64,000 bases of DNA from Arcobacter sp. CECT 8983 (lineage in GTDB: Bacteria; Campylobacterota; Campylobacteria; Campylobacterales; Arcobacteraceae). The notes beneath the pieces were generated by a model. That model was given only the letters and a program-made list of their open reading frames with translations. It was not told the origin of the DNA and searched no databases. Shown piece by piece: positions 1 to 64,000 of this stretch. Position 1 is the stretch's first letter. The number at the start of each line of letters is the position of its first letter. The stretch is from assembly GCF_004118855.1 (NCBI RefSeq), contig NZ_PDKF01000014.1:62001-126000 (forward strand), given 5' to 3'. A program made the position numbers and the translations under genes.

Positions 1-221
1 AAAATGCTTTAGATGAACTTATCAAAGACAAAACTGTAATTGTTATAGCCCATAGACTTTCTACTATTGCCCATGCGGATAATATCCTAGTAGTAGAGAA
101 TGGTGTTATAAATGAACATGGTACACACCAAGAATTAATTAATAAAAAAGATAAATATTATTCTATGTTTCAAGCACAACAAAGAGTTAAAAAATGGGAT
201 GTAAAGAGTAGTTTAGTATGA
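1..221 (+). CDS. ABC transporter ATP-binding/permease protein, C-terminal fragment
   Basis: The window opens inside this gene; the frame from base 3 is open to a TGA at 219-221. The visible 72 residues are the end of an ABC ATPase domain. LDEL near the start lies just after the Walker B region, and AHRLSTI is the H-loop (switch histidine) typical of exporter-type ABC proteins. The [10 protein letters not shown] segment and the final helix also match the usual end of fused permease-ATPase exporters. The stop overlaps the next start (ATGA), so it is probably co-translated with the MFS gene downstream. Substrate cannot be seen. A role in siderophore export or peptide processing is possible only by context. 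Confidence 0.85.
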
Positions 222-1456
222 AAAAGAAATTAACTTTTACTACCATAATATTGCTATTCAGTCTTTATACAACTCAATTTTTAGGTTTAGGTTTTTTTGT
301 AGAAGCCTTTGTTGGTATTTTAAGACAAAATGGTGTTCCTTTAGAAAACCTTGGCTTTATTTATATGTTAGGGCTTTTTTGGGTATTTAGATTTTTATGG
401 GCACCTTTTATTGATAAAATATATTTTAAAAAAATGGGACATTATAGGGCTTGGATTCTTATTTTCCAATCTTTGATGGTTATTACCCTTTGTATTATTG
501 CTCTATTAAATGTAGAAGACAATCTTGCTTTAATAATATATCTATCAATGTTTTTTGCTTTTTTTGCAGCTTCACAAAATATTGCTTTAGATGCCTTTGC
601 TTTTAAAGTAACTTTTAAAAGACAGCGTTCTTTAATTAATGGAATAAAAGCAGGAGGTGGTCTTGTCGGTATGGTTCTAGGTGGAGGTTTTGGTTTAATT
701 CTTTATTCTAAATTTGGTTGGCAATATACTTTATTTGTAATGGCTATTTTCACATCAATTTCACTTCTTCAAATATTTATCTATACTGAACCAAAAATGA
801 AACATTCAAACTTTATTGAAAAAGTAGACTATAAACAATATCTTACTTTTTGGAAAACAAAAAAGAAAAAACTGTGGTTTATTTTGCTTCTTTTTTATCC
901 AGCTACTATCTCTTCTGCTTTTGGAATGATTACACCTCTTCTTGTAGATTTAAATTGGAGTTTAGACAAAATAGGTTTTTCTGTTCATATAGTAGGATAT
1001 GGAATAGGTTTTTTAGCCTCTTTTACTGCTTCTTTCTTAATAAGTAAATTTGGTAAAAAAAATATTCTAATAATTGCTGCATTAGGACAAATTGTAGGTA
1101 TTTTGATGCTTCTATTAATTTTTGAACATCATGAAAATGAACTTATTGTAATGTTAATAATAGGATTTGTATTCTTATTCTATACTCCTTCACAAGTTTT
1201 AATGACAACATTAATGATGGATTTATCTTCAAATAAATCCCCTGCTTCACAATTTGCGATACAACATAGTATTTACATGTTCTCTGGGATTTTCTTTAGT
1301 TCCATATCTGTTTCTTTATCTGGAATTTTAGGTTACGAAAAGATAATTATAATTTGTGCCTTTATAGGCTTAATATCAATCTATTTTTCAACAAAAATTG
1401 AATTTATTATAAAAAGGAATAAAAATGAAAGAAATCAAGCCTTTAATGGCAGTTAA
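218..1456 (+). CDS. MFS transporter, RhtX/FptX- or AmpG-like
   Basis: Integral membrane protein of 412 residues with about 12 hydrophobic segments. The N-terminal part (G-V-P-L-E-N-L-G-F, then FLWAPFIDK near residue 60) resembles the MFS branch that includes AmpG (muropeptide uptake) and RhtX/FptX (ferric siderophore uptake through the inner membrane). The segment [12 protein letters not shown] around residue 120 fits the same branch, where SATQD-A-DA is usual. Start ATG overlaps the ABC transporter stop by 4 nt, and the gene runs 32 nt into the next MFS gene. The pairing of ABC exporter, this uptake-type MFS and an export-type MFS suggests small-molecule (siderophore) traffic, but no biosynthetic gene lies in the window. 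Family confidence is good, substrate confidence low. Confidence 0.75.
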
Positions 1457-2603
1457 TATTTTATGTGTTTCTTCTATGATGGCTTTTTTAGCTGTTGTAG
1501 GACCTATAATTAGAAGTTTAAACCTACAAGAGTGGCATGCTGGTCTTATGGTAGCACTTGCAGGAGTTGCGTGGGTATTACTCTCAAGATTTTGGGGTAA
1601 AAAAAGTGATTATTATGGAAGAAAAAATATTTTAGTTTTTACAATATTTGGATTTTTCCTTTCTTACTTATTTTTAGCAGTATTTGTAAACTATGCAATA
1701 ATAACGCCACCTACAATTATTATTTCACTTAGTGCTTTAGTTTTTGCAAGAGTAATGATTGGGGTATTTTATTCTGCTATTCCTCCTGTTTCAAATGCTT
1801 TTATTGCAGATAAAGTGGAACCTAAAAAAAGAACTTCTTATATGGCAAGCTTAGGAGCTGCAAATGGAATTGGCATGGTATTAGGACCAATGGTTGGTGG
1901 AGCACTTGCTATATATGGATTAACAACACCTTTATATTTTGCAGCTATTTTACCTTTAGTTGCAGTTGGTATCATATATTTTAGTTTAGAACCAAGTAAA
2001 AAAAGAGAAAAGACACAAGAAAAACCCATTCATTTTTTAGATAAAAGATTAAGACTACCTATGATTACATCATTTTTTACTATGTATAGTATTGTAACTT
2101 CACAAGTTTGTCTTGGTTTCTTTATACTTGATAAGTTTCATTTAACGCAAATTGAAACAGCAAAAAGTACAGGATATATTTTAGCAATCATTGGAGTTGT
2201 TTTTATATTAACTCAAATTGTAGTTTCTAAATTAAAAAATATTTCATCATATACTTGGTTAACAATTGGTTCAATTCTTTGTACTTTTGGTTATTTCTTA
2301 ATTAGCATCATTACAAATCAGTTTCAACTTACTATTTCATTTAGTATAGGAACTGTTGGCTTAGGTATGCTTATGCCTGCATTTTTAGCTATTACTGCTA
2401 ATAGTGTACAAGAACATGAGCAAGGAGTTGCAGCAGGAACAGTTTCAGCAGCCCAAGGTTTAGGAATAATTGTAGGTCCATTATTAAGTACTATGCTTTA
2501 TGGAATAGCTCCTGAAACACCATTTTTGTTTTCAGCAATTACTTTTTTATTTTTAACTATAATCTCACTTTCTTATAAAAGAGGAGAAATTATTAAATGT
2601 TAG
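1425..2603 (+). CDS. MFS transporter, drug/siderophore exporter type
   Basis: Protein of 392 residues with 12 predicted membrane segments. The motif GKKSDYYGRK near residue 60 is the loop 2-3 signature of MFS drug:H+ antiporters (DHA1 family, TetA/EntS-like). A proline/glycine-rich motif C is visible as GMVLGPMVGG near residue 145. The start at 1425 is supported by AAGGA at a good distance, although it lies inside the previous gene (32-nt overlap), which implies translational coupling. The stop overlaps the mntP start. By family it should export a small molecule in exchange for protons. In this context a siderophore is a reasonable guess, not shown. Confidence 0.8.
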   Translation: MKEIKPLMAVNILCVSSMMAFLAVVGPIIRSLNLQEWHAGLMVALAGVAWVLLSRFWGKKSDYYGRKNILVFTIFGFFLSYLFLAVFVNYAIITPPTIIISLSALVFARVMIGVFYSAIPPVSNAFIADKVEPKKRTSYMASLGAANGIGMVLGPMVGGALAIYGLTTPLYFAAILPLVAVGIIYFSLEPSKKREKTQEKPIHFLDKRLRLPMITSFFTMYSIVTSQVCLGFFILDKFHLTQIETAKSTGYILAIIGVVFILTQIVVSKLKNISSYTWLTIGSILCTFGYFLISIITNQFQLTISFSIGTVGLGMLMPAFLAITANSVQEHEQGVAAGTVSAAQGLGIIVGPLLSTMLYGIAPETPFLFSAITFLFLTIISLSYKRGEIIKC

Positions 2604-3148
2604 AAGTTATTATCTTAAGCATTGCACTTAGTATGGATGCATTTGCTGTTTCTATTGGATTAGGTATTAAAAATAAAGAAAAAATAAAAAGTCTTGCAAT
2701 TATTGCTGGTCTTTATTTTGGTGTTTTTCAAGCTTTAATGCCATTTATTGGCTATGCAGGTGGTGTTGGTTTACAAGATATAATTGGTGGATATGATTTT
2801 TGGATTGCCTTTATTCTTTTACTAATAATTGGTGGAAAAATGATTTATGAAGCCTTTTTGGAACCAGTTGAAGAAGAGATTACAAAAGTTTCTCACAAAA
2901 TATTATTAACACTTGCAATAGCCACAAGTATTGATGCTATGGCAGCAGGTTTTTCTTTACATTTATTTAATCTAAATGTATATTTATCTTTAGCAATTAT
3001 AGGTATTACTACTTTTATCTTTAGTATCATTGGAGTTTTAATTGGTGCAAAAGGTGGAGCTAAATATGAAAGTAAAGCTGAAATCTTAGGTGGAGTTATT
3101 CTTATCATCATTGGATTTAAAATTCTTCTACAAAACCTATTCATATAA
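2597..3148 (+). CDS. mntP: Manganese efflux pump MntP
   Basis: A 183-residue protein with six hydrophobic segments arranged as two repeats. Each repeat carries a short acidic membrane motif: SMDAFAVSIGLG near residue 12 and TSIDAMAAGFSL near residue 110, the pair of aspartates conserved in MntP (DUF204). The family exports Mn2+ from the cytoplasm. The start ATG lies within the end of the preceding MFS gene (7-nt overlap) and the gene ends the operon, being followed by a strong hairpin. The yybP-ykoY manganese riboswitch that often precedes mntP is not present, as expected for an internal operon gene. Length is normal for the family. Confidence 0.93.
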   Translation: MLEVIILSIALSMDAFAVSIGLGIKNKEKIKSLAIIAGLYFGVFQALMPFIGYAGGVGLQDIIGGYDFWIAFILLLIIGGKMIYEAFLEPVEEEITKVSHKILLTLAIATSIDAMAAGFSLHLFNLNVYLSLAIIGITTFIFSIIGVLIGAKGGAKYESKAEILGGVILIIIGFKILLQNLFI

Positions 3149-3184
3149 AAAATAAGAAGAGATTTTTTCCTCTTCTTATTTTTG
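3147..3184 (+). terminator. Terminator after mntP
   Basis: Arms AAAATAAGAAGAG and CTCTTCTTATTTT flank a T-rich loop; the 3' arm ends in T residues. It closes the transporter operon. Confidence 0.75.
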
Positions 3185-3195
3185 TATTTCTAAGT

Positions 3196-3201
3196 TATAA
3201 T
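3196..3201 (+). promoter_or_regulatory. Putative -10 box for the TAXI protein gene
   Basis: TATAAT 27 bases before the start ATG, in an A/T-rich tract with no clear -35 box, as is usual for sigma-70 promoters in Campylobacterota. The implied 5' leader is very short and no good Shine-Dalgarno is seen. Confidence 0.5.
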
Positions 3202-3227
3202 AATAAAAATAATAAAGTGAAATACAA

Positions 3228-4505
3228 ATGAAATATAAATTTTTTACCATCTCAATACCAATTTTTTTATTAATTATTGCTTCTTTTTATATAACGTCTA
3301 AATTTATAAAACCACCTCCTAAAAAAGAAATAACAATAGCAGCTGGTTCTATAACTGGCAATTATTATAAAACAGCCTTAATTTATAAAAAACTATTAGA
3401 AAAAGAGAATGTAAAAGTAAATCTTTTAACTTCTGCTGGTTCTATTGAAAATATAAACTTGCTAAAACAGAATAAAGCAGATATAGCTTTTATTCAAAAT
3501 GGAACAACAAAAAACAAAGAAGAAGGTATAAAATCTCTTGCTTCAATATATTATGAACCTTTATGGGTATTTTATAGAAATGAGGGTTTTTCTATAAACT
3601 ATATTATTCAATTAATTTCTAAAAAAATATCAATAGGAGCAGAAGGTAGCGGTACAAAAGATTTAACCTCAAAAATATTAAAAGATAATGGTATAGACAG
3701 TACAAATTCTACAATATTTAATTATGATGATAAAAAAGCAAAAGAAGAGTTAATAAAAGGAAATATTGATGCAATGTTTGTTGTTTCTGCTCATGAATCT
3801 AAGACAATAGAAGAATTACTTTCTAACCCAAATATAAATGTGTTAAGTTTTAAAAGAGCAAAAGCTTATAGTAGAAAGTATCCATTTTTAGAAGCACTAA
3901 ATCTTTATGAAGGAACTTTAGATTTATATAAAAACTTACCTGATGAAGATATAAATCTTTTATCAACTACTGCAAACTTAGCAGTTAAAGATGGATTTTC
4001 CGAAGAGTTAATAAGACTTGTTCTAAAAAAGGCAAAAGAAGTTCATAGTAAAAAAGATTTATTTGCGAAAGCAGAACAGTTTCCAAATGATTTAAATATG
4101 CAACTTGAAATACATGAAGAAGCACAAAGATATTTTGAATATGGAGATACTTGGCTTGAAAAGATTTTTCCTTATTGGATAGCATCAAATATAGATAGAT
4201 TAAAACTATTTATTATTCCTTTGCTTACTTTATTATTCCCTCTTTTTAAAGGTTTTTTCCCATTATATACTTGGACGATGCGATCAAAAATATATAAATG
4301 GTATGATGAAGTAAAAGATTTAGATAATAGAATTGACACCTTATCTAAAAAGGAACTAGAAAAAGAACTAATAACCATAAATGAGTTAAAACAAGAAACT
4401 CAAAAAGAAACAAAAGTTCCTCTATCTTTTATGGGTGAATATTACAATTTGCAACTACATATTGATTTAATAGAACAAAAAATAGAAAAAAAGCTTTCTT
4501 CTTAG
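3228..4505 (+). CDS. TAXI-family TRAP-type solute-binding protein, membrane anchored
   Basis: Protein of 425 residues. An N-terminal hydrophobic segment (residues 8-28) is followed by a TAXI (TRAP-associated extracytoplasmic immunogenic) binding domain. ITIAAGSITGNYYK near residue 36 and the GAEGSGTKD motif near residue 142 are typical. A second hydrophobic stretch at about residues 325-348 and a charged, probably cytoplasmic tail of about 75 residues follow. The family normally feeds a fused DctQM permease, but no TRAP permease gene is near. The tail is predicted helical and could contact a partner inside the cell. It is a single-gene unit with its own promoter. Ligand unknown. Confidence 0.75.
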   Translation: MKYKFFTISIPIFLLIIASFYITSKFIKPPPKKEITIAAGSITGNYYKTALIYKKLLEKENVKVNLLTSAGSIENINLLKQNKADIAFIQNGTTKNKEEGIKSLASIYYEPLWVFYRNEGFSINYIIQLISKKISIGAEGSGTKDLTSKILKDNGIDSTNSTIFNYDDKKAKEELIKGNIDAMFVVSAHESKTIEELLSNPNINVLSFKRAKAYSRKYPFLEALNLYEGTLDLYKNLPDEDINLLSTTANLAVKDGFSEELIRLVLKKAKEVHSKKDLFAKAEQFPNDLNMQLEIHEEAQRYFEYGDTWLEKIFPYWIASNIDRLKLFIIPLLTLLFPLFKGFFPLYTWTMRSKIYKWYDEVKDLDNRIDTLSKKELEKELITINELKQETQKETKVPLSFMGEYYNLQLHIDLIEQKIEKKLSS

Positions 4506-4533
4506 TTTAAAAAGCTATTATATTTACTTTAGA

Positions 4534-4539
4534 TATAAT
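4534..4539 (+). promoter_or_regulatory. Putative -10 box for trpS
   Basis: TATAAT 32 bases before the TTG start of trpS, preceded by T-rich sequence and no clear -35 box. Confidence 0.5.
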
Positions 4540-4570
4540 ACATTTTTTAAAAAATTTAAGGAAGTATAAA

Positions 4571-5533
4571 TTGAGAATATTATCTGGAATTCAACCAAGT
4601 GGAACTTTACATATTGGTAACTACTTCGGAGCAATTAAGAAAATGGTTGAGTCACAAGACCAAGGTGATTTATTTGCATTTGTTGCATCATACCATGCTT
4701 TAACAACAGTTAAAGAAAAAGAGCTTTTAGAAAAAAACATTTTTGAAGCAGTAGTTAACTTTTTATCATTAGGAATGGACCCTGAAAAATCAACTTTTTG
4801 GGTACAAAGTGATGTAAAAGAGGTACTTGAGTTATACTGGATATTATCAAACCATACATCTATGGGTCTTCTTGAAAGAGCACATTCATACAAAGATAAA
4901 ATAGCAAAAGGAATTAATGCTAATCATGGATTATTTTCATATCCAGTTTTAATGGCTGCTGATATTTTACTTTATGATTCAAATATCGTTCCTGTTGGGA
5001 AAGACCAAATCCAACACGTAGAAATGACAAGAGATATTGCAAATAGCTTTAATCACCACTACAACACAGATATCTTTGTAATGCCAGAAGCAAAAGTTGA
5101 TGAAGTTGTAGCAACAGTTCCTGGAACGGATGGAGCTAAAATGTCTAAATCTTATGGAAATACTATTGATATGTTTGGAACCAAAAAAGGTGTAAAAAAG
5201 CAAGTTATGTCAATTGTAACTGATTCTAAAGAGCTTGACGAACCAAAAGAATGGGAGAACTGCAATATTTACAAACTTTGTGAACTATTTATGAATGATG
5301 ATGAACTAAAAGATTTACAACAAAGATATGCTACTCCTGGGGAAGGTTATGGACATTTCAAATTAACTTTATTAGATAAAATCAATGAACACTTTGCTCC
5401 ATATCAAGAAAGAAGAGAACACTTACTAAATAATCCAAAAGAAGTAAAAGAGATTTTAGAGTTTGGAGCAAGTAAAGCAAGAAAAATAGCAAGTGCTAAG
5501 ATGGATAAAATTAGATCAATTGTTGGTCTGTAA
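4571..5533 (+). CDS. trpS: Tryptophan--tRNA ligase
   Basis: Class I aminoacyl-tRNA synthetase that charges tRNA-Trp in the cytoplasm. The HIGH signature appears as TLHIGNY at residues 12-18 and the KMSKS loop as KMSKS at about 190-194. GMDPEKSTFWVQSD and the DQIQH motif near residue 144 are also typical of TrpRS. Length (320) is normal. The start is TTG, chosen because AAGGAAG lies just upstream and the N-terminus MRILSGIQPSG matches the family exactly. It is followed after 9 bases by the CBS-GGDEF gene, so the two are likely cotranscribed. Confidence 0.97.
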   Translation: MRILSGIQPSGTLHIGNYFGAIKKMVESQDQGDLFAFVASYHALTTVKEKELLEKNIFEAVVNFLSLGMDPEKSTFWVQSDVKEVLELYWILSNHTSMGLLERAHSYKDKIAKGINANHGLFSYPVLMAADILLYDSNIVPVGKDQIQHVEMTRDIANSFNHHYNTDIFVMPEAKVDEVVATVPGTDGAKMSKSYGNTIDMFGTKKGVKKQVMSIVTDSKELDEPKEWENCNIYKLCELFMNDDELKDLQQRYATPGEGYGHFKLTLLDKINEHFAPYQERREHLLNNPKEVKEILEFGASKARKIASAKMDKIRSIVGL

Positions 5534-5542
5534 GGATAAAAA

Positions 5543-6886
5543 ATGATACCTGAAGTACTAGATATAGCAATAAAAGATATTCTTACATTAGATTCAAATA
5601 AAACATTAGAAGAAGCTATAAAAAAAATGGCAGCTTCAAATCTTAGAACAATAGTTATAACTGATACTTCATCTTATAAAATTCTTACAACAACTCAATT
5701 AATTGATTTTAAATTAGAAAAAATAGAGCATTCAACTAAGCTTAAAGATTTAGGATTAAGAGAAGTCAAAGTTATAAGTAAAAATCTTAATCTAATCAAC
5801 CTTCTAAACGAGATAAGTTCAACTGAAGAGTATATGGTAATAGTTGATGAAAACAATAAACTAGAAGGTATTCTTTCATATACTGATATAATCAATAATA
5901 TTGACCCTCAAATGCTAATGGAAAGACAAACAATAGGTAATTTAATTTTAAATTATCAAGCAGTATTTGCATATAAAGATTCATCAGCACTTCATGCAGT
6001 TAAACTTATTAAACATAGTGGAAATGATGCAGTCATTATTAAAGACAATGATGAAAAAGCCATTGGTATTTTTACTTCAAAAGATTTTATAAATCTTATT
6101 CATTTAGATTGTGATTTAACACAAAAAATTTCAAACTTTATGACAAGTCCTATAAAAACATTAAAAGAACAATCTACAATTGCAGATGCCTTAGCTTTTA
6201 TTAGAAAACAAAAATTTAAAAGAATTATTATTGAAAATGACAATGGCAATGTAACTGGAATAATCTCTCAAAAAGAGCTTTTAAGAATTGTTTATAATAA
6301 ATGGATTGAGCTTATGAAAAAAGAGGGAAATAAAATCTCTAAAACAAATGAAGCTCTAATTCAAACTCAAACAGAATTAGAAGAACTTGCAACAACTGAC
6401 TACTTAACAAAAATTTATAATAGACAAAAATTTGAGTCATTTTTAGAGTATGAAATAAAAAAACTTGATAGATATGACAATGGTGCTTTTACAATTTTGC
6501 TTGTGGATATTGACCACTTTAAAAAAGTAAATGATTCATATGGACATCTTAAAGGAGATTCTGTACTGCAAGATTTTGCAAAAATTTTAAATTTTAGCTC
6601 AAGAAAAAGTGATGTTGTCGCTAGATGGGGAGGAGAAGAGTTTATAGTTTTACTTCCACATACAAGTATTGAAGAAGCAATCTTAGTTGCAGAAAAAATA
6701 CGTTCAACAGTTGAAATACATGATTTTAAAGACAACCTTACTTTAACTTGTTCTGTAGGAATTTCTCAATATCACAAAAATGATACGAGAAGAGAGATTT
6801 TTAATAGAGCAGATAATGCTTTATATAAAGCAAAAGCTCTTGGAAGAAATAGAATAGAAATAGAAGTTTTAAGCTGTAATGTTTAA
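5543..6886 (+). CDS. CBS-domain diguanylate cyclase
   Basis: Protein of 447 residues without membrane segments. The first ~255 residues contain two CBS-domain pairs, which in other proteins bind adenine nucleotides. A helical linker leads to a GGDEF domain from about residue 290. The active-site motif is GGEEF at 363-367 and the product-inhibition site RxxD is intact (R354, D357), so it should make cyclic di-GMP and be feedback-inhibited. The architecture suggests a cytoplasmic enzyme that ties second-messenger synthesis to energy state, which is inference. It follows trpS closely but is not functionally related in any obvious way. No EAL domain is present. Confidence 0.9.
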   Translation: MIPEVLDIAIKDILTLDSNKTLEEAIKKMAASNLRTIVITDTSSYKILTTTQLIDFKLEKIEHSTKLKDLGLREVKVISKNLNLINLLNEISSTEEYMVIVDENNKLEGILSYTDIINNIDPQMLMERQTIGNLILNYQAVFAYKDSSALHAVKLIKHSGNDAVIIKDNDEKAIGIFTSKDFINLIHLDCDLTQKISNFMTSPIKTLKEQSTIADALAFIRKQKFKRIIIENDNGNVTGIISQKELLRIVYNKWIELMKKEGNKISKTNEALIQTQTELEELATTDYLTKIYNRQKFESFLEYEIKKLDRYDNGAFTILLVDIDHFKKVNDSYGHLKGDSVLQDFAKILNFSSRKSDVVARWGGEEFIVLLPHTSIEEAILVAEKIRSTVEIHDFKDNLTLTCSVGISQYHKNDTRREIFNRADNALYKAKALGRNRIEIEVLSCNV

Positions 6887-6890
6887 ACTT

Positions 6891-7586
6891 CTATTTCTTA
6901 CAGATATAAATTTGTTTATCAGCTTTCTCATCACTATGAAGACTAAAGTCTCTTAACTCTTCAACTTTAAAGCCAGCTTTTTTTAACATCTTTTTCAATC
7001 TATCTTTACTATGATAATATTGAGTTATAAAATCTTTTTCTTTTTTAAAAGATTCATCTTCTTCTTTAATAAATAAAGTTAGATCAGTAATCAATTTTTC
7101 GTCTTCATAAATAGCATCAATAGCAATAAACTTATCATCAAAGTCCATAGTAATACAGCCTTGTGCTATATCTTCAAAACCATAAAGAGTATTTACATCA
7201 AAGATAAAGTATCCATTGTCATTTAAACTGTTATAAACATTTTCAAAAAACTCTTTTAAGCCATCTTTTTGAATATAATTTATTACATCAAAAATAGCAG
7301 TTACACAATCATATTTTTCTTTTACATCTTTTAGATCAATACAAGCAACATTTTCAACACCTCTGTGATAGCAAGCTTCAATTTGTTCACTACTAAGATC
7401 AATTCCAAATGCTTTTTTTTGATTTAAATTTAGGCTTTCTACAAAAAAACCTTGTCCACAACCTACATCTAAAACATTGTCCAAGTCTTTATTAAAAACA
7501 ATTGACATAAATTCATTATGTAAAGTATATACCTCATCATAAAAGTCTAGAAAAGGCTCTATCTTAGAGTATAAATTTAATCCCAT
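6891..7586 (-). CDS. Class I SAM-dependent methyltransferase
   Basis: A 231-residue protein with the SAM-binding motif I VLDVGCGQGFF near residue 40. An acidic residue follows beta-2 (GIDLS near residue 62) and motif II/III positions are present (FIFDVNTLYGF near residue 150). This is a Rossmann-fold methyltransferase of the Methyltransf_25 type acting in the cytoplasm. The substrate cannot be told from sequence. It is the last gene of a minus-strand operon, overlapping hisG by 10 nt, and converges on the CBS-GGDEF gene with only 4 bases between stops. The hisG overlap says little about function. Confidence 0.8.
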   Translation of the reverse strand: MGLNLYSKIEPFLDFYDEVYTLHNEFMSIVFNKDLDNVLDVGCGQGFFVESLNLNQKKAFGIDLSSEQIEACYHRGVENVACIDLKDVKEKYDCVTAIFDVINYIQKDGLKEFFENVYNSLNDNGYFIFDVNTLYGFEDIAQGCITMDFDDKFIAIDAIYEDEKLITDLTLFIKEEDESFKKEKDFITQYYHSKDRLKKMLKKAGFKVEELRDFSLHSDEKADKQIYICKK

Positions 7587-8194
7587 TGAATAACAGCTTC
7601 TAATTTTTCTTTTAAATCAAAAATCTTATCTTTTTTTGCATAATAAGCATTTTTGTTTGCAATTAGATGGGCAGAACTTTCCATAATTGTAGGTCCTACT
7701 TCTAAACCATTTTGTTTCATTGTTGCTCCTGTTTCTACAATATCAACAATACAATCTGCAAGATTAACTAATGGAGCCAATTCAATAGAACCATATAGTT
7801 TAATAATATCAACGGCCATTGCTTTTTCTTCAAAATATCTTTTTGCAATTTTTTCATGTTTTGTAGCAACAGTGATTTTACTTTTTGTCATATCAAGTTT
7901 TTGTCCTTTGATAAGTCCAAAGGCAACTTTACAAAAACCTAGTTGTAAGTCAAGTAGCTTAATTAAGTCATACTCTTTTTCTTCTAATACATCAAGCCCA
8001 ACAACACCTAAATCTGCTGCTCCATGCATTACATAAGTAGGTACATCTTGATTTCTTACATTTAAAAATCTAAATCCAGCTTTCTCTAAAATAAGTTTTC
8101 TATCTTCAAAAACAAACTCTTCATCAAATGCTTTTTCAAACTTTTCAAGAGTTTCTTTTGCTATTCTTCCCTTAGGTAATGCAATCGTTAGCAT
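7577..8194 (-). CDS. hisG: ATP phosphoribosyltransferase, short form
   Basis: Catalyses the first step of histidine biosynthesis, ATP plus PRPP to phosphoribosyl-ATP. LPKGRIAKET at the N-terminus, DLGVVGLDVLEE near residue 65 and the PRPP-binding DIVETGATM near residue 150 identify it. At 205 residues it lacks the C-terminal regulatory domain of long HisG. Short HisG proteins normally need HisZ, a HisRS-like regulatory subunit, for activity and feedback by histidine. No hisZ lies in the window. It overlaps coaX by 23 nt and the methyltransferase by 10 nt, so expression is probably coupled. Confidence 0.95.
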   Translation of the reverse strand: MLTIALPKGRIAKETLEKFEKAFDEEFVFEDRKLILEKAGFRFLNVRNQDVPTYVMHGAADLGVVGLDVLEEKEYDLIKLLDLQLGFCKVAFGLIKGQKLDMTKSKITVATKHEKIAKRYFEEKAMAVDIIKLYGSIELAPLVNLADCIVDIVETGATMKQNGLEVGPTIMESSAHLIANKNAYYAKKDKIFDLKEKLEAVIQWD

Positions 8195-8798
8195 TAATTA
8201 TCCTTCTCATATTTTCAAAAATTATATCTTTTTTATAGATGCTATTGTCAAAAAATTTACTTAAAAACTTTCCATCTCCACCAGTAAAAGTAATCTGCTT
8301 TTTTTTACTTACTTTTTTTATTGGTTCTATAATTGATTTTAGTATAGCATAAGAGATTGCATCTTTAGTACAAAGTGGGATTTTATCTAAATTTACCTTT
8401 GTATTTAAATCAACATTTAACTTATGAGAAATTTGAGGATAAATATCTTTATAAGCTTTTAGTCCAGGAAGGATAAATCCTCCTTTGTGCTTACCTTTTT
8501 TTACTATATCAACAGTTATAGCACTTCCTGCATCAACTATAATCCCATCTTCAATAAAACAACAGGCAATCTTTCTATCTAAACCCATACCAACATATTT
8601 TGTTTTAAATTTTATATATGGTTCTAAATCAACTATATCATCATTTGTAAGTTTTAATTTTGCCGTTGCATTTTCATTTACAGAGACATAATAAACTCTT
8701 TGCTCAAAATCAGGAATATGAGAATTTACTAAATATCTTTGTTCTTTGCCATCCACATTGAAATGAAAAGTTGTATTTCCAATATCACATAAAATCAA
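8172..8798 (-). CDS. coaX: Type III pantothenate kinase
   Basis: Phosphorylates pantothenate in the first step of coenzyme A synthesis. The N-terminal phosphate-binding motif ILCDIGNTTFHF, and DAGSAITVDIV near residue 100, which carries the conserved aspartate, are characteristic of the ASKHA-fold type III enzyme. The short length (208) is normal for Campylobacterota CoaX. The start is TTG, preceded by GGAGAG. The gene overlaps the upstream unknown gene by 14 nt and hisG by 23 nt, giving a tightly packed operon. Confidence 0.9.
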   Translation of the reverse strand: MILCDIGNTTFHFNVDGKEQRYLVNSHIPDFEQRVYYVSVNENATAKLKLTNDDIVDLEPYIKFKTKYVGMGLDRKIACCFIEDGIIVDAGSAITVDIVKKGKHKGGFILPGLKAYKDIYPQISHKLNVDLNTKVNLDKIPLCTKDAISYAILKSIIEPIKKVSKKKQITFTGGDGKFLSKFFDNSIYKKDIIFENMRRIINANDCIT

Positions 8799-9117
8799 CT
8801 CTTACTCTCCATTTATTCTCTTCAAGTAATTTTTTAGCTTTAGAACAAAGAGGAGACGATATTATTAACTCTTTTTTCTTAAAATTATGCTCTTTATACT
8901 GTGCTAATAAAGCTTCCATTTGCATTAAGTCTTCTGCATTTTTTCTTATGAATCTACTTTTTGAATCTACTATAAATATTGCATAATAGTCTTTATTTGT
9001 AGAAGTTGCCACAAATATTTTTATTTTTTTTCTACTTTTTAACTCTTTTGGACTTACTTCCTCAATATCTTTAAATAAAATATCTTTATTTAAATAGTAT
9101 TTTGTAATATCTTTCAA
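8785..9117 (-). CDS. Hypothetical protein, first gene of the coaX-hisG operon
   Basis: I do not recognise this 110-residue protein. It has no signal peptide or membrane segment, is very rich in lysine and glutamate, and reads as alternating strands and helices. A hydrophobic strand IKIFVATS near residue 33 and another, YYAIFIVDSKSR near residue 45, suggest a small alpha/beta fold. The start is TTG with a good AAGGGAA upstream, and a TATAAT lies about 30 bases before it. It overlaps coaX by 14 nt, so it is probably a real, cotranscribed gene. Function unknown. Confidence 0.7.
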   Translation of the reverse strand: MKDITKYYLNKDILFKDIEEVSPKELKSRKKIKIFVATSTNKDYYAIFIVDSKSRFIRKNAEDLMQMEALLAQYKEHNFKKKELIISSPLCSKAKKLLEENKWRVRVDFM

Positions 9118-9147
9118 AATTTCCCTTATATATTTCTATTTGAATAT

Positions 9148-9153
9148 ATTATA
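9148..9153 (-). promoter_or_regulatory. Putative -10 box for the coaX-hisG operon
   Basis: Minus-strand TATAAT about 31 bases upstream of the TTG start of the first gene. It is part of a divergent promoter region with the histidine kinase gene. Confidence 0.5.
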
Positions 9154-9236
9154 TACAAAGGATATTTAGTATCTATTGAATATAAAATAATACTATTTTG
9201 TAAACAAGCATTTATTAGTTAGTTATCTTTTTCTGA

Positions 9237-9242
9237 TATAAT
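9237..9242 (+). promoter_or_regulatory. Putative -10 box for the histidine kinase
   Basis: TATAAT preceded by TG (T-G-A-TATAAT), 30 bases before the ATG of the kinase gene. Confidence 0.5.
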
Positions 9243-9271
9243 ACTTTCACATAAATTACAGTGGATTAAAA

Positions 9272-12040
9272 ATGTTGAGATTTAAAACAGTATTTACTCT
9301 TTTCTTGTTTTCATGCTTTTTATGGGCACAACCACTTAAAAAAAGTTTCACTATCTCTTTTGACCCAAACTATGCACCTTTTTCATATATAGAAAATAAA
9401 CAACCCCAAGGACTATTGATAGATTATTGGAAGCTTTGGGCAGAAAAAAACAACTATAATATAAAATTTATAAATGGTAAACTCTGGCAAAATTCAATTA
9501 ATTTAGTAAAGAATGAAAAAGTAGATTTTTTTTTAGGAACAGAGGTTTATGAAACTTGGATGAAAGGCTCAAAACCTTTCTATAAAAGTAAAACTGCTCT
9601 TTTTACCCACAAAGACAACAGTAAGAGTTTTGAAAAAGATGCTTCATATATAATTGGAATAATAGGAAATGATTATGAAGAAGATATGAAAAGAAATTTC
9701 CCAAACTCAATGACTATTGTCTATGAAGATTATGATAATGCAGTAAAAGATTTGATTTCGAAAAAAATTGACCTTTTATATGATGATAAAATCGCTGTGG
9801 AATTTTATACTCTACAAAAAAGACAATTCCACAAAATAAAATCCATTGAACTACTTTCTAAATTATCAAATATACAAGCTATTGCGCGAGAAAATAGCTT
9901 AATTGATATATTTAATAAAGGCTTTAGTAAATTATCAAAAGAAGAACTTTATGATATTGAAAGCAAATGGATCATAAATGAAAACTTTAAATTTTATAAT
10001 CAGATAAAAGATGTAAATCTAACAAAAGAAGAACTAGATTTTATAAAAAATACAAAATTAAATGTTTCTATCACAAGAGATTGGAGACCTTTTATATTTA
10101 AAGCAAAAGAGAATACTCCTGTAGGAATCTCTTCTGAAATATGGCAACTTTTAGAAAAAAAATTAAACTTAAACACAAAATATACTTTTTTTAACAGTTT
10201 CACAAAACAACTAAAAAGCATAAAAGAAAAACAACAAGATATTATTTTTAGTACAGGAAAAACAAAAGATAGAGAAGAGTATGCCACTTTTACTAAACCT
10301 TATGTCTCTTTTCCTATTTCTATAGTTACATTAAAAGATGAAAACTTTATTGAAAATATAAAACAAATTGAAAACAAGAAAATTGCAGTAGGAGAAAATT
10401 TTACTACTCATAAATTACTAAAAGAAAAGTACCCACATCTAAATTTATTATTGGTGAAAAATGCAAAAGAAGGGCTTATTGCTGTTGAAAATGAAAATGC
10501 TTTTGCATATATTGATATTAAGCCAACTCTTACATATAATATTGAAAAACTAGGTTTTGAATCTCTTAAAATAACAGGAAATACAGATTTAAGTTTTGAG
10601 CTAAGAATAATGATAAGAAAAGATTACCCTCTTTTACATAGTGCATTAAATAAAGCAATTAACTCTTTAGATCCCCAAAAAGTTGAAACTATAATTAATA
10701 GATGGGATAATATTCAATTTGAAGATAATTTTAACTATAACCAACTATGGATTGCATTATTTATAATTTTTGCGATTGTTATAATCCTTATATATAAGAA
10801 TCAATCAAATATAACAAAAAATAAACTTTTAAAAGAAAAAGTTGAAGAAAGAACAAAGGAATTAAAACAACTTAATGAATCCCTTGAAAGGAAAATAGAA
10901 GATAAAACAAAAGAATTAAAAAGAGCCAATTATCTTCTAGATGAAGCACAAAAAATTGCACATTTGGGAAGTTTTCAATATGAAATAAAAAAAGATGAGT
11001 TATATTGGAGTAATGAACACTTTAAAATGTTTGGCTTATATCCAAATCAAATAAAACCTACTATTGATTTATTATTATCTTATGTCCATGAAGATGATAA
11101 GAAAATTGTTAAAAGTCATCTTAATAAATTAGTTTCCACTAAAAATAAGTTTGTAAATGAGTTTAGAATAATAATTAACAAAAAAACAATTAAATACTTA
11201 CAAATCACTTCAAAAATTACTAAGTTTGATGAAAAAAATAATCCACTTCTAATAATTGGAACTATTTTAGATATAACAAAAATAAAAGAACTTGAACTTG
11301 AAAAAAGAGAAAAAGATACAATCTTAGCTCAACAATCAAAAATGGCAGCAATGGGTGAGATGTTAGAAAATATTGCCCACCAATGGAGGCAACCTCTTTC
11401 TGTTATTTCTACTGTTTCTACAGGGATGCAACTAAACCTTGAAATAGATAATGAACTACCAAAAGAACAATTGATAGAAAATGTAAGAGCAATCAATGAG
11501 CATACCCAATATTTATCTAAAACAATTGATGATTTTAGAAACTTTTTTAATCCAAATAAAGAAAAAACTCTTTTTGACATAACATCTTGTATTGATAAAT
11601 CATTACATCTAATCACTTCAAAAATCAAGTCATCAAAAATAAATTTAACTAAAAAAATTGATAATATTAGTATTACAACTTTAGAAGGTGAGTTAACGCA
11701 AGTTTTATTAAATATATTTAATAATGCAATTGATGCATTAAATCAAAACGATATTGAAGACAAACAGTTATATATTTTAGTCTATAAAGAGAATAATAAC
11801 ATAGTTATATCTATCAAAGATAGTGCAGGAGGAGTTCCTAAAAAACTTCAAACAAGAATATTTGAACCTTATTTCACAACAAAACATAAAAGCCAAGGAA
11901 CAGGAATAGGTCTTTATATGTCTTCTCAAATTATTACAAAACATCTACATGGAACAATCAAATTATCAAATGAGCAATTTATTTTAAATAATAACACATA
12001 TTTTGGAGCCGATTTCAAAATTATCTTTCCTGAAAAATAG
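9272..12040 (+). CDS. Sensor histidine kinase with two periplasmic substrate-binding domains
   Basis: A 922-residue BvgS-like sensor. A signal peptide (residues 1-19) is followed by two bacterial solute-binding (SBP_bac_3) domains, about 24-245 and 255-480. A single membrane helix follows near 489-507, then a coiled coil rich in Lys/Glu, a PAS domain (about 555-665), and a histidine kinase core. The phospho-acceptor is H703 in NIAHQWRQPL. The ATPase lobe shows NNAIDAL, DSAGGVP and GTGIGLYMSS. Unlike BvgS it has no receiver or Hpt domain, and no response regulator gene is adjacent, so its partner lies elsewhere. It probably senses an amino-acid-like solute in the periplasm. Monocistronic. Confidence 0.9.
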   Translation: MLRFKTVFTLFLFSCFLWAQPLKKSFTISFDPNYAPFSYIENKQPQGLLIDYWKLWAEKNNYNIKFINGKLWQNSINLVKNEKVDFFLGTEVYETWMKGSKPFYKSKTALFTHKDNSKSFEKDASYIIGIIGNDYEEDMKRNFPNSMTIVYEDYDNAVKDLISKKIDLLYDDKIAVEFYTLQKRQFHKIKSIELLSKLSNIQAIARENSLIDIFNKGFSKLSKEELYDIESKWIINENFKFYNQIKDVNLTKEELDFIKNTKLNVSITRDWRPFIFKAKENTPVGISSEIWQLLEKKLNLNTKYTFFNSFTKQLKSIKEKQQDIIFSTGKTKDREEYATFTKPYVSFPISIVTLKDENFIENIKQIENKKIAVGENFTTHKLLKEKYPHLNLLLVKNAKEGLIAVENENAFAYIDIKPTLTYNIEKLGFESLKITGNTDLSFELRIMIRKDYPLLHSALNKAINSLDPQKVETIINRWDNIQFEDNFNYNQLWIALFIIFAIVIILIYKNQSNITKNKLLKEKVEERTKELKQLNESLERKIEDKTKELKRANYLLDEAQKIAHLGSFQYEIKKDELYWSNEHFKMFGLYPNQIKPTIDLLLSYVHEDDKKIVKSHLNKLVSTKNKFVNEFRIIINKKTIKYLQITSKITKFDEKNNPLLIIGTILDITKIKELELEKREKDTILAQQSKMAAMGEMLENIAHQWRQPLSVISTVSTGMQLNLEIDNELPKEQLIENVRAINEHTQYLSKTIDDFRNFFNPNKEKTLFDITSCIDKSLHLITSKIKSSKINLTKKIDNISITTLEGELTQVLLNIFNNAIDALNQNDIEDKQLYILVYKENNNIVISIKDSAGGVPKKLQTRIFEPYFTTKHKSQGTGIGLYMSSQIITKHLHGTIKLSNEQFILNNNTYFGADFKIIFPEK

Positions 12041-12051
12041 CTAACATAGAG

Positions 12052-12057
12052 TATAAT
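12052..12057 (+). promoter_or_regulatory. Putative -10 box for the gshB-like gene
   Basis: TATAAT 31 bases before the ATG. AAAGGA lies close to the start as the ribosome-binding site. Confidence 0.5.
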
Positions 12058-12087
12058 TATAGATTAATTTTTACAAAGGATAAAAAA

Positions 12088-13119
12088 ATGCATGTTGCGT
12101 TTATTATTGAACATTGGAACAATATTGAACCAGTAAAAAGTACTACTCTTGCGATTATTAAAGAGTGTATGCAAAGAGGACACAAAGTATCTATACTTTA
12201 TACTAACGATTTAACCGTAAGAAATAATATCGTTCATGGTTTTGCTAAAACTATTGTATTTGAAGGTAAGATTCCAGATTCAGTAACATCATTTTATAAA
12301 AAATGTGAATTCCAAGTTAAGCTAAAAGCATTACATGCTTTTGATTGTATTATGATAAGAAAAGACCCACCTATTTCACCTATTGCATTTAACTTTTTAG
12401 ATTCGGTAAAAGATGAAACAATAATTATTAATGATGTAGATGGTATTAGAAAAGCAAACAACAAACTATATACAACAACTTTTCATGATCCAACAAATAG
12501 TTATTTACCTAAAACTCATGTTTCAGGAAGTAAAAAATATATTAAAAAAATCATTGAAGAATCACAAGAAGAGAAAATGATTTTAAAACCCCTCGATGGT
12601 TCAGGTGGTAGAGGTGTTATCGTTTTAGAAAAAAATGCGAAATCAAATATCAACTCTTTACTTGATTTTTATATAGATAGCTCAGGTGAAAACTATGTTA
12701 TTTTACAAGAGTATATTCATGGTGCTGAAGATGGTGATGTAAGAGTAATGATGCTAAATGGTAAAGCAATAGGAGCATATCATAGAAAACCTGCACATGG
12801 TGAAGTAAGAGCAAATATCCAAACAGGAGGAAGTGCTCATAAATATACTTTAACAGAATCTCAAAAAACTATCTGTAATAAGATTGGAAAGAAACTTCTT
12901 TCTGATGGTATATATTTTGCAGGTTTAGATATGATTGGAGATAAGATTTTAGAAGTAAATGTCTTAAATCCAGGAGGAATCACAAATATTAATAGACTTT
13001 CAAAAGTTAAACTTCATAAAAGTGTTGTGGACTTTCTAGAAGAAAAGGTTCATGAAAAAGTTGAAAAAAGAGCTGAATTAGAATATCTTTTAAAAAGACT
13101 AAGTGAACTAAGAGATTAA
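12088..13119 (+). CDS. gshB: Glutathione synthetase-like ATP-grasp ligase
   Basis: Protein of 343 residues. The N-terminal pre-ATP-grasp domain contains RKDPPISP near residue 92, matching the MRKDPPFD region of bacterial GshB. The ATP-grasp domain includes ILKPLDGSGGRGV (about 167-180), LQEYIHGAEDGDVRV and the metal-binding end EVNVLNPGG near residue 290. The GshB reaction joins gamma-glutamylcysteine and glycine with ATP. No gshA is adjacent, so whether the true product is glutathione or another peptide cannot be decided here. A C-terminal extension of about 40 charged residues is present. Own promoter and a hairpin at the end. Confidence 0.75.
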   Translation: MHVAFIIEHWNNIEPVKSTTLAIIKECMQRGHKVSILYTNDLTVRNNIVHGFAKTIVFEGKIPDSVTSFYKKCEFQVKLKALHAFDCIMIRKDPPISPIAFNFLDSVKDETIIINDVDGIRKANNKLYTTTFHDPTNSYLPKTHVSGSKKYIKKIIEESQEEKMILKPLDGSGGRGVIVLEKNAKSNINSLLDFYIDSSGENYVILQEYIHGAEDGDVRVMMLNGKAIGAYHRKPAHGEVRANIQTGGSAHKYTLTESQKTICNKIGKKLLSDGIYFAGLDMIGDKILEVNVLNPGGITNINRLSKVKLHKSVVDFLEEKVHEKVEKRAELEYLLKRLSELRD

Positions 13120-13142
13120 TTTTCTCTTAGCTTACTTTTTTT
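13108..13142 (+). terminator. Terminator after the gshB-like gene
   Basis: Arms CTAAGAGA and TTCTCTTAG around TTAAT, followed after a few bases by a run of seven T. It overlaps the end of the opposing 58-residue gene. Confidence 0.65.
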
Positions 13143-13308
13143 GTAATATTTTATCAGCTAATCTTGCTAGGTCTAATTGAGATAGTTTTAAAGTTTGTTG
13201 AGAAAGCTTTTCAATTGTTAAGTTATTTTGAATCATTAAATTAGCAGCTTCATCAAAGTTTACCTCTTTTTTTATAAGATAAACAATTTTACTAATTACT
13301 TCATTCAT
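13132..13308 (-). CDS. Small hypothetical protein, paralogue of the upstream gene
   Basis: A 58-residue open frame starting MNEVISKIVYLIKK. Its start ATG shares one base with the stop of the gene upstream (TAATG), a classic coupled arrangement. The protein aligns with the C-terminal ~55 residues of that neighbour: both have a K/I-I-V-Y or I-T-V-I-K start, a QNN(L/I)-x-(I/L)-E block, and end in D-L-(A/I)-x-LAD-x-(I/M)-L-x-K. It is predicted all-helical and acidic/basic mixed. Function unknown. The similarity to its neighbour and the coupling make it likely to be real despite its size. Confidence 0.65.
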   Translation of the reverse strand: MNEVISKIVYLIKKEVNFDEAANLMIQNNLTIEKLSQQTLKLSQLDLARLADKILQKK

Positions 13309-13544
13309 TACTTATTACCCTTTTTTAAAATCATTAAATCTGCTAGATGAATTAAATCAGCAAGAGGTAATCTTATACTTCTTGAAACAATATCTTCAAG
13401 TTTTATATTGTTTTGTTTTATAAGATTTATTGCAGACTCATAATCATGTGTTGTTTTAATAACAGTAATAATATTATAAACAATTTTGTTAATTTTAGAA
13501 TCTTCATTAAAAGTATTTATTGTATTTGTTAAATATTCTTGCAT
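13308..13544 (-). CDS. Small hypothetical protein, tandem paralogue
   Basis: Open frame of 78 residues from the ATG at 13544. A longer frame from a TTG four codons upstream is possible, but the ATG has a GGA element about 8 bases before it. The protein is predicted all-helical with no membrane segment. Its second half resembles the 58-residue protein encoded immediately downstream (shared QNN, E, LAD and L-x-K positions), so the two arose by duplication. I do not recognise the family. The pair is flanked by the convergent gshB-like gene and a divergent beta-propeller gene. Confidence 0.65.
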   Translation of the reverse strand: MQEYLTNTINTFNEDSKINKIVYNIITVIKTTHDYESAINLIKQNNIKLEDIVSRSIRLPLADLIHLADLMILKKGNK

Positions 13545-13753
13545 AGTAAAATCCAAAAAATAAAATATTCTTTTATTATTATAGTATATATACTAATGTT
13601 TATAACTAAAACATACCTTAAGACAATATTACATTTATGCAATGCCTTATTTATGGTATTATAAAAGGTAACAGTTAAATTTGATTTTACTAGGTTTAAT
13701 TCATTCGTTATAAAAATTAATATAAAATTCCAAAAAATAAGGCAATAAAAAAT

Positions 13754-14497
13754 ATGAAAAACCTCTTTTTATTTTTAATACTTGCTATGTTTTGTGCAAA
13801 CCTTTATGCAAAAGAAAAAACAATAGCAAAAATTCCAGAAGCCTCAGGTATAGTTTATAGCAAAAAATCAAATACCCTTTTTGTAGTAAATGATGAAGGT
13901 ACTATTTATGAATTATCTTTAAAAGGAAAAATAAAAAGAGAAAAAAAATTAGGTGATTATGATTTAGAAGGTATAACTCTAGATGAGAAAAAAAATATAT
14001 TACTACTTGCAAATGAAGAAGATGATGAAATCATTTTTTTAAATAAAAAAGACTTTTCAATAATCAAAAAAATTAAGATAAAAGACACCTATAAAGGTGT
14101 AAAAGTACTTAAAAGGGGTAAAAATGGAATCGAAGGAATTACTCTTTATAAAAATAAAATCTATGTTTCAAACCAATCTAATAAACCATACCCGAAAGAA
14201 GACTCATCAGTTGTTGTTATTTTAGACAACAAAAGTAATAAAAAACTAAAAATAAAAGATATAATAGACCATGGATATAAAGATATTGCAGGACTTTGCT
14301 TTTACAATGATTTTTTATATTTAGTAAGCGATGATGCCAATTTGTTAATTAAATATGATATAAATTCAAAAAAAGTAGTAAAAGAGTATAAGTTATCAAA
14401 AAAGTATGCACAAGAAGGAATAACTTTTGATAAAAAAGGGAATCTTTATATTGCAGATGATAAGGGAAAAATTTTAAAACTAAAATTAGATGAATAA
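13754..14497 (+). CDS. SdiA-regulated-domain beta-propeller protein, exported
   Basis: Protein of 247 residues with a clear signal peptide ending near residue 19 (LYAKEK). The mature part is built of repeated blades with the motif EG-I-T-(L/F)-(D/Y): DLEGITLD, GIEGITLY and AQEGITFD. It also has ASGIVYS and DIAGLCFY variants. This spacing is that of the SdiA-regulated/YjiK family, whose members are thought to be periplasmic beta-propellers, some near phytase- or esterase-like folds. No catalytic residues can be assigned. The stop overlaps the thrE start by 8 nt, so it is cotranscribed with the exporter, although a functional link is not evident. Confidence 0.75.
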   Translation: MKNLFLFLILAMFCANLYAKEKTIAKIPEASGIVYSKKSNTLFVVNDEGTIYELSLKGKIKREKKLGDYDLEGITLDEKKNILLLANEEDDEIIFLNKKDFSIIKKIKIKDTYKGVKVLKRGKNGIEGITLYKNKIYVSNQSNKPYPKEDSSVVVILDNKSNKKLKIKDIIDHGYKDIAGLCFYNDFLYLVSDDANLLIKYDINSKKVVKEYKLSKKYAQEGITFDKKGNLYIADDKGKILKLKLDE

Positions 14498-15269
14498 TAT
14501 TACATACGAAGAACAAACAAAAATTACAAGAGCCATAATAAAAGCAGCTGTTTTAATGCTTGAATTTGGAGCAGAAAGCAAACTTATTGAAGATACAGCA
14601 CAAAGAATAGGAAAAGCTTTAGGAGTTGACTCTGTTGAAGTATCACTTATTCCTTCAGCTATTGTTTTAAGTACACTAAGCAATAATCAAACACAATCAG
14701 TAACTACTACAAGAAGAGCCCACCACAAACCAATAAATATGTCTATTGTTTGTGATGTTCAAAAGATGTGTATTGATGTTGAAAAATATAAAAAAGACGT
14801 TGATTATGTTTTTACTACAATAAAAGAGATTCAACCAAATCACTATAATAGGTGGCTAGTTGTTTTTATGGTCGGATTATCATGTGCTTCTTTTTCTTAT
14901 CTTTATGGAGCAGATTTAAATGGTTTTTTAATCACATTTGTAGCAGCTAGTGTTGGTATGTATGTAAGACATGTTATGGCTAAAAAACAGTTTGTCTTAA
15001 TTATTAGTTTTGGACTTACTGCTTTTGTGGCAACACTAATAGCTAGTACTTCACAAATATTTGAATTAAGTTCAACACCAAATATTGTTATGACTTCTAG
15101 TATTATTTTACTAGCTCCTGGGTTTCCTTTTGTAAACTCAGTTTTAGATGCAGTAAAAGGATATCTTTCTATGGGTTGGGGTCGTTGGATGCAAGCACTT
15201 TTACTAAGTATTGCTACTTCTATAGGTATTATCTTAGCCTTTGCACTTCTTAGCATGAGAGGTTGGTAA
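14490..15269 (+). CDS. Threonine/serine exporter family, large (ThrE N-terminal) subunit
   Basis: A 259-residue protein of the ThrE/DUF1212 family. A soluble N-terminal part (about 1-110) contains the family pattern ALMLEFGAE-type sequence (AAVLMLEFGAES near residue 20) and VEVSLIPSAIVLS near residue 50. About five membrane helices follow from residue 118 on. In Corynebacterium ThrE this and the next protein are one polypeptide exporting threonine and serine; in many proteobacteria they are split as here. The start overlaps the upstream gene by 8 nt and the end overlaps the second subunit by 7 nt. Substrate by family only. Confidence 0.85.
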   Translation: MNNITYEEQTKITRAIIKAAVLMLEFGAESKLIEDTAQRIGKALGVDSVEVSLIPSAIVLSTLSNNQTQSVTTTRRAHHKPINMSIVCDVQKMCIDVEKYKKDVDYVFTTIKEIQPNHYNRWLVVFMVGLSCASFSYLYGADLNGFLITFVAASVGMYVRHVMAKKQFVLIISFGLTAFVATLIASTSQIFELSSTPNIVMTSSIILLAPGFPFVNSVLDAVKGYLSMGWGRWMQALLLSIATSIGIILAFALLSMRGW

Positions 15270-15739
15270 TGGATAGTTTATTAGCTACATACATCTTAAA
15301 TGCTATTTTTTCAGCAATCCCTGCTGTTGGCTTTGCAATGGTTTTTAATGTTCCAAGAAATGCATTAGTTTATTGTGCAATTGGTGGAGCAGTTGGATAT
15401 ACTACTAGGTATGCTCTTATGCATTTAAATATGCCAATTGAACTTGCTACTTTTTTAGCTTCAACATTAATTGGAGTTATTGCTTTATATTGGTCAAGAA
15501 AATATATAGTTCCAAGACCTGTTTATACTATTGCTTCTATAATTCCTTTACTTCCTGGAACATATGCTTTTACAGCTATTATAAACTTACTTCAAATGAA
15601 TGCTCAAGGAGTTTCACCTGAACTAATTACTATGTTTATTGATAATGGCTTAAAAGCAGTTATTATTTTAAGTGGAATTGGCTTTGGCTTAGCTATTCCT
15701 TCCCTTGTATTTATGAGATATAATAGGCCTATTATTTAA
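15263..15739 (+). CDS. Threonine/serine exporter family, small (DUF3815) subunit
   Basis: A 158-residue membrane protein with about five helices and the family motif IVPRPVYTIASIIPLLPG near residue 90, typical of the ThrE C-terminal half (YjjB-like). It overlaps the large subunit gene by 7 nt, consistent with a two-component transporter made in equal amounts. The gene ends at a bidirectional hairpin shared with the convergent membrane-protein gene. Confidence 0.85.
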   Translation: MVMDSLLATYILNAIFSAIPAVGFAMVFNVPRNALVYCAIGGAVGYTTRYALMHLNMPIELATFLASTLIGVIALYWSRKYIVPRPVYTIASIIPLLPGTYAFTAIINLLQMNAQGVSPELITMFIDNGLKAVIILSGIGFGLAIPSLVFMRYNRPII

Positions 15740-15755
15740 ATAATTAGGCCTTTTT
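15725..15755. terminator. Bidirectional terminator between convergent genes
   Basis: AGGCCTA and TAGGCCT arms with a further AT stem (one bulged T) and T residues on the 3' side. It overlaps both stop regions. Confidence 0.75.
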
Positions 15756-16574
15756 CATATTAAAAATAGATTTTATAAACCCATATAAAATAAATAAAAA
15801 TAAAATAGGCAAAAATATAGTTTGAAAAATAAAAACTATAATCAAATCAATAATATACTCACTTGAATTATCAACGGCTACGGTATATTCTTCAATCTTT
15901 TTAGTATAATATTCACTATCAAATTTTTCTACTACCTTATCAAAGAAAGAAATCTCTTTTTTTGCTTGTAAAGTTTCTTGATTAACCCTACTTACATCTT
16001 CTTTAACTTTTACAATATTTTCATTAAGTCTTTCAATATTGTACTCTTCTTTTACAAAATAATTATATGAAATATCATTTACATAACTTATCATTGGAAT
16101 TGCAAAACGTAAAAATAGTAATACAAATACTACTTTAAAGAAGATGTCTCTTAGTTTATGATCATTTCTAAATCTTTTATATAACCATAGATTTAAAATA
16201 ATTACTAATACAAATAGCAAATAATTATATATTTCATTAGTCACAAAATTTAAAAAGATTTTTTGAATTCCAAGGGATGTCATACTAGCAAGCATGACAA
16301 GAGAAAATTGTTCTACTAAATCATTTATTGGATCGAGAACTTCTCCAATAGCAACTACAAAAAAAGGGAGTGAGAGCTCAGTACCTTGTGCTAGAGAGAT
16401 AACTGCATTTAAAGCTTTTGCACTACCAAAAACAATAATTGCTTGAGAAAAAGAGTTATCAACTAAAGTTTTAGCTGATGTATCAATAGAAAAAGTTATT
16501 GCAATAATAACTGCACCTATTGTAAAAACAGATAATAGAAGTTTATTCCAATTTTTAATAATAAAGCTTTTCAT
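15744..16574 (-). CDS. Multi-pass membrane protein with periplasmic/cytoplasmic coiled coil, unknown function
   Basis: Protein of 276 residues that I do not recognise. A hydrophobic segment near residues 12-28 is followed by an amphipathic region, membrane helices near 86-104, 116-134 and 145-163, a charged stretch with heptad character at about 178-225 (N-E-N-I-V-K-V-K-E-D-V) and a final membrane helix at about 240-265. The layout resembles small bacterial proteins that hold a coiled coil outside the membrane. It precedes nothing obvious. The DedA gene lies 15 bases upstream on the same strand, so they may share a transcript. Confidence 0.65.
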   Translation of the reverse strand: MKSFIIKNWNKLLLSVFTIGAVIIAITFSIDTSAKTLVDNSFSQAIIVFGSAKALNAVISLAQGTELSLPFFVVAIGEVLDPINDLVEQFSLVMLASMTSLGIQKIFLNFVTNEIYNYLLFVLVIILNLWLYKRFRNDHKLRDIFFKVVFVLLFLRFAIPMISYVNDISYNYFVKEEYNIERLNENIVKVKEDVSRVNQETLQAKKEISFFDKVVEKFDSEYYTKKIEEYTVAVDNSSEYIIDLIIVFIFQTIFLPILFLFILYGFIKSIFNMKKA

Positions 16575-16589
16575 CTTAAAGCCTCTTTT

Positions 16590-17183
16590 TTATTTTTTTC
16601 TTCTTTTATAATACCAATAAGCCATTATTATAAGACCTATTAAAATTGCAATAATAATATATCTTAAATACTCTTTGATTAAAGCCTCATTGCCCCCTAT
16701 GAAATATCCTAGCATTGTTAAAATAACAACCCAAATAGCAGCACCTAAGCTTGTATAAATAGAAAAAGTTAAAAGATTCATTCTTGCTAATCCAGCAGGG
16801 AAAGAGATGTATTGTCTTACTGCTGGAATAAGTCTTCCTGAAAAAGTTGAGATATGCCCATGGTCTTTAAAGAAAAGCTCTACTTTGACAATAGTATCGG
16901 CACTAATAAAAAAGTATTTTCCATATCTTATTAAAAAAGCTCTTCCATATTTTATTGCTAAAAAATAGTTAAATAGTGCTCCTGCTAAGCTACCTGCAAT
17001 ACCTGCAAAAATTGCTGCAAACATATTCATTTCACCATTATAAACTAAGTATCCAGCTGGAATCATAACTACTTCACTAGGAAAAGGGAAAAATGAACTT
17101 TCTAAAAACATCATTATAAATATTCCAATATAACCTAAGTCTCCAACAGTTTGCACAATAAAATCAACTATATCATGTAGCAT
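16590..17183 (-). CDS. DedA family membrane protein
   Basis: A 197-residue protein of the DedA/VTT family, thought to move lipids such as undecaprenyl phosphate or phosphatidylethanolamine across the inner membrane. Diagnostic features are [12 protein letters not shown] near residue 27, [14 protein letters not shown] near residue 60, and [17 protein letters not shown] near residue 115 with its conserved arginines. The C-terminus YYKRRKK is basic and probably cytoplasmic. ATG start; upstream bases contain AAGGTG as a likely ribosome-binding site. Which DedA paralogue it is cannot be told. Confidence 0.9.
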
Positions 17184-17262
17184 CTATCACCTTATTTAAT
17201 TTTTGTGAGTTTAACAAAACTATAGTTAATTTATCTATTTTGTATTCTATGAAAATACTATC

Positions 17263-19902
17263 TTAAAAAGCTTCCCAATCATCGTCATTTTTACTATTAG
17301 ATTTAAAAGAAGCTTTTTTTGAAGGAATCACTTCTTTAGTTTCTACATTTGCTTTTTTTGTAGATTTTAAAGTTTCCTTTTCAATTTTTATATCATTTTT
17401 GCCTTTAAACTCTTTTTCATTTGCTTTTTTTACTATTGTTTTTGATATTACATCAGTTTCAAGGGCAACTTCATTTGTATCTTGTGCAATTGAAGCATTC
17501 TCTTGTGTTTGTTTATCAAGCCTTGCTATACTTTCATTTATTTGAGAGATACCCTCTTGTTGTTCTTTTGAGGCAGTAGAAACTGCTTCAATTAATTCTA
17601 TAGTATTAGTAATATTTTCACTTAAAACAGAATATCCACCAATCATAGTATCAGCAATATTTTTACCTTCATTGGCTTTTAAATTAGCATTTTCAACTAA
17701 GGTTTTAATCTCTTTTGCAGCTTCTGCACTTCTTGCTGCTAGGTTTCTTACTTCTCCAGCAACAACAGTAAATCCTTTACCAGCTTCTCCAGCTGTTGCG
17801 GCTTCAACAGCTGCATTAAGTGAAAGAATATTTGTTTGGAAAGCTATTTGATCAATCACTGTAATAGCTTCATTAATAGCACTAACCTGACTATTTATCT
17901 CATCCATTGCTAAAGTAGTTTTATTTGCTAATTTTTGACCTTCATTAACAGAATTAGTCACCTCTTGAGCATAATTTGACATCTTCTTAACATTTTCATT
18001 ACTTGAGATTAAATTTCCATTTATTTGCTCTATTGCTGCAGAAGTTTCTTCAATTGAAGCTGCTGCATCATTTGAATTGTTTGTTAAAACTTTAACACTA
18101 TCTAATAAAACATCAGAACTATAATCTAATTGCATTCCATAAGTTTTATTTTCCACTAACATCTCAGTAATTGAAGTTCCTAAAGAGTTTACACCATCTG
18201 CTAATGCTAAAAGATGTTTTTTTAGTCCTTTTGAATCAACTTTTTGCATATAATTATAACTTGAATAAGTTTCTAATACATTCAAAATATTTTTAATATT
18301 TGCTTCTAAATGAACTCCCATATTATTTATCACATTTTTTAATTCATTTAAAGAAGGATTTGAAGAATCTAAAGTTATTCTTTTAGATAAATCTCCCCTT
18401 TCAAATTCAGATAATACACTTACAGTTTCACCTATAAGCTGTTTATCTTTTTCAAATTCATCTTTTATCTTATGAATATTTTCATTTACAACCTTTGACA
18501 TCTTTCCTATTTCATCTTGCTTTGAATCATCTAAATAAATAACTTCTTTTGTTTCATTATTTAGATATTTAAAAAATTGCATAAGTCCGTTTTCAAATTT
18601 TCTTATTGGTTTTATAATAGAATTTCTCAAAATAAGAACCGAAACTATTATAATAACAATTAACATAAAAAATGAGATTGTTCCTAAAATCATATTTAAC
18701 TTAACAATATCCTCTAATGCTTCATCATTATTAAGTTCAGCTATAATTCCCCACTGCTCATCAAATATCTTAAATCCAGTATAAGCACTAAGAACTTTTT
18801 CACCTTTTTCATTGTCAATTATATGAGCTCCAGTTTTATTTTCTAATGCAGCTTTTGTTGAACCTGTTTTAATTTCATAAGTGGCAATTGTTGTACCAGA
18901 ACTTTTAACATAAGGGTTGTCAATATTTTTAAGAAACCTATGGTCATTTCTCATTTTGTAATCTTTTCCAACTAAATATGCATTTCCTGTTTTTCCAAGT
19001 CCTGCTTTTTCATACTTATCACCAAAATTCATAATACTGTTAATCACATTGATAGGAAACTGCATTATTAAATTTCCCACTCTTCTTTTTTGATCATTAA
19101 ATACAGGTGTTGCAATAAAAGAAGCTGGAGTATTATAACTTGGTTCATAGGGTTTAAAATCAGAAAATGCAACTTCGCCTTTTTTTAGTCCATATGATTT
19201 TTCATTAACTAAAGCTAAGCCACTTTTTGAATAAGGTCCACTTTTCAAATTTGTTGCATAATCTTTTTCTTTAAAGGTACTGTATATTACTGTACCATTC
19301 ATATCCACTAAGAAAATATCATATAAAGAGAATTTATTTAAAATAGTATTAAAGGTTTCATGAAATCTAACATGGGCAAAAGCATAGTTATTAAAAAAAG
19401 TATTTGATTGAGTTAATTTATTTTTTTCACCAATTGCTGCCTCATTTTTTATAATATACATATATTGTGCTAAAAGACCATTTTCATCTTTTGGCAAATA
19501 ATCTACAGTAGGCTTTTTAGATTCTACATTTGGTACTTCAAAATTTATTTTGTTTAAATAAAATTTCTCATAATGATTAATAATCTCTTCTTTTACTTTA
19601 GCCATATCTACTTCAGCACTTGATTGATTAGAGATTGTATAAAATCCTCTAACAAAGTTTTTAAATGCTTCTTGCGTTGAAGCTGAGTTTGCTGTAGAAA
19701 CTATTAACCCATCAATGGTATTAAAATATTGAGAAAGATGTTGTTTTTTTGCCTCAGCAATAGACTTTAATTGAGTAAGCTTCTCTTTTTTTGAATGCTT
19801 AATACTTTCATTTGTACTAATTGATAACATAACTATTGAAAGTGAAATTAAACTCCCAATAATAAGTATCATTAACTTTGTATTAATTGTTAAATTCTTC
19901 AT
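17263..19902 (-). CDS. Methyl-accepting chemotaxis protein with Cache sensor and C-terminal tether
   Basis: A large chemoreceptor of 879 residues. Membrane helix 1 is at about 8-30, a long periplasmic Cache-type sensor follows at about 35-395, and helix 2 lies near 400-425. HAMP-type linkers follow, probably two in tandem (about 425-590). The signalling hairpin tip reads IDQIAFQTNILSLNAAVEAA, then AGEAGKGFTVVAGEVRNLA, the conserved CheA/CheW-binding region. Adaptation sites are implied by Glu/Gln pairs in the flanking heptads. The extreme C-terminus is DWEAF, matching the aromatic pentapeptide that tethers CheR or CheB in other receptors. Monocistronic, with a likely promoter upstream. Ligand unknown. 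Confidence 0.92.
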   Translation of the reverse strand: MKNLTINTKLMILIIGSLISLSIVMLSISTNESIKHSKKEKLTQLKSIAEAKKQHLSQYFNTIDGLIVSTANSASTQEAFKNFVRGFYTISNQSSAEVDMAKVKEEIINHYEKFYLNKINFEVPNVESKKPTVDYLPKDENGLLAQYMYIIKNEAAIGEKNKLTQSNTFFNNYAFAHVRFHETFNTILNKFSLYDIFLVDMNGTVIYSTFKEKDYATNLKSGPYSKSGLALVNEKSYGLKKGEVAFSDFKPYEPSYNTPASFIATPVFNDQKRRVGNLIMQFPINVINSIMNFGDKYEKAGLGKTGNAYLVGKDYKMRNDHRFLKNIDNPYVKSSGTTIATYEIKTGSTKAALENKTGAHIIDNEKGEKVLSAYTGFKIFDEQWGIIAELNNDEALEDIVKLNMILGTISFFMLIVIIIVSVLILRNSIIKPIRKFENGLMQFFKYLNNETKEVIYLDDSKQDEIGKMSKVVNENIHKIKDEFEKDKQLIGETVSVLSEFERGDLSKRITLDSSNPSLNELKNVINNMGVHLEANIKNILNVLETYSSYNYMQKVDSKGLKKHLLALADGVNSLGTSITEMLVENKTYGMQLDYSSDVLLDSVKVLTNNSNDAAASIEETSAAIEQINGNLISSNENVKKMSNYAQEVTNSVNEGQKLANKTTLAMDEINSQVSAINEAITVIDQIAFQTNILSLNAAVEAATAGEAGKGFTVVAGEVRNLAARSAEAAKEIKTLVENANLKANEGKNIADTMIGGYSVLSENITNTIELIEAVSTASKEQQEGISQINESIARLDKQTQENASIAQDTNEVALETDVISKTIVKKANEKEFKGKNDIKIEKETLKSTKKANVETKEVIPSKKASFKSNSKNDDDWEAF

Positions 19903-19930
19903 TTATAGGTCCTTGAAAAAAACTTAAATG

Positions 19931-19936
19931 AGTATA
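19931..19936 (-). promoter_or_regulatory. Putative -10 box for the chemoreceptor gene
   Basis: Minus-strand TATACT about 28 bases upstream of the ATG, with AAGGACC as ribosome-binding site close to the start. Confidence 0.4.
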
Positions 19937-20069
19937 ACAAAAAAAAGTATTGAAATAGTGACGAAAATTACTTTTCATTTTTTCATTGGTATTTGAAATT
20001 AAAAAAGTTTAATAAGAATTACGCTTTAAAAAATAAAGCAAAGTTGAAGTAGTATTTTAAAATAAAGTA

Positions 20070-20096
20070 AGACTAAGACAAAAGTCTTAGTCTTTT
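20070..20096 (-). terminator. Terminator after rplS
   Basis: Perfect arms AAGACTAAGAC and GTCTTAGTCTT around a four-base loop. On the minus strand a T-rich tail follows. Confidence 0.8.
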
Positions 20097-20104
20097 TACT
20101 AAAA

Positions 20105-20461
20105 TTATTTTCTAAGTTCTTTAATTTTAGCTTTTTTACCAGTAAGTCCTCTAAGATAATGTAACTTAGCTCTTCTTACTTTACCTCTTCTTGTTACTTC
20201 AAATGACTTTAAAGACTCAGAGTATAATGGGAAGATTCTCTCAACACCAACAGAGTTAGCTCCAATTTTTCTTACAGTAAATGTTGCATCAACACCGTTA
20301 CCTTGTCTAGCAATTACAACACCTTCGAAAGTTTGAACTCTTTTTTTCTCACCTTCTTTAATCTCAACACCAAGTCTTACTGAATCACCAGCTCTAAACT
20401 GTGGAATTTCTTTTTCCGAAATTTGCGCTGCTTCAAAGCTTGCAATGTATCTATTTTTCAT
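20105..20461 (-). CDS. rplS: 50S ribosomal protein L19
   Basis: Component of the large ribosomal subunit near the 30S interface. The 118-residue sequence has the family features: [13 protein letters not shown] near residue 23, [11 protein letters not shown] near residue 47 and the C-terminal [19 protein letters not shown]. It lies directly downstream of trmD, the usual pairing. The start ATG follows AAGGG. The 54-base gap to trmD is unusually GC-rich and can fold (see separate entry). Confidence 0.98.
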
Positions 20462-20515
20462 GTGTTCCCTTTGGTGAAAGTGCCCGCCATTTGCAAGACG
20501 CGGGGTATCACGCTT
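20462..20515 (-). promoter_or_regulatory. GC-rich structured leader between trmD and rplS
   Basis: On the minus strand this gap contains CCCGC and GCGGG about 12 bases apart, flanked by GTGA and TCAC, then the AAGGG ribosome-binding site. Its G+C content is near 50 percent in a region otherwise near 30. A hairpin in front of an r-protein gene suggests autogenous control or mRNA processing. That reading is inference. Confidence 0.5.
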
Positions 20516-21205
20516 TTATTTTGTTTTTTTATTTTTTACTAAACTTGGTCTAAAGTATTTTGTCTTGCACATAGCCAAGTTATATTTTAAGGTGGCAATT
20601 TTACTATGGTTTCCCTTTAAGAATTCTTTAACGACGCTTAAATTTTGAAAATTTTCTGGTTTAGTAAAAGAAGGTGCTTCTAAAAGATTATTTTCGTAAC
20701 TCTCTTCAACTAAAGAATCGGCATTACCAAGGACTCCATTAACATTTCTTGAAATTGCATCAGCCATAACTAAAGATGGTAGTTCTCCACCAGTTAAAAT
20801 AAACTCTCCAATTGAAAATACTTCATTTGCATACTTTTCAATAACTCTTTCATCAATACCTTCGTATCTTCCTGAAACAAAAACTATATTTTCTTTTTTT
20901 GCTAATCTTTTTGCATCGTTTTGCTTAAAAGGTTTTGCAGCAGCAAGGGGAAATATAATATAAGCATTAGGATTTTTTCTTTTAATTTCATCTAAACAAT
21001 CAAAAAGTGGTTGAGGAGTCATTAGCATTCCAGCTCCACCACCAATCATTTGTTTATCTACTTTTAAATGTTTATTTGTAGTAAAATCTCTAGGATTATA
21101 AAACTCATAAGATATAAAGTTTGATTCTATTGCCCTTTTTAATATTGAATCATAAAAATATGGTTCTATTAAATTAGGAAACAAAGTTACAAAAGTAAAT
21201 TTCAA
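20516..21205 (-). CDS. trmD: tRNA (guanine(37)-N1)-methyltransferase
   Basis: SPOUT-family enzyme that methylates G37 in tRNAs reading CNN and similar codons, preventing frameshifts. The N-terminus [15 protein letters not shown], the YGMGGGAGM-type loop here as [11 protein letters not shown] near residue 53, and the knot region [14 protein letters not shown] and [13 protein letters not shown] near residues 110-140 are diagnostic. Length 229 is slightly short but normal for Campylobacterota. The start is TTG with AAGGTC upstream. rimM and rpsP, often upstream of trmD, are absent: the next gene is divergent. Confidence 0.96.
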
Positions 21206-21334
21206 AAATTGACCTTAAATATTTTTTGAAATATTAACCTATTTTCATTTAAACTATTTAACTTTTTTTTTAATATGAAAATTAAGCTTATATTAGATAA
21301 CTTTCAATTTCAAATTTATAAAGGAGAAATAAAA

Positions 21335-21688
21335 GTGAAAGCGCCTAAAGGTTTTGGAAAAAACTATTTTACATTTGCTAGCATTTTAGCTTATACTGTT
21401 GAATCAAAATTGCAAAATCTTGTAATAAAGGCAAAACATACATTACAGAAAAAACTATCTTCTGAAAATGATGAGTTTGATGAAAATGACCCTCCACTAG
21501 AAGAAGTCACCTTATGTTTACAAATAAATAATAGTAAACCTTGTCACTGTGATTGTTTTTTTAAAAGAAAAACAAAATTAGCAGTCTCTCTTTTCAAATT
21601 CATACCTCGTTGCCCTTTTTATTGCAAGTTCTTTGCGTTTAGACGAACAGGGGTACATCCACCATTAACAATCTTAAAATATAAATAA
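21335..21688 (+). CDS. Hypothetical small cysteine-rich protein
   Basis: Open frame of 117 residues if the GTG at 21335 is used. That start has AAGGAG eight bases upstream, much better than the ATG at 21275, which would give 137 residues. The first ~65 residues have coding-like composition (DEFDENDPPLEEV). The last part contains CHCDCFF and RCPFYCKFF, a possible metal site, but could also be noncoding sequence that happens to stay open. I do not recognise a family. It sits alone between divergent trmD and the metE leader. Real gene status is uncertain. Confidence 0.4.
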   Translation: MKAPKGFGKNYFTFASILAYTVESKLQNLVIKAKHTLQKKLSSENDEFDENDPPLEEVTLCLQINNSKPCHCDCFFKRKTKLAVSLFKFIPRCPFYCKFFAFRRTGVHPPLTILKYK

Positions 21689-21690
21689 TT

Positions 21691-21886
21691 AAGTTATGCA
21701 GAAAAAGAATAACTCGTTATTCTCTTTAGTTTTTCTCACAGAGAGTTACAACAGGCTTCTTTTGTAATTTTTTATAAATTACTTTAAAAAGAAGACAGAT
21801 AATTATAGGTCCCTTCCTAAGGTACCCTTAAAAAATTGATTATTTTTTTAGGCACCAATTTTGGGACAATTTTTAAGGTTAAAATA
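21691..21886 (+). promoter_or_regulatory. Structured 5' leader of metE
   Basis: About 195 noncoding bases with, in order: hairpin AGAATAA-CTCG-TTATTCT (21706-21723); a CTTTAG tract; a long hairpin with outer stem CTTCTTTT/AAAAGAAG and inner stem GTAATTT/AAATTAC (21756-21794); and GTCCC (21809-21813) able to pair with GGGAC (21863-21867). Last, an arm at 21826-21838 pairs with 21867-21878 (12 bp, one bulged A), burying the TTAAGG ribosome-binding site. The same parts in the same order occur before ispH. Likely a cis-acting RNA control element; trigger unknown. Confidence 0.65.
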
Positions 21887-24163
21887 ATGTCAAAATCATA
21901 TGTAATAGGTTTTCCAAGAATTGGAGAACAAAGAGAATTAAAAAAAATATTAGAAAAATATTGGTCAAAGAATTGTTCCTTTGAAGAAGTAAAAGAAGTT
22001 GCAAGTATTTTAAAAAGAAGACACTGGAAGTATCAAAAAGATGCAGGAATAAAATATATTTCATCAAATGACTTTTCATTTTATGACAATGTTTTGGATA
22101 CTTGTATTTTATTAAATGCTATTCCAAAAAGATTTAAAAACTTAGAAAATGAAGAGTTATATTTCTCTATGGCAAGAGGGAATAAAACTAGTGTAGCAAT
22201 GGAAATGACGAAATGGTTTAATACAAACTATCACTATATAGTTCCTGAACTCTCAACAGAAGATGAGTATAAATTAAATGCTTCAAAAATATTAAATGAA
22301 TATAAAGAAGCAAAAGAGTACGGAGTAAAAACAAAAATCAATCTTATTGGACCAATTACATTTTTAGGTCTTTCAAAAAGAGTTGATAGAGGTGATACTT
22401 ATGAATTTCACTCTAAAATTTTACCTATTTATGAAGAGCTTTTAAAAGAAATTTCAAAACTTGATGATGAAATTATAGTACAGATTGATGAGCCTATTTT
22501 TGTAAAAGATAATGAGCAAAAAATATTAAGCTTAATCAAACCAACTTATGACAAATTAGCAAGTGTAAGTGAAAATATCAAAATCGTTGTTGCAACATAT
22601 TTTGAACACTCTAATGAGGCTACTAAAATTTTAGTAAACACTCCTATTTATGCTTTAGCCTTAGATTTTCTATATGGAAAGAAAAACTTTAATAGTTTAA
22701 ATTTAATTGCAAAAAGTGATAAAAAACTTATTGCAGGAGTAGTTGATGGAAGAAATATATGGAAAAATGATATTGAAAAAACCATTTCAATATTAAAAAA
22801 GATTTCTCAAGAAGTTAAAAAAGAAGATATCTTAATCTCTTCATCTTGTTCATTACTTCACACACCATTTACACTACGATATGAAGAAAAACTAGATAAA
22901 AAGATAAAATCTTGGTTAAGTTACGCAGAAGAAAAACTTGATGAAATTTATTTGATTTCAAAACTGTTTTTTCACGGTAAAAATAGTTTAAATGAGATAG
23001 AAACAGAAGATTTAGAAAAAAATATAAAAACAAATAAAAGTAGAAAAACTTCAACTGTTATTCATGATAAAAAAGTAAAACAAAGAGTTGAAACTTTTAC
23101 TAAACTTTCAAGGGAAAAAGATTTTAAGCAAAGAATCAAAATACAAAAAGAGCTTTTAAAATATGAAGACTTAGCAACAACAACTATCGGTTCTTTTCCT
23201 CAAACGCTAGAGATTAGAAAAGCAAGAAGAGATTTTAAAAATAATGAAATTTCAAAAGAAGATTATGAAAAACAAATGAAACAATATATTGATGAGTGTA
23301 TTGCTTTTCAAGAAGAGTGTGGAATAGAAGTTTTAGTTCATGGAGAACCAGAAAGAAATGATATGGTTGAATACTTTGGAGAGCAACTAAAAGGTTATGG
23401 GTTTTCACAAAATGGTTGGGTTCAATCTTATGGAAGTAGATGCGTAAAGCCACCATTTATTTATGGAGATATCTCAAGACCAAAAGCAATGACTGTTGAT
23501 TGGATTACTTATGCACAAAGTAAAACAGATAAAATCATGAAAGGTATGTTAACAGGTCCAGTTACTATTTTAAACTGGTCTTTTGTTAGAGATGATAAAC
23601 CAAGAGATGAAGTTTCAAAACAAATTGCTGTTGCTTTAAGTGATGAAATAGATGATTTACAAAAAAGTGGTATTAAGATAATTCAAGTTGATGAAGCTGC
23701 ATTTAAAGAGGGATATCCTTTAAGAAATGAGAATATAAAAGATTATGAATCTTGGGCAACAAGAGATTTTAAAATCTCAGTTAGTAGTGCATATCCTCAA
23801 ACTCAAATTCATACACACATGTGTTATAGTGAATTTAATGACATTATTAAAACTATCGAAGATATGGATGCAGATGTTATATCAATTGAAACTGCAAGAA
23901 GTGGAAATGAGTTATTAAAAATATTTAAAGAAGTAGGATATAAACAAGAAGTAGGACCTGGAGTTTATGATATTCATAGTCCTAGAATTCCAAGTGTAGA
24001 GGAGTTAAAAAAACAAATCAAACTTTTACTTGAAGTTCTTCCAAAAGAACAACTGTGGATAAATCCTGATTGTGGATTAAAAACTAGAAAATGGGAAGAA
24101 GTAGTTCCAAGTTTAAAAAATATGGTTCAAGCAGTAAAAGAGATTAGAGAAGAAAATAGATAG
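21887..24163 (+). CDS. metE: Cobalamin-independent methionine synthase
   Basis: Transfers a methyl group from methyltetrahydrofolate-triglutamate to homocysteine, the last step of methionine synthesis. A longer frame from a TTG at 21836 exists, but the ATG at 21887 is chosen: it follows TAAGG and gives the family N-terminus SYVIGFPRIGEQRELK. The 758-residue protein has both halves of MetE. The zinc site in the second half is visible as HTHMC, the glutamate in SIETARS and the cysteine in INPDCGLKTR, with TTIGSFPQT starting the catalytic domain. Preceded by a long structured leader and followed by two hairpins, so transcribed alone. Confidence 0.96.
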   Translation: MSKSYVIGFPRIGEQRELKKILEKYWSKNCSFEEVKEVASILKRRHWKYQKDAGIKYISSNDFSFYDNVLDTCILLNAIPKRFKNLENEELYFSMARGNKTSVAMEMTKWFNTNYHYIVPELSTEDEYKLNASKILNEYKEAKEYGVKTKINLIGPITFLGLSKRVDRGDTYEFHSKILPIYEELLKEISKLDDEIIVQIDEPIFVKDNEQKILSLIKPTYDKLASVSENIKIVVATYFEHSNEATKILVNTPIYALALDFLYGKKNFNSLNLIAKSDKKLIAGVVDGRNIWKNDIEKTISILKKISQEVKKEDILISSSCSLLHTPFTLRYEEKLDKKIKSWLSYAEEKLDEIYLISKLFFHGKNSLNEIETEDLEKNIKTNKSRKTSTVIHDKKVKQRVETFTKLSREKDFKQRIKIQKELLKYEDLATTTIGSFPQTLEIRKARRDFKNNEISKEDYEKQMKQYIDECIAFQEECGIEVLVHGEPERNDMVEYFGEQLKGYGFSQNGWVQSYGSRCVKPPFIYGDISRPKAMTVDWITYAQSKTDKIMKGMLTGPVTILNWSFVRDDKPRDEVSKQIAVALSDEIDDLQKSGIKIIQVDEAAFKEGYPLRNENIKDYESWATRDFKISVSSAYPQTQIHTHMCYSEFNDIIKTIEDMDADVISIETARSGNELLKIFKEVGYKQEVGPGVYDIHSPRIPSVEELKKQIKLLLEVLPKEQLWINPDCGLKTRKWEEVVPSLKNMVQAVKEIREENR

Positions 24164-24232
24164 AGCATATGCTCTATCTATTAAAACTATCTAAAAAGAG
24201 TTTTTTATAATTCTAAAAACTCTTTTTAGATA
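24155..24232 (+). terminator. Two consecutive hairpins after metE
   Basis: A perfect 28-nt palindrome centred at 24168/24169 overlaps the metE stop. It is followed by a second hairpin at about 24189-24232 with arms ATCTAAAAAGAGTTTTT and AAAAACTCTTTTTAGAT. The second provides U-rich sequence. Confidence 0.7.
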
Positions 24233-24250
24233 ATATTGCAAGGAAATTAA

Positions 24251-25474
24251 ATGAAAAGAAAAAATATGATTACGTTAGATAATATAAAAGAAGCACAAGA
24301 AAATTTAAAAGATGTAGCACAAAATACTCCATTAACTTTAGCTCCTATTTTAAGTGAAACTTTTAGAAGTGAAATCTACTTTAAAAAAGAGAATCTTCAA
24401 TTAACAGGAAGCTTTAAAGTAAGAGGTGCATACAATAGAATTGCTAATTTACCTCAAGATAAAAAAGACAAAGGTGTAGTTGCAGCAAGTGCTGGAAATC
24501 ATGCACAAGGTTTAGCTTATGCAGCAAAACAATTTGGTTGTAATGCAACTATTTTTATGCCAGAAGCAACTCCTTTAACAAAAGTAAGTGGTGTTAAATC
24601 CCATGGAGCGAATGTAGTTCTTATTGGGGAAAACTTTGATGAAGCATATGCAGCTGCAATGAAGTATAAAGAAGAAAATAGTGTTGAATTTATTCATCCC
24701 TTTGCAGATGATGATGTTATTGCTGGACAAGGAACTATTTCTTTAGAAATATTAGAACAAATTCCTGATTTAAAACAAATTATTGTGCCAATTGGTGGTG
24801 GTGGACTTATTTCAGGTATTGCAATTGCTGCAAAAGCTATTAATCCAGATATAAAAATTATTGGTGTTGTTGCAAGTGGTGCAAGAGGTATGAAAGAATC
24901 TTATAAATCTCAAACTCCAATTGATAGTGCTAGTGTTAGAACTATTGCAGATGGAATAGCTGTACGTGATGTAACACCAAAACTATTAGATATTATTATT
25001 GATTATGTAGATCACATTGTAGAAGTTACTGATAATGAAATTGCAAATGCGATTTTATTTTTACTTGAAAAACATAAACTTGTAGTTGAAGGAGCGGGAG
25101 CTGTTGCTACTGCTGCTATTATGCACGACAAAATTGATAATATAGAAGATTCTAAAGTTTGTGCACTTATTAGTGGTGGAAATATTGATGTAACTATGCT
25201 TTCTCAAATTATTGAAAAAGGTTTAGTTAAATCATATAGAAAAATGAATTTAATTATAAAACTTAGAGATAAACCAGGTTCATTAACTCATTTAAGTGAT
25301 ATTTTTAAAGATTGTGGTGCAAATATTGTACAAATTGATTATGATAGAGACTCTGTTAAGTTAGAGTTTGGAGAAGCACAAATCACAATATCTGTTGAAA
25401 CAAAAGGTGAAGAACACCAAAAAACAATAAGTGAAAAATTGAAACAGAACGGTTATAGATTTAAACAAATTTAG
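24251..25474 (+). CDS. ilvA: Threonine ammonia-lyase (threonine dehydratase)
   Basis: PLP enzyme converting threonine to 2-oxobutyrate, the entry step to isoleucine. The PLP lysine is in TGSFKVRGA near residue 58, the phosphate-binding glycine loop is GGGGLISG near residue 183, and SAGNHAQGLA is typical of fold-type II. The C-terminal ~75 residues form a single ACT-like domain (KPGSLTHLSDIFKDCGANI). At 407 residues it is the short type with one ACT-like domain, closer to TIGR01127/TdcB-like enzymes than to E. coli IlvA, so the biosynthetic assignment is likely but not certain. ATG start with AAGGAAA upstream. Confidence 0.88.
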   Translation: MKRKNMITLDNIKEAQENLKDVAQNTPLTLAPILSETFRSEIYFKKENLQLTGSFKVRGAYNRIANLPQDKKDKGVVAASAGNHAQGLAYAAKQFGCNATIFMPEATPLTKVSGVKSHGANVVLIGENFDEAYAAAMKYKEENSVEFIHPFADDDVIAGQGTISLEILEQIPDLKQIIVPIGGGGLISGIAIAAKAINPDIKIIGVVASGARGMKESYKSQTPIDSASVRTIADGIAVRDVTPKLLDIIIDYVDHIVEVTDNEIANAILFLLEKHKLVVEGAGAVATAAIMHDKIDNIEDSKVCALISGGNIDVTMLSQIIEKGLVKSYRKMNLIIKLRDKPGSLTHLSDIFKDCGANIVQIDYDRDSVKLEFGEAQITISVETKGEEHQKTISEKLKQNGYRFKQI

Positions 25475-25515
25475 TTTTGTAATTGACATTTATAAAATTT
25501 TTAGTAAACAAAATA

Positions 25516-25521
25516 TATAAT
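25516..25521 (+). promoter_or_regulatory. Putative -10 box for atpB
   Basis: TATAAT followed by TGTG, 42 bases before atpB. A TTGACA occurs upstream but at 27-base spacing, too far to be a standard -35 partner. Confidence 0.5.
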
Positions 25522-25562
25522 GTGCGATATATTTTAGTCACAAACGAAAAAAAAGGAAGAAA

Positions 25563-26249
25563 ATGGAAGGAAGATTGTTTACATTCTTGGGTGCGATCGG
25601 TGGTCACGGGCAAGAGTGGATCATTTTATCACACTTTGTACTAGTAGTTGGAGTAATTTTTTTACTATCTAGAGCTGCAACTAGAAAAATGCAACTTGTT
25701 CCAACTGGTACACAAAATGTTTTAGAAGCATACATTCAAGGTGTTGTATCAATGGGTGCAGATACAATGGGAGAAGAAAATGCTAGAAGATATTTACCAT
25801 TAATTGGTGCTTTAGGTTTAGTAATTTTCATCAGTAATATGACAGGTGTTATTCCAGGTTTTGAATCACCAACAGCTAATATTAACTTCACTTTATCATT
25901 AGCACTAATTGTATTTGTTTACTACAATTACTTAGGTATCAAGAAAAATGGTTTTGTAAACTATTTCAAACATTTTATGGGTCCAATGCCAATATTAGCT
26001 CCATTAATGTTCCCTATTGAAATTATTTCTCACTTATCAAGAATCGTTTCTTTATCATTCAGACTTTTCGGTTCTATTAGAGGTGATGATATGTTCTTAA
26101 TGGTACTTTTAATGTTAGTACCTTGGTTAGTTCCATTAGCTGGTTTCTTTATGTTAACTGCATTTGGTTTCTTACAAGCATTCATTTTCATGATTTTAAC
26201 TTATGTATATATTGCAGGTTCAATTATGATGGAGCACGAAGATCATTAG
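25563..26249 (+). CDS. atpB: ATP synthase F0 subunit a
   Basis: Membrane subunit forming the proton half-channels next to the c-ring. The 228-residue protein has about five to six helices. The essential arginine is in SLSFRLFGSIRGDDM near residue 165, with PIEIISHLSRIVSL just before it. As is usual in Campylobacterota it stands apart from the other ATP synthase genes, none of which are in the window. Own promoter, AAGGAAG ribosome-binding site and a strong terminator show it is transcribed alone. Confidence 0.97.
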   Translation: MEGRLFTFLGAIGGHGQEWIILSHFVLVVGVIFLLSRAATRKMQLVPTGTQNVLEAYIQGVVSMGADTMGEENARRYLPLIGALGLVIFISNMTGVIPGFESPTANINFTLSLALIVFVYYNYLGIKKNGFVNYFKHFMGPMPILAPLMFPIEIISHLSRIVSLSFRLFGSIRGDDMFLMVLLMLVPWLVPLAGFFMLTAFGFLQAFIFMILTYVYIAGSIMMEHEDH

Positions 26250-26312
26250 TAAGTTGAGTAAATCTTACTTTTTGTAAGACGAAAGAACTAATTAATTTTC
26301 GTAAAACTTAAG

Positions 26313-26346
26313 AAGGGGAAAGAGCTTTTACTCTTTCCCCTTTTTT
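26313..26346 (+). terminator. Terminator after atpB
   Basis: GGGGAAAGAG and CTCTTTCCCC arms around CTTTTA, followed by six T. The strongest canonical terminator in the window. Confidence 0.92.
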
Positions 26347-26370
26347 CGTTACAATAAAGGAATAAATAAA

Positions 26371-26937
26371 ATGAAAGATGACTTGATTAGTTACTTAATA
26401 ACTGATCCAAAATACTATTCAAATGATTTAATTTTATTTGAAAAAAATCTAAAAAAAGTTTTAAAAACAAAAAAAGTTAATATGGCTTGTTTTAGAGATA
26501 AAACTTCAGAAAACTACAAAGAATTAGCAAAAATATTTGTAAATACTTGCAAAGAGTTTAAAATAGAAAGTATTTTACTTAGCGAACATTACAACCTAGC
26601 CTTTGAACTTGGAGCAAATGGAGTACATCTTACTTCAAAACAGTTTGATGATATACAAAAGGCAAAGAACTTAGATCTTTATACCATTATTTCTTGTCAT
26701 AACTTTACTGATATAGAGAATGCGCAGAAAAAACATGTTAATGCAATTACTTATTCTCCTATATTTAATACTCCTAATAAAGGTGAACCTAAAGGAATAT
26801 CGAAATTAAGAGAAATTATTAGATCTTATGAAGACTTAGACGTAATTGCCCTTGGTGGAATTATTAATGAAGAAAATTTAAAACTTATTGCTAAAACAGA
26901 AGCCTATGGTTTTGCTTCAATAAGGTATTTTATTTAA
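26371..26937 (+). CDS. Thiamine phosphate synthase-like (ThiE/TenI) protein
   Basis: TIM-barrel protein of 188 residues. The N-terminal YLITDPKYY, GANGVHLTSKQ near residue 90, AITYSPIFNTPNKGEPKG near residue 130 and ALGGIINEENL near residue 162 match ThiE/TenI, which bind pyrimidine and thiazole phosphates. It is about 20 residues shorter than standard ThiE and the usual SCH(S/D) and VHLGQ-D positions are altered (VHLTSKQ). It may therefore be a TenI-type tautomerase or a divergent synthase. Ends 4 bases into the opposing helicase gene. Confidence 0.75.
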   Translation: MKDDLISYLITDPKYYSNDLILFEKNLKKVLKTKKVNMACFRDKTSENYKELAKIFVNTCKEFKIESILLSEHYNLAFELGANGVHLTSKQFDDIQKAKNLDLYTIISCHNFTDIENAQKKHVNAITYSPIFNTPNKGEPKGISKLREIIRSYEDLDVIALGGIINEENLKLIAKTEAYGFASIRYFI

Positions 26938-29660
26938 ACCTTTTTAAGATTAGCCATATCTTCATTTAAATATACAATATAAGTGTAAACTTCATTGGAA
27001 GATACTATCTCTTTAATAGCTTCTTTATAATAATTTATTTGATGAATATGTTCTTGTAATTGAGACCTTGTAGTTTTATAATCAAAGATAAAATACTTAT
27101 TATCTTTTTCTACAAGTAAATCTATAATCCTTAACTCATTTTTATAAATCAAAGATTGCTCTTTACTAAAGTTACCCTCTTTTATTAACTCCATAAATTC
27201 ATTATTTAATAAAAGATTTGAAACTCTATTTTTAATATTTTGTATATCATTATCATCTAAATAGTTTGAATATCTATTTTTTACAAGATTAATACTTAAA
27301 TTTAATGAACTTTCATCAAAACTATTCATCATTTCTAAGCAATAGTGAGTTGCTATACCAAAATATTTTGCATGTAAAGTGTATTCTTCATCATCATTTT
27401 CTACAGCAATTGGCTTATCTTGTTTTCCTAAATTAAGTCCTTGATAAGATATCTTAGAGGTTTTTTCATAGTTTTTAGTTTTATTATCACTTATAACTAT
27501 TTCTCCTAAAATATTTGGTTTCAAATCCAATAAATCAAAAACTGACTTTTCAGGCTTTTTAAATATTATCATATTCTTTTTTGCTCTTGTCATAGCAACA
27601 TATAAAATATTTAATTCATCTTCAAACTCTAGGGATTTCTCTTTTTTTAAAGCCTCTTTATACTCAATACTATAATTATCCAAACCACCAATTTTATAAT
27701 AAATATTTTTTAAATTTACATCCTCATACTCAAATAATAAAGAGTCTCTATTAGCTACTTTCTGTTTTATTCTATCTAAAAGTAAAACAGTGTGGAACTC
27801 CAAACCTTTTGATTTAAAGATTGTAAGAATTTGTAAACCTATTTGTTCAGAGTTTTCTATAGAAGCATCTAACTCATCAATTTCATATACAAAATCAACT
27901 ACATTTTTATATGAAGAACAAAGCTCTACAAACTTTATTACATTGTCATCTGTTACATTTAAAGCCTGTGCTATTTTTAATACTGACTCTTGCACACTTT
28001 TGTATTTCAAATCAATATCTAAAGTAAAAGGAGTTTCTGGTGCTTTTCCAATAATTGCATTTAAATTTTCTTTATAAATCTTCTCATTAAAATATAGATA
28101 TTTTATTGCATTTATAACAGCTTTAACATTTTCCTGATTTATAAGTTTAGAAGTCATTTCTGTACTAATTTTTAGACTTGGGAACATCTTTTTTAAATAT
28201 GAATATAGGTTTAATACATCATCATTTGTGTATGTTAATATTGCAATATCATTACTATTTATACCCTTTTGCATTAGTTCAGATATTTTTTTAGCTATGT
28301 TTTCATATTTTTCATCTTCCAATAAAACTTCATCTTCAATTACTTCTACATATCCACCATTATGAATTGGTACTTGATCATGATACTCATATGAAACTAA
28401 CTTATTGAAAGATTGATTTACATAATTAACTACTTCTTCACATGACCTATAATTTGTATTTAATACCTCAACATTTACCATAGGATTTGTTTTTAATACA
28501 TAATCAAATAGTTCTCGTTTTCCACCTCTGAACCTATAAATAGATTGTTTTGTATCTCCAACATAGAAAAAGGTTTTAAACTCAGAACTTGCAAGTATCT
28601 CTTCAATCAAGGGCTGTAAGATTTTATATTGTAAAAGTGAAGTATCTTGAAACTCATCAATTAATATATGAGAGAAGTTTGAGTCTAATCTAAAATATAA
28701 AAACTCTTTATCAACCTTTGTACTTAGCAATTCATAACAGATATTTGAAATATCATCAAAGTGTAAATAGTTTTTTGAACTATTATATTTCCTTTTATAA
28801 CTTTTAAAAAGATTATATAATTCAAATAACCTACTTAAAGAAAAAGCAGACCTTAACTTATAATAATTTCCTACTTGCTCTTTTGTATTTGCAAAATATT
28901 GTTCTAAAGTTTCATTTGCACATTTCTTAAAATATGAGTATTCCCCTGCACTATTCTTTTCTAGCCATTTTTTAGAAATAAGTTCTTCAAAGTTTTCATA
29001 CTCAACTGCTTTTATTGCACTTTTTGAAGCATTTGGACAATTTAAAATAAACTCTTTTATTTTTAAACCTTCAGTTAAAGCCTCTTTTTTTTGTATCTCT
29101 ATAAGTGAAAGGTCAATATTTACAACATCAACTGTTTCGCCTTTTTCAAAAATATTTTTAAATATTTCAAAAATAGAATTATATTTTTTATTTTCAAAAA
29201 GTGAGAAATCTATTAATTTATCAAAACTGTCTATATCTAAAGATTGAAGAAACTTGCTACTTAGTTTTTCTACATCATCTTCTTTAATTTCAAAGTCATC
29301 ATTAATTCCAGCATAACCACTAAACTCTCTTAAAATCTTATTTACAAATTTATCAATAGTAAAAATAGATAAAGAAGCATTTGAAAAGATATCTACAAGT
29401 TGCTCTTTTCTGCTTAATATCTCTTCTTTTGAAAATCCAGATTGAATTTGTATTGCACCTAAATACCCTTCATCTTCCCCTAAAGTTAAAAGTGTTTTGT
29501 ATATTCTTTCACTCATTTCATTTGCAGCTTTATTTGTAAATGTAAGAGTAAGTATCTCTTTAGGGCTTGCACCTTTTAATAATAATGTTATGTATCTTAC
29601 TGTTAGTGCAAAAGTTTTACCACTTCCTGCACTTGCTTTTAATGCTAAATATTTTTTCAT
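26934..29660 (-). CDS. addA: RecB/AddA-like helicase-nuclease
   Basis: UvrD-type superfamily 1 helicase of about 908 residues taking the ATG at 29660; a TTG five codons upstream is also open. Walker A is ASAGSGKTFALT near residue 10. ILTLTFTNKAANEM is motif Ia, LIDEFQDTS near residue 330 is the Walker B region, GDTKQSIYRFRGG is motif III, and LNILYVAMTRAKK is motif VI. A C-terminal PD-(D/E)XK nuclease is suggested by IIDLLVE and FIFDYKTT. Together these fit AddA, which with AddB processes double-strand breaks for RecA loading. No addB is adjacent. It converges on the thiE-like gene. Confidence 0.88.
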   Translation of the reverse strand: MKKYLALKASAGSGKTFALTVRYITLLLKGASPKEILTLTFTNKAANEMSERIYKTLLTLGEDEGYLGAIQIQSGFSKEEILSRKEQLVDIFSNASLSIFTIDKFVNKILREFSGYAGINDDFEIKEDDVEKLSSKFLQSLDIDSFDKLIDFSLFENKKYNSIFEIFKNIFEKGETVDVVNIDLSLIEIQKKEALTEGLKIKEFILNCPNASKSAIKAVEYENFEELISKKWLEKNSAGEYSYFKKCANETLEQYFANTKEQVGNYYKLRSAFSLSRLFELYNLFKSYKRKYNSSKNYLHFDDISNICYELLSTKVDKEFLYFRLDSNFSHILIDEFQDTSLLQYKILQPLIEEILASSEFKTFFYVGDTKQSIYRFRGGKRELFDYVLKTNPMVNVEVLNTNYRSCEEVVNYVNQSFNKLVSYEYHDQVPIHNGGYVEVIEDEVLLEDEKYENIAKKISELMQKGINSNDIAILTYTNDDVLNLYSYLKKMFPSLKISTEMTSKLINQENVKAVINAIKYLYFNEKIYKENLNAIIGKAPETPFTLDIDLKYKSVQESVLKIAQALNVTDDNVIKFVELCSSYKNVVDFVYEIDELDASIENSEQIGLQILTIFKSKGLEFHTVLLLDRIKQKVANRDSLLFEYEDVNLKNIYYKIGGLDNYSIEYKEALKKEKSLEFEDELNILYVAMTRAKKNMIIFKKPEKSVFDLLDLKPNILGEIVISDNKTKNYEKTSKISYQGLNLGKQDKPIAVENDDEEYTLHAKYFGIATHYCLEMMNSFDESSLNLSINLVKNRYSNYLDDNDIQNIKNRVSNLLLNNEFMELIKEGNFSKEQSLIYKNELRIIDLLVEKDNKYFIFDYKTTRSQLQEHIHQINYYKEAIKEIVSSNEVYTYIVYLNEDMANLKKV

Positions 29661-29726
29661 AAAAGAATAATACAAAAATAATCATTTATATCTATATAAC
29701 TATAAGTTTTTTTAGATTTTTACTGT

Positions 29727-29732
29727 TATAAT
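29727..29732 (+). promoter_or_regulatory. Putative -10 box for the heme-type diguanylate cyclase
   Basis: TATAAT preceded by T-rich sequence, 37 bases before the ATG. Confidence 0.45.
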
Positions 29733-29768
29733 ATATTTTAAGATTATTATCAGGAAAGAAATTAATCA

Positions 29769-31592
29769 ATGCAAACAAAAAATAAGATTATTATACTTGT
29801 TATCTCAATTATTTCCTTTACTTTTTTTCTAATTACTATTGATATGGTATATAACTTTAGAAACTATGGTATTAAATCAATTGATGACAAAGCAAAAGCT
29901 GTTGCAAAGACAGTAGAACACTCCTTGACATCACAAATGGTAAGCGGAGTTATTGATGATAGAGAACTTTTTTTAAGCCAACTAGAAGATATTCCAAATA
30001 TTGATAAAATATGGTTAAGTAGAGGTCAAAAAGTAATTGATATGTATGGAAAAGGCTTTAACAATGAAATCGCAAGAGATGAAGTTGATAAAGAAGTATT
30101 AAAAACAGGAGAAACAAAAAAAGTTGTAAATGACAAAATTTTTTCTCAAAGTACATATAGAATAACTATTCCATATAATGCTACAAGCAAAGGCAAAATT
30201 AATTGTATGACATGCCACTCTAACGCACAAGAAGGTGATACATTAGGTGCTATTTCAATTGAAATGTCAATTGATGATTCTAAACAAATTGGTATAAGAG
30301 CTATTACAGATACACTTTTAATAGCATTAGTTTTAATGATAGTAATTATTTTCTTACTTAACTTTATTATTTCTCCTTTCCTATCACTTTTTGATTCAAT
30401 TAAAAGAGTTATGAATAAAGCACAGCAAGGTGACTATTCATATAGAATACAAAACCCTAAAGGTAAAGAAGCAAAAGATGTTGCTTTATGGATTAATGGA
30501 TTACTTGAAAAACTTGAAATTACACTTGAAGCAATAGATTCAAAAATATCAATATTCTTATCAGAACATCACAAAGTAACTGATAAAGATCATTTAATCA
30601 ATGTAAAAAATACAGTTGATAGATTATCAGATGTATATAAGTTTAGAAAAACTATTGAATATGATGAGACTATAAATGACGTATATAATAGGCTTGCGGA
30701 AGTTTTAAAAATAAAAATAGGTATTACAAAGTTTAACTTTTTTGAAGTAAGTACACTAACAAATGAAATCAATCTAGTACATAGTGAAGCAAAAGTTATT
30801 TGTAATATTATTGAACAAGGTTGTAGAGCAGATAGAACAAATACTACTATTGATTCTACTCAATTTAAAAATATTTGTCCTGCTTGCACTTCATGTGAAA
30901 AAACAAATTACTTCTGTGTTCCTTATGCTATTTCAAATGAATTAGACTTAATCATCTCTATTTATACTGATACTGTTAATCAAACAATAGAAGTAAGAGA
31001 AATGATTCCTTATATTCAAGATTATGTTGATGCAGCTAAAACTGTTATTGTTAGTAAAAAGCTTATGAATATTTTAGAACATAATGCACAAACAGATGCA
31101 CTAACAAATCTTAAAAATAGAAAATACTTAGAAGATGCTATTCCAAATATTACTTCGCAAACAAAACGTTCTGGTATAGCTTATGCAGTTCTTCTTTTAG
31201 ATATAGACTTCTTTAAAATGGTAAATGATACTTATGGTCATGATATAGGAGACAATGCAATAAAGATTGTTGCTGAAACTTTAAATGAAAATATTAGAGA
31301 ATCAGATACTGCCGTAAGATATGGTGGGGAAGAGTTTATTGTCCTGTTATATAATTGTGATGAAAAAGGTGCAATGGATGTTGCAGAAAAAATAAGAGAA
31401 AATTTCTCTAAAAAAGAGATTCCAACTGGTGGAAGTACAATTTTACAAAAGACAATGAGTATTGGTGTTTCTATGTTCCCTGAAGATACAGAAGATTTAG
31501 GAGAAGCAATTAAATATGCTGACCTTGCATTATATAAAGCTAAAAATAGTGGAAGAAATAAAGTAATTAGATTTGATATGTCTTTAGTTTAA
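29769..31592 (+). CDS. Membrane diguanylate cyclase with periplasmic c-type heme motif
   Basis: Protein of 607 residues. Membrane helix 1 (about 7-29) and helix 2 (about 180-202) bracket a periplasmic domain containing CMTCH at 146-150, a covalent heme c site. A HAMP region (about 203-255) follows, then a GAF-like domain with six cysteines at 345, 352, 370, 373, 376 and 383, then a GGDEF domain with GGEEF at 519-523. The inhibitory RxxD (R510, D513) is intact. It should make cyclic di-GMP in response to a periplasmic redox or gas signal, which is inference from the heme motif. ATG start; transcribed toward argB. Confidence 0.9.
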   Translation: MQTKNKIIILVISIISFTFFLITIDMVYNFRNYGIKSIDDKAKAVAKTVEHSLTSQMVSGVIDDRELFLSQLEDIPNIDKIWLSRGQKVIDMYGKGFNNEIARDEVDKEVLKTGETKKVVNDKIFSQSTYRITIPYNATSKGKINCMTCHSNAQEGDTLGAISIEMSIDDSKQIGIRAITDTLLIALVLMIVIIFLLNFIISPFLSLFDSIKRVMNKAQQGDYSYRIQNPKGKEAKDVALWINGLLEKLEITLEAIDSKISIFLSEHHKVTDKDHLINVKNTVDRLSDVYKFRKTIEYDETINDVYNRLAEVLKIKIGITKFNFFEVSTLTNEINLVHSEAKVICNIIEQGCRADRTNTTIDSTQFKNICPACTSCEKTNYFCVPYAISNELDLIISIYTDTVNQTIEVREMIPYIQDYVDAAKTVIVSKKLMNILEHNAQTDALTNLKNRKYLEDAIPNITSQTKRSGIAYAVLLLDIDFFKMVNDTYGHDIGDNAIKIVAETLNENIRESDTAVRYGGEEFIVLLYNCDEKGAMDVAEKIRENFSKKEIPTGGSTILQKTMSIGVSMFPEDTEDLGEAIKYADLALYKAKNSGRNKVIRFDMSLV

Positions 31593-31599
31593 ATTATAA

Positions 31600-31651
31600 C
31601 CTTAAGATTATTTTAGGTAAAATATTTGCCTTAAAAATAATAATCTTAGGG
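31600..31651 (+). other. Inverted repeat between the cyclase gene and argB
   Basis: TAAGATTATT near 31603-31612 pairs with AATAATCTTA near 31640-31649, with an inner AGGTAAA/TTTGCCT stem. The 3' arm touches the TAGGG ribosome-binding site of argB. It may be a terminator of the cyclase gene, or a leader structure if transcription reads through. A possible -10 (TAAAAT) lies inside the loop, so the full hairpin would only form on the longer transcript. Confidence 0.4.
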
Positions 31652-31658
31652 AACTTCT

Positions 31659-32564
31659 ATGCAAAAAAAACAACATAAGGTACAAACCCTTCTTGACGCA
31701 ATACCTCACATTAAAAAATTCTATGGAAAAACTATTGTTATTAAATATGGTGGTTCAGCACAAACAAGTCCTGAATTAAAAGAAAAGTTTGCAGAAGATA
31801 TTGTTCTTTTATCTCTTGTTGGTATTAAACCAGTTATTGTACATGGTGGTGGAGCTAGAATTTCTGAACTTCTTGATAAATTAGAAATACACTCAGAGTT
31901 TATTGATGGACATAGAGTTACCTCAGAAGAGACAATGAGAGTAGTTGAAATGGTGCTTAGTGGTGAGATCAATAAAAATATCACTTCTTTGTTAAATCAT
32001 CACGGAGCAAAAGCAATTGGTATTTCAGGTAAAGATTCGGCTATTATAAAAGCTACTCCAAAAGAGAATGGAAAATTTGGATACACAGGTGTTATTACTG
32101 AAGTAAATGGAACACTAATTAATAATCTTATTAAAGAAGGTTTCATTCCTGTTATTGCTCCTATTGCAGATAGTGCAAAACCAAATCATCCTGGATACAA
32201 TATCAATGCAGATGTTGCTGCAAGCAAAGTAGCTCAAGCAATTGGAGCACAAAAAGTTCTGTTTTTAACTGACACAGTTGGCGTTTTAGATAAAAATGGT
32301 GAACTTTTAAACTCACTTGACAAAGAGGATGTTAATGAATATAAAGAAAATGGAACAATTGCAGGTGGAATGATACCTAAAGTTGATTCATGCATAGATG
32401 CAATTTATAACGGTGTTAACAAAGCACACATTATTGATGGAAGAGTTGAGCATTCACTTTTACTTGAACTATTTACTAGTGATGGAATTGGTACACAATT
32501 TCTTAGGAAAGACAATCCCAATAATGGCATAGATATGGAAAAATTATTAAACGACGAAGAGTAA
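31659..32564 (+). CDS. argB: Acetylglutamate kinase
   Basis: Amino-acid kinase phosphorylating N-acetylglutamate, the second step of arginine synthesis. VIKYGGSAQTS near residue 25 and HGGGARISELL near residue 64 bind substrates, and NINADVAASKVAQAIGA near residue 185 is the family's conserved region. GGMIPKVDSCIDAI near residue 235 follows the usual C-terminal pattern. Length 301 is normal. The short N-terminal helix (QKKQHKVQTLLDAIPHIKKF) is like that of arginine-inhibited NAGK enzymes, so feedback control is plausible. thrC follows after 9 bases. Confidence 0.96.
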   Translation: MQKKQHKVQTLLDAIPHIKKFYGKTIVIKYGGSAQTSPELKEKFAEDIVLLSLVGIKPVIVHGGGARISELLDKLEIHSEFIDGHRVTSEETMRVVEMVLSGEINKNITSLLNHHGAKAIGISGKDSAIIKATPKENGKFGYTGVITEVNGTLINNLIKEGFIPVIAPIADSAKPNHPGYNINADVAASKVAQAIGAQKVLFLTDTVGVLDKNGELLNSLDKEDVNEYKENGTIAGGMIPKVDSCIDAIYNGVNKAHIIDGRVEHSLLLELFTSDGIGTQFLRKDNPNNGIDMEKLLNDEE

Positions 32565-32573
32565 GGAAATATA

Positions 32574-34052
32574 ATGAATTTTATAGAAACAAGAGGAAAT
32601 GATGGTATCAAACCACAAGAAGTTAGCTTCTCAGATGCAATTTTAAGTCCAAGTGCATCTTTTGGTGGATTATATGTACCTAAAGAATTACCACAATTAG
32701 AAGAAAACTTTTTACAAAACCATATTAATTCTTCATATAAAGAGCTTGCATATGATATTTTAAAAGCTTTTGAAATTGATATTGAAGAAGAGGAAATAAA
32801 AAAAGCACTTGATCTTTATGATAATTTTGATGATGCATCAAACCCTTGTCCAGTAGTAAAAGTAAAAGATGATTTATTTGTACATGAACAATATCATGGA
32901 CCAACTAGAGCTTTCAAAGATATGGCTTTACAACCTTTTGGTTCAATTCTTTCTTCAATTGCTAAAAAAAGAGATGAGAAATATTTAATCTTAGCTGCAA
33001 CTTCAGGAGATACTGGACCTGCTGCATTAAATACATTTAAAAATAAAGAGAATATTCAAATTGCTTGTATGTACCCAGACGGAGGGACATCAGATGTTCA
33101 AAGACTTCAAATGGTATGTGAAGATGGAGAAAATCAAAAAGTTATTGGTATTAAAGGAAATTTTGATGATGCACAAAATGCACTTAAAAATCTTCTTAGT
33201 TCGCAGTCATTTATTGAAGAATTAAAAAATGATGGTATCAAATTAAGTGCTGCAAATTCAGTAAATTTTGGAAGAATTATATTCCAAATTATCTACCACT
33301 TCTGGTCATATATACAACTTCTTAAACAAGATGAAATTAAATTTGGAGAGAAAATCTATTTAGTTGTTCCATCTGGTAATTTTGGAAATGTACTTGGTGG
33401 ATTCTATGCAAAACATATGGGTGTTCCAATTCAAAAACTACTTGTTGCGTCAAATGAAAATAATATCTTAACTGAGTGGATTAATACTGGTGTTTATGAT
33501 ATTAGAGATAAAGAACTTATTCTTACAAAATCTCCAGCAATGGATATCTTAAAATCTTCAAATATTGAAAGAGTTATGTTCTGTTTATTTGGAGCACAAA
33601 GAACAAAAGAGTTATTTGATAATTTAAATGACAATAACATATTCACATTAACAGAAGATGAAACAAAACTTCTACAAGAAGAGTTCTCAGCTGTAAATTC
33701 TAATGACGCCTATGGTTCAAAAATTATTAAGTCATATTTAGATGATGGATATTTAATGGATCCACATACTGCAACTTGTATAAAGGCATATGAAGACTTA
33801 AGAGAAGAGAAACTAAAAACAGTTATATATTCAACTGCTGAGTGGACAAAATTCTCTCCTACTGTATTAAATGCTTTAAATGAAGATAATAAAACTTATC
33901 CGGATAAAGAAGCATTAGAAAAAATATCATCAAAATATTCTGCTAATTTACCTCAATCAATCTCTTCTCTTTTTGAATCAAAAGTAAATCATAATACTAT
34001 TATTGAAAAAGAAGATATTGAAAAAGAAATAGTGAAATTTATTAGAAACTAA
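32574..34052 (+). CDS. thrC: Threonine synthase
   Basis: PLP enzyme converting O-phosphohomoserine to threonine. The PLP lysine is in GPTRAFKDMALQPFG near residue 113, with ATSGDTGPAAL and VPSGNFGNVLGGFYAK also typical. The 492-residue length and the N-terminal FIETRGNDG-like start match the longer proteobacterial/yeast-type ThrC. Together with homoserine kinase at 61 kb and the threonine dehydratase at 24 kb, it covers much of the threonine-isoleucine branch. Cotranscribed with argB; ends at a hairpin. Confidence 0.96.
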   Translation: MNFIETRGNDGIKPQEVSFSDAILSPSASFGGLYVPKELPQLEENFLQNHINSSYKELAYDILKAFEIDIEEEEIKKALDLYDNFDDASNPCPVVKVKDDLFVHEQYHGPTRAFKDMALQPFGSILSSIAKKRDEKYLILAATSGDTGPAALNTFKNKENIQIACMYPDGGTSDVQRLQMVCEDGENQKVIGIKGNFDDAQNALKNLLSSQSFIEELKNDGIKLSAANSVNFGRIIFQIIYHFWSYIQLLKQDEIKFGEKIYLVVPSGNFGNVLGGFYAKHMGVPIQKLLVASNENNILTEWINTGVYDIRDKELILTKSPAMDILKSSNIERVMFCLFGAQRTKELFDNLNDNNIFTLTEDETKLLQEEFSAVNSNDAYGSKIIKSYLDDGYLMDPHTATCIKAYEDLREEKLKTVIYSTAEWTKFSPTVLNALNEDNKTYPDKEALEKISSKYSANLPQSISSLFESKVNHNTIIEKEDIEKEIVKFIRN

Positions 34053-34083
34053 TATATAATAAATAAGCTAAGCTTATAATAAT

Positions 34084-34106
34084 AGTGTGTAGTTTAACTA
34101 CACACT
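34084..34106 (+). terminator. Hairpin after thrC
   Basis: AGTGTGTAGTT and AACTACACACT arms around one central base. The following tract is only moderately T-rich. Confidence 0.6.
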
Positions 34107-34162
34107 TCTCAATAAATCCCCTTTTTTTGACCTTAATCATAATTTTTTAAGAAAATTAACTA

Positions 34163-34168
34163 TATAAT
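34163..34168 (+). promoter_or_regulatory. Putative -10 box for petABC
   Basis: TATAAT followed by GT, 32 bases before petA, with AAGGAAG as ribosome-binding site. Confidence 0.55.
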
Positions 34169-34200
34169 GTAAAGATTTAATTTTAAAATAAGGAAGCTAA

Positions 34201-34704
34201 ATGTCTAACGAAACAAATAGACGGGATTTTCTAGGTTATACATTTGCAGCTGTTGCGGCAGTTGGTGGAGCTGCCTCACTTGTTGGAATGAAACAAGCGT
34301 GGGATCCATTACCAAGTGTATTAGCTAGTGGGTTCACGAATGTTGAACTTAGTGGAATAAAAGCTGGGGAGCCTCTTACTGTAATGTGGAGAGGAAAACC
34401 TATTTTTGTTCTTAAAAAAACTGCAGAGATGGAATCATCAGATAGAGATTTAATTGTTGGTGAAGATAGATATACTATTGCAATCGGTCTTTGTACTCAC
34501 TTAGGTTGTATTCCAGCATGGAAAAAAACTCAGTGGAAATGTGCATGTCACGGTGGTGAGTTTAATGCAAGTGGTAAACAAATTTTTGGACCTCCTCCAA
34601 GACCTCTTGATTTACCACCATTCGCAGTTAAAGGTTCTCAGCTTGTTCTTGGTGAAGAAGGACCTGAATACAAAAAAATCGCTGGCGCGATGGCAACGGC
34701 ATAA
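34201..34704 (+). CDS. petA: Ubiquinol-cytochrome c reductase, Rieske iron-sulfur subunit
   Basis: Rieske subunit of the bc1 complex, transferring electrons from quinol to cytochrome c1. The N-terminus has a twin-arginine motif (NRRDFLGYTF) and one membrane helix (about 10-30), fitting Tat-dependent insertion. The [2Fe-2S] ligands are in CTHLGC near residue 98 and CACHGGEF near residue 117. Length 167 is normal for Campylobacterota, where the subunit serves menaquinol oxidation. First gene of petABC; petB follows after 10 bases. Confidence 0.96.
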   Translation: MSNETNRRDFLGYTFAAVAAVGGAASLVGMKQAWDPLPSVLASGFTNVELSGIKAGEPLTVMWRGKPIFVLKKTAEMESSDRDLIVGEDRYTIAIGLCTHLGCIPAWKKTQWKCACHGGEFNASGKQIFGPPPRPLDLPPFAVKGSQLVLGEEGPEYKKIAGAMATA

Positions 34705-34714
34705 GGAGTAGTTT

Positions 34715-35962
34715 ATGGCAAAATTTGAAAAAGCTAACTCTGTAGGTGAGTGGTTAGACCAAAGACTTAATACTACAGCATTAACTAAAGTATTAATGAC
34801 GGAGTATTGGATTCCAAAAGATATCAACTTCTTATGGGCAATGGGTGTACTTTTAGCAGTTACGTTTAAAATCCTAGTAATCTCAGGTTTATTCTTAATG
34901 ATGTATTACAAACCAGATGTAAACTTAGCATTTGATTCTGTAAACTATACAATCATGCAAGAAGTTGCATATGGTTGGTTATTTAGACATATGCATGGTG
35001 TTGCAGCTTCTGTTGTATTTTTAATTATTTATATCCACATGTTTACAGGAATCTATTATGGTTCATATAAGCAAGGTAGAGAAATGATTTGGATTTCTGG
35101 TATGTTATTATTTATGACATTCTCAGCTGCTGGATTCTCTGGATATATGTTACCATGGGGACAAATGTCTTATTGGGCTGCAATGGTTATTACAAACCTA
35201 TTTGGTGGTGTTCCAGTTATTGGAGATGCATTAGTTGTATGGATTAGAGGTGACTTTAACGTTGCTGATGCTACATTAACTAGATTCTTCATGTTACACG
35301 TTTTCTTATTACCAATTGTTATTATGGGTATTATTGGATTACACTTCTATACATTAAGAATTCCTCACGTAAATAACCAAGAAGGTGCAGATATTGATTA
35401 TGATGCAGAAGCAGAAAAATATTTATCTGGTAACAAAAAAGAATCTAAAGTTATTCCTTTCTGGCCAGTATTTATTTCTAAAGACTTTGCTATTTTAGGT
35501 ATTTTCTTAATTTTCTATTTCTACTTAGTATTCTTCCATTATAACTTTGCAATGGATCCAGTTAACTTTGATCCTGCAGACAACATGGTAACTCCTGCAC
35601 ATATTTACCCAGAGTGGTATTTCTTATGGTCATATGAAGTGTTAAGAGGGTTCTTCTTTGATGTTGGTCCTATTAAAGCATTTGATATTGGTTTAGCAGC
35701 ATTTGGTTTTGCAAATGTTATTTTCTTAGTATTACCATGGTTAGATAGAGATCCTGCAATTTTACCAGCTCATAAAAGACCTGGATTTAGAGTATGGTTC
35801 TGGATATTAATGGTTGACTTAATTGTTTTAACTGTTTATGGTAAATTACCTCCAACAGGTATAAATGCTTGGGTTGGATTTGCTTCAGCTACATTATTTA
35901 TTTTATTATTTGTAGCATTACCATTTATTACTAAATTAGATGCTAAAAAGAGAGGTGCATAA
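34715..35962 (+). CDS. petB: Ubiquinol-cytochrome c reductase, cytochrome b subunit
   Basis: Membrane core of the bc1 complex holding two b hemes and both quinone sites. The histidine pairs appear in RHMHGVAASVVF near residue 90 and in the FMLHVFLLP and GLHFYTLRIPH segments near residues 195-215. The quinol-oxidation motif PEW is in HIYPEWYFLWSYEVLRG near residue 290. Full-length cytochrome b (415 residues, eight helices). Its stop shares a base with the petC start (TAATG). Confidence 0.97.
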   Translation: MAKFEKANSVGEWLDQRLNTTALTKVLMTEYWIPKDINFLWAMGVLLAVTFKILVISGLFLMMYYKPDVNLAFDSVNYTIMQEVAYGWLFRHMHGVAASVVFLIIYIHMFTGIYYGSYKQGREMIWISGMLLFMTFSAAGFSGYMLPWGQMSYWAAMVITNLFGGVPVIGDALVVWIRGDFNVADATLTRFFMLHVFLLPIVIMGIIGLHFYTLRIPHVNNQEGADIDYDAEAEKYLSGNKKESKVIPFWPVFISKDFAILGIFLIFYFYLVFFHYNFAMDPVNFDPADNMVTPAHIYPEWYFLWSYEVLRGFFFDVGPIKAFDIGLAAFGFANVIFLVLPWLDRDPAILPAHKRPGFRVWFWILMVDLIVLTVYGKLPPTGINAWVGFASATLFILLFVALPFITKLDAKKRGA

Positions 35963-36846
35963 TGAGAGAATTAAAGATTTTAGCAGTAGTAGTAGCATTT
36001 ACTCTTATTACTTACTGGGGTGTTGAGCCATTCGCTCACTCTCAAATGCATCCACATGTAGAACCAGCTGATTATGAATTTGCTGATGTTCAAGAAAATG
36101 TTAAAGATGTTAAAGCTTTAATTGGAAATGCTCAAAATGGAGCAGGATTAGTTCAAGCAAACTGTACTGCTTGTCACTCTATTGAAAAAGAAGGTTTTCC
36201 TCAATTAATGGATAATGCTAGCGCTGCAGCAGCTTATGGAGTTGTTCCACCAGATTTATCTACTGCTGGAAGAATCTATAATGCTGATTATTTAGCTGCA
36301 TTTATTAAAAATCCCGTAGAAGCTTCTAAAGTTGCTCATAAATTCCAAGATGGAAGAGTTCATCCAATGCCAGCTTATGGTTGGATGCAACCACAAGAGA
36401 TTGCAGATATGGTAGCATATTTAAAATCTATTGCTCCAAAAGAAATGACTAATAAAGAAGTATTTGTAGATGCTTGTCAAAGATGTCATGGTATTAAATA
36501 TGGAGATATGAAAGGTGGTTCTATGGCTGCTAAAACTCCAGATGAAAATATCAAAGCATATATGGGTAAATTACCTCCAGATTTATCACAATACATTAGA
36601 TCAAGAGGTGAGCATTACTTACATACATTTATCAATGATCCTCAAAAACACTTAGAAGGTACAGCTATGCCTAGAGTTGGATTAACTGAAGAATCTCAAG
36701 ATCAAGTTATTGCATATATGGAAGAAGTTGGTGATTCTAAAAAAGCTGAAAGAGAAGCTTTAGGACCTAAATTCTTAATCTATTTAGTTATTTTCGCAAT
36801 TTTCGCTTGGTTATGGAAAGCAAGTAAATGGAGAGAAGTTCACTAA
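35962..36846 (+). CDS. petC: Ubiquinol-cytochrome c reductase, di-heme cytochrome c1
   Basis: Electron-accepting subunit of the bc1 complex. It has an N-terminal membrane segment, two c-type heme sites (CTACHS near residue 69, CQRCHG near residue 172) and a C-terminal helix anchor (about 270-288). Two-heme c1 subunits replace the mono-heme c1 in Campylobacterota and relatives. Possible axial methionines are in HPMPAYGWM and TAMPRVG. It is joined to petB by a one-base overlap and followed by a small cytochrome gene. Confidence 0.95.
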   Translation: MRELKILAVVVAFTLITYWGVEPFAHSQMHPHVEPADYEFADVQENVKDVKALIGNAQNGAGLVQANCTACHSIEKEGFPQLMDNASAAAAYGVVPPDLSTAGRIYNADYLAAFIKNPVEASKVAHKFQDGRVHPMPAYGWMQPQEIADMVAYLKSIAPKEMTNKEVFVDACQRCHGIKYGDMKGGSMAAKTPDENIKAYMGKLPPDLSQYIRSRGEHYLHTFINDPQKHLEGTAMPRVGLTEESQDQVIAYMEEVGDSKKAEREALGPKFLIYLVIFAIFAWLWKASKWREVH

Positions 36847-36885
36847 GAACTTCTTTCTTTAATAAACTCATAGGAGAGGCTTATA

Positions 36886-37281
36886 ATGAAATTATTAAAA
36901 ATTTTAGCAGCAGTAGCACTTACAGTAAGTATTTCTTCTGCTCAAGATGTTATGCAAAAATCAATGAATATCATGGAAGAAGGTATGAGTGAGATTCAAA
37001 AAGGTTTTTTAAATAACTCTGTAGAATTAATTAAAAGTGGTACAGCAAAAGTTAGAAAAGGTAATGAATTATTTTCTGACAAAAAAGTAATTTCTCAATA
37101 TTTACCAGAAAATAAAAAACATATGGTAAACATTGCAGAGAATGCAGCACAAAGAATTAAACTTGATGCTAACGTTTTAGAATTAAATCTAGATAACAAA
37201 GCGTACATTGATGCAGCAAACGCATATTCTGATATGATGAATGCATGTGCTAGATGTCACTCTATTGTTAGATCTTGGTAA
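36886..37281 (+). CDS. Small periplasmic c-type cytochrome, cytochrome c'-like
   Basis: Protein of 131 residues with a signal peptide (about 1-19, ending SSAQ) and a single heme site CARCHS nine residues from the C-terminus. The predicted all-helical mature part with the heme motif at the very end is the layout of cytochrome c' and c-556 proteins. It lies 39 bases after petC with AGGAG before the ATG, so it is probably part of the bc1 operon and could accept electrons from it or bind small gases. That role is inference. Followed by a strong hairpin. Confidence 0.82.
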   Translation: MKLLKILAAVALTVSISSAQDVMQKSMNIMEEGMSEIQKGFLNNSVELIKSGTAKVRKGNELFSDKKVISQYLPENKKHMVNIAENAAQRIKLDANVLELNLDNKAYIDAANAYSDMMNACARCHSIVRSW

Positions 37282-37288
37282 TTTAAAA

Positions 37289-37320
37289 TAAAAAGATAAA
37301 CTTAAATGTTTATCTTTTTA
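37289..37320. terminator. Bidirectional terminator between the bc1 operon and rsmE
   Basis: TAAAAAGATAAAC and GTTTATCTTTTTA arms around TTAAAT; works on both strands for the convergent operons. Confidence 0.85.
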
Positions 37321-37327
37321 TTAAACT

Positions 37328-37999
37328 TTAAATAATAACTTTAGATACAGCGCTTATAGCAGCTGTTTCACTTCTTAGAATCAAATTTGAATTAAATCCA
37401 ACTATTTTATTAGAATCAAACTTTTCTCTTTCATTTTTTGAAAACCCACCTTCACATCCTAATAACAAGATTTCTATTTCATCTTTTTTAGTTTCAATAT
37501 TTTGTTGTGAAAAATCTAAAAGATAAACATTTTTATTTACAGATAAAAACTCATCTAAAGAGTTACAAGTTTCAAGTTTAATAATAGAACTTCTTCCACA
37601 TTGAGAAGAAGAGTTAAGTAAAATTTTTTCTAGTTTGTCAAGATTTAATTTAAAGTTTTTCTGTGAATATTCACAATATATAAATGTAATCTTTTCTAAA
37701 CCTAATTCATTTAAAGAAGCAATATTTTTTTCAACAATCTTTGGGTCAATAACACACCAAGCAAGGTGTAGCTTTTTATCATTTTCAATAATTTTTTCTT
37801 CAAAAGATACAAGTTGTAGCTTTGCATCTTTTCGATTAATCTCTACAACTTTATAAAGATATATATTTTTATCTTTTAAATTTCTAAAATATATTTCATC
37901 TTCAATCTTTTGCCGTCTTGCTTTAAATAAATATTTATAAGTTTCATTATCAACAGATAAAAACTCTTGTGAAGCCTCTTCGTGATAAGTAAACTGCAT
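37328..37999 (-). CDS. rsmE: 16S rRNA (uracil(1498)-N3)-methyltransferase
   Basis: SPOUT methyltransferase modifying U1498 near the ribosomal decoding site. The C-terminal knot is recognisable: LLGCEGGFSKNER near residue 180 followed by SNLILRSETAAISAV. The N-terminal PUA-like part is weakly conserved. Length 223 is typical for Campylobacterota. It starts one base before the stop of the upstream membrane-protein gene, so the two are coexpressed. Confidence 0.9.
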   Translation of the reverse strand: MQFTYHEEASQEFLSVDNETYKYLFKARRQKIEDEIYFRNLKDKNIYLYKVVEINRKDAKLQLVSFEEKIIENDKKLHLAWCVIDPKIVEKNIASLNELGLEKITFIYCEYSQKNFKLNLDKLEKILLNSSSQCGRSSIIKLETCNSLDEFLSVNKNVYLLDFSQQNIETKKDEIEILLLGCEGGFSKNEREKFDSNKIVGFNSNLILRSETAAISAVSKVII

Positions 38000-38404
38000 C
38001 TAAAATATCTTTGAAATAATATAAACTGCAACTAAAATTGCAATTTCAATTGTATATATTTTTTTTGCATATACCATAAACTCTTCTTGTAACTTAGTAT
38101 CAGTAGTTTTAATAACTCTCATCTTTTTATATCTTTTAATCTCAATTACTAATAAAAATATTGCTGCTGCAATCATGATAACAACAGTAAATGAAAAGTG
38201 TTGTGCATAAGCAGATACAATTGCACCTGTGTACATTACAATTGCATTTGTAAGATGATATAATGGGGTCATAAACTTCAATCTTTTTGCTAAGGGTAGA
38301 AACTCTTTTGCAGTTGATACTGAATATAAATTAAATAGCATTACTGCTAAAAAGAAATATACTGCAAATACGTGTGTGACTACTGCATCACTCATTAATT
38401 CCAT
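38000..38404 (-). CDS. Conserved small membrane protein, unknown function
   Basis: Protein of 134 residues with four predicted membrane helices (about 10-28, 50-66, 70-88, 115-132) and a basic cytoplasmic loop KRYKKMR. It shows no motif I can assign; the histidine-containing first helix (VVTHVFAVYFF) and HLTN recall small heme- or copper-related membrane proteins, but this is weak. It abuts rsmE with no gap. Function not known. Confidence 0.7.
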   Translation of the reverse strand: MELMSDAVVTHVFAVYFFLAVMLFNLYSVSTAKEFLPLAKRLKFMTPLYHLTNAIVMYTGAIVSAYAQHFSFTVVIMIAAAIFLLVIEIKRYKKMRVIKTTDTKLQEEFMVYAKKIYTIEIAILVAVYIISKIF

Positions 38405-38476
38405 GTTAAACTCACTTTTAAAAAATTTGGGTATTATAGCTTAATTGTCATAAGGTATTAGTAAAAAAGGATCTCC

Positions 38477-39703
38477 ATGGCATTAAGCGTAAATAATGCA
38501 TTAAAAATAATCTCAGAATTATCAGTAAATCCAAAGTTTGAAATCATTCCAATTGAAGAATCAATCAATAGAATTTGTGCTCAAGATATAAAAGCAAAAT
38601 TAGCACTTCCAAGATTTAACAACTCAGCAATGGATGGCTATGGCTTTAAACTTCAAGATATAGAAAAAGAGCTCAAAGTTATTGATTCAGTATTTGCAGG
38701 AGATAACAAAGATATTAACCTGCAAGAAGCAACATGTATTAAAATTATGACAGGAGCTGTTGTTCCAGATGATGTTAATGTAATTGCCCCTAAAGAAAAT
38801 TGCCAAATTTTAGAAAATGGAAATATTATAGTCAAAGATAAAAATCTAAAAGAGTATTCTCATATAAGATTTGTCGGGGAAGATGTTAATATTTCAGACA
38901 AAGTATTAAGTAAAGGTGATGAAATAAACTTTGCTAATGTAACTTTACTCAGTTCACAAGGTATTTCATACATCAATGTTTATAAAAGACCAAAGATTGT
39001 TGTTTTTTCAAGTGGCGAAGAGTTGAAACTTCATTATGAAAAAATAGAAGACCATCAAATATATAATTCAAATACCCCTACTCTTTTAACAAGATGTAAA
39101 GAATTCAATTGTGATGTAACATTTATTGGACAAGCAAGGGATTCAATCAAATCACTTGAAGAGTTAATAACAAACTCCCTTGATGCTGATTTAATTGTCA
39201 CTTCAGGAGGTGTTTCAGTTGGAGATGCTGATTTTACAAATGAAGCCTTTTTGAATTTAGGGTTTGAACAAATATTTAAAGGTATAGAAATAAAACCAGG
39301 TAAACCAACAATTTTTGGGAAGATAAAGAATACATATATTTTAAATTTACCAGGTAATCCTCTTGCTTCAGCTTTAATTTTTGAAGTTTTTGGAAAAGTT
39401 CTACTTCAGAAACTATTAGGTTCTAATTTAATACACCATAAAACTATAAATGCAAAATTAGGAACCAATTTAAAAAATAAAAAAGGAAGAATTACTATAA
39501 TTCCAGGTTTATTTGATGGAGAGTATTTCTTTCCCGAAGACAAAAGACTTCCAGGAATGGTATCAACTTTAAGTAAAAGTAACTGCATGATAGCCCTTAA
39601 TGAAGATGTTTCATTTTTACAAAAAGAAGCAGAAGTTAAACTTTTACCAATAAATTGGAAGTTTTTTAGAAAAGATTATAAGGATTTTTTAACATATGAG
39701 TAA
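38477..39703 (+). CDS. moeA: Molybdopterin molybdotransferase
   Basis: Inserts molybdate into adenylated molybdopterin to finish molybdenum cofactor. The domain I pattern PRFNNSAMDGYGFK near residue 47, the MoCF domain motif SGGVSVGDADF near residue 240 and the LPGNPLASALIFE segment near residue 295 are diagnostic. Length 408 is normal. The downstream queC start overlaps it by 8 bases; the link between molybdenum cofactor and queuosine genes is probably only transcriptional. GGAT lies shortly before the ATG. Confidence 0.95.
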   Translation: MALSVNNALKIISELSVNPKFEIIPIEESINRICAQDIKAKLALPRFNNSAMDGYGFKLQDIEKELKVIDSVFAGDNKDINLQEATCIKIMTGAVVPDDVNVIAPKENCQILENGNIIVKDKNLKEYSHIRFVGEDVNISDKVLSKGDEINFANVTLLSSQGISYINVYKRPKIVVFSSGEELKLHYEKIEDHQIYNSNTPTLLTRCKEFNCDVTFIGQARDSIKSLEELITNSLDADLIVTSGGVSVGDADFTNEAFLNLGFEQIFKGIEIKPGKPTIFGKIKNTYILNLPGNPLASALIFEVFGKVLLQKLLGSNLIHHKTINAKLGTNLKNKKGRITIIPGLFDGEYFFPEDKRLPGMVSTLSKSNCMIALNEDVSFLQKEAEVKLLPINWKFFRKDYKDFLTYE

Positions 39704-40373
39704 AACATCAAAAAAAGCAGTTTGTATTTTAAGTGGAGGAATGGACTCTACTTTAGCTTCATATATAGCAAAAAAAGATGGATATGAAATTATTGCTGTT
39801 CACTTTAACTATGGACAAAGAACCGAAAAAAGAGAGTTAAAAGCTTTTAGAGACATTTGTGAAGATTTACAAATTAAAGAAAAATATGAAATAGATATTC
39901 CTTTCTTCACACAAATAGGAGCCAGTGCTCTTACAGATAACACCATTGATATTCCTGTTAATGGAGTAGAAGAAGGTGTTCCTGTAACTTATGTACCATT
40001 TAGAAATGGGATTTTTCTTTCAATAGCAAGTGCTATTGCAGAAAAAGAAGAAGCTAGTGCTTTATATATTGGAGTTGTTGAAGAAGATAGTTCAGGTTAC
40101 CCAGATTGCACTGATGAATTTATTTCAAAGATGACGTCTGCAATTAATCAAGGAACAAAAGAATCAACAAAAATAGAGATAAAAACTCCTTTAGTTCACC
40201 TAATGAAAGATGAGATAGTAAAAAAATCTTTAGAGTTAGATGTTCCATTAAAACATACTTGGTCATGTTATCAAGAGGAAGTTGCTGCTTGTGGAGTATG
40301 TGATTCTTGTAGATTAAGATTAAATGGGTTTAAAAAAGCAAACGCTACAGATCCAATAAAATATAAGGAATAA
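39696..40373 (+). CDS. queC: 7-cyano-7-deazaguanine synthase
   Basis: ATP-dependent enzyme converting 7-carboxy-7-deazaguanine to preQ0 in queuosine synthesis. The PP-loop SGGMDST is at residues 13-19 and the zinc-binding cysteines are in CYQEEVAACGVCDSCRLR near residue 190. Length 225 is normal. First of three adjacent queuosine genes (queC, queD, queE); only queF/folE and later steps are missing from the window. Confidence 0.97.
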   Translation: MSKTSKKAVCILSGGMDSTLASYIAKKDGYEIIAVHFNYGQRTEKRELKAFRDICEDLQIKEKYEIDIPFFTQIGASALTDNTIDIPVNGVEEGVPVTYVPFRNGIFLSIASAIAEKEEASALYIGVVEEDSSGYPDCTDEFISKMTSAINQGTKESTKIEIKTPLVHLMKDEIVKKSLELDVPLKHTWSCYQEEVAACGVCDSCRLRLNGFKKANATDPIKYKE

Positions 40374-40376
40374 ATT

Positions 40377-40910
40377 TTGACTTGGAAAATTTCAAAATCA
40401 TTTGATTTTTGTTATGGACACAGAGTTTGGTCTCAAACTTTAGACAGTGAATATTCACTTGACCCTTGTTTGAAATGTAGGCACTTACATGGGCACCAAG
40501 GAAAAATTGTAATTTTTTTAGAAGCTCAAAAATTAAAAGATGGAATGGTAACAGATTTTAAACACTTAAATTGGTTTAAACAGTTTTTAGATGATGTATT
40601 AGACCATAAATTTATTCTTGATATAAATGATCCACTATACCCTACTTTACTTCCTCATGTAGAAAAAGAAGATTTGATTTATTTTGAAGAGGGTTATTAT
40701 ATTCCTGACATGAATAAAATTAAAAATGAACCAACACATATTAAAGAGATGTATGAAGGATATGTAATAGTTGATTTTGTACCTACAAGCGAAAATCTAT
40801 CTGCTTGGTTTTTAGAAATTGCAAGTAAAAAAATGAAAAATCTTGGAGTAAAAGTTTCAAGTGTAGAGTTTGCAGAAACTCCAAAAAGCAAAAGTCATGT
40901 CTTTGCTTGA
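40377..40910 (+). CDS. queD: 6-carboxy-5,6,7,8-tetrahydropterin synthase
   Basis: Forms 6-carboxytetrahydropterin from dihydroneopterin triphosphate in queuosine synthesis. Zinc histidines are in YGHRVW near residue 14 and HLHGHQG near residue 37; the catalytic cysteine is one of the CLKC pair just before them. At 177 residues it is longer than the usual ~120, with extra sequence between the strands (the FEEGYYIPD region). The start is TTG with AAGGAA upstream, three bases after queC. Ends overlapping queE. Confidence 0.92.
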   Translation: MTWKISKSFDFCYGHRVWSQTLDSEYSLDPCLKCRHLHGHQGKIVIFLEAQKLKDGMVTDFKHLNWFKQFLDDVLDHKFILDINDPLYPTLLPHVEKEDLIYFEEGYYIPDMNKIKNEPTHIKEMYEGYVIVDFVPTSENLSAWFLEIASKKMKNLGVKVSSVEFAETPKSKSHVFA

Positions 40911-41652
40911 AGTTAATGAAATTTTTGGTCCAACTATTCAAGGTGAAGGTAAATTAGTTGGAACACCTTCTATTTTTATAAGATTTGGCAAATGTAACTT
41001 TAAATGTAAAGGTTTTAATGTAGAGTATGAAACTCCAAGTGGTGTAAAAAAGTGTTCATGTGATTCATATTATGCAGTTGATATGGCATTTAAAGATCAA
41101 TGGCAAAAGATGAATGCACAAGATGTAATCAATGATGTTTTACAATTAGAACCTAACTATAAAATTGATATTGTTATTACTGGTGGAGAACCACTTTTAT
41201 ACTGGAAAAATGAAGAATTTCAAAAACTGTTAAAGTATTATGTGCAGAATAATTATAAAGTCACTATTGAAACTAATGGCTCACTAAATATAGATTTAAA
41301 TGAAACTTACCAGAAACAATTACTATTTTCAATGAGTGTAAAATTATCAAACTCATTAGAACCTTTAAAGAAAAGAATTAACATAAATACATTAACAAAA
41401 ATTATAAATGAAACTGATGGTTCATACTTAAAATTTGTTATAGATGAAGACTTTAAAGAACAGGCAAGTTATGAGATAAAAGAGCTTATTTCTCAACTTC
41501 CAAAGGTAGATGTGTACCTAATGCCTATGGGAGATACTGCAAAACAAATAAATAAAAATAGTGAGGCAGTTATTAACCTTGCAATTGAAAATGGATATAA
41601 ATATTGTGATAGGCTTCATATAAGAGTTTGGGACAATAAAAGAGGTGTTTAA
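40897..41652 (+). CDS. queE: 7-carboxy-7-deazaguanine synthase (radical SAM)
   Basis: Radical SAM enzyme forming the deazaguanine ring in queuosine synthesis. The ATG at 40897 is preferred over a TTG at 40870, because it gives the family N-terminus LEVNEIFGPTIQGEG. The glycine-rich SAM motif is VITGGEPLL near residue 98. The cluster cysteines are unusual: C33, C37, C53 and C55 (CX3C-X15-CXC) instead of CX3CX2C or CX14CX2C. Overlaps queD by 14 bases and ends the cluster. Confidence 0.9.
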   Translation: MSLLEVNEIFGPTIQGEGKLVGTPSIFIRFGKCNFKCKGFNVEYETPSGVKKCSCDSYYAVDMAFKDQWQKMNAQDVINDVLQLEPNYKIDIVITGGEPLLYWKNEEFQKLLKYYVQNNYKVTIETNGSLNIDLNETYQKQLLFSMSVKLSNSLEPLKKRININTLTKIINETDGSYLKFVIDEDFKEQASYEIKELISQLPKVDVYLMPMGDTAKQINKNSEAVINLAIENGYKYCDRLHIRVWDNKRGV

Positions 41653-41663
41653 AATATTTTAGC

Positions 41664-41669
41664 TATAAT
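41664..41669 (+). promoter_or_regulatory. Putative -10 box for fabG
   Basis: TATAAT beyond the queE stop; a start near 41676 would give a leader of about 62 bases carrying the hairpin system described next. Confidence 0.5.
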
Positions 41670-41675
41670 CGTGCT

Positions 41676-41737
41676 TCAATATTAAAGAACAACTCGTTGT
41701 TCCCTTTTAATTGGGGAACAATTAAAAGGACATATTT
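41676..41737 (+). promoter_or_regulatory. Candidate RNA switch before fabG
   Basis: Three overlapping helices. H1 is GAACAA/TTGTTC with a CTCG loop (41687-41702). H2 is TTGTTCCC (41697-41704) with GGGAACAA (41714-41721). H3 is CCTTTTAATT (41703-41712) with AATTAAAAGG (41720-41729), which covers the AAAAGGA ribosome-binding site. H2 excludes both others, so the leader can adopt a blocked (H1+H3) or open (H2) form. Equivalent H2/H3 pairs occur before ispH and metE. Structure is seen; switching is inferred. Confidence 0.65.
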
Positions 41738-42481
41738 ATGAATTTTACAGGTTCTAATGTATTAGTAACAGGTGCTAGTAGAGGAATTGGAGCAGAAATA
41801 GCAAAAACTCTTGCTAGTTTTGGTTTAAAAGTTTGGGTTAACTATAGAAGTGGAGCCGAAGCTGCTGAAAAAATTAAAGAAGAGATTGAAGCTGCTGGTG
41901 GAAAAGCTGCAATAGTTAAAGCGGATGTAACAAGTGAAGAAGAGTTTACAGCTGCAATTAAAACAATTGTAGATGCAGATGGAGAACTTTCTTACTTAGT
42001 TAATAATGCTGGTATCACAAAAGATAAACTAGCATTAAGAATGTCAGTTGAAGATTTCAATGATGTTATTGCTGCAAATTTAACATCTGCATTTATTGGA
42101 TGTAAAGGTGCTTTAAAAGCAATGGGTAAAAAGAAGTTTGGTTCTATTGTAAATATCTCTTCAATTGTTGGAGAAATGGGTAATCCAGGACAAACAAACT
42201 ACTCTGCTTCTAAAGGTGGCTTAAATGCAATGACTAAATCTTTTGCAAAAGAAGCTGCATCAAGAGGTATTAGATACAATGCAGTAACTCCAGGCTTTAT
42301 TCAAACTGATATGACTGATGAATTAAAAGATGAAGTTAAAGCAGAATATGAAAGAAATATTCCGTTAAGTAGATTTGGTCAACCAAAAGAAATAGCAGAT
42401 GCAGTAGCATTTTTATTAAGTGATCATTCATCGTATATTACGGGTGAAATACTAAAAGTAAATGGTGGATTATACGTTTAA
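41738..42481 (+). CDS. fabG: 3-oxoacyl-[acyl-carrier-protein] reductase
   Basis: NADPH-dependent reduction of 3-oxoacyl-ACP in fatty-acid elongation. The short-chain dehydrogenase signature GASRGIGAEIA near residue 12, NNAGITKD near residue 88 and the catalytic YSASKGG near residue 152 are complete. Length 247 is typical. It starts the fab cluster fabG-acpP-fabF-accA, although hairpins and promoters between the genes allow separate control. Ribosome-binding site is within a leader hairpin (see leader entry). Confidence 0.97.
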   Translation: MNFTGSNVLVTGASRGIGAEIAKTLASFGLKVWVNYRSGAEAAEKIKEEIEAAGGKAAIVKADVTSEEEFTAAIKTIVDADGELSYLVNNAGITKDKLALRMSVEDFNDVIAANLTSAFIGCKGALKAMGKKKFGSIVNISSIVGEMGNPGQTNYSASKGGLNAMTKSFAKEAASRGIRYNAVTPGFIQTDMTDELKDEVKAEYERNIPLSRFGQPKEIADAVAFLLSDHSSYITGEILKVNGGLYV

Positions 42482-42503
42482 AAAAGATTTATTAAATCTT
42501 TTT
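42481..42503 (+). terminator. Hairpin between fabG and acpP
   Basis: AAAAAGATTT and AAATCTTTTT arms around ATT immediately after the fabG stop, followed by the acpP promoter. Confidence 0.65.
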
Positions 42504-42507
42504 ATGG

Positions 42508-42513
42508 TATAAT
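42508..42513 (+). promoter_or_regulatory. Putative -10 box for acpP
   Basis: TATAAT five bases after the fabG terminator stem and 30 bases before the acpP ATG. This would give strong independent expression, as usual for acpP. Confidence 0.6.
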
Positions 42514-42543
42514 TTGGCGATAATTTTAAAAAAGGAAAAGAAT

Positions 42544-42774
42544 ATGGCATTATTTGATGATGTAAAAGAAGTAGTAGTTGAGCAACTTGATTGTGATCCT
42601 GCAGAAGTTAAGGAAGAGTCTAAATTTATTGAAGATTTAGGTGCTGACTCATTAGACGTTGTTGAATTAGTTATGGCGTTAGAAGAGAAATTCGATATCG
42701 AGATTCCAGACGAAGATGCAGAGGGTATCTTAACTGTTGCTGATGCTATCAAATACATCGAAGATAACGCGTAA
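42544..42774 (+). CDS. acpP: Acyl carrier protein
   Basis: Carries growing fatty acids on 4'-phosphopantetheine. The attachment serine is in [16 protein letters not shown] near residue 36. The true start is the ATG at 42544 (76 residues) with AAAGGAAAAG just upstream; an open TTG ten codons earlier is discarded. The strongly acidic composition and helix II sequence are those of the family. It lies between its own promoter and a strong terminator, so it can be transcribed alone. Confidence 0.98.
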
Positions 42775-42798
42775 TTAATACGCTATTCTTATAACTTA

Positions 42799-42826
42799 AG
42801 CCAGTATTCTATACTGGCTTTTTTTT
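42799..42826 (+). terminator. Terminator after acpP
   Basis: AGCCAGTAT and ATACTGGCT arms around TCT, followed by eight T. Confidence 0.92.
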
Positions 42827-42910
42827 AACATTTTTTATTTAAATTGTTGAATTTTTAATAAATATTTTAAGAATTGAATTATTTAAATACTTATTTTTGG
42901 AGCATATTTA

Positions 42911-44164
42911 ATGAAAAGAGTTGTTATAACAGGTTTAGGAACAATTAACTCAGTAGGTCACAATGTAGAGGATTCTTTTAAAGCCGTAGTTGACGGTAAA
43001 TGTGGAATCAATGAAATCACACTTTTTGATGCTAGTGAATATTCTGTTCAATTTGCAGGAGAGGTTAAAGATTTTGACCCAACAACTGTAATGGATAAAA
43101 AAGAAGTTAAAAAAGCTGATAGATTTATTCAATTAGGAATAAAAGCGGCTTATGAAGCAATGGATGACGCAGGATATATAAATGCTGAGAAAAAAACAGT
43201 TGATGAGTCTATTTCTGAAAGATTTGGAGTTATTTCAGCTTCAGGAATTGGTGGATTATCAACAATTGAGAAAAACTCAGTAACTTGTGCTAATAGAGGA
43301 CCAAAAAGAATTTCACCATTCTTTATTCCTTCATCGTTAGTAAATATGTTAGGTGGATTTATTTCTATTGAACATGGATTAAAAGGTCCTTCATTATCTC
43401 ACGTGACAGCTTGTGCAGCTTCAACACACGCTTTAGCAGATGCAGTTAAAACTATTGCAACAAATGGTGCTGATAGAGTACTTGTTGTTGGTGCAGAAAG
43501 TGCTATTTGTGGTGCTGGAATTGGTGGATTTGCTGCAATGAAAGCCTTATCTACAAGAAACGATGATCCACAAAGTGCTTCAAGACCATTTGATAAAGAT
43601 AGAGATGGTTTTGTAATGGGTGAAGGTGCTGGTGCACTTGTACTTGAAACATTAGAATCAGCACAACAAAGAGGTGCTAAAATTTATTGTGAAGTAATTG
43701 GATTTGGTGAATCTGCTGATGCTAATCATATTACAGCACCAGTTATGGATGGTCCACTAAGATCTATGAAAGCTGCTTTAGCAATGGCAAAATCACATAC
43801 TGGTGAAGATATTAAAATTGACTATATTAACGCACACGGTACATCTACACCTGTTGGAGATGTAAATGAGTCAAAAGCTATTGTTGAATTATTTGATGGG
43901 CTTGAAAATTGTCCTCCTGTAACTTCTACAAAAGGTCAAGTTGGACACTGTTTAGGTGCAGCTGGTGCAATTGAAGCAATTTTTACAATTAAAGCATTAA
44001 ATGAAGGAATTATTCCTCCAACAATTAATATGCAAAACCAAGATGAAGAGTGTAAATTAGACTATGTTCCAAACACTGCAAGAAAAGCTGAGTTAAAGAC
44101 TGTAATGAGTAATAACTTTGGTTTTGGTGGAACTAACGGTTCTGTAATATTCAGAAAAATATAA
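42911..44164 (+). CDS. fabF: 3-oxoacyl-[acyl-carrier-protein] synthase II
   Basis: Condensing enzyme for fatty-acid chain elongation. The Cys-His-His triad is visible as TACAASTHALADAV near residue 170, NAHGTSTPVGD near residue 308 and GHCLGAAGAIEA near residue 345; NNFGFGGTNGSV closes the active site. Length 417 is normal. ATG with TGGAG upstream. accA follows after 42 bases, linking chain initiation substrates and elongation. Confidence 0.97.
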   Translation: MKRVVITGLGTINSVGHNVEDSFKAVVDGKCGINEITLFDASEYSVQFAGEVKDFDPTTVMDKKEVKKADRFIQLGIKAAYEAMDDAGYINAEKKTVDESISERFGVISASGIGGLSTIEKNSVTCANRGPKRISPFFIPSSLVNMLGGFISIEHGLKGPSLSHVTACAASTHALADAVKTIATNGADRVLVVGAESAICGAGIGGFAAMKALSTRNDDPQSASRPFDKDRDGFVMGEGAGALVLETLESAQQRGAKIYCEVIGFGESADANHITAPVMDGPLRSMKAALAMAKSHTGEDIKIDYINAHGTSTPVGDVNESKAIVELFDGLENCPPVTSTKGQVGHCLGAAGAIEAIFTIKALNEGIIPPTINMQNQDEECKLDYVPNTARKAELKTVMSNNFGFGGTNGSVIFRKI

Positions 44165-44206
44165 AAGTAAATTAGAGTTTAAACACTTTTTCAAAAAGGA
44201 AATTAT

Positions 44207-45145
44207 TTGGCAACTTACTTAGATTTTGAAGACAAAATAAAGAAAATTGAAGAAGATATCACAGTTGCAAAAACAAGAAATGACGAACATGCAGTAGAAA
44301 TACTGGATAAAAAGTTAGAAAAAGAGGTTGAAAAGACATTTAAAAACCTTAGTGATTATCAAAAACTTCAATTAGCAAGACATCCTGATAGACCATATGC
44401 AATGGATTATATTAAAGGTCTTATGACTAACTATTATGAAATTCATGGGGATAGACACTTCGATGATGACAATGCTATTGTATGTTTCCTAGGTTATATT
44501 GGAAATGAAAAAGTAGTAGTTATTGGAGAGCAAAAAGGACGAGGAACAAAAGATAAGTTAAAAAGAAACTTTGGTATGCCTTCTCCAGAAGGATATAGAA
44601 AAGCTTTAAGAGCTGCTAAATTAGCAGAAAAGTTTAACTTACCAATTCTTATGCTTGTGGACACTCCGGGTGCATATCCTGGAATTGGAGCTGAAGAGAG
44701 AAATCAATCTGAAGCTATTGCTAGAAATCTTTATGAATTTTCTGAACTTAAAACACCTACAGTTTCAGTTGTAATTGGAGAAGGTGGTTCTGGTGGAGCT
44801 TTAGCTATTTCAATTGCTGATAAATTAGCGATGATGAGATACTCAGTTTATGCAGTTATTTCTCCAGAAGGTTGTAGTGCAATTTTATGGAATGACCCAG
44901 CAAAAGTTGAAACAGCAGCTAATGCACTTAAGATTACAGCAGAATCATTAAAAGAACTTGGATTAGTTGATGATGTTATAAATGAACCTTTAATTGGTGC
45001 ACATAGAAAAAAAGAAGATGCAATTAAAGCTTTAGGTGATTATTTCCTAACTTCACTTGCTGAATTAAAAGAATTAACACCTGCACAAAGATATGAGAAG
45101 AAGTATGAAAAACTTATGAACTTAGGAAAGTTTGAAGAAAAATAA
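44207..45145 (+). CDS. accA: Acetyl-CoA carboxylase carboxyltransferase subunit alpha
   Basis: One subunit of the carboxyltransferase making malonyl-CoA for fatty-acid synthesis. The N-terminal coiled coil ([14 protein letters not shown]), [13 protein letters not shown] near residue 84, [22 protein letters not shown] near 150-171 and [11 protein letters not shown] near residue 188 identify it. Length 312 is normal. TTG start with AAGGAAA upstream. accB, accC and accD are not here. Ends at a bidirectional hairpin. Confidence 0.97.
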
Positions 45146-45153
45146 ACTTCTTT

Positions 45154-45180
45154 AAAAGTTGTAGAAAACCTACAACTTTT
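45154..45180. terminator. Bidirectional terminator between accA and the HIT gene
   Basis: AAAAGTTGTAG and CTACAACTTTT arms with a five-base loop; 3' T run on each strand. Confidence 0.8.
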
Positions 45181-45511
45181 AATCTCTAACTAGCCTACCA
45201 ACAGGTTCTCCACCAATCATGTGAAAATGTAAATGATGAACTTCTTGTCCCCCATCATCTCCAATATTTGTAATTAATCTATATCCACTTTGTCTAATAC
45301 CTAGTTTAGAAGCAACTTTTTGCATAAACTCAGTCATCCCTGCCATAATTTTTGGAGGAACTACATCAAATGAATCATAGTGCTCTTTAGGAATAATAAG
45401 AACGTGAACTTTTCTAGCTGGATTTATATCATTAAAAGCCAAGAAATTTTCATCTTCTAAGATAGTTTGATTAGGAATTTCACCCTTAACTATTTTGCAA
45501 AAAATACACAT
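45179..45511 (-). CDS. HIT family nucleotide-binding protein (HinT-like)
   Basis: A 110-residue histidine triad protein hydrolysing AMP-linked substrates such as adenosine phosphoramidates. The N-terminal CIFCKIVKGEIP, HVLIIPKEHYDS near residue 35 and the triad region HHLHFHMIGG near residue 93 are complete. It is a single gene with its own -10 box, converging on accA. Physiological role is not defined. Confidence 0.93.
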   Translation of the reverse strand: MCIFCKIVKGEIPNQTILEDENFLAFNDINPARKVHVLIIPKEHYDSFDVVPPKIMAGMTEFMQKVASKLGIRQSGYRLITNIGDDGGQEVHHLHFHMIGGEPVGRLVRD

Positions 45512-45538
45512 ATATTTACCTTTTTTAGTTTAAAAAAT

Positions 45539-45544
45539 ATTATA
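45539..45544 (-). promoter_or_regulatory. Putative -10 box for the HIT gene
   Basis: Minus-strand TATAAT 27 bases upstream of the ATG, in a divergent region with pheS. Confidence 0.45.
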
Positions 45545-45568
45545 ACCAAACTCTAATAAATTTTAAAG

Positions 45569-45574
45569 TATAAT
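45569..45574 (+). promoter_or_regulatory. Putative -10 box for pheST
   Basis: TATAAT 35 bases before the GTG start of pheS. No leader peptide or attenuator-like hairpin is seen. Confidence 0.5.
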
Positions 45575-45609
45575 CCAAACCTTTATAAATAAACAACAGG
45601 AGAATAAAA

Positions 45610-46602
45610 GTGAAAGAATGGCTTGATAAAATTGATAATGCTGATTCACTTGAAGTTCTAGAAAATTTAAGAATTGAAACTTTAGGTAAAAAAGGTATTA
45701 TCCCTGCACAATTTGCAAAAATGAAAGATATTCCAGGCCCAGAAAAAAAAGCTTTTGCTGAGAATTTAAATACGCAGAAGACTCAAATCACTGAGGCACT
45801 TGAAACTAAAAAAGAGATTTTAGAACAACAAGCATTAGAAGCTAAATTAAAAGAAGAAAAAATTGATGTAACAAAATTCAACAATGAATTAACATGTGGT
45901 GCAGCTCACCCTGTTTCTTTAACAATGGATAGAATTATTCAATATTTCCAAAACCTTAACTTTGCAGTAGAAGAAGGTCCATTAGTAGAAGATGATTTCC
46001 ATAACTTTGAAGCATTAAACCTTCCAAAATATCACCCTGCAAGAGATATGCAAGATACATTCTACAATAAAGATTATACTTTATTAAGAACACACACTTC
46101 TCCTGTACAAATTAGAACAATGTTAAGTCAACAAACTCCAATCAGAATGATTGCACCAGGAACAGTTTTTAGAAGAGATTATGATATTACACATACACCA
46201 ATGTTTCACCAAGTTGAAGCATTAGTAGTTGATGATGCAGATAAAATTTCTTTTGCTAATTTAAAACATGTTTTAGTTGAATTTTTACAACATATGTTTG
46301 GGGATGTTGACGTTAGATTTAGACCTTCATTTTTCCCATTTACAGAACCATCGGCTGAAGTTGATATTTCATGTGTATTCTGTAAAGGTGATGGATGTAG
46401 AGTTTGTTCACACACAGGATGGCTAGAAGTACTTGGTTGTGGAGTAGTAGATCAAAATGTATTCAAAGCAGTTGGATATGAAAATAAATCTGGATATGCC
46501 TTTGGTTTAGGTGTTGAGAGATTTGCAATGTTAACACACAATATTGGAGATTTAAGATCTCTATTTGAAAGTGATTTAAGATTATTAGGACAGTTCAAAT
46601 GA
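45610..46602 (+). CDS. pheS: Phenylalanine--tRNA ligase alpha subunit
   Basis: Class II synthetase catalytic subunit. An N-terminal coiled coil (about 1-90) is followed by the catalytic core: [10 protein letters not shown] near residue 100, [17 protein letters not shown] near residue 188 (motif 2) and [10 protein letters not shown] near residue 300 (motif 3). GTG start with AGGAG upstream. Length 330 is normal. The stop overlaps the pheT start by 4 bases (ATGA), giving equal synthesis of the two subunits of the heterotetramer. Confidence 0.97.
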
Positions 46603-48914
46603 TAATTACAAGATCGTGGATACAAGAATATATAGATATTTCAAAAATATCAACAGAAGATATTTGTAAAACTTTAAATGCTATTGGTCTAGAAGTTGAT
46701 AGTGTTGAAAAGCAAAGAATACCTTCTAAAGTTGTAGTTGGTAAAGTTTTAGAAAAAGAAAAACATCCTGATGCTGATAAATTAAATATTTGTCAAGTTG
46801 ATATTGGAAATGAAACTGTTCAAATTGTTTGTGGTGCAAAAAATGTAGATGCGGGGCAATTTGTTCCAGTAGCAGTTGTTGGTTGCAACTTAGGTGAAGG
46901 GTTCAAGATTAAAAGGGCAAAACTAAGAGGTGTAGAATCAAATGGTATGATTTGTTCTTCAACTGAAATAGGTTTACCAAAATTAAATGATGGAATTTTA
47001 GAACTTGATGAATCAATTGGCAAACTAGAAGTAGGTAAAGAGTTAAAAGAATACCCACTATTAAATGATGATATTATTGAAATTGAGTTAACTGCAAATA
47101 GAGGTGACTGCCTAAGTATCAATGGAGTTGCTAGAGAATTATCTGCATTTTACTCTATTGCTTTTAAAGAACAAGAATTTAATATTAACTATAATGATTT
47201 AGGAATTGGGCAAGTTCTTGAAGTAGAAAGTTTAAGTACTATTGAATCTACATATATTTATACAGTAATTAATTCAGAAAACTTTACTTTACCAGTATTA
47301 CAAAAATTAAGAGTGGGAGCTATTGATAAATTTAAAGCACAAGATTTAGTTGACTCATTAACATACATTACTCACTCAACTGGTGTAATTTTAAATGCAT
47401 ATGCTAAAAAAGATGCTGAAGATATAAAAGGTTTAGCAACAATTCATATCCAAAAAGACAAGCAAGGTTTTGATGTTATTATTGGAGAAAAGAAATTAAG
47501 TACTGTTGGTGTTGAACACTGTGAAGTAGCTCAAGACTCTGAGTACATAATTGAAGCTTCATATATAAATCCAGAACTTTTATCAAAAAAAGTTTTTGAA
47601 ACAAAAAAAGAGACTGGCGATATTTATTACAGAAGTTCAAGAGGAAGTGAACCAGATATTGAAACTGGTATGAAATCTTTTTGTTCTTTAATTTCTCAAA
47701 GTGGTGCTGAAGTTTACAATGGAAATGAAGCATTAATTGATTATCAAGAAAAAATTACTATTGATGTAAGTGTTAAAAAAGTTAATGCAATTATAGGTCA
47801 AGAAGTAGAAAAAGCAAAAATTGATAATATTTTAAGTGGTTTAGGTTTTGAAGTAAAAGACAACTCTTCAGATGTTTTATCTATTAAAGTTCCTCACTAT
47901 AGACATGATATTAAAAATATTGCAGATATAACAGAAGAAGTTGTTAGAATTATTGGTATTGACAATATCCAAGCAAAACCTTTAGCAATTGATGAAGTAA
48001 ATAGAGTAAATAAAACTTCATATGATTTAGTAAAGAAAAATAAATTAAGAGCTAAAGCTATTGAAAATGGTTTCTTTGAAACAGTTACTTATGTTTTTGC
48101 TGATAAAGAAAAATTAAATAAATATTCTATTCCAACAGTTCAAGAGAGTTTAGATTTATTAAATCCTATTGTTAAAGAATTAGACACATTTAGAACAACT
48201 ATTTCATTAAACCTTATTGAAGCTTGTTCAAATAATACTAAACTAGGATTTAAATCAGCAGCTTTCTTTGAAATTGGAAAAGTTTTCAACTTAAAAAGAG
48301 AAGAAAAAACTGTTGTTTCTTTTGTATTTTCAGGGCAAAAAGAGTTTGAAGATATTTCAAATTCAGGAAAACCAGAAAATATTGACTTCTTTGCTTTCTC
48401 TAAAAAAGTATTAAATACAGTTGGAAAGTTTGAGTTAGAACAAATGAATAAAGTCCCTAATGATTTAATTCATCCATATCAAAGTGCAAATGTAATTGTA
48501 GATGGTCAAACTGTAGGTTTTATTTCAAAACTACATCCAAGTGTAGCTTCTGAATACGATTTAAGTGATACCTTTATTGCAGAGATTGATTTTGAAGCAA
48601 TTGCAAACAATTTAATCAAAGTAGAAAGCTACTCTAAATTTCAAGCTTCTAAAAAAGATTTAAGTCTTATGGTTCCAAAAGATATGGAATTTAAAAAGAT
48701 TAAAGAAGTAATAGATTCTTTAGGAAACAAAACTATTAAACAATACAATCTAATTGATATCTACAATGATGAAAACTTAGGTGAAAATGAGAGTTTAACT
48801 ATTAGATTTGTTCTTCAAAACGATGACAAAACACTTGAAGAAGAAGATATTACTTCTGCAATGAATAATATTTTAGAAGCATTAAAAGAAAAATTAAATA
48901 TTGAATTAAGATAA
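46599..48914 (+). CDS. pheT: Phenylalanine--tRNA ligase beta subunit
   Basis: Editing and tRNA-binding subunit, 771 residues. The N-terminal tRNA-binding EMAP-like domain (about 40-150; [14 protein letters not shown] and [10 protein letters not shown]), the B3/B4 editing domain, the B5 domain (IRVPHYRHD-type sequence here as KVPHYRHDI near residue 430) and a C-terminal anticodon-binding ferredoxin-like domain ([15 protein letters not shown]) can all be seen. Translationally coupled to pheS; aroA follows after 10 bases. Confidence 0.96.
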
Positions 48915-48924
48915 GGAAAATAAA

Positions 48925-50205
48925 GTGGAAACATTTGACATTAAAAAACTATCTAAGCCTTTTGATATAGAAATTGACTCAATTGCAAGTGATAAATCAA
49001 TATCACATAGATGTGCAATGTTTTCACTATTTTCTAATGAAACTTCATATATTAAAAATTACCTTACAGCAGAAGATACATTAAATACTTTAAGTATAGT
49101 AGAACAATTAGGTGCTAAAATCACACGAAATGGTTCTACTGTAGAAATCACACCAACAAATAAACTAACTGAACCAAAAGATATTCTTGATTGTGGTAAC
49201 TCAGGAACTGCAATGAGACTGTTTTGTGGACTGTTAGCTTCTATTGATGGGGCATTTACATTAACAGGAGATAAGTACCTAAAAGAGCGACCAATGAAAA
49301 GAGTGGCAGACCCACTAAGAAGTATTGGTGCAAAAATTGATGGTAGAGAAGAAGGGAATAAGGCTCCTTTATTTATTAGAGGAGTTAAAGAGTTAGATCC
49401 TTTTACTTATATTTCACCTGTAGATTCTGCGCAAGTAAAATCAGCGATGATATTAGCTGCTTTAAGAGCTAATGGTATTTCAAAATATAAAGAAAATGAA
49501 CTAACACGTGACCATACAGAAAGAATGCTAAAAGGTATGGGAGCTAAGTTAGAGACAGATGAGGAAGGCTTTATAAATATTCATCCTTTAAAAGGACATT
49601 TAAAGCCATTGAATATTACAGTTCCAACTGATCCAAGTTCTGGATTCTTTTTTGCAGTAGCAGCAGCTATTACAAAAGGTTCAAGAGTTGTAATAAAAAA
49701 TGTATCTTTAAACCCAACTAGAATTGAAGCATACCAAATTTTAAAAAGAATGGGTGCAGAGGTTAACTTTATAGAAAAAGAGAATATTTATGAGCCTATT
49801 GGAGATATTGAAGTAAAACACAAAGAACTAAATGGTGTTGTGGTTGAAGATAATATCTCTTGGTTAATTGATGAACTTCCAGCACTTTCAATTGCTATGT
49901 CAATTGCAAATGGAAAGTCATTAGTAAAAAATGCAAAAGAGTTAAGAGTTAAAGAGTCAGATAGAATTAAATCTGTTGTTTCAAACCTTGAAAAATGTGG
50001 TGTTTCTTACACTGAATTTGAAGATGGATATGAAATAGTAGGAGGAACAATAAATAAAGCCTCTATTGACTCCCATGGAGACCATAGAATTGCAATGAGT
50101 TTTGCAATTGCTGGTACTTTATGTGATATGGAAATAAATGATGTTGATTGTATTTTAACATCATTTCCAAACTTCAAAGAAATCCTTGATTCTTTATATT
50201 CTTAA
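48925..50205 (+). CDS. aroA: 3-phosphoshikimate 1-carboxyvinyltransferase (EPSP synthase)
   Basis: Joins PEP and shikimate 3-phosphate in the shikimate pathway. Conserved features: [12 protein letters not shown] near residue 22, [11 protein letters not shown] near residue 88, [12 protein letters not shown] near residue 118, [13 protein letters not shown] near residue 168 and KESDRI near residue 343. Length 426 is normal. GTG start with AAGGAAA upstream. It ends directly at a block of tandem repeats, so the transcript may stop or be processed there before ispH. Confidence 0.97.
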
Positions 50206-50467
50206 AAAGAAGTTATAAAATTTGGTTCCCTTTAAAAATGGGAACATTTATTAAGAGTAAATTGTTACTCTCTTTAGGGTTTGCTTCTTTAATCAAAATT
50301 TATTTTTGATGTTAAAAGAAGTTATAAAATTTGGTTCCCTTTAAAAATGGGAACATTTATTAAGAGTAAATTGTTACTCTCTTTAGGGTTTGCTTCTTTA
50401 ATCAAAATTTATTTTTGATGTTAAAAGAAGTTATAAAATTTGGTTCCCTTTAAAAATGGGAACATTT
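50205..50467 (+). repeat. Tandem 109-bp repeat, 2.4 copies, between aroA and ispH
   Basis: Copy 1 is 50205-50313 and copy 2 is 50314-50422, apparently identical. A partial third copy (50423-50467) runs into the ispH ribosome-binding region. Each unit holds GTTCCC/GGGAAC, a hairpin AGAGTAA-ATTG-TTACTCT, a CTTTAG tract and a bulged hairpin with outer stem CTTCTTT/AAAGAAG and inner stem ATCAAAA/TTTTGAT. Parts match the metE leader. The first A of copy 1 is the last base of the aroA stop codon. Confidence 0.95.
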
Positions 50468-50483
50468 TTAAAGGATAATATTT
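50423..50483 (+). promoter_or_regulatory. Candidate RNA switch before ispH
   Basis: GTTCCC (50443-50448) can pair with GGGAAC (50458-50463). Alternatively CCTTTAAAAAT (50447-50457) pairs perfectly with ATTTTTAAAGG (50464-50474), an 11-bp hairpin that buries the AAAGGA ribosome-binding site and places GGGAAC in its loop. In the two full upstream copies the second pairing is imperfect, so only the copy next to ispH can fully hide a ribosome-binding site. Confidence 0.65.
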
Positions 50484-51317
50484 ATGAAAGTAAAACTAGC
50501 CTCAAGCTATGGTTTTTGTTTTGGAGTAAAAAGAGCAATTGAAATTGCCCAAAAGTATGAAAACTCTGCAACAATGGGTCCACTTATTCATAATCAAAAT
50601 GAAATTGATAGATTAAAAACTGATTATAATGTAGGTTTATATAACAATCTTACTGATGTTAAACCAAATGATACAATTATTATTAGAACCCATGGTATTC
50701 CAAAAAATGATTTAAAAGATTTAAGAAAAAAAGACGCAAAAGTTATAAATGCAACCTGTCCATTTGTTACAACTCCTCAACAAATAGTAAAAAAAATGTC
50801 AAAAGAAAATTACTCAATTCTAATTTTTGGAGATCAAGATCACCCAGAAGTTAAAGGTGTAAAATCTTATGGGGAAGACCAAGATGATGTACATGTTATT
50901 TTAAGTGCAGAAGAGCTTGATAATGTAAACTTTAAATATGACAAAATTGCAACTGTTGCACAAACAACAAGAAAGAAAGAGATTTACTTAGAAATTGTCA
51001 ATAAACTTATTTTAAAAAATAAAGAAGTTAGAGTTTTTAATACTATTTGCGATGCAACTTTTGAAAATCAAGATGCCGCAAGAGAACTATCAAAAGAAGT
51101 AGATGTTATGGTAATTATTGGAGGTAAAAACTCTTCAAATACTAAACAATTACATCATATATGTGTAGAAAATTGTAAAGATTCATACTTAATTGAAAAT
51201 GCAAATGAATTAGATCCTCAATGGTTCAAAAATAAAAACCTTTGTGGTATAACAGCAGGGGCGAGTACTCCTGACTGGATTATTCAGCAAGTTGTTGATG
51301 AAATAGAAAAATATTAA
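50484..51317 (+). CDS. ispH: 4-hydroxy-3-methylbut-2-enyl diphosphate reductase
   Basis: Last enzyme of the MEP isoprenoid pathway, an oxygen-sensitive iron-sulfur protein. The three cluster cysteines are in FCFGVKRAIE near residue 12, NATCPFVTTPQ near residue 94 and NTICDATFENQDAA near residue 190. The catalytic region TAGASTPDWIIQQV near residue 258 is complete. Length 277 is normal for the group. It is the first gene of the ispH-rpsA-serA stretch, an order common in Campylobacterota. Its leader is described separately. Confidence 0.97.
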   Translation: MKVKLASSYGFCFGVKRAIEIAQKYENSATMGPLIHNQNEIDRLKTDYNVGLYNNLTDVKPNDTIIIRTHGIPKNDLKDLRKKDAKVINATCPFVTTPQQIVKKMSKENYSILIFGDQDHPEVKGVKSYGEDQDDVHVILSAEELDNVNFKYDKIATVAQTTRKKEIYLEIVNKLILKNKEVRVFNTICDATFENQDAARELSKEVDVMVIIGGKNSSNTKQLHHICVENCKDSYLIENANELDPQWFKNKNLCGITAGASTPDWIIQQVVDEIEKY

Positions 51318-51342
51318 GCGAGTTGTTTAAGAAAAATTTAGA

Positions 51343-51348
51343 TATAAT
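51343..51348 (+). promoter_or_regulatory. Putative -10 box for rpsA
   Basis: TATAAT shortly after the ispH stop, 41 bases before rpsA, so rpsA can be expressed independently. Confidence 0.5.
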
Positions 51349-51389
51349 CATAGCCATTTATAATAAAACGGTTAATACGAAGGAATAAA

Positions 51390-53042
51390 ATGGGTATCGA
51401 TGATATTGAATTAGGTGAAGACTTTGATTTTGAGAAAATGCTTAATGAGTCTTTTGAGAATGCTGAAAATAACTCTGTAGTTGATGGTGTAATTGTAGAA
51501 ATTACTAATGATAGTGTACTTGTTGATGTTGGACAAAAGATTGAAGGTAAATTAAACCTTTCAGAAATCACAATTGGTGGTGAAGTTCAATTTAAAGCTG
51601 GTGATACAATCTCTGTTATGTTAATGGGAAATAAAGGTGAAAGACCAAATATTTCTTATAAAAAAGTTTTACAAAAAGAAAAATTTGATAACTTTGTAAA
51701 AGAACATGGTGAGAATGTTGAAGATGTAACAATTGAAGGTAAAATCATTTCTGTTAAAAACAGAGGTGGATTTATTATTGAAGATGATTCTGGTTTAGAA
51801 TACTTCATGCCAATGGCACAATCTTACTTAAAAACTCACGGAGCAATTGGTAAAAAAGTTAAAGCTAAAGTTTTAAAAGTAAACGAAGCTCAAAACTCAA
51901 TCATTGTTTCTAGAAAAAAACTTATTGAAGAATCTAAAGAGCAAAAAGATTCTAAAGTAAATGAAATCTTAGAGAAAAACGAACCAGTAAATGGTATCGT
52001 TAAAAAAATCACTTCTTATGGTATGTTTATTGATTTAGGTGGAATTGATGGTTTAGTAAACTACAATGAAATCTCTTACAAAGGGCCTGTAAACCCTGCA
52101 AATTACTATGACGAAGGTGATGAAGTATCTGTTGTTGTATTATCTTACGATAAAGCAAAACAACACTTATCATTATCTATCAAAGCTGCGTTACCAAATC
52201 CTTGGGACGAAATCAAAGACGAATTAGAAGTTGGTGATACAATTACTGTTACTGTTTCTAACTTTGAATCTTATGGTGCATTTGTTGATTTAGGAAATGA
52301 TATTGAAGGTTTACTACATATCTCTGAAATTTCTTGGAACAAAAACTTAAAAAATCCAAAGGATTTATTAACATTAGGTGAAGAAGTTAATGTTGAAGTT
52401 ATTGAACTAGATGTTGATAAAAAAAGATTAAGAGTATCTTTAAAAAACCTACAAGAAAAACCATTTGCTAAATTTGTAAAAGAGAACAAAGTTGGTGATG
52501 TTATTCAAGGTAAAGTTGCAACATTAACTGATTTTGGTGCTTTCGTTACAATTGGTGAAGTAGATGGATTATTACACAATGAAGAAGCTTCTTGGGAATC
52601 AAATGCTAAATGTAAATCACTTTACAAAAAAGGTGACGAAGTTGAAGTTAAGATTATCAAAGTTGATAGAGAAAAAGAAAACATCTCTTTATCAGTTAAA
52701 GAAATTTCTGAATCTCCAGCTAAAAAATTCCAAAATGAACACAAAATTGGTGACATCGTAAAAGGTGCTGTTAAAGATAAAAAAGATTTCGGAATTTTCA
52801 TTAAATTAGATGACAACTTAGATGGTCTAATCAGAAATGAAGACTTTGGTCCATTAAATGTTGAAGAAGTTAATGTTGGTGACGAATTAGAAGCAGTAGT
52901 AGTAAATATCGACACTAAGAAAAATAGAGTAAGATTATCTGTAAAAAGATTAGAGCAACAACAAGAAAGAGAAGTTCTAAAAGCAGTTAACGATGATACG
53001 TCTATGACATTAGGTGATTTACTAAAAGACCAAATTAAATAA
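51390..53042 (+). CDS. rpsA: 30S ribosomal protein S1
   Basis: RNA-binding protein that helps load mRNA on the ribosome. The 550 residues contain about six S1 repeats. The later four carry clear versions of the G-x-V-x-x-(I/F)-x-x-(Y/F)-G-x-F-(I/V) strand pattern, such as GIVKKITSYGMFIDLGGIDG and GKVATLTDFGAFV. The first two are more diverged, as usual because they bind the ribosome. The N-terminal segment is acidic. AAGGAA precedes the ATG. serA follows after 12 bases. Confidence 0.96.
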   Translation: MGIDDIELGEDFDFEKMLNESFENAENNSVVDGVIVEITNDSVLVDVGQKIEGKLNLSEITIGGEVQFKAGDTISVMLMGNKGERPNISYKKVLQKEKFDNFVKEHGENVEDVTIEGKIISVKNRGGFIIEDDSGLEYFMPMAQSYLKTHGAIGKKVKAKVLKVNEAQNSIIVSRKKLIEESKEQKDSKVNEILEKNEPVNGIVKKITSYGMFIDLGGIDGLVNYNEISYKGPVNPANYYDEGDEVSVVVLSYDKAKQHLSLSIKAALPNPWDEIKDELEVGDTITVTVSNFESYGAFVDLGNDIEGLLHISEISWNKNLKNPKDLLTLGEEVNVEVIELDVDKKRLRVSLKNLQEKPFAKFVKENKVGDVIQGKVATLTDFGAFVTIGEVDGLLHNEEASWESNAKCKSLYKKGDEVEVKIIKVDREKENISLSVKEISESPAKKFQNEHKIGDIVKGAVKDKKDFGIFIKLDDNLDGLIRNEDFGPLNVEEVNVGDELEAVVVNIDTKKNRVRLSVKRLEQQQEREVLKAVNDDTSMTLGDLLKDQIK

Positions 53043-53054
53043 GGATTTGTAGTA

Positions 53055-54638
53055 ATGAGTAAACATACAATCGTAGTTTGTGATCACATTCATGAAGATG
53101 GTTTAAACATTTTACAAAACACTGAAGATATCAACTATGTATATGCAGCAGACATTGATAAAGTAGCACTTTTAGATGTTATTAAAGATGCAGATGTTGC
53201 AATTACTAGATCTTCAACTGATGTTGATGAAAAATTTTTAAATGCAGCAACTAATCTTAAAGCAATTATTAGAGCTGGTGTAGGATACGATAACGTAGAT
53301 ATGGAAGGTTGTAGCAAAAGAGGAATCATTGCTATGAACGTTCCTACTGCTAATACAATTGCAGCAGTTGAGCTTACTATGGCTCACATGCTGTCTTGTA
53401 TGAGAAAATTTCCTTATGCACATAACCAACTTAAAAATGATAGAATCTGGAAAAGAGAAGATTGGTATGGTAATGAACTTTATGGTAAAAAACTTGGTGT
53501 TATCGGTTTTGGTAACATTGGACATAGAGTTGCATTAAGAGCTAAATCTTTTGAAATGGACGTTGTTACATACGATCCTTATATTCCTTCAACAAAAGCA
53601 ACTGATTTAGGTATTAAATATACTACAAACTTTGATGATATCTTAGCTTGTGATATTATTACTATTCATACTCCAAAAAATCAAGAAACTCTTGATATGA
53701 TTGGTGAAGAAGAAATTGCTAAAATGAAAGATGGTGTTATTTTAATTAACTGTGCAAGAGGTGGTTTATACAACGAAGAAGCCTTAGTTAATAACTTAAA
53801 ATCTGGAAAAATTGCAATGGCTGGTATTGATGTATTCAAAAAAGAGCCTGCAACTGATCACCCACTTTTAGATTTAGACAATGTAACTGTAACTGCACAC
53901 TTAGGTGCAAATACAAAAGAATCTCAAAAGAAAATTGCTACTCAAGCAGCAGAAAATGCAATTGAGTCTGCAAGAGGAATTGCATATCCAAATGCTCTTA
54001 ACTTACCAATTGATGAGAGTAAAATTCCTACATTTGTAAAACCATACATTGAGTTAACTCAAAAAATGGCATTCCTTGCTGCACAATTAGATAAATCTGC
54101 TATTAGATCTATCTCTGTTTGCGCTCATGGTGAAATAAAAGGGTATCTTGACTCTTTAGCTACATTTGCTACAGTTGGAGCTTTAGCTGTTTCTGCAGGT
54201 GATGAAATAAACTATGTAAATGCAAAATTTATTGCTGAAGAAAAAGGTATTAAATTTGATACTTGTGAAGTAAATCATTGTTCTGGGTACAACAATAAAG
54301 TTACAATCAAAATCACTACAGAAAAAAGAGTTAATACTATCTCTGGTACTGTATTTGATGAAGATGTGCAAAGAATTGTTGAACTTGATGGATTTGATTT
54401 TGATATTGAACCAAAAGGTAAAATGATACTTATGAGAAACAACGATGTTCCTGGTGTAATTGGAGAAGTTGGTAAATTATTAGGTGATAACAAAATTAAT
54501 ATCTCTGACTTTAGATTAGCAAGAGGAAAAGATTCTGCTTTAGCAGTTATCTTAGTAGATGAATCAGTTAATCATAAAATATTAGATCAAATTAAAACTT
54601 TAGAAGCTGCAATTTCTGTAGCTTATGCAGAAGTATAA
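53055..54638 (+). CDS. serA: D-3-phosphoglycerate dehydrogenase
   Basis: First enzyme of serine synthesis. The NAD-binding motif is [14 protein letters not shown] near residue 145. The catalytic arginine, glutamate and histidine appear in [24 protein letters not shown] and [11 protein letters not shown] (about 230-290). At 527 residues it is the long type, with an intervening substrate-binding domain and a C-terminal ACT domain ([18 protein letters not shown]) that usually senses serine. Cotranscribed with rpsA and efp. Confidence 0.97.
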
Positions 54639-54649
54639 AAGGAACAACT

Positions 54650-55213
54650 ATGGCAAATATTTCAATGAGTGAACTAAAAAAAGGTTTAAAAATTGAACTT
54701 GATGGTGTTCCTTATAAAATTACTGAATACCAACATGTAAAACCTGGAAAAGGTGCTGCATTTGTTAGATGTAAAATTAAATCATTCTTAAATGGAAAAG
54801 TTATTGAAAAAACTTTCCACGCAGGAGACAAATGTACTACTCCAGATTTACAACAAAAAACTATGCAATACCTATATGATGATGGTGAAATGCTACAATT
54901 TATGGATGCAAATACTTATGAACAAATTGGTTTAACATATGACCAAGTAGGTGATGCTGAAAAATGGATTATTGATGGAATGAACGTTGATATGATGTTC
55001 TTTAATGGTAATGCTATTACTGTTGAACCACCAATGACTGTTGAACTTAAAATTGTAGAAACTCCACCTAACTTCAAAGGTGACTCACAAGGTGGTAAAA
55101 AACCAGCTACTTTAGAAAGTGGAGCTGTTGTACAGATTCCTTTCCACTTAGTAGAAGGTGATATTATCAAATGTGATACTAGAACTGGTGAGTATTTAGA
55201 GAAAGTAAAATAG
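54650..55213 (+). CDS. efp: Elongation factor P
   Basis: Rescues ribosomes stalled on polyproline. Three OB/KOW-type domains; the modified-lysine loop is [10 protein letters not shown] near residue 31, with the lysine at the tip available for EpmA-type lysylation (no epmA or epmB in the window). The C-terminal domain ends with [18 protein letters not shown]. Length 187 is normal. AAGGAAC precedes the ATG; a terminator follows. Confidence 0.97.
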
Positions 55214-55217
55214 TTTA

Positions 55218-55245
55218 GAAAAAAGAGAATAGTTTCTCTTTTTTC
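55218..55245 (+). terminator. Terminator after efp
   Basis: GAAAAAAGAGAA and TTCTCTTTTTTC arms around TAGT. Confidence 0.85.
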
Positions 55246-55604
55246 AACTATTTTAGACTTTGTTTTGTGTTTTAAGAAAACACAACAAAGGCAGATGTGA
55301 ACTAGCTCGCTAGAGCGTATTGTCGAAGCTGAGTGAAACGAAGCAAGACATTGTGAGATAAACTATCTTAAAACTTATACTCCTATAAAAACCCTTCTCT
55401 TCTTTCTAACAAAAATATTTATAATTTTCATATTACAATTTTAAATATTTTTATACAAATTTAAATATAAAATCTATAGATTTAAAAAGTCATATTTTAA
55501 CTAAGGTCAAGGAAGAGAAGGAAATTTATAAAGGAGTTTACTGTAGTAAATGACTGATTAAATTTTCTTATTTGACGAAGAGATTGCTAAAAAGATGGCT
55601 TTTT
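55246..55604. other. Noncoding region with structured, locally GC-rich sequence
   Basis: No plausible gene on either strand. In order it holds a hairpin at about 55257-55290 (TGTGTTTT/AAAACACA with an outer CTTTGTT/ACAAAG stem), then a segment with higher GC (about 55291-55362) containing GCTC-GCTA-GAGC and two CGAAGC copies 15 bases apart. An AT-rich stretch (55376-55500) follows, and then a long hairpin at 55506-55576. It lies between two convergent operons, so it may hold repeats or a small RNA. Confidence 0.6.
55506..55576. repeat. Long interrupted palindrome
   Basis: Nested arms: GTCAA/TTGAC outermost, AAGGAAATTTA/TAAATTTTCTT (11 bp with one G-T) and GTTTACT/AGTAAAT innermost with a GT loop. 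It has the look of a REP-like or transcribed hairpin element. Whether it recurs elsewhere in the genome cannot be seen here. Confidence 0.5.
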
Positions 55605-55622
55605 CTAGCCTTTTCTTTTTAG
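55587..55622 (-). terminator. Terminator after ribD
   Basis: On the minus strand, CTAAAAAG/CTTTTTAG outer and GGCT/AGCC inner stems, ending in a T run. It overlaps the ribD stop. Confidence 0.7.
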
Positions 55623-56612
55623 ATAGATAATTTTCTCTTCACCTATATAATTCTCATGCACAATCTCAAAATCCATATCAATATCATTTAAAGCATTTGC
55701 ACCTTTTCTAATCTTAGGGCTTACAAGTAAAACAATATAATCTATCTTTTCTTTTAGTTTATTCATCAAGTTATAAGTACCCTCAACCATTACAAACTTA
55801 TAATCTAATAGTTTAAATAAATCATCACTAATAATTACATCTCTATTAGGTATTTTAAAAAGTGGAATATTATTATCAAAGATTTTGTTTTTTGAGTAAA
55901 TCATAATATTAGGGGCTCGTCCAGCTATATATCTAGCATCTAAAGTTGGTTTATCAGTTCTTACTGTATTTCCACCAATAAGCATTAAATCAATTTTATT
56001 TCTTAATGTATGGACATATGCTTTAGCCATATTTGAAGATATACTACCATCTATACATCCATTTAAAGTTTGAGCCATCTTATAAAAAATAAAAGTTCCA
56101 CTTGTCCACTTTATAAATGGATATAAGAGGTCATAGGCTTCTTTTTTCATACAACCAAGGCTCACATCTATATTTGCATGTTTTAATGTTTCTAGACCAC
56201 CTTTTGCCTCTTTATTTATATCTTCCTGGGCAACTACAACTCTTTTAGGTTTTATTTCTTTTAATAAATTTGCACAAGCAGGAGTTTTGCCAATATGATT
56301 ACATGGTTCTAAGGTCACATAGATTGTACAGTCTTCAAAAAAACCCTTATGATTTTTTATTAGATAATCATGGATATCATGGCTTGATGTTTTTGCTTTT
56401 AAAATATCATTTGGATATTTTTTAAGGTATGCAGCTTTAAGTGCATTTACTTCAGCATGAGGCATTCCTGCTTCTTTATGAGCTTCAATAGAAAGTATCT
56501 CTCCATCTTTTATAACAACACAGCCAACAGCTGGATTTGGATAAGTTATTAATTGATATTTCCATGCCTCATCAATGGCAAGTTTCATATAAAAGTTATC
56601 ATCTATTTTCAT
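55605..56612 (-). CDS. ribD: Bifunctional riboflavin biosynthesis deaminase/reductase
   Basis: Second and third steps of riboflavin synthesis from GTP. The N-terminal deaminase has the zinc motif HAEVNAL (His52, Glu54) and PCNHIGKTPAC near residue 105. The C-terminal reductase shows MAQTLNGCIDG near residue 182, GGNTVRTDKPTLDAR near residue 210 and a shortened end. At 335 residues it is slightly short, but both domains are present. It overlaps the LysE-type gene by one base and ends the minus-strand operon. Confidence 0.93.
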   Translation of the reverse strand: MKIDDNFYMKLAIDEAWKYQLITYPNPAVGCVVIKDGEILSIEAHKEAGMPHAEVNALKAAYLKKYPNDILKAKTSSHDIHDYLIKNHKGFFEDCTIYVTLEPCNHIGKTPACANLLKEIKPKRVVVAQEDINKEAKGGLETLKHANIDVSLGCMKKEAYDLLYPFIKWTSGTFIFYKMAQTLNGCIDGSISSNMAKAYVHTLRNKIDLMLIGGNTVRTDKPTLDARYIAGRAPNIMIYSKNKIFDNNIPLFKIPNRDVIISDDLFKLLDYKFVMVEGTYNLMNKLKEKIDYIVLLVSPKIRKGANALNDIDMDFEIVHENYIGEEKIIYLKRKG

Positions 56613-57238
56613 TATGACTGCTTATTAAATAAAAGAAAACTACCTGCTGCAACCATAATTGTTCCAGCTGTATAATTTAATCTTTTAAGTGATTTTTTTG
56701 ATTTTAATAGTTGTTTAGCTTTGTTAGCTAAAATTGATACAAACATTAATCCTATCATCAATGCAACAATTGTTAAGAATGATACCCAAACAATATCATT
56801 CAATTCTAATGATTTTATATCTAAAAACGTTGGTAAAAAAGCTATATAAAAAAGTATAACTTTTGGATTTGAAGCAGATATAAGAAAACCTTGAATAAAA
56901 GCTAATACAAAATCTTTTTTTACCTTTTCTTTCTTTTGAGTTTCTTCAATTTCTATTGGAGATGTAAACATTTTATATCCAAGATAAAATAAATATATTG
57001 CACCTAAAATTCTAATTACTTCAAATAAAAAAGCATAATTATGCGCAATTGTAGCTAATCCTAAACATGCAAAAATTAAATAGATTACATCACTAATTGT
57101 CATACCAAAAGCTAGAGGGATACATTGTTTAGCACCAAGTGTCATACCTCTTGCGAGAAGAGCAAAGACACCTGGTCCAGGAGTTATTCCAAATATTAAT
57201 ATTGCTAGAAAAAAGGTTAAAGAGCTTTCTAAACTCAT
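56612..57238 (-). CDS. LysE/RhtB family exporter
   Basis: Membrane protein of 208 residues with about six helices. The N-terminal motif FGITPGPGVFALLARG near residue 16 and the conserved SNPKVILFYIAFLP segment near residue 122 mark the LysE/RhtB family, which exports amino acids and related metabolites. Substrate cannot be told. The gene sits between rimP and ribD, 13 bases from rimP and overlapping ribD, so it is carried on the translation operon transcript without an obvious link to it. Confidence 0.88.
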   Translation of the reverse strand: MSLESSLTFFLAILIFGITPGPGVFALLARGMTLGAKQCIPLAFGMTISDVIYLIFACLGLATIAHNYAFLFEVIRILGAIYLFYLGYKMFTSPIEIEETQKKEKVKKDFVLAFIQGFLISASNPKVILFYIAFLPTFLDIKSLELNDIVWVSFLTIVALMIGLMFVSILANKAKQLLKSKKSLKRLNYTAGTIMVAAGSFLLFNKQS

Positions 57239-57251
57239 TTTTTAACCTATA

Positions 57252-57680
57252 TTACCATTCAAAATAAGTAGATGCTGAAGAGATTTCATCATAAGCAACA
57301 ATCTCTTCACCATGTTCAGTTTTAATTTTTATTTCATTATCATCAGCTTCTACTAATTCACCTTTGATAATATTTTTTTCAAAATCTTTTAGTTTTACTT
57401 TTTCACCAATAGATGCTTTAAAGTGTCTTGGGTTTTTTAGTTTTCTTTCAATTCCAGGAGAACTAACTTCTAAATTATATTTTCCATTCATTGGTTCATC
57501 TAAATCTAAAATAGGTGAAATCATTCTAGAAATTTCTGCACATTTATCAAGGTTAATGCCCTCTTTTGATGTAACATAAACTCTAAAGATATTCATATCA
57601 TTTTCTTTTAAAGATACAATATCATAAACTTCTGCATCACAACCTTGTACTGCAATTTCAATTGATTCTTCTAAATTCAC
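57252..57680 (-). CDS. rimP: Ribosome maturation factor RimP
   Basis: Assists maturation of the 30S subunit. The 142-residue protein shows the family patterns [19 protein letters not shown] near residue 35 and [20 protein letters not shown] near residue 67, and a C-terminal SH3-like domain. GTG start. It overlaps rbfA by 4 bases. The order infB-rbfA-rimP is reversed from E. coli (rimP-nusA-infB-rbfA) but is common in Campylobacterota. Confidence 0.92.
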
Positions 57681-58036
57681 GATTTACTCTTTTTATCTTT
57701 TTCAATTTTTCTAAATAAATCTTCAATATTTTTTGATTTTTCTAAAGATTTATCATTTTCAAATTTAAAGTTAGGACATTTATACCAACCTGTTGCACTT
57801 AAAACATATGATTTTATTCTACCACTTGCTTTAGTTAATGCAGAAACCACACCTGGTATTTCTTTGTCTTCGAAATCACTTCCATCAAAATAAACTATTG
57901 CATCATATTTTCCATTTTTGCAATTAATTCCAGTAATAGGAAGAGATCTAATTCTTTCATCACTCATAGTTGATAGAGCTTCAGGTACAAGCTCCATCAA
58001 TAATGATTCAGTTCTTTGAAGATTTATACTTTTCAT
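57677..58036 (-). CDS. rbfA: Ribosome-binding factor A
   Basis: Cold-shock-linked assembly factor binding the 5' end of 16S rRNA in 30S particles. The 119-residue protein starts [18 protein letters not shown], has [19 protein letters not shown] near residue 33, and its KH-like fold fits RbfA. It lies 12 bases after infB and overlaps rimP, as in a ribosome maturation operon. Confidence 0.88.
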
Positions 58037-58048
58037 TAAGCTGCCTTT

Positions 58049-60694
58049 TTACAGTTCAATTTCTCTTTTTTCTTCAATTTGAATAAATGTTTCAATGAAG
58101 TCTCCAACTTTGATATCGTTGAATTTGTCAAACATGATACCACACTCGTATCCATTTGATACTTCTTTAACATCATCTTTAAATCTTTTAAGAGATGAAA
58201 TTTTACCAGTGTAAGTTACAACACCGTCTCTAATAATTCTTGCATGTCCACCTCTGATAACTTTACCATCAGTTACAAAACATCCTGCAACTGTTCCAAC
58301 TTTTGGAACAACAAATGTATCTCTAACTTCTGCTTGTCCAGTATTTTCTTCTCTAATAACTGCACTCATCATACCAGAAAGTGTATCTTTAATATCATCA
58401 ATTAAGTCATAAATGATAGAGTAAGTATTAATAGTAATACCATCAGCTTTTGCTTTATTTTTAACAGAACCAGTTGGTCTTACATTAAATCCTAAAATAA
58501 TACATCCATCTGATGCACCAGCAAGAATTAAATCAGACTCAGTAATTCCACCAACACCAGCGTGAACTACTTTTACTTTTACTTCTTCATTTTGGATTTT
58601 TTCTAATGAACCTTTAATTGCTTCTAAAGAACCACCAACATCCGTTTTAATAATTACTGGAAGTTGTTTGATCTTACCTTCTGCAATTAATCCACTCATC
58701 TCTTCTAATGATACTTTTGTTGATTTACTTAGCTCTTTAGCTCTTGCATGTTCTGCTCTTGTTGTAGCAATTTCTCTTGCTTCTTTATCAGACTCTTGTG
58801 CTACTAAAATTGCACCAGCTGCTGGAACATCATTTAAACCTAAAACCGAACCAGTTTCAGAAAGTCCTAGTGATTTTACTTGTTTTCCCATATCATTTGT
58901 AATTGCTTTAACTCTACCAAATGTAGTATCACAAACAATATTGTCACCAACTTTTAGTTCACCATTTTGAACAATAACAGTTGCAACAGGTCCTCTACCT
59001 TTTTCTAAAGATGATTCTACCACAGTTGCTTTTGCTTTTGCAGTTGGGTCAGCTTTTAGTTCTAGAATTTCAGATTGTAAAAGAATGTTTTCTAGTAAAT
59101 CATCAATTCCTTCTCCTGTTTTTGCAGACACACCAATAAATTCAATATCTCCACCCCAATCAACAGGAGTCATTTCTCTCTCTGCCATTTGAGCTTTAAC
59201 CATATCCATATTTGCTGCTTCTTTATCAATCTTGTTAACTGCTACAATAATAGGACATCCAGATGCTTTTGCATGAGAAATTACTTCTTCAGTTTGTTGT
59301 TTAACACCATCATCAGCTGCAACAACAATAATTACAATATCAGTTACTTCAGCACCTCTTGCTCTCATAGCAGAGAACGCGGCGTGACCTGGAGTATCTA
59401 CAAAAGTGATTTTTTGATCATTTTGTTCAATTGTATAAGCTGAAATATGTTGAGTGATTCCACCAGCTTCTCCTGAAGCGATTTTAGAAGATCTAATTTT
59501 ATCTAATAATGAAGTTTTACCATGGTCAACGTGTCCCATAATAGTAACAACAGGAGGTCTAGTTTCAAAGTTAGATTCATCAATCTCTTCTTCTTGATAA
59601 TCTTCAACATAGTTTGCATCTTCTAAAGCATCTTTAACAGTTACTTCAATACCAAACTCTTCCCCAAGAATTTCTAACTCATCTTGTTTTAAGAAGTCAT
59701 TTTTAGTAACCATCATTCCAAGACCAAATAATACTGTGATTACTTCTGATGCTGATTTTCCACAAGCTTCAGCAAACTCATAAACCCTTACATCTTCTGG
59801 AATTGTTACTTCAGTAATTTCTACTTCTTCTTCAGTTCTTTTAATTCTTTTCTTTCTTTTCTTTCTTTTTAAACCTTGTGGTCTATTACCAAATGCAGCA
59901 GGTCTAGAAGATCTACTTTGTTTTTTATCATTATTATTGTTTGGTTTATTCTCTTCTAAGAATTTAGAATGTTCAGATAAGTCCATATCTAATAAAACAA
60001 CTTCTTCCCCAAGTAATGATTCATCACTTGCATTAGAGAAATCAGATTGAGAATTTCTTTCTAATTCAATAACTTTACCATGGTCATGTGCTTTTGGAGG
60101 TTGTTTCTTTTTCTCTTTCTTTTTAGCTGCTTTTTGAGCTGCAGTCTCTTTTTTGTCTTCTTGCTTTTCATTTCCACCTAAAATTTCACTAAGCGATTTC
60201 ATTGCTTTTTTAGGTTGACCATCAATATCTGAAGAAGAAGTTTGAATTGACGTAGTTGTCTCTTCTTTTGGTTTCTTCTTTTTAATGATTTTTAAGCCTC
60301 TTCTTTTTGGAACAACTCTTTTTGGAGCCACACTTTTAACGCTTTCTTCTTTTGGCTCTTCTTTTTTTGTCTCTTCTTCTTTTTCTACTTTTTTCTCTGC
60401 AACCTCAGTCTCTTTTGGTGCCTCTTCTTCTTTTTTTTCTTCTTCTTTATTAGACTCAGTCTCTTTTTTAACTGGTTCTTTTTTCTTCACTACTTTTTTA
60501 GCTGCTGGTTTTTTTGCAAGTTTTGAACTCTTACCAGTCATAATGTAGTTTGCTATCTCTTCTGCATCTTCAAAAGAAACTGCTGTTTGAGGTGATTTAA
60601 GTTCTATCCCTAAATCTTTAGCTTTAGCAATTACTTCTGTGCTACTAGCTCCTGCTTCTTCAGCAATTTCATATACTCTTACGTTATCTGACAT
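58049..60694 (-). CDS. infB: Translation initiation factor IF-2
   Basis: GTPase that places initiator tRNA on the 30S subunit. The 881-residue protein starts with an IF2_N-like domain (about 1-55), then a long, highly charged low-complexity region (about 55-285) rich in Lys, Glu and Pro, a second IF2_N domain, and the GTPase domain with [12 protein letters not shown] near residue 385, DTPGHAAF near 430 and NKIDKE near 485. C-terminal beta-barrel and initiator-tRNA-binding domains follow to the end. Overlaps ylxR by 11 bases. Confidence 0.97.
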
Positions 60695-60962
60695 GCGTTA
60701 AAATCTCCTTAAGTTGTCCTATGTAGTTATCTTTATTTTTACACTCTCTAAAAAGTGCCTTTTCAAGTTTTTTTAAATTTTTAGAATTAATGTCTTCATC
60801 TTCTAAAAATGAAATACACTCTTTACAGATATAAAAACTTCTTCCCATATTGTCAAAGGCTTGAATCTTCTTATCTTTACATTTAAATCTTAGTAACAAG
60901 CTTTGTTCAAATTTACCTCTACAAACAATACATGTTCTAATGGGTTTTTTCAAAATAGTCAA
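60684..60962 (-). CDS. ylxR: YlxR-family (DUF448) nucleic-acid-binding protein
   Basis: Small 92-residue protein with the family motif [11 protein letters not shown] near residue 8 and [13 protein letters not shown] near residue 40. YlxR proteins lie next to infB in many bacteria and bind RNA; some affect RNase P or act as regulators. Start TTG, with another in-frame TTG nearby, so the first residues are uncertain. It overlaps infB by 11 bases. Confidence 0.88.
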
Positions 60963-60996
60963 TATAATACCTAATTTTTACTTAAACTTATTATTT

Positions 60997-61878
60997 TTAA
61001 TCTTCTACTCTAACACCATCATTATCAAAATTCCTTGATAGAACTTTAAAATGAGGGAACCTTTTTTTAAGTTCAGACTCAATTCTTTGACAATCTTCTC
61101 TTAAACACATAGAAAAAAGTGTTGAACCAGATCCTGATAGAGTGCTCATTAAAGCACCATGTTTAAGTGAAGTTTTTTGTACATCAAACAGTTCGGGCAT
61201 CTGTTTCATTCTATATTTTTGATGTACTTTATCTAATGATGCAGTTCTTAACATATCCCAATTTTCAGTCATAAAGGCTGCCGTTAATAAAGAAGAATGA
61301 GAAATATTAAAAGTTGCATCTTCTTTAGAGTACTTAAATGGTAAAGCTTTTCTTGCTAATTGTGTTGAAATTGGTCTATTTGGAATTACTACAATAGCTT
61401 TTAAAGATTTTGGTAAAGTTTTTCTTATAAATTTAACTTCATTATCTTGAACAGTAGCTACATTAAATCCACCCATTACTGCTGGAGTAATATTATCTGG
61501 ATGATTTTCATAAGCTAATGCTAGATTTAAAAGCTTTTGTTTATCAAGCTTAATACCTTCTATTGCATATGCACTTGCAATTGCTGAAACAATTACTGCT
61601 GATGAACTTCCTAATCCTCTTGATAAAGGTACTTCATTTGTAAACTCAAATCTAAAATGTCTTTTTTTTCTAGATAGATTATGATAAAAATCATTAAAAA
61701 TAGCAATAAACATATTGTTATCTTTTAATACTGGGTTATTTGAACCCTCACCTCTTAATGACACACTGTGAAATTTTGAAGGTCTAATTGTTACTTGATT
61801 GTGTAACGATATTGCTAATCCTAGAGTATCAAACCCTGGTCCTAAGTTAGCACTTGTTGCTGGAACGCTAATTCTCAA
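60997..61878 (-). CDS. thrB: Homoserine kinase
   Basis: GHMP kinase phosphorylating homoserine before ThrC. The N-terminal [17 protein letters not shown], the ATP-binding [14 protein letters not shown] near residue 85 and the C-terminal [17 protein letters not shown] near residue 242 are complete. Length 293 is normal. TTG start. It is in the translation/lipid operon rather than with thrC (32.5 kb), so the threonine pathway genes are scattered. Confidence 0.95.
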
Positions 61879-61889
61879 TCTATTTCCTT

Positions 61890-62342
61890 TTATACCGCAG
61901 GTAAATTATATATTGGCAAAGTCTCTTCACTAAAAATAATATTTTCTAGTTGCTTTGGCAATTTAAAGTCTGCAATTTTAGTATCTTTATCTAAAAAATC
62001 TACTTTAATACCTTCATTTGAATTTATAAAGTATTTTTTACCCAATGCTTTTATGGGGCTGTTTTCATTAAATTCAAAGCCACTACAAGCTCTAAATTCT
62101 ATATTTTTTGTAATTGCTAATGTTTTTAAAAATACATATGCCACCTTAATAGCCATATAAGAGCCAGGCGTATTAACATAACTTATTCTATTTATTTCAT
62201 ACTCTTTAATTATTTTTTCAAAAGTTACAGGCAAAACATCAGAAGTCATACCTTCTATTTCTAACTCTTTTATTAACTTTTTATCTTCATAAACACCTAA
62301 TAAAAGAGGATTTGAGATACTAATAACTAAAACTTCTGTCAA
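61890..62342 (-). CDS. tsaB: TsaB-like tRNA threonylcarbamoyladenosine biosynthesis protein
   Basis: A 150-residue protein that I assign to a divergent TsaB. The segment [20 protein letters not shown] near residue 54 corresponds to the GPGSFTGLRIG-type motif of TsaB, and the N-terminus [14 protein letters not shown] to the ASHKA-type first strand. It lacks the second half of the larger E. coli protein (about 230 residues). It would act as the scaffold partner of TsaD in t6A37 synthesis; tsaD and tsaE are not in the window. TTG start; overlaps lpxC by 4 bases. Confidence 0.72.
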
Positions 62343-63244
62343 GCTTGAACCTTAGAGTATGCCATTTCAAATACTTGTGCTTCTTCATTTGCTTCTTCTA
62401 AATCTAGTATTTCATAGTTTTCTTCGCTTTCATATACTTTTTTCGTAAGTAAATGATTTAAATAATGACTACCTGCATGAGCACCATACTCACCAACTAA
62501 AGTATAACCAAGTAAAGCCATATCACCTATTGCATCTAAGATTTTATGTCTAACAAATTCATCACTATATCTTAAACCTTCTGGATTAAGAACTTTTGAC
62601 TGGTCAAGAACAATAGCATTTTCTAAACTTCCACCTTGTGCTAAACCTTGGCTTCTTAAATATTGAACTTCATGTAAAAAGCCAAAAGTTCTAGCTCTAC
62701 TGATATTCTCTTTATACTCTTCAATTGAATAATCAAACCTGAACTCTTGTTCTCCAATAACTGGATGGTCAAAGTCAATTGAAAAATCATAAATAATATG
62801 ATTTGAAGGTTTTAAAGCAACTTTTTTCCCATCTTCTGTTGTAATCTCAACATCTCTTTTTATTTTAATTGCTTTTTTTGAAGCTGATAACTCTTTTATT
62901 CCTGCTTCTTCAATAAGCATGCAATAACCAGACGAACTACCATCAAGAACTGGAACCTCATCATTATCAATAATAACTCTTAAATTATCAATTCCATAGG
63001 CATAAACAGCAGATAATAAATGTTCAATAGTTGAAATAACAACTCCATCTTTTCCTATAACCGTTGCCATTTTTGTATCAACAACATTCTCTATTTTTAG
63101 AGGGATTGTAACACCTTCATCTTCTCTATAAAAAACTATTCCCATATCAGAATCTAAAGGTTCTAGCTTCATTTTTACAGGGACTCCTTTATGAAGCCCT
63201 ATTCCAACTATTTCTACACTATTTGCTATTGTACGTTGTTTCAT
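62339..63244 (-). CDS. lpxC: UDP-3-O-acyl-N-acetylglucosamine deacetylase
   Basis: Zinc enzyme for the committed step of lipid A synthesis. Typical features are QRTIANSVEIVGIGLHKG at the N-terminus, STIEHLLSAVYAYGIDN near residue 70 with a zinc histidine, PVLDGSS near residue 97, and DEFVRHKILDAIGDMALLG near residue 225 with the other zinc ligands. The GSHYLNHLL segment near residue 257 holds the catalytic histidine. Length 301 is normal. It overlaps the M23 peptidase gene by 4 bases and tsaB by 4. Confidence 0.97.
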   Translation of the reverse strand: MKQRTIANSVEIVGIGLHKGVPVKMKLEPLDSDMGIVFYREDEGVTIPLKIENVVDTKMATVIGKDGVVISTIEHLLSAVYAYGIDNLRVIIDNDEVPVLDGSSSGYCMLIEEAGIKELSASKKAIKIKRDVEITTEDGKKVALKPSNHIIYDFSIDFDHPVIGEQEFRFDYSIEEYKENISRARTFGFLHEVQYLRSQGLAQGGSLENAIVLDQSKVLNPEGLRYSDEFVRHKILDAIGDMALLGYTLVGEYGAHAGSHYLNHLLTKKVYESEENYEILDLEEANEEAQVFEMAYSKVQA

Positions 63245-64000
63245 TTTTTACTACTTTTAATTGCATAATCTGCTTCTTGAAGAATATTTGAAATTCTTGT
63301 TTTTATCCAATTTCTATCCATCCACTCTAAAGGATTTACTTCAATTCCTTGAACTAATACTCCAAAATGTAAGTGATCTCCAAATACAGCTCCACTACTT
63401 CCCGTTGTTGCAATCTTATCTCCTGCTCTTACATCTTCACTATTTTGCACAAAAGATTTACTTGTATGAGCATATAAAGATTGTACTCCAAACCCATGAT
63501 CGATGATTAAAGTATTTCCATAAATTCCCAAATAATCATTAAAAATAACTCTACCATCATTTGATATTTTAATTGTAGCATGTTTTATACTTGCCCAATC
63601 CATTCCTAAATGCCAAGCTTCATCAATTTTGTTGCCTTCATAATAATAATGTCTTCTTTCTGCAAAACCTGCAAAAGTTTTAGAACCACTAAGTCTTCTA
63701 AATGGTTTTAGGTCAAAATCACCTACCATCTCTTTTGACATATTTTCTAAACTAGCTTTTCTAATAGTTGATACATTATCAACTCTTAAATCTCTATTTT
63801 GTTTTATAAAAATATCAGCATCTGCTGTTGGAACTTCAAAATCACTTCTTTGTAATACAGGAATTGATTTTCTTTCTATAAAGTTTTTACTAATTTTTAT
63901 TTTGTCATTTTTAATTTTTAAATCTTTTATATAAAGAGGAACTTTTGAAATTGTTGTATTATTTGCTTTATCCACTGCAACTAAATTTACCCTTGAAAAA
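63241..64000 (-). CDS. M23 family metallopeptidase, C-terminal part
   Basis: The frame is open to the window edge, so the N-terminus is missing; an internal GTG at 63975 is not the likely start. The visible ~250 residues end in a LytM/M23 domain with an intact metal site: HLGMD (HxxxD) and HLHFG (HxH), plus GNTLIIDHGFGVQSLYAHTS. Such enzymes cut peptidoglycan peptides and in Campylobacterota help shape the curved cell (Csd/Pgp class), which is inference. Directly upstream of lpxC with a 4-base overlap, so cell-wall and outer-membrane genes are cotranscribed. Confidence 0.88.
   Translation of the reverse strand, partial: FSRVNLVAVDKANNTTISKVPLYIKDLKIKNDKIKISKNFIERKSIPVLQRSDFEVPTADADIFIKQNRDLRVDNVSTIRKASLENMSKEMVGDFDLKPFRRLSGSKTFAGFAERRHYYYEGNKIDEAWHLGMDWASIKHATIKISNDGRVIFNDYLGIYGNTLIIDHGFGVQSLYAHTSKSFVQNSEDVRAGDKIATTGSSGAVFGDHLHFGVLVQGIEVNPLEWMDRNWIKTRISNILQEADYAIKSSKK

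Follow-up and report, generated by a model that had tools for sequence, protein, structure and literature searches.

The leader of metE in the analysed stretch of Arcobacter DNA (the window, 64,000 nucleotides in length) is, in the reading that we favour, one copy of a dispersed, non-coding repeat family of the Campylobacterota that folds as RNA. This mobile-looking RNA repeat may tune the translation of the gene that follows it, and we consider that explanation, taken as a whole, to be probable. The evidence is computational and consists of the family itself, the covariation of its stems, its bias in position and strand, its patchy distribution and the two pairings available to its last hairpin. 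The folded RNA element measures approximately 110–200 bases and comprises three modules, namely a short hairpin (P1), the sequence CUUUAG together with a long hairpin that contains a conserved asymmetric internal loop (P2), and a hairpin beside the ribosome-binding (SD) sequence (P3).

The element at metE, ispH and fabG

The leaders of metE (21706–21878) and ispH (50206–50475) had been described in the sequence-only reading as carrying the same parts in the same order, and a check of the sequence agrees, both in the places of the parts and in their succession of P1, CUUUAG, P2 and P3 beside the SD. That the two leaders carry one shared element follows from a covariance model, R1, whose three input copies come from other parts of the genus, with metE and ispH excluded, and which recovers both in a search of the window (ispH, E = 2.8e-12; metE, E = 1.1e-4). 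The features are as follows.

21275–21688: short open reading frame 5' of the metE leader
21706–21723, + strand: metE P1, AGAATAA-CTCG-TTATTCT, read from the sequence and within the R1 match at 21706–21803
21724–21729, + strand: metE CTTTAG between P1 and P2, found in nearly all aligned copies
21730–21755, + strand: metE optional insert X (TTTTTCTCACAGAGAGTTACAACAGG), 26 bases with two small hairpins
21756–21794, + strand: metE P2, outer stem CTTCTTTT/AAAAGAAG, inner stem GTAATTT/AAATTAC, loop TTTAT, 3' bulge TTTA (sequence and covariation)
21795–21807, + strand: metE A/T-rich linker (sequence)
21808–21813, + strand: metE GGTCCC
21808–21867, + strand: metE P3 in its SD-free fold, GTCCC (21809–21813) with GGGAC (21863–21867), a predicted fold
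21821–21856, + strand: metE optional insert Y in the P3 loop, about 36 bases, with related inserts at loci L006, L025, L035 and L150
21826–21878, + strand: metE alternative SD-hiding pairing, CCTTAAAAAATTG (21826–21838) with CAATTTTTAAGG (21867–21878), from a forced fold
21875–21878, + strand: metE SD, AAGG, with the start codon at 21887 (MetE by NCBIfam)
41687–41729, + strand: fabG leader, P1 fused straight to P3 with no P2, SD AAGG at 41726–41729
50206–50253, + strand: 5'-truncated remnant in the ispH leader (the end of P2 together with P3), directly 3' of the aroA stop
50254–50362, + strand: full copy 1 in the ispH leader, 109 bp (sequence and R1 match)
50363–50471, + strand: full copy 2 in the ispH leader, in tandem, P3 at 50442–50463
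50471–50474, + strand: ispH SD, AAGG, which the lowest-energy fold is predicted to hide, with the start codon at 50484

The two full copies before ispH are exact 109-bp tandem duplicates and read AGAGTAA/TTACTCT for P1, CTTTAG, CTTCTTT/AAAGAAG for the outer and ATCAAAA/TTTTGAT for the inner stem of P2, GTTA for the bulge, and GGTTCCC; in the sister genome G022, a comparable remnant is all that is present at ispH. The fabG leader is matched by R1 at 41686–41727 (E = 0.009), and its SD is predicted to be hidden.

Evidence for a conserved RNA structure

Pairing statistics were computed on 38 matches representing 35 distinct copies, in an alignment fitted to the structure, which flatters the figures. 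Within that limit, 98.5% of the predicted pair cells pair in the 35 distinct copies, against 48–60% with slid partners; two-sided changes are present at 15 of the 21 pairs, and the covariation score of 0.624 compares with 0.185 for shuffled alignments and at most 0.139 with slid partners. The inner stem of P2 was also examined in 75 distinct stems that had been selected by the flanking conserved letters alone, blind to the stem itself, and these contain 472 Watson-Crick pairs, 25 G-U, 7 A-C and 21 others. The excess of G-U over A-C (p = 0.001, an optimistic value given the relatedness of the copies) points to selection acting at the level of the RNA. P1 taken alone is non-discriminating (8 G-U and 6 A-C), and its selection itself used stem pairing. 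Folding energy provides weaker evidence, with z = -1.5 for the metE leader and z = -3.1 for the ispH leader. All of these statistics treat related copies as separate, so that the p-values are optimistic. The pair counts and the covariation score bear out the proposal of a conserved folded RNA with a covarying inner P2 stem. A hairpin that acts only as DNA, with no tolerance of wobble pairs, is disfavoured by the predominance of G-U over A-C in the inner stem of P2 and in P3.

Membership in a known RNA family finds no support in Rfam 15, at either the gathering or the E-value threshold: nothing in the entire window, nor in any of 20 related loci, reached the gathering threshold of a family, and the E-value scan of the metE leader returned chance-level matches only. 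The Rfam search that the sequence-only reading had put forward as a check thus matched no family.

Position relative to genes and the two folds of P3

The preference for 5' leaders is very strong. The nearest downstream feature is a same-strand gene start in 123 of 133 chromosomal copies, none of the 133 lies inside a same-strand open reading frame, and the upstream neighbour is co-directional in 110 and no more than 30 nt away in 68. A gene start lies within 160 nt in 104 copies, 74 of which have it 50–59 nt after P2; the open reading frames were called by a simple script, and tandem copies or short genes account for part of the 29 exceptions. The sequence-only reading had held that dispersed repeats lacking any preference for leaders would speak against it; dispersal is indeed what we find, whereas a lack of preference is not. 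The preference could nevertheless be due in part to insertion at SD sequences instead of regulation. What is unusual is the strictness of strand and start-codon distance in combination with a copy-by-copy complementarity to the SD side.

This complementarity resides in P3, for which two folds are conserved. In fold A, GGUCCC pairs with GGGACC, which leaves the SD free; in fold B, UCC-c-UUUUAAAU pairs with AUUUAAAAGGA and the SD is paired. Since both use the same UCC, they are mutually exclusive. Four or more of the five Watson-Crick pairs of the fold A hairpin are present in 82 of 87 copies, compared with approximately 5 expected from shuffled tails. Beyond the five SD-proximal pairs, the complementarity of the SD-hiding arms is 0.921 within a copy, whereas arms taken from other copies give 0.717 (300 permutations, highest value 0.762); the arms within copies include 14 G-U pairs against 2 A-C. 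The predicted probability that AAGG is unpaired has a median of 0.18 and a mean of 0.32, against a control mean of 0.55 (p = 7e-8), and the SD is predicted to be mostly free in 11 of the 87 copies; fold B is predicted to be the more stable in most copies. An arm pairing with the SD had been proposed for both leaders. At ispH the SD-hiding fold is indeed favoured (-13.8 versus -9.3 kcal/mol), whereas at metE the pairing exists but, when forced, is 5.9 kcal/mol less stable than the SD-free fold (-10.9 versus -16.8 kcal/mol), which is favoured there. Some copies, at rpsB (three loci), panC and tpiA, have no P3.

The terminator-like appearance of GGTCCC...GGGACATTTTTT in some copies is compatible with a transcription attenuator, in which P3 would be an intrinsic terminator and P1–P2 would control read-through in the manner of put-like antitermination. 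Five or more T residues directly follow the P3 hairpin in only 24 of the 87 copies, however, which argues that termination is not the general mode, and many copies have AAUUAAAAGGA or AUAAAAAAAGGA in place of the T run. The terminator reading of P3 is accordingly rejected for most copies, and we consider attenuation to be very improbable as an account of the family.

Downstream genes and patchy occurrence

In the source genome, the genes behind copies include metE, ispH, fabG, an acyl-CoA ligase, a D-alanine-D-alanine ligase, a cysteine synthase, fdhD and triose-phosphate isomerase, and no ligand-tied pathway shared among these genes was found. Over the family as a whole, too, the downstream genes (folA, tpiA, ddl, cysK, fdhD and others) are unrelated; names for loci outside the source genome were assigned by eye from the first residues, and not all were confirmed by search. 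The leaders of metE, ispH, folA, tpiA and an exonuclease gene were surveyed in 30 genomes each. A clear element precedes metE in 2 of the 30 (G000, the source genome, and G032), while G038 retains a decayed trace, and one precedes ispH in a minority; the ispH, folA, tpiA and exonuclease-gene leaders are mostly empty, with some remnants. Regulation specific to metE or ispH (methionine, isoprenoid) is ruled out by these orthologue leaders. The gene-specific sensing that the sequence-only reading implied, with methionine, SAM, folate and iron among the ligands, is likewise not upheld, given a dispersed repeat that precedes unrelated genes, most of whose orthologues lack it.

A broader cis-regulator, which would sense a ligand or protein through P1-CUUUAG-P2 and use P3 as its expression platform to form a regulon, could account for the conserved letters of the family (the internal loop with A opposite GNUA, the UUUAU loop and CUUUAG) and for a two-state, SD-hiding P3 in the leader position. 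The downstream genes share no common pathway, however, their orthologues are usually without the element, Rfam contains no relative and no pairing that clearly links P2 with P3 was seen, and we regard such a sensor as distinctly unlikely.

The ispH locus also provides a pair of filled and empty sites within one genus. The empty site in G107 reads CTTTATATTAAGGATAAATATG and the filled site in G102 reads CTTTATATTAAG, element, TTTTTAAGGATGAAAAGATG, so that in this one pair TTAAG flanks the element on both sides in G102 and is present as a single copy in G107. The two sequences are most simply read as the outcome of a clean insertion at TTAAG^GA, the point at which the stop codon of the preceding gene overlaps the SD, and the many empty relatives suggest that the direction was one of gain. 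An exact junction comes from this pair only, and insertion otherwise rests on the patchy distribution. At a further gene, shared by G000 and G010 (loci L052 and L067), the coding starts are near-identical and the elements quite different, which suggests that the element before this gene has been replaced.

Assuming that the repeat is purely selfish or neutral, inserting at SD-like TTAAGGA, its placement would reflect target choice and tolerance, and P3 would have no regulatory effect. The clean TTAAG^GA insertion at ispH, the patchy orthologues with their decayed remnants, the tandem copies at ispH and in G007 and G089, and the unrelated downstream genes would all be expected from such a repeat. 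Two observations run against it, the copy-by-copy maintenance of complementarity between the P3 arm and the SD, with G-U tolerated, and the retention of the P1-CUUUAG-P2 core across two families, although both could still serve mobility; we hold this alternative to be unlikely.

Distribution among genomes and viruses

Copy numbers were taken from model searches and are lower bounds. All 16 genomes of the genus are positive with R1, with at least 2–19 copies each, and a second model finds the element in 76 of 104 Arcobacteraceae genomes and 15 of 20 genera, the highest copy number being at least 22 per genome. When the sample was widened to the order and phylum, the only positive family besides the Arcobacteraceae was f10 (genera g52 and g43); weaker forms are seen in Campylobacter and its putative prophages. 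An earlier scan of Arcobacter sp. L, directed at intergenic regions chosen by G+C, left Arcobacter-confined motifs unnamed (PMC6429828), which may represent a previous, unnamed sighting of the element. A strict letter pattern searched over 84,980 species matched 96 stretches, and among the 80 listed almost all are titled as Arcobacter-related or as other Campylobacterota (Campylobacter majalis, Sulfurospirillum cavolei). One pattern match (L127) is in a contig titled as a Desulfosporosinus MAG, possibly a binning error. Matches are also present in 28 viral contigs (L166–L193), which look like Campylobacter prophages; in these, P1 is a different, GGGGTACCCC-type repeat and P3 is absent, and the P1-CTTTAG-P2 core, found on both strands, is often near gene starts, though less regularly placed than in chromosomes (17 of 37 copies no more than 160 nt from a gene start).

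Comparison with known repeats

Small interspersed repeats are common and are usually placed regardless of translation starts. IS200/IS605-derived single-strand elements and REP sequences have hairpins near their ends, insert strand-specifically at a short target and have no inverted terminal repeats, and the Arcobacter element is like them in these respects; the Y1 transposase, however, is missing in half of the examined genomes that contain it. As in MITEs, the copies are dispersed, short, non-coding and present or absent between relatives, but by inspection the 5' end (GAACAACTCG) and the 3' end (GGGACATTTTTAA) are not inverted copies of each other.

BOX elements of Streptococcus pneumoniae are likewise small, modular, interspersed RNA-folding repeats with repeatable modules (boxA-boxB-boxC) that are transcribed with operons, and they are thought to be non-autonomous mobile elements (PMC3049150). 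BOX, RUP and SPRITE are found more often than expected between convergent genes (PMC3049150), whereas the Arcobacter element, set apart from BOX by description and not by sequence, is on the same strand as the gene that follows it and keeps a near-fixed distance from the SD, which P3 can hide. ERIC sequences are also intergenic repeats within operons that are transcribed and whose orientation matters, and an effect on mRNA has been reported in Yersinia (PMC2229807); compared by description, ERIC affects the stability of the upstream mRNA via an RNase E site, whereas the feature conserved in the Arcobacter element is the predicted pairing with the SD of the downstream gene. The CcrM-associated CIR elements of Caulobacter, with two hairpin arms and a linker, are strictly intergenic and partly MITE-like, and the mechanism of their mobility is unknown (PMC2229807); in contrast to them, the Arcobacter element is without the GANTC theme and has a third, SD-linked hairpin and the CUUUAG linker. 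The TAACTGA repeats of Beggiatoaceae similarly lie just upstream of the start codons of functionally unrelated genes, and a translational role has been proposed for them (PMC4679880), but they are arrays of an unstructured heptamer that extend over the place expected for the ribosome-binding site, mostly without an SD, whereas the Arcobacter element covaries and keeps its SD. By analogy, the element would most resemble modular repeats of the BOX, ERIC and CIR kind combined with an SD-hiding riboswitch platform.

Proposed mechanism and significance

In the explanation that we favour, copies would be inserted, presumably by a mobile process, directly in front of a gene's SD, for the most part where two genes of the same orientation leave a gap between them; the SD would stay in place and the element would be transcribed with the mRNA. 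Fold A would form once its second arm has been transcribed, and fold B would then compete for the UCC and hide the SD. Since fold A can be the first to form as the RNA is transcribed, and fold B is predicted to be the more stable in most copies, translation would likely be lowered or timed, and the most likely effect is a weaker or time-limited translation of the downstream gene. This model supposes that the two folds of P3 interconvert in cells and that the translation of the downstream gene changes as a result. P1 and P2 may provide a docking site for protein, and the leading guesses for why P1, CUUUAG and P2 are kept are that a host protein or a mobility factor docks there.

Neither a transposase that could be tied to the element nor an autonomous form was found. 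The Y1 transposase (PF01797) is detected in only 8 of the 16 genomes, and neither in G000 nor in G005, which has at least 20 copies; being missing from half of these genomes, a Y1 (IS200/IS605) transposase is unsupported as the current driver. It is conceivable, although doubtful, that the element finds the SD itself upon insertion, through the complementarity of its UCC-c-UU arm to AAGGA, and thereby brings unrelated genes under a common two-state control that may be regulated, in a regulon whose members change from species to species.

A sense-strand family at a near-fixed distance from the start codons of unrelated, partly essential genes, with an arm that covaries with the SD, would show a repeat spreading translational control; the element has the look of a translation switch that is portable and has spread in the form of a repeat, not of a regulator of one pathway. 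To our knowledge, few RNA regulators have been named in the Campylobacterota, which gain here a testable family with at least 22 copies in the richest genome and natural pairs of filled and empty sites.

Inserts and tandem copies

Insert X consists of UUCUCnnAGAGAGU, a small variable hairpin and ACARG. Sequence of this type is present in the window (21730–21755) and at L007, L009, L010, L056, L297, L209 and L058, and is missing from the exonuclease-gene copy of G000, which is otherwise near-identical to its match L010. The position of the insert varies, from the gap between CTTTAG and P2 to the P2 loop (metE leader of G032) and, at a Campylobacter-family locus, to a site separate from the element, and insert X may be a smaller repeat in its own right. 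A third insert (about CTTCATAGCGTAGTCTTGTGRCGAACRAAGTGAAG) breaks P2 or P3 in L065, L102 and L124, so that the hairpins collect nested inserts. Tandem copies with a period of 109–112 bp are found at ispH (50254–50471 in the window) and in G007 and G089 (loci L063 and L064/L138); in G007 three copies precede an asparaginase-like open reading frame, and L142 contains several closely spaced matches.
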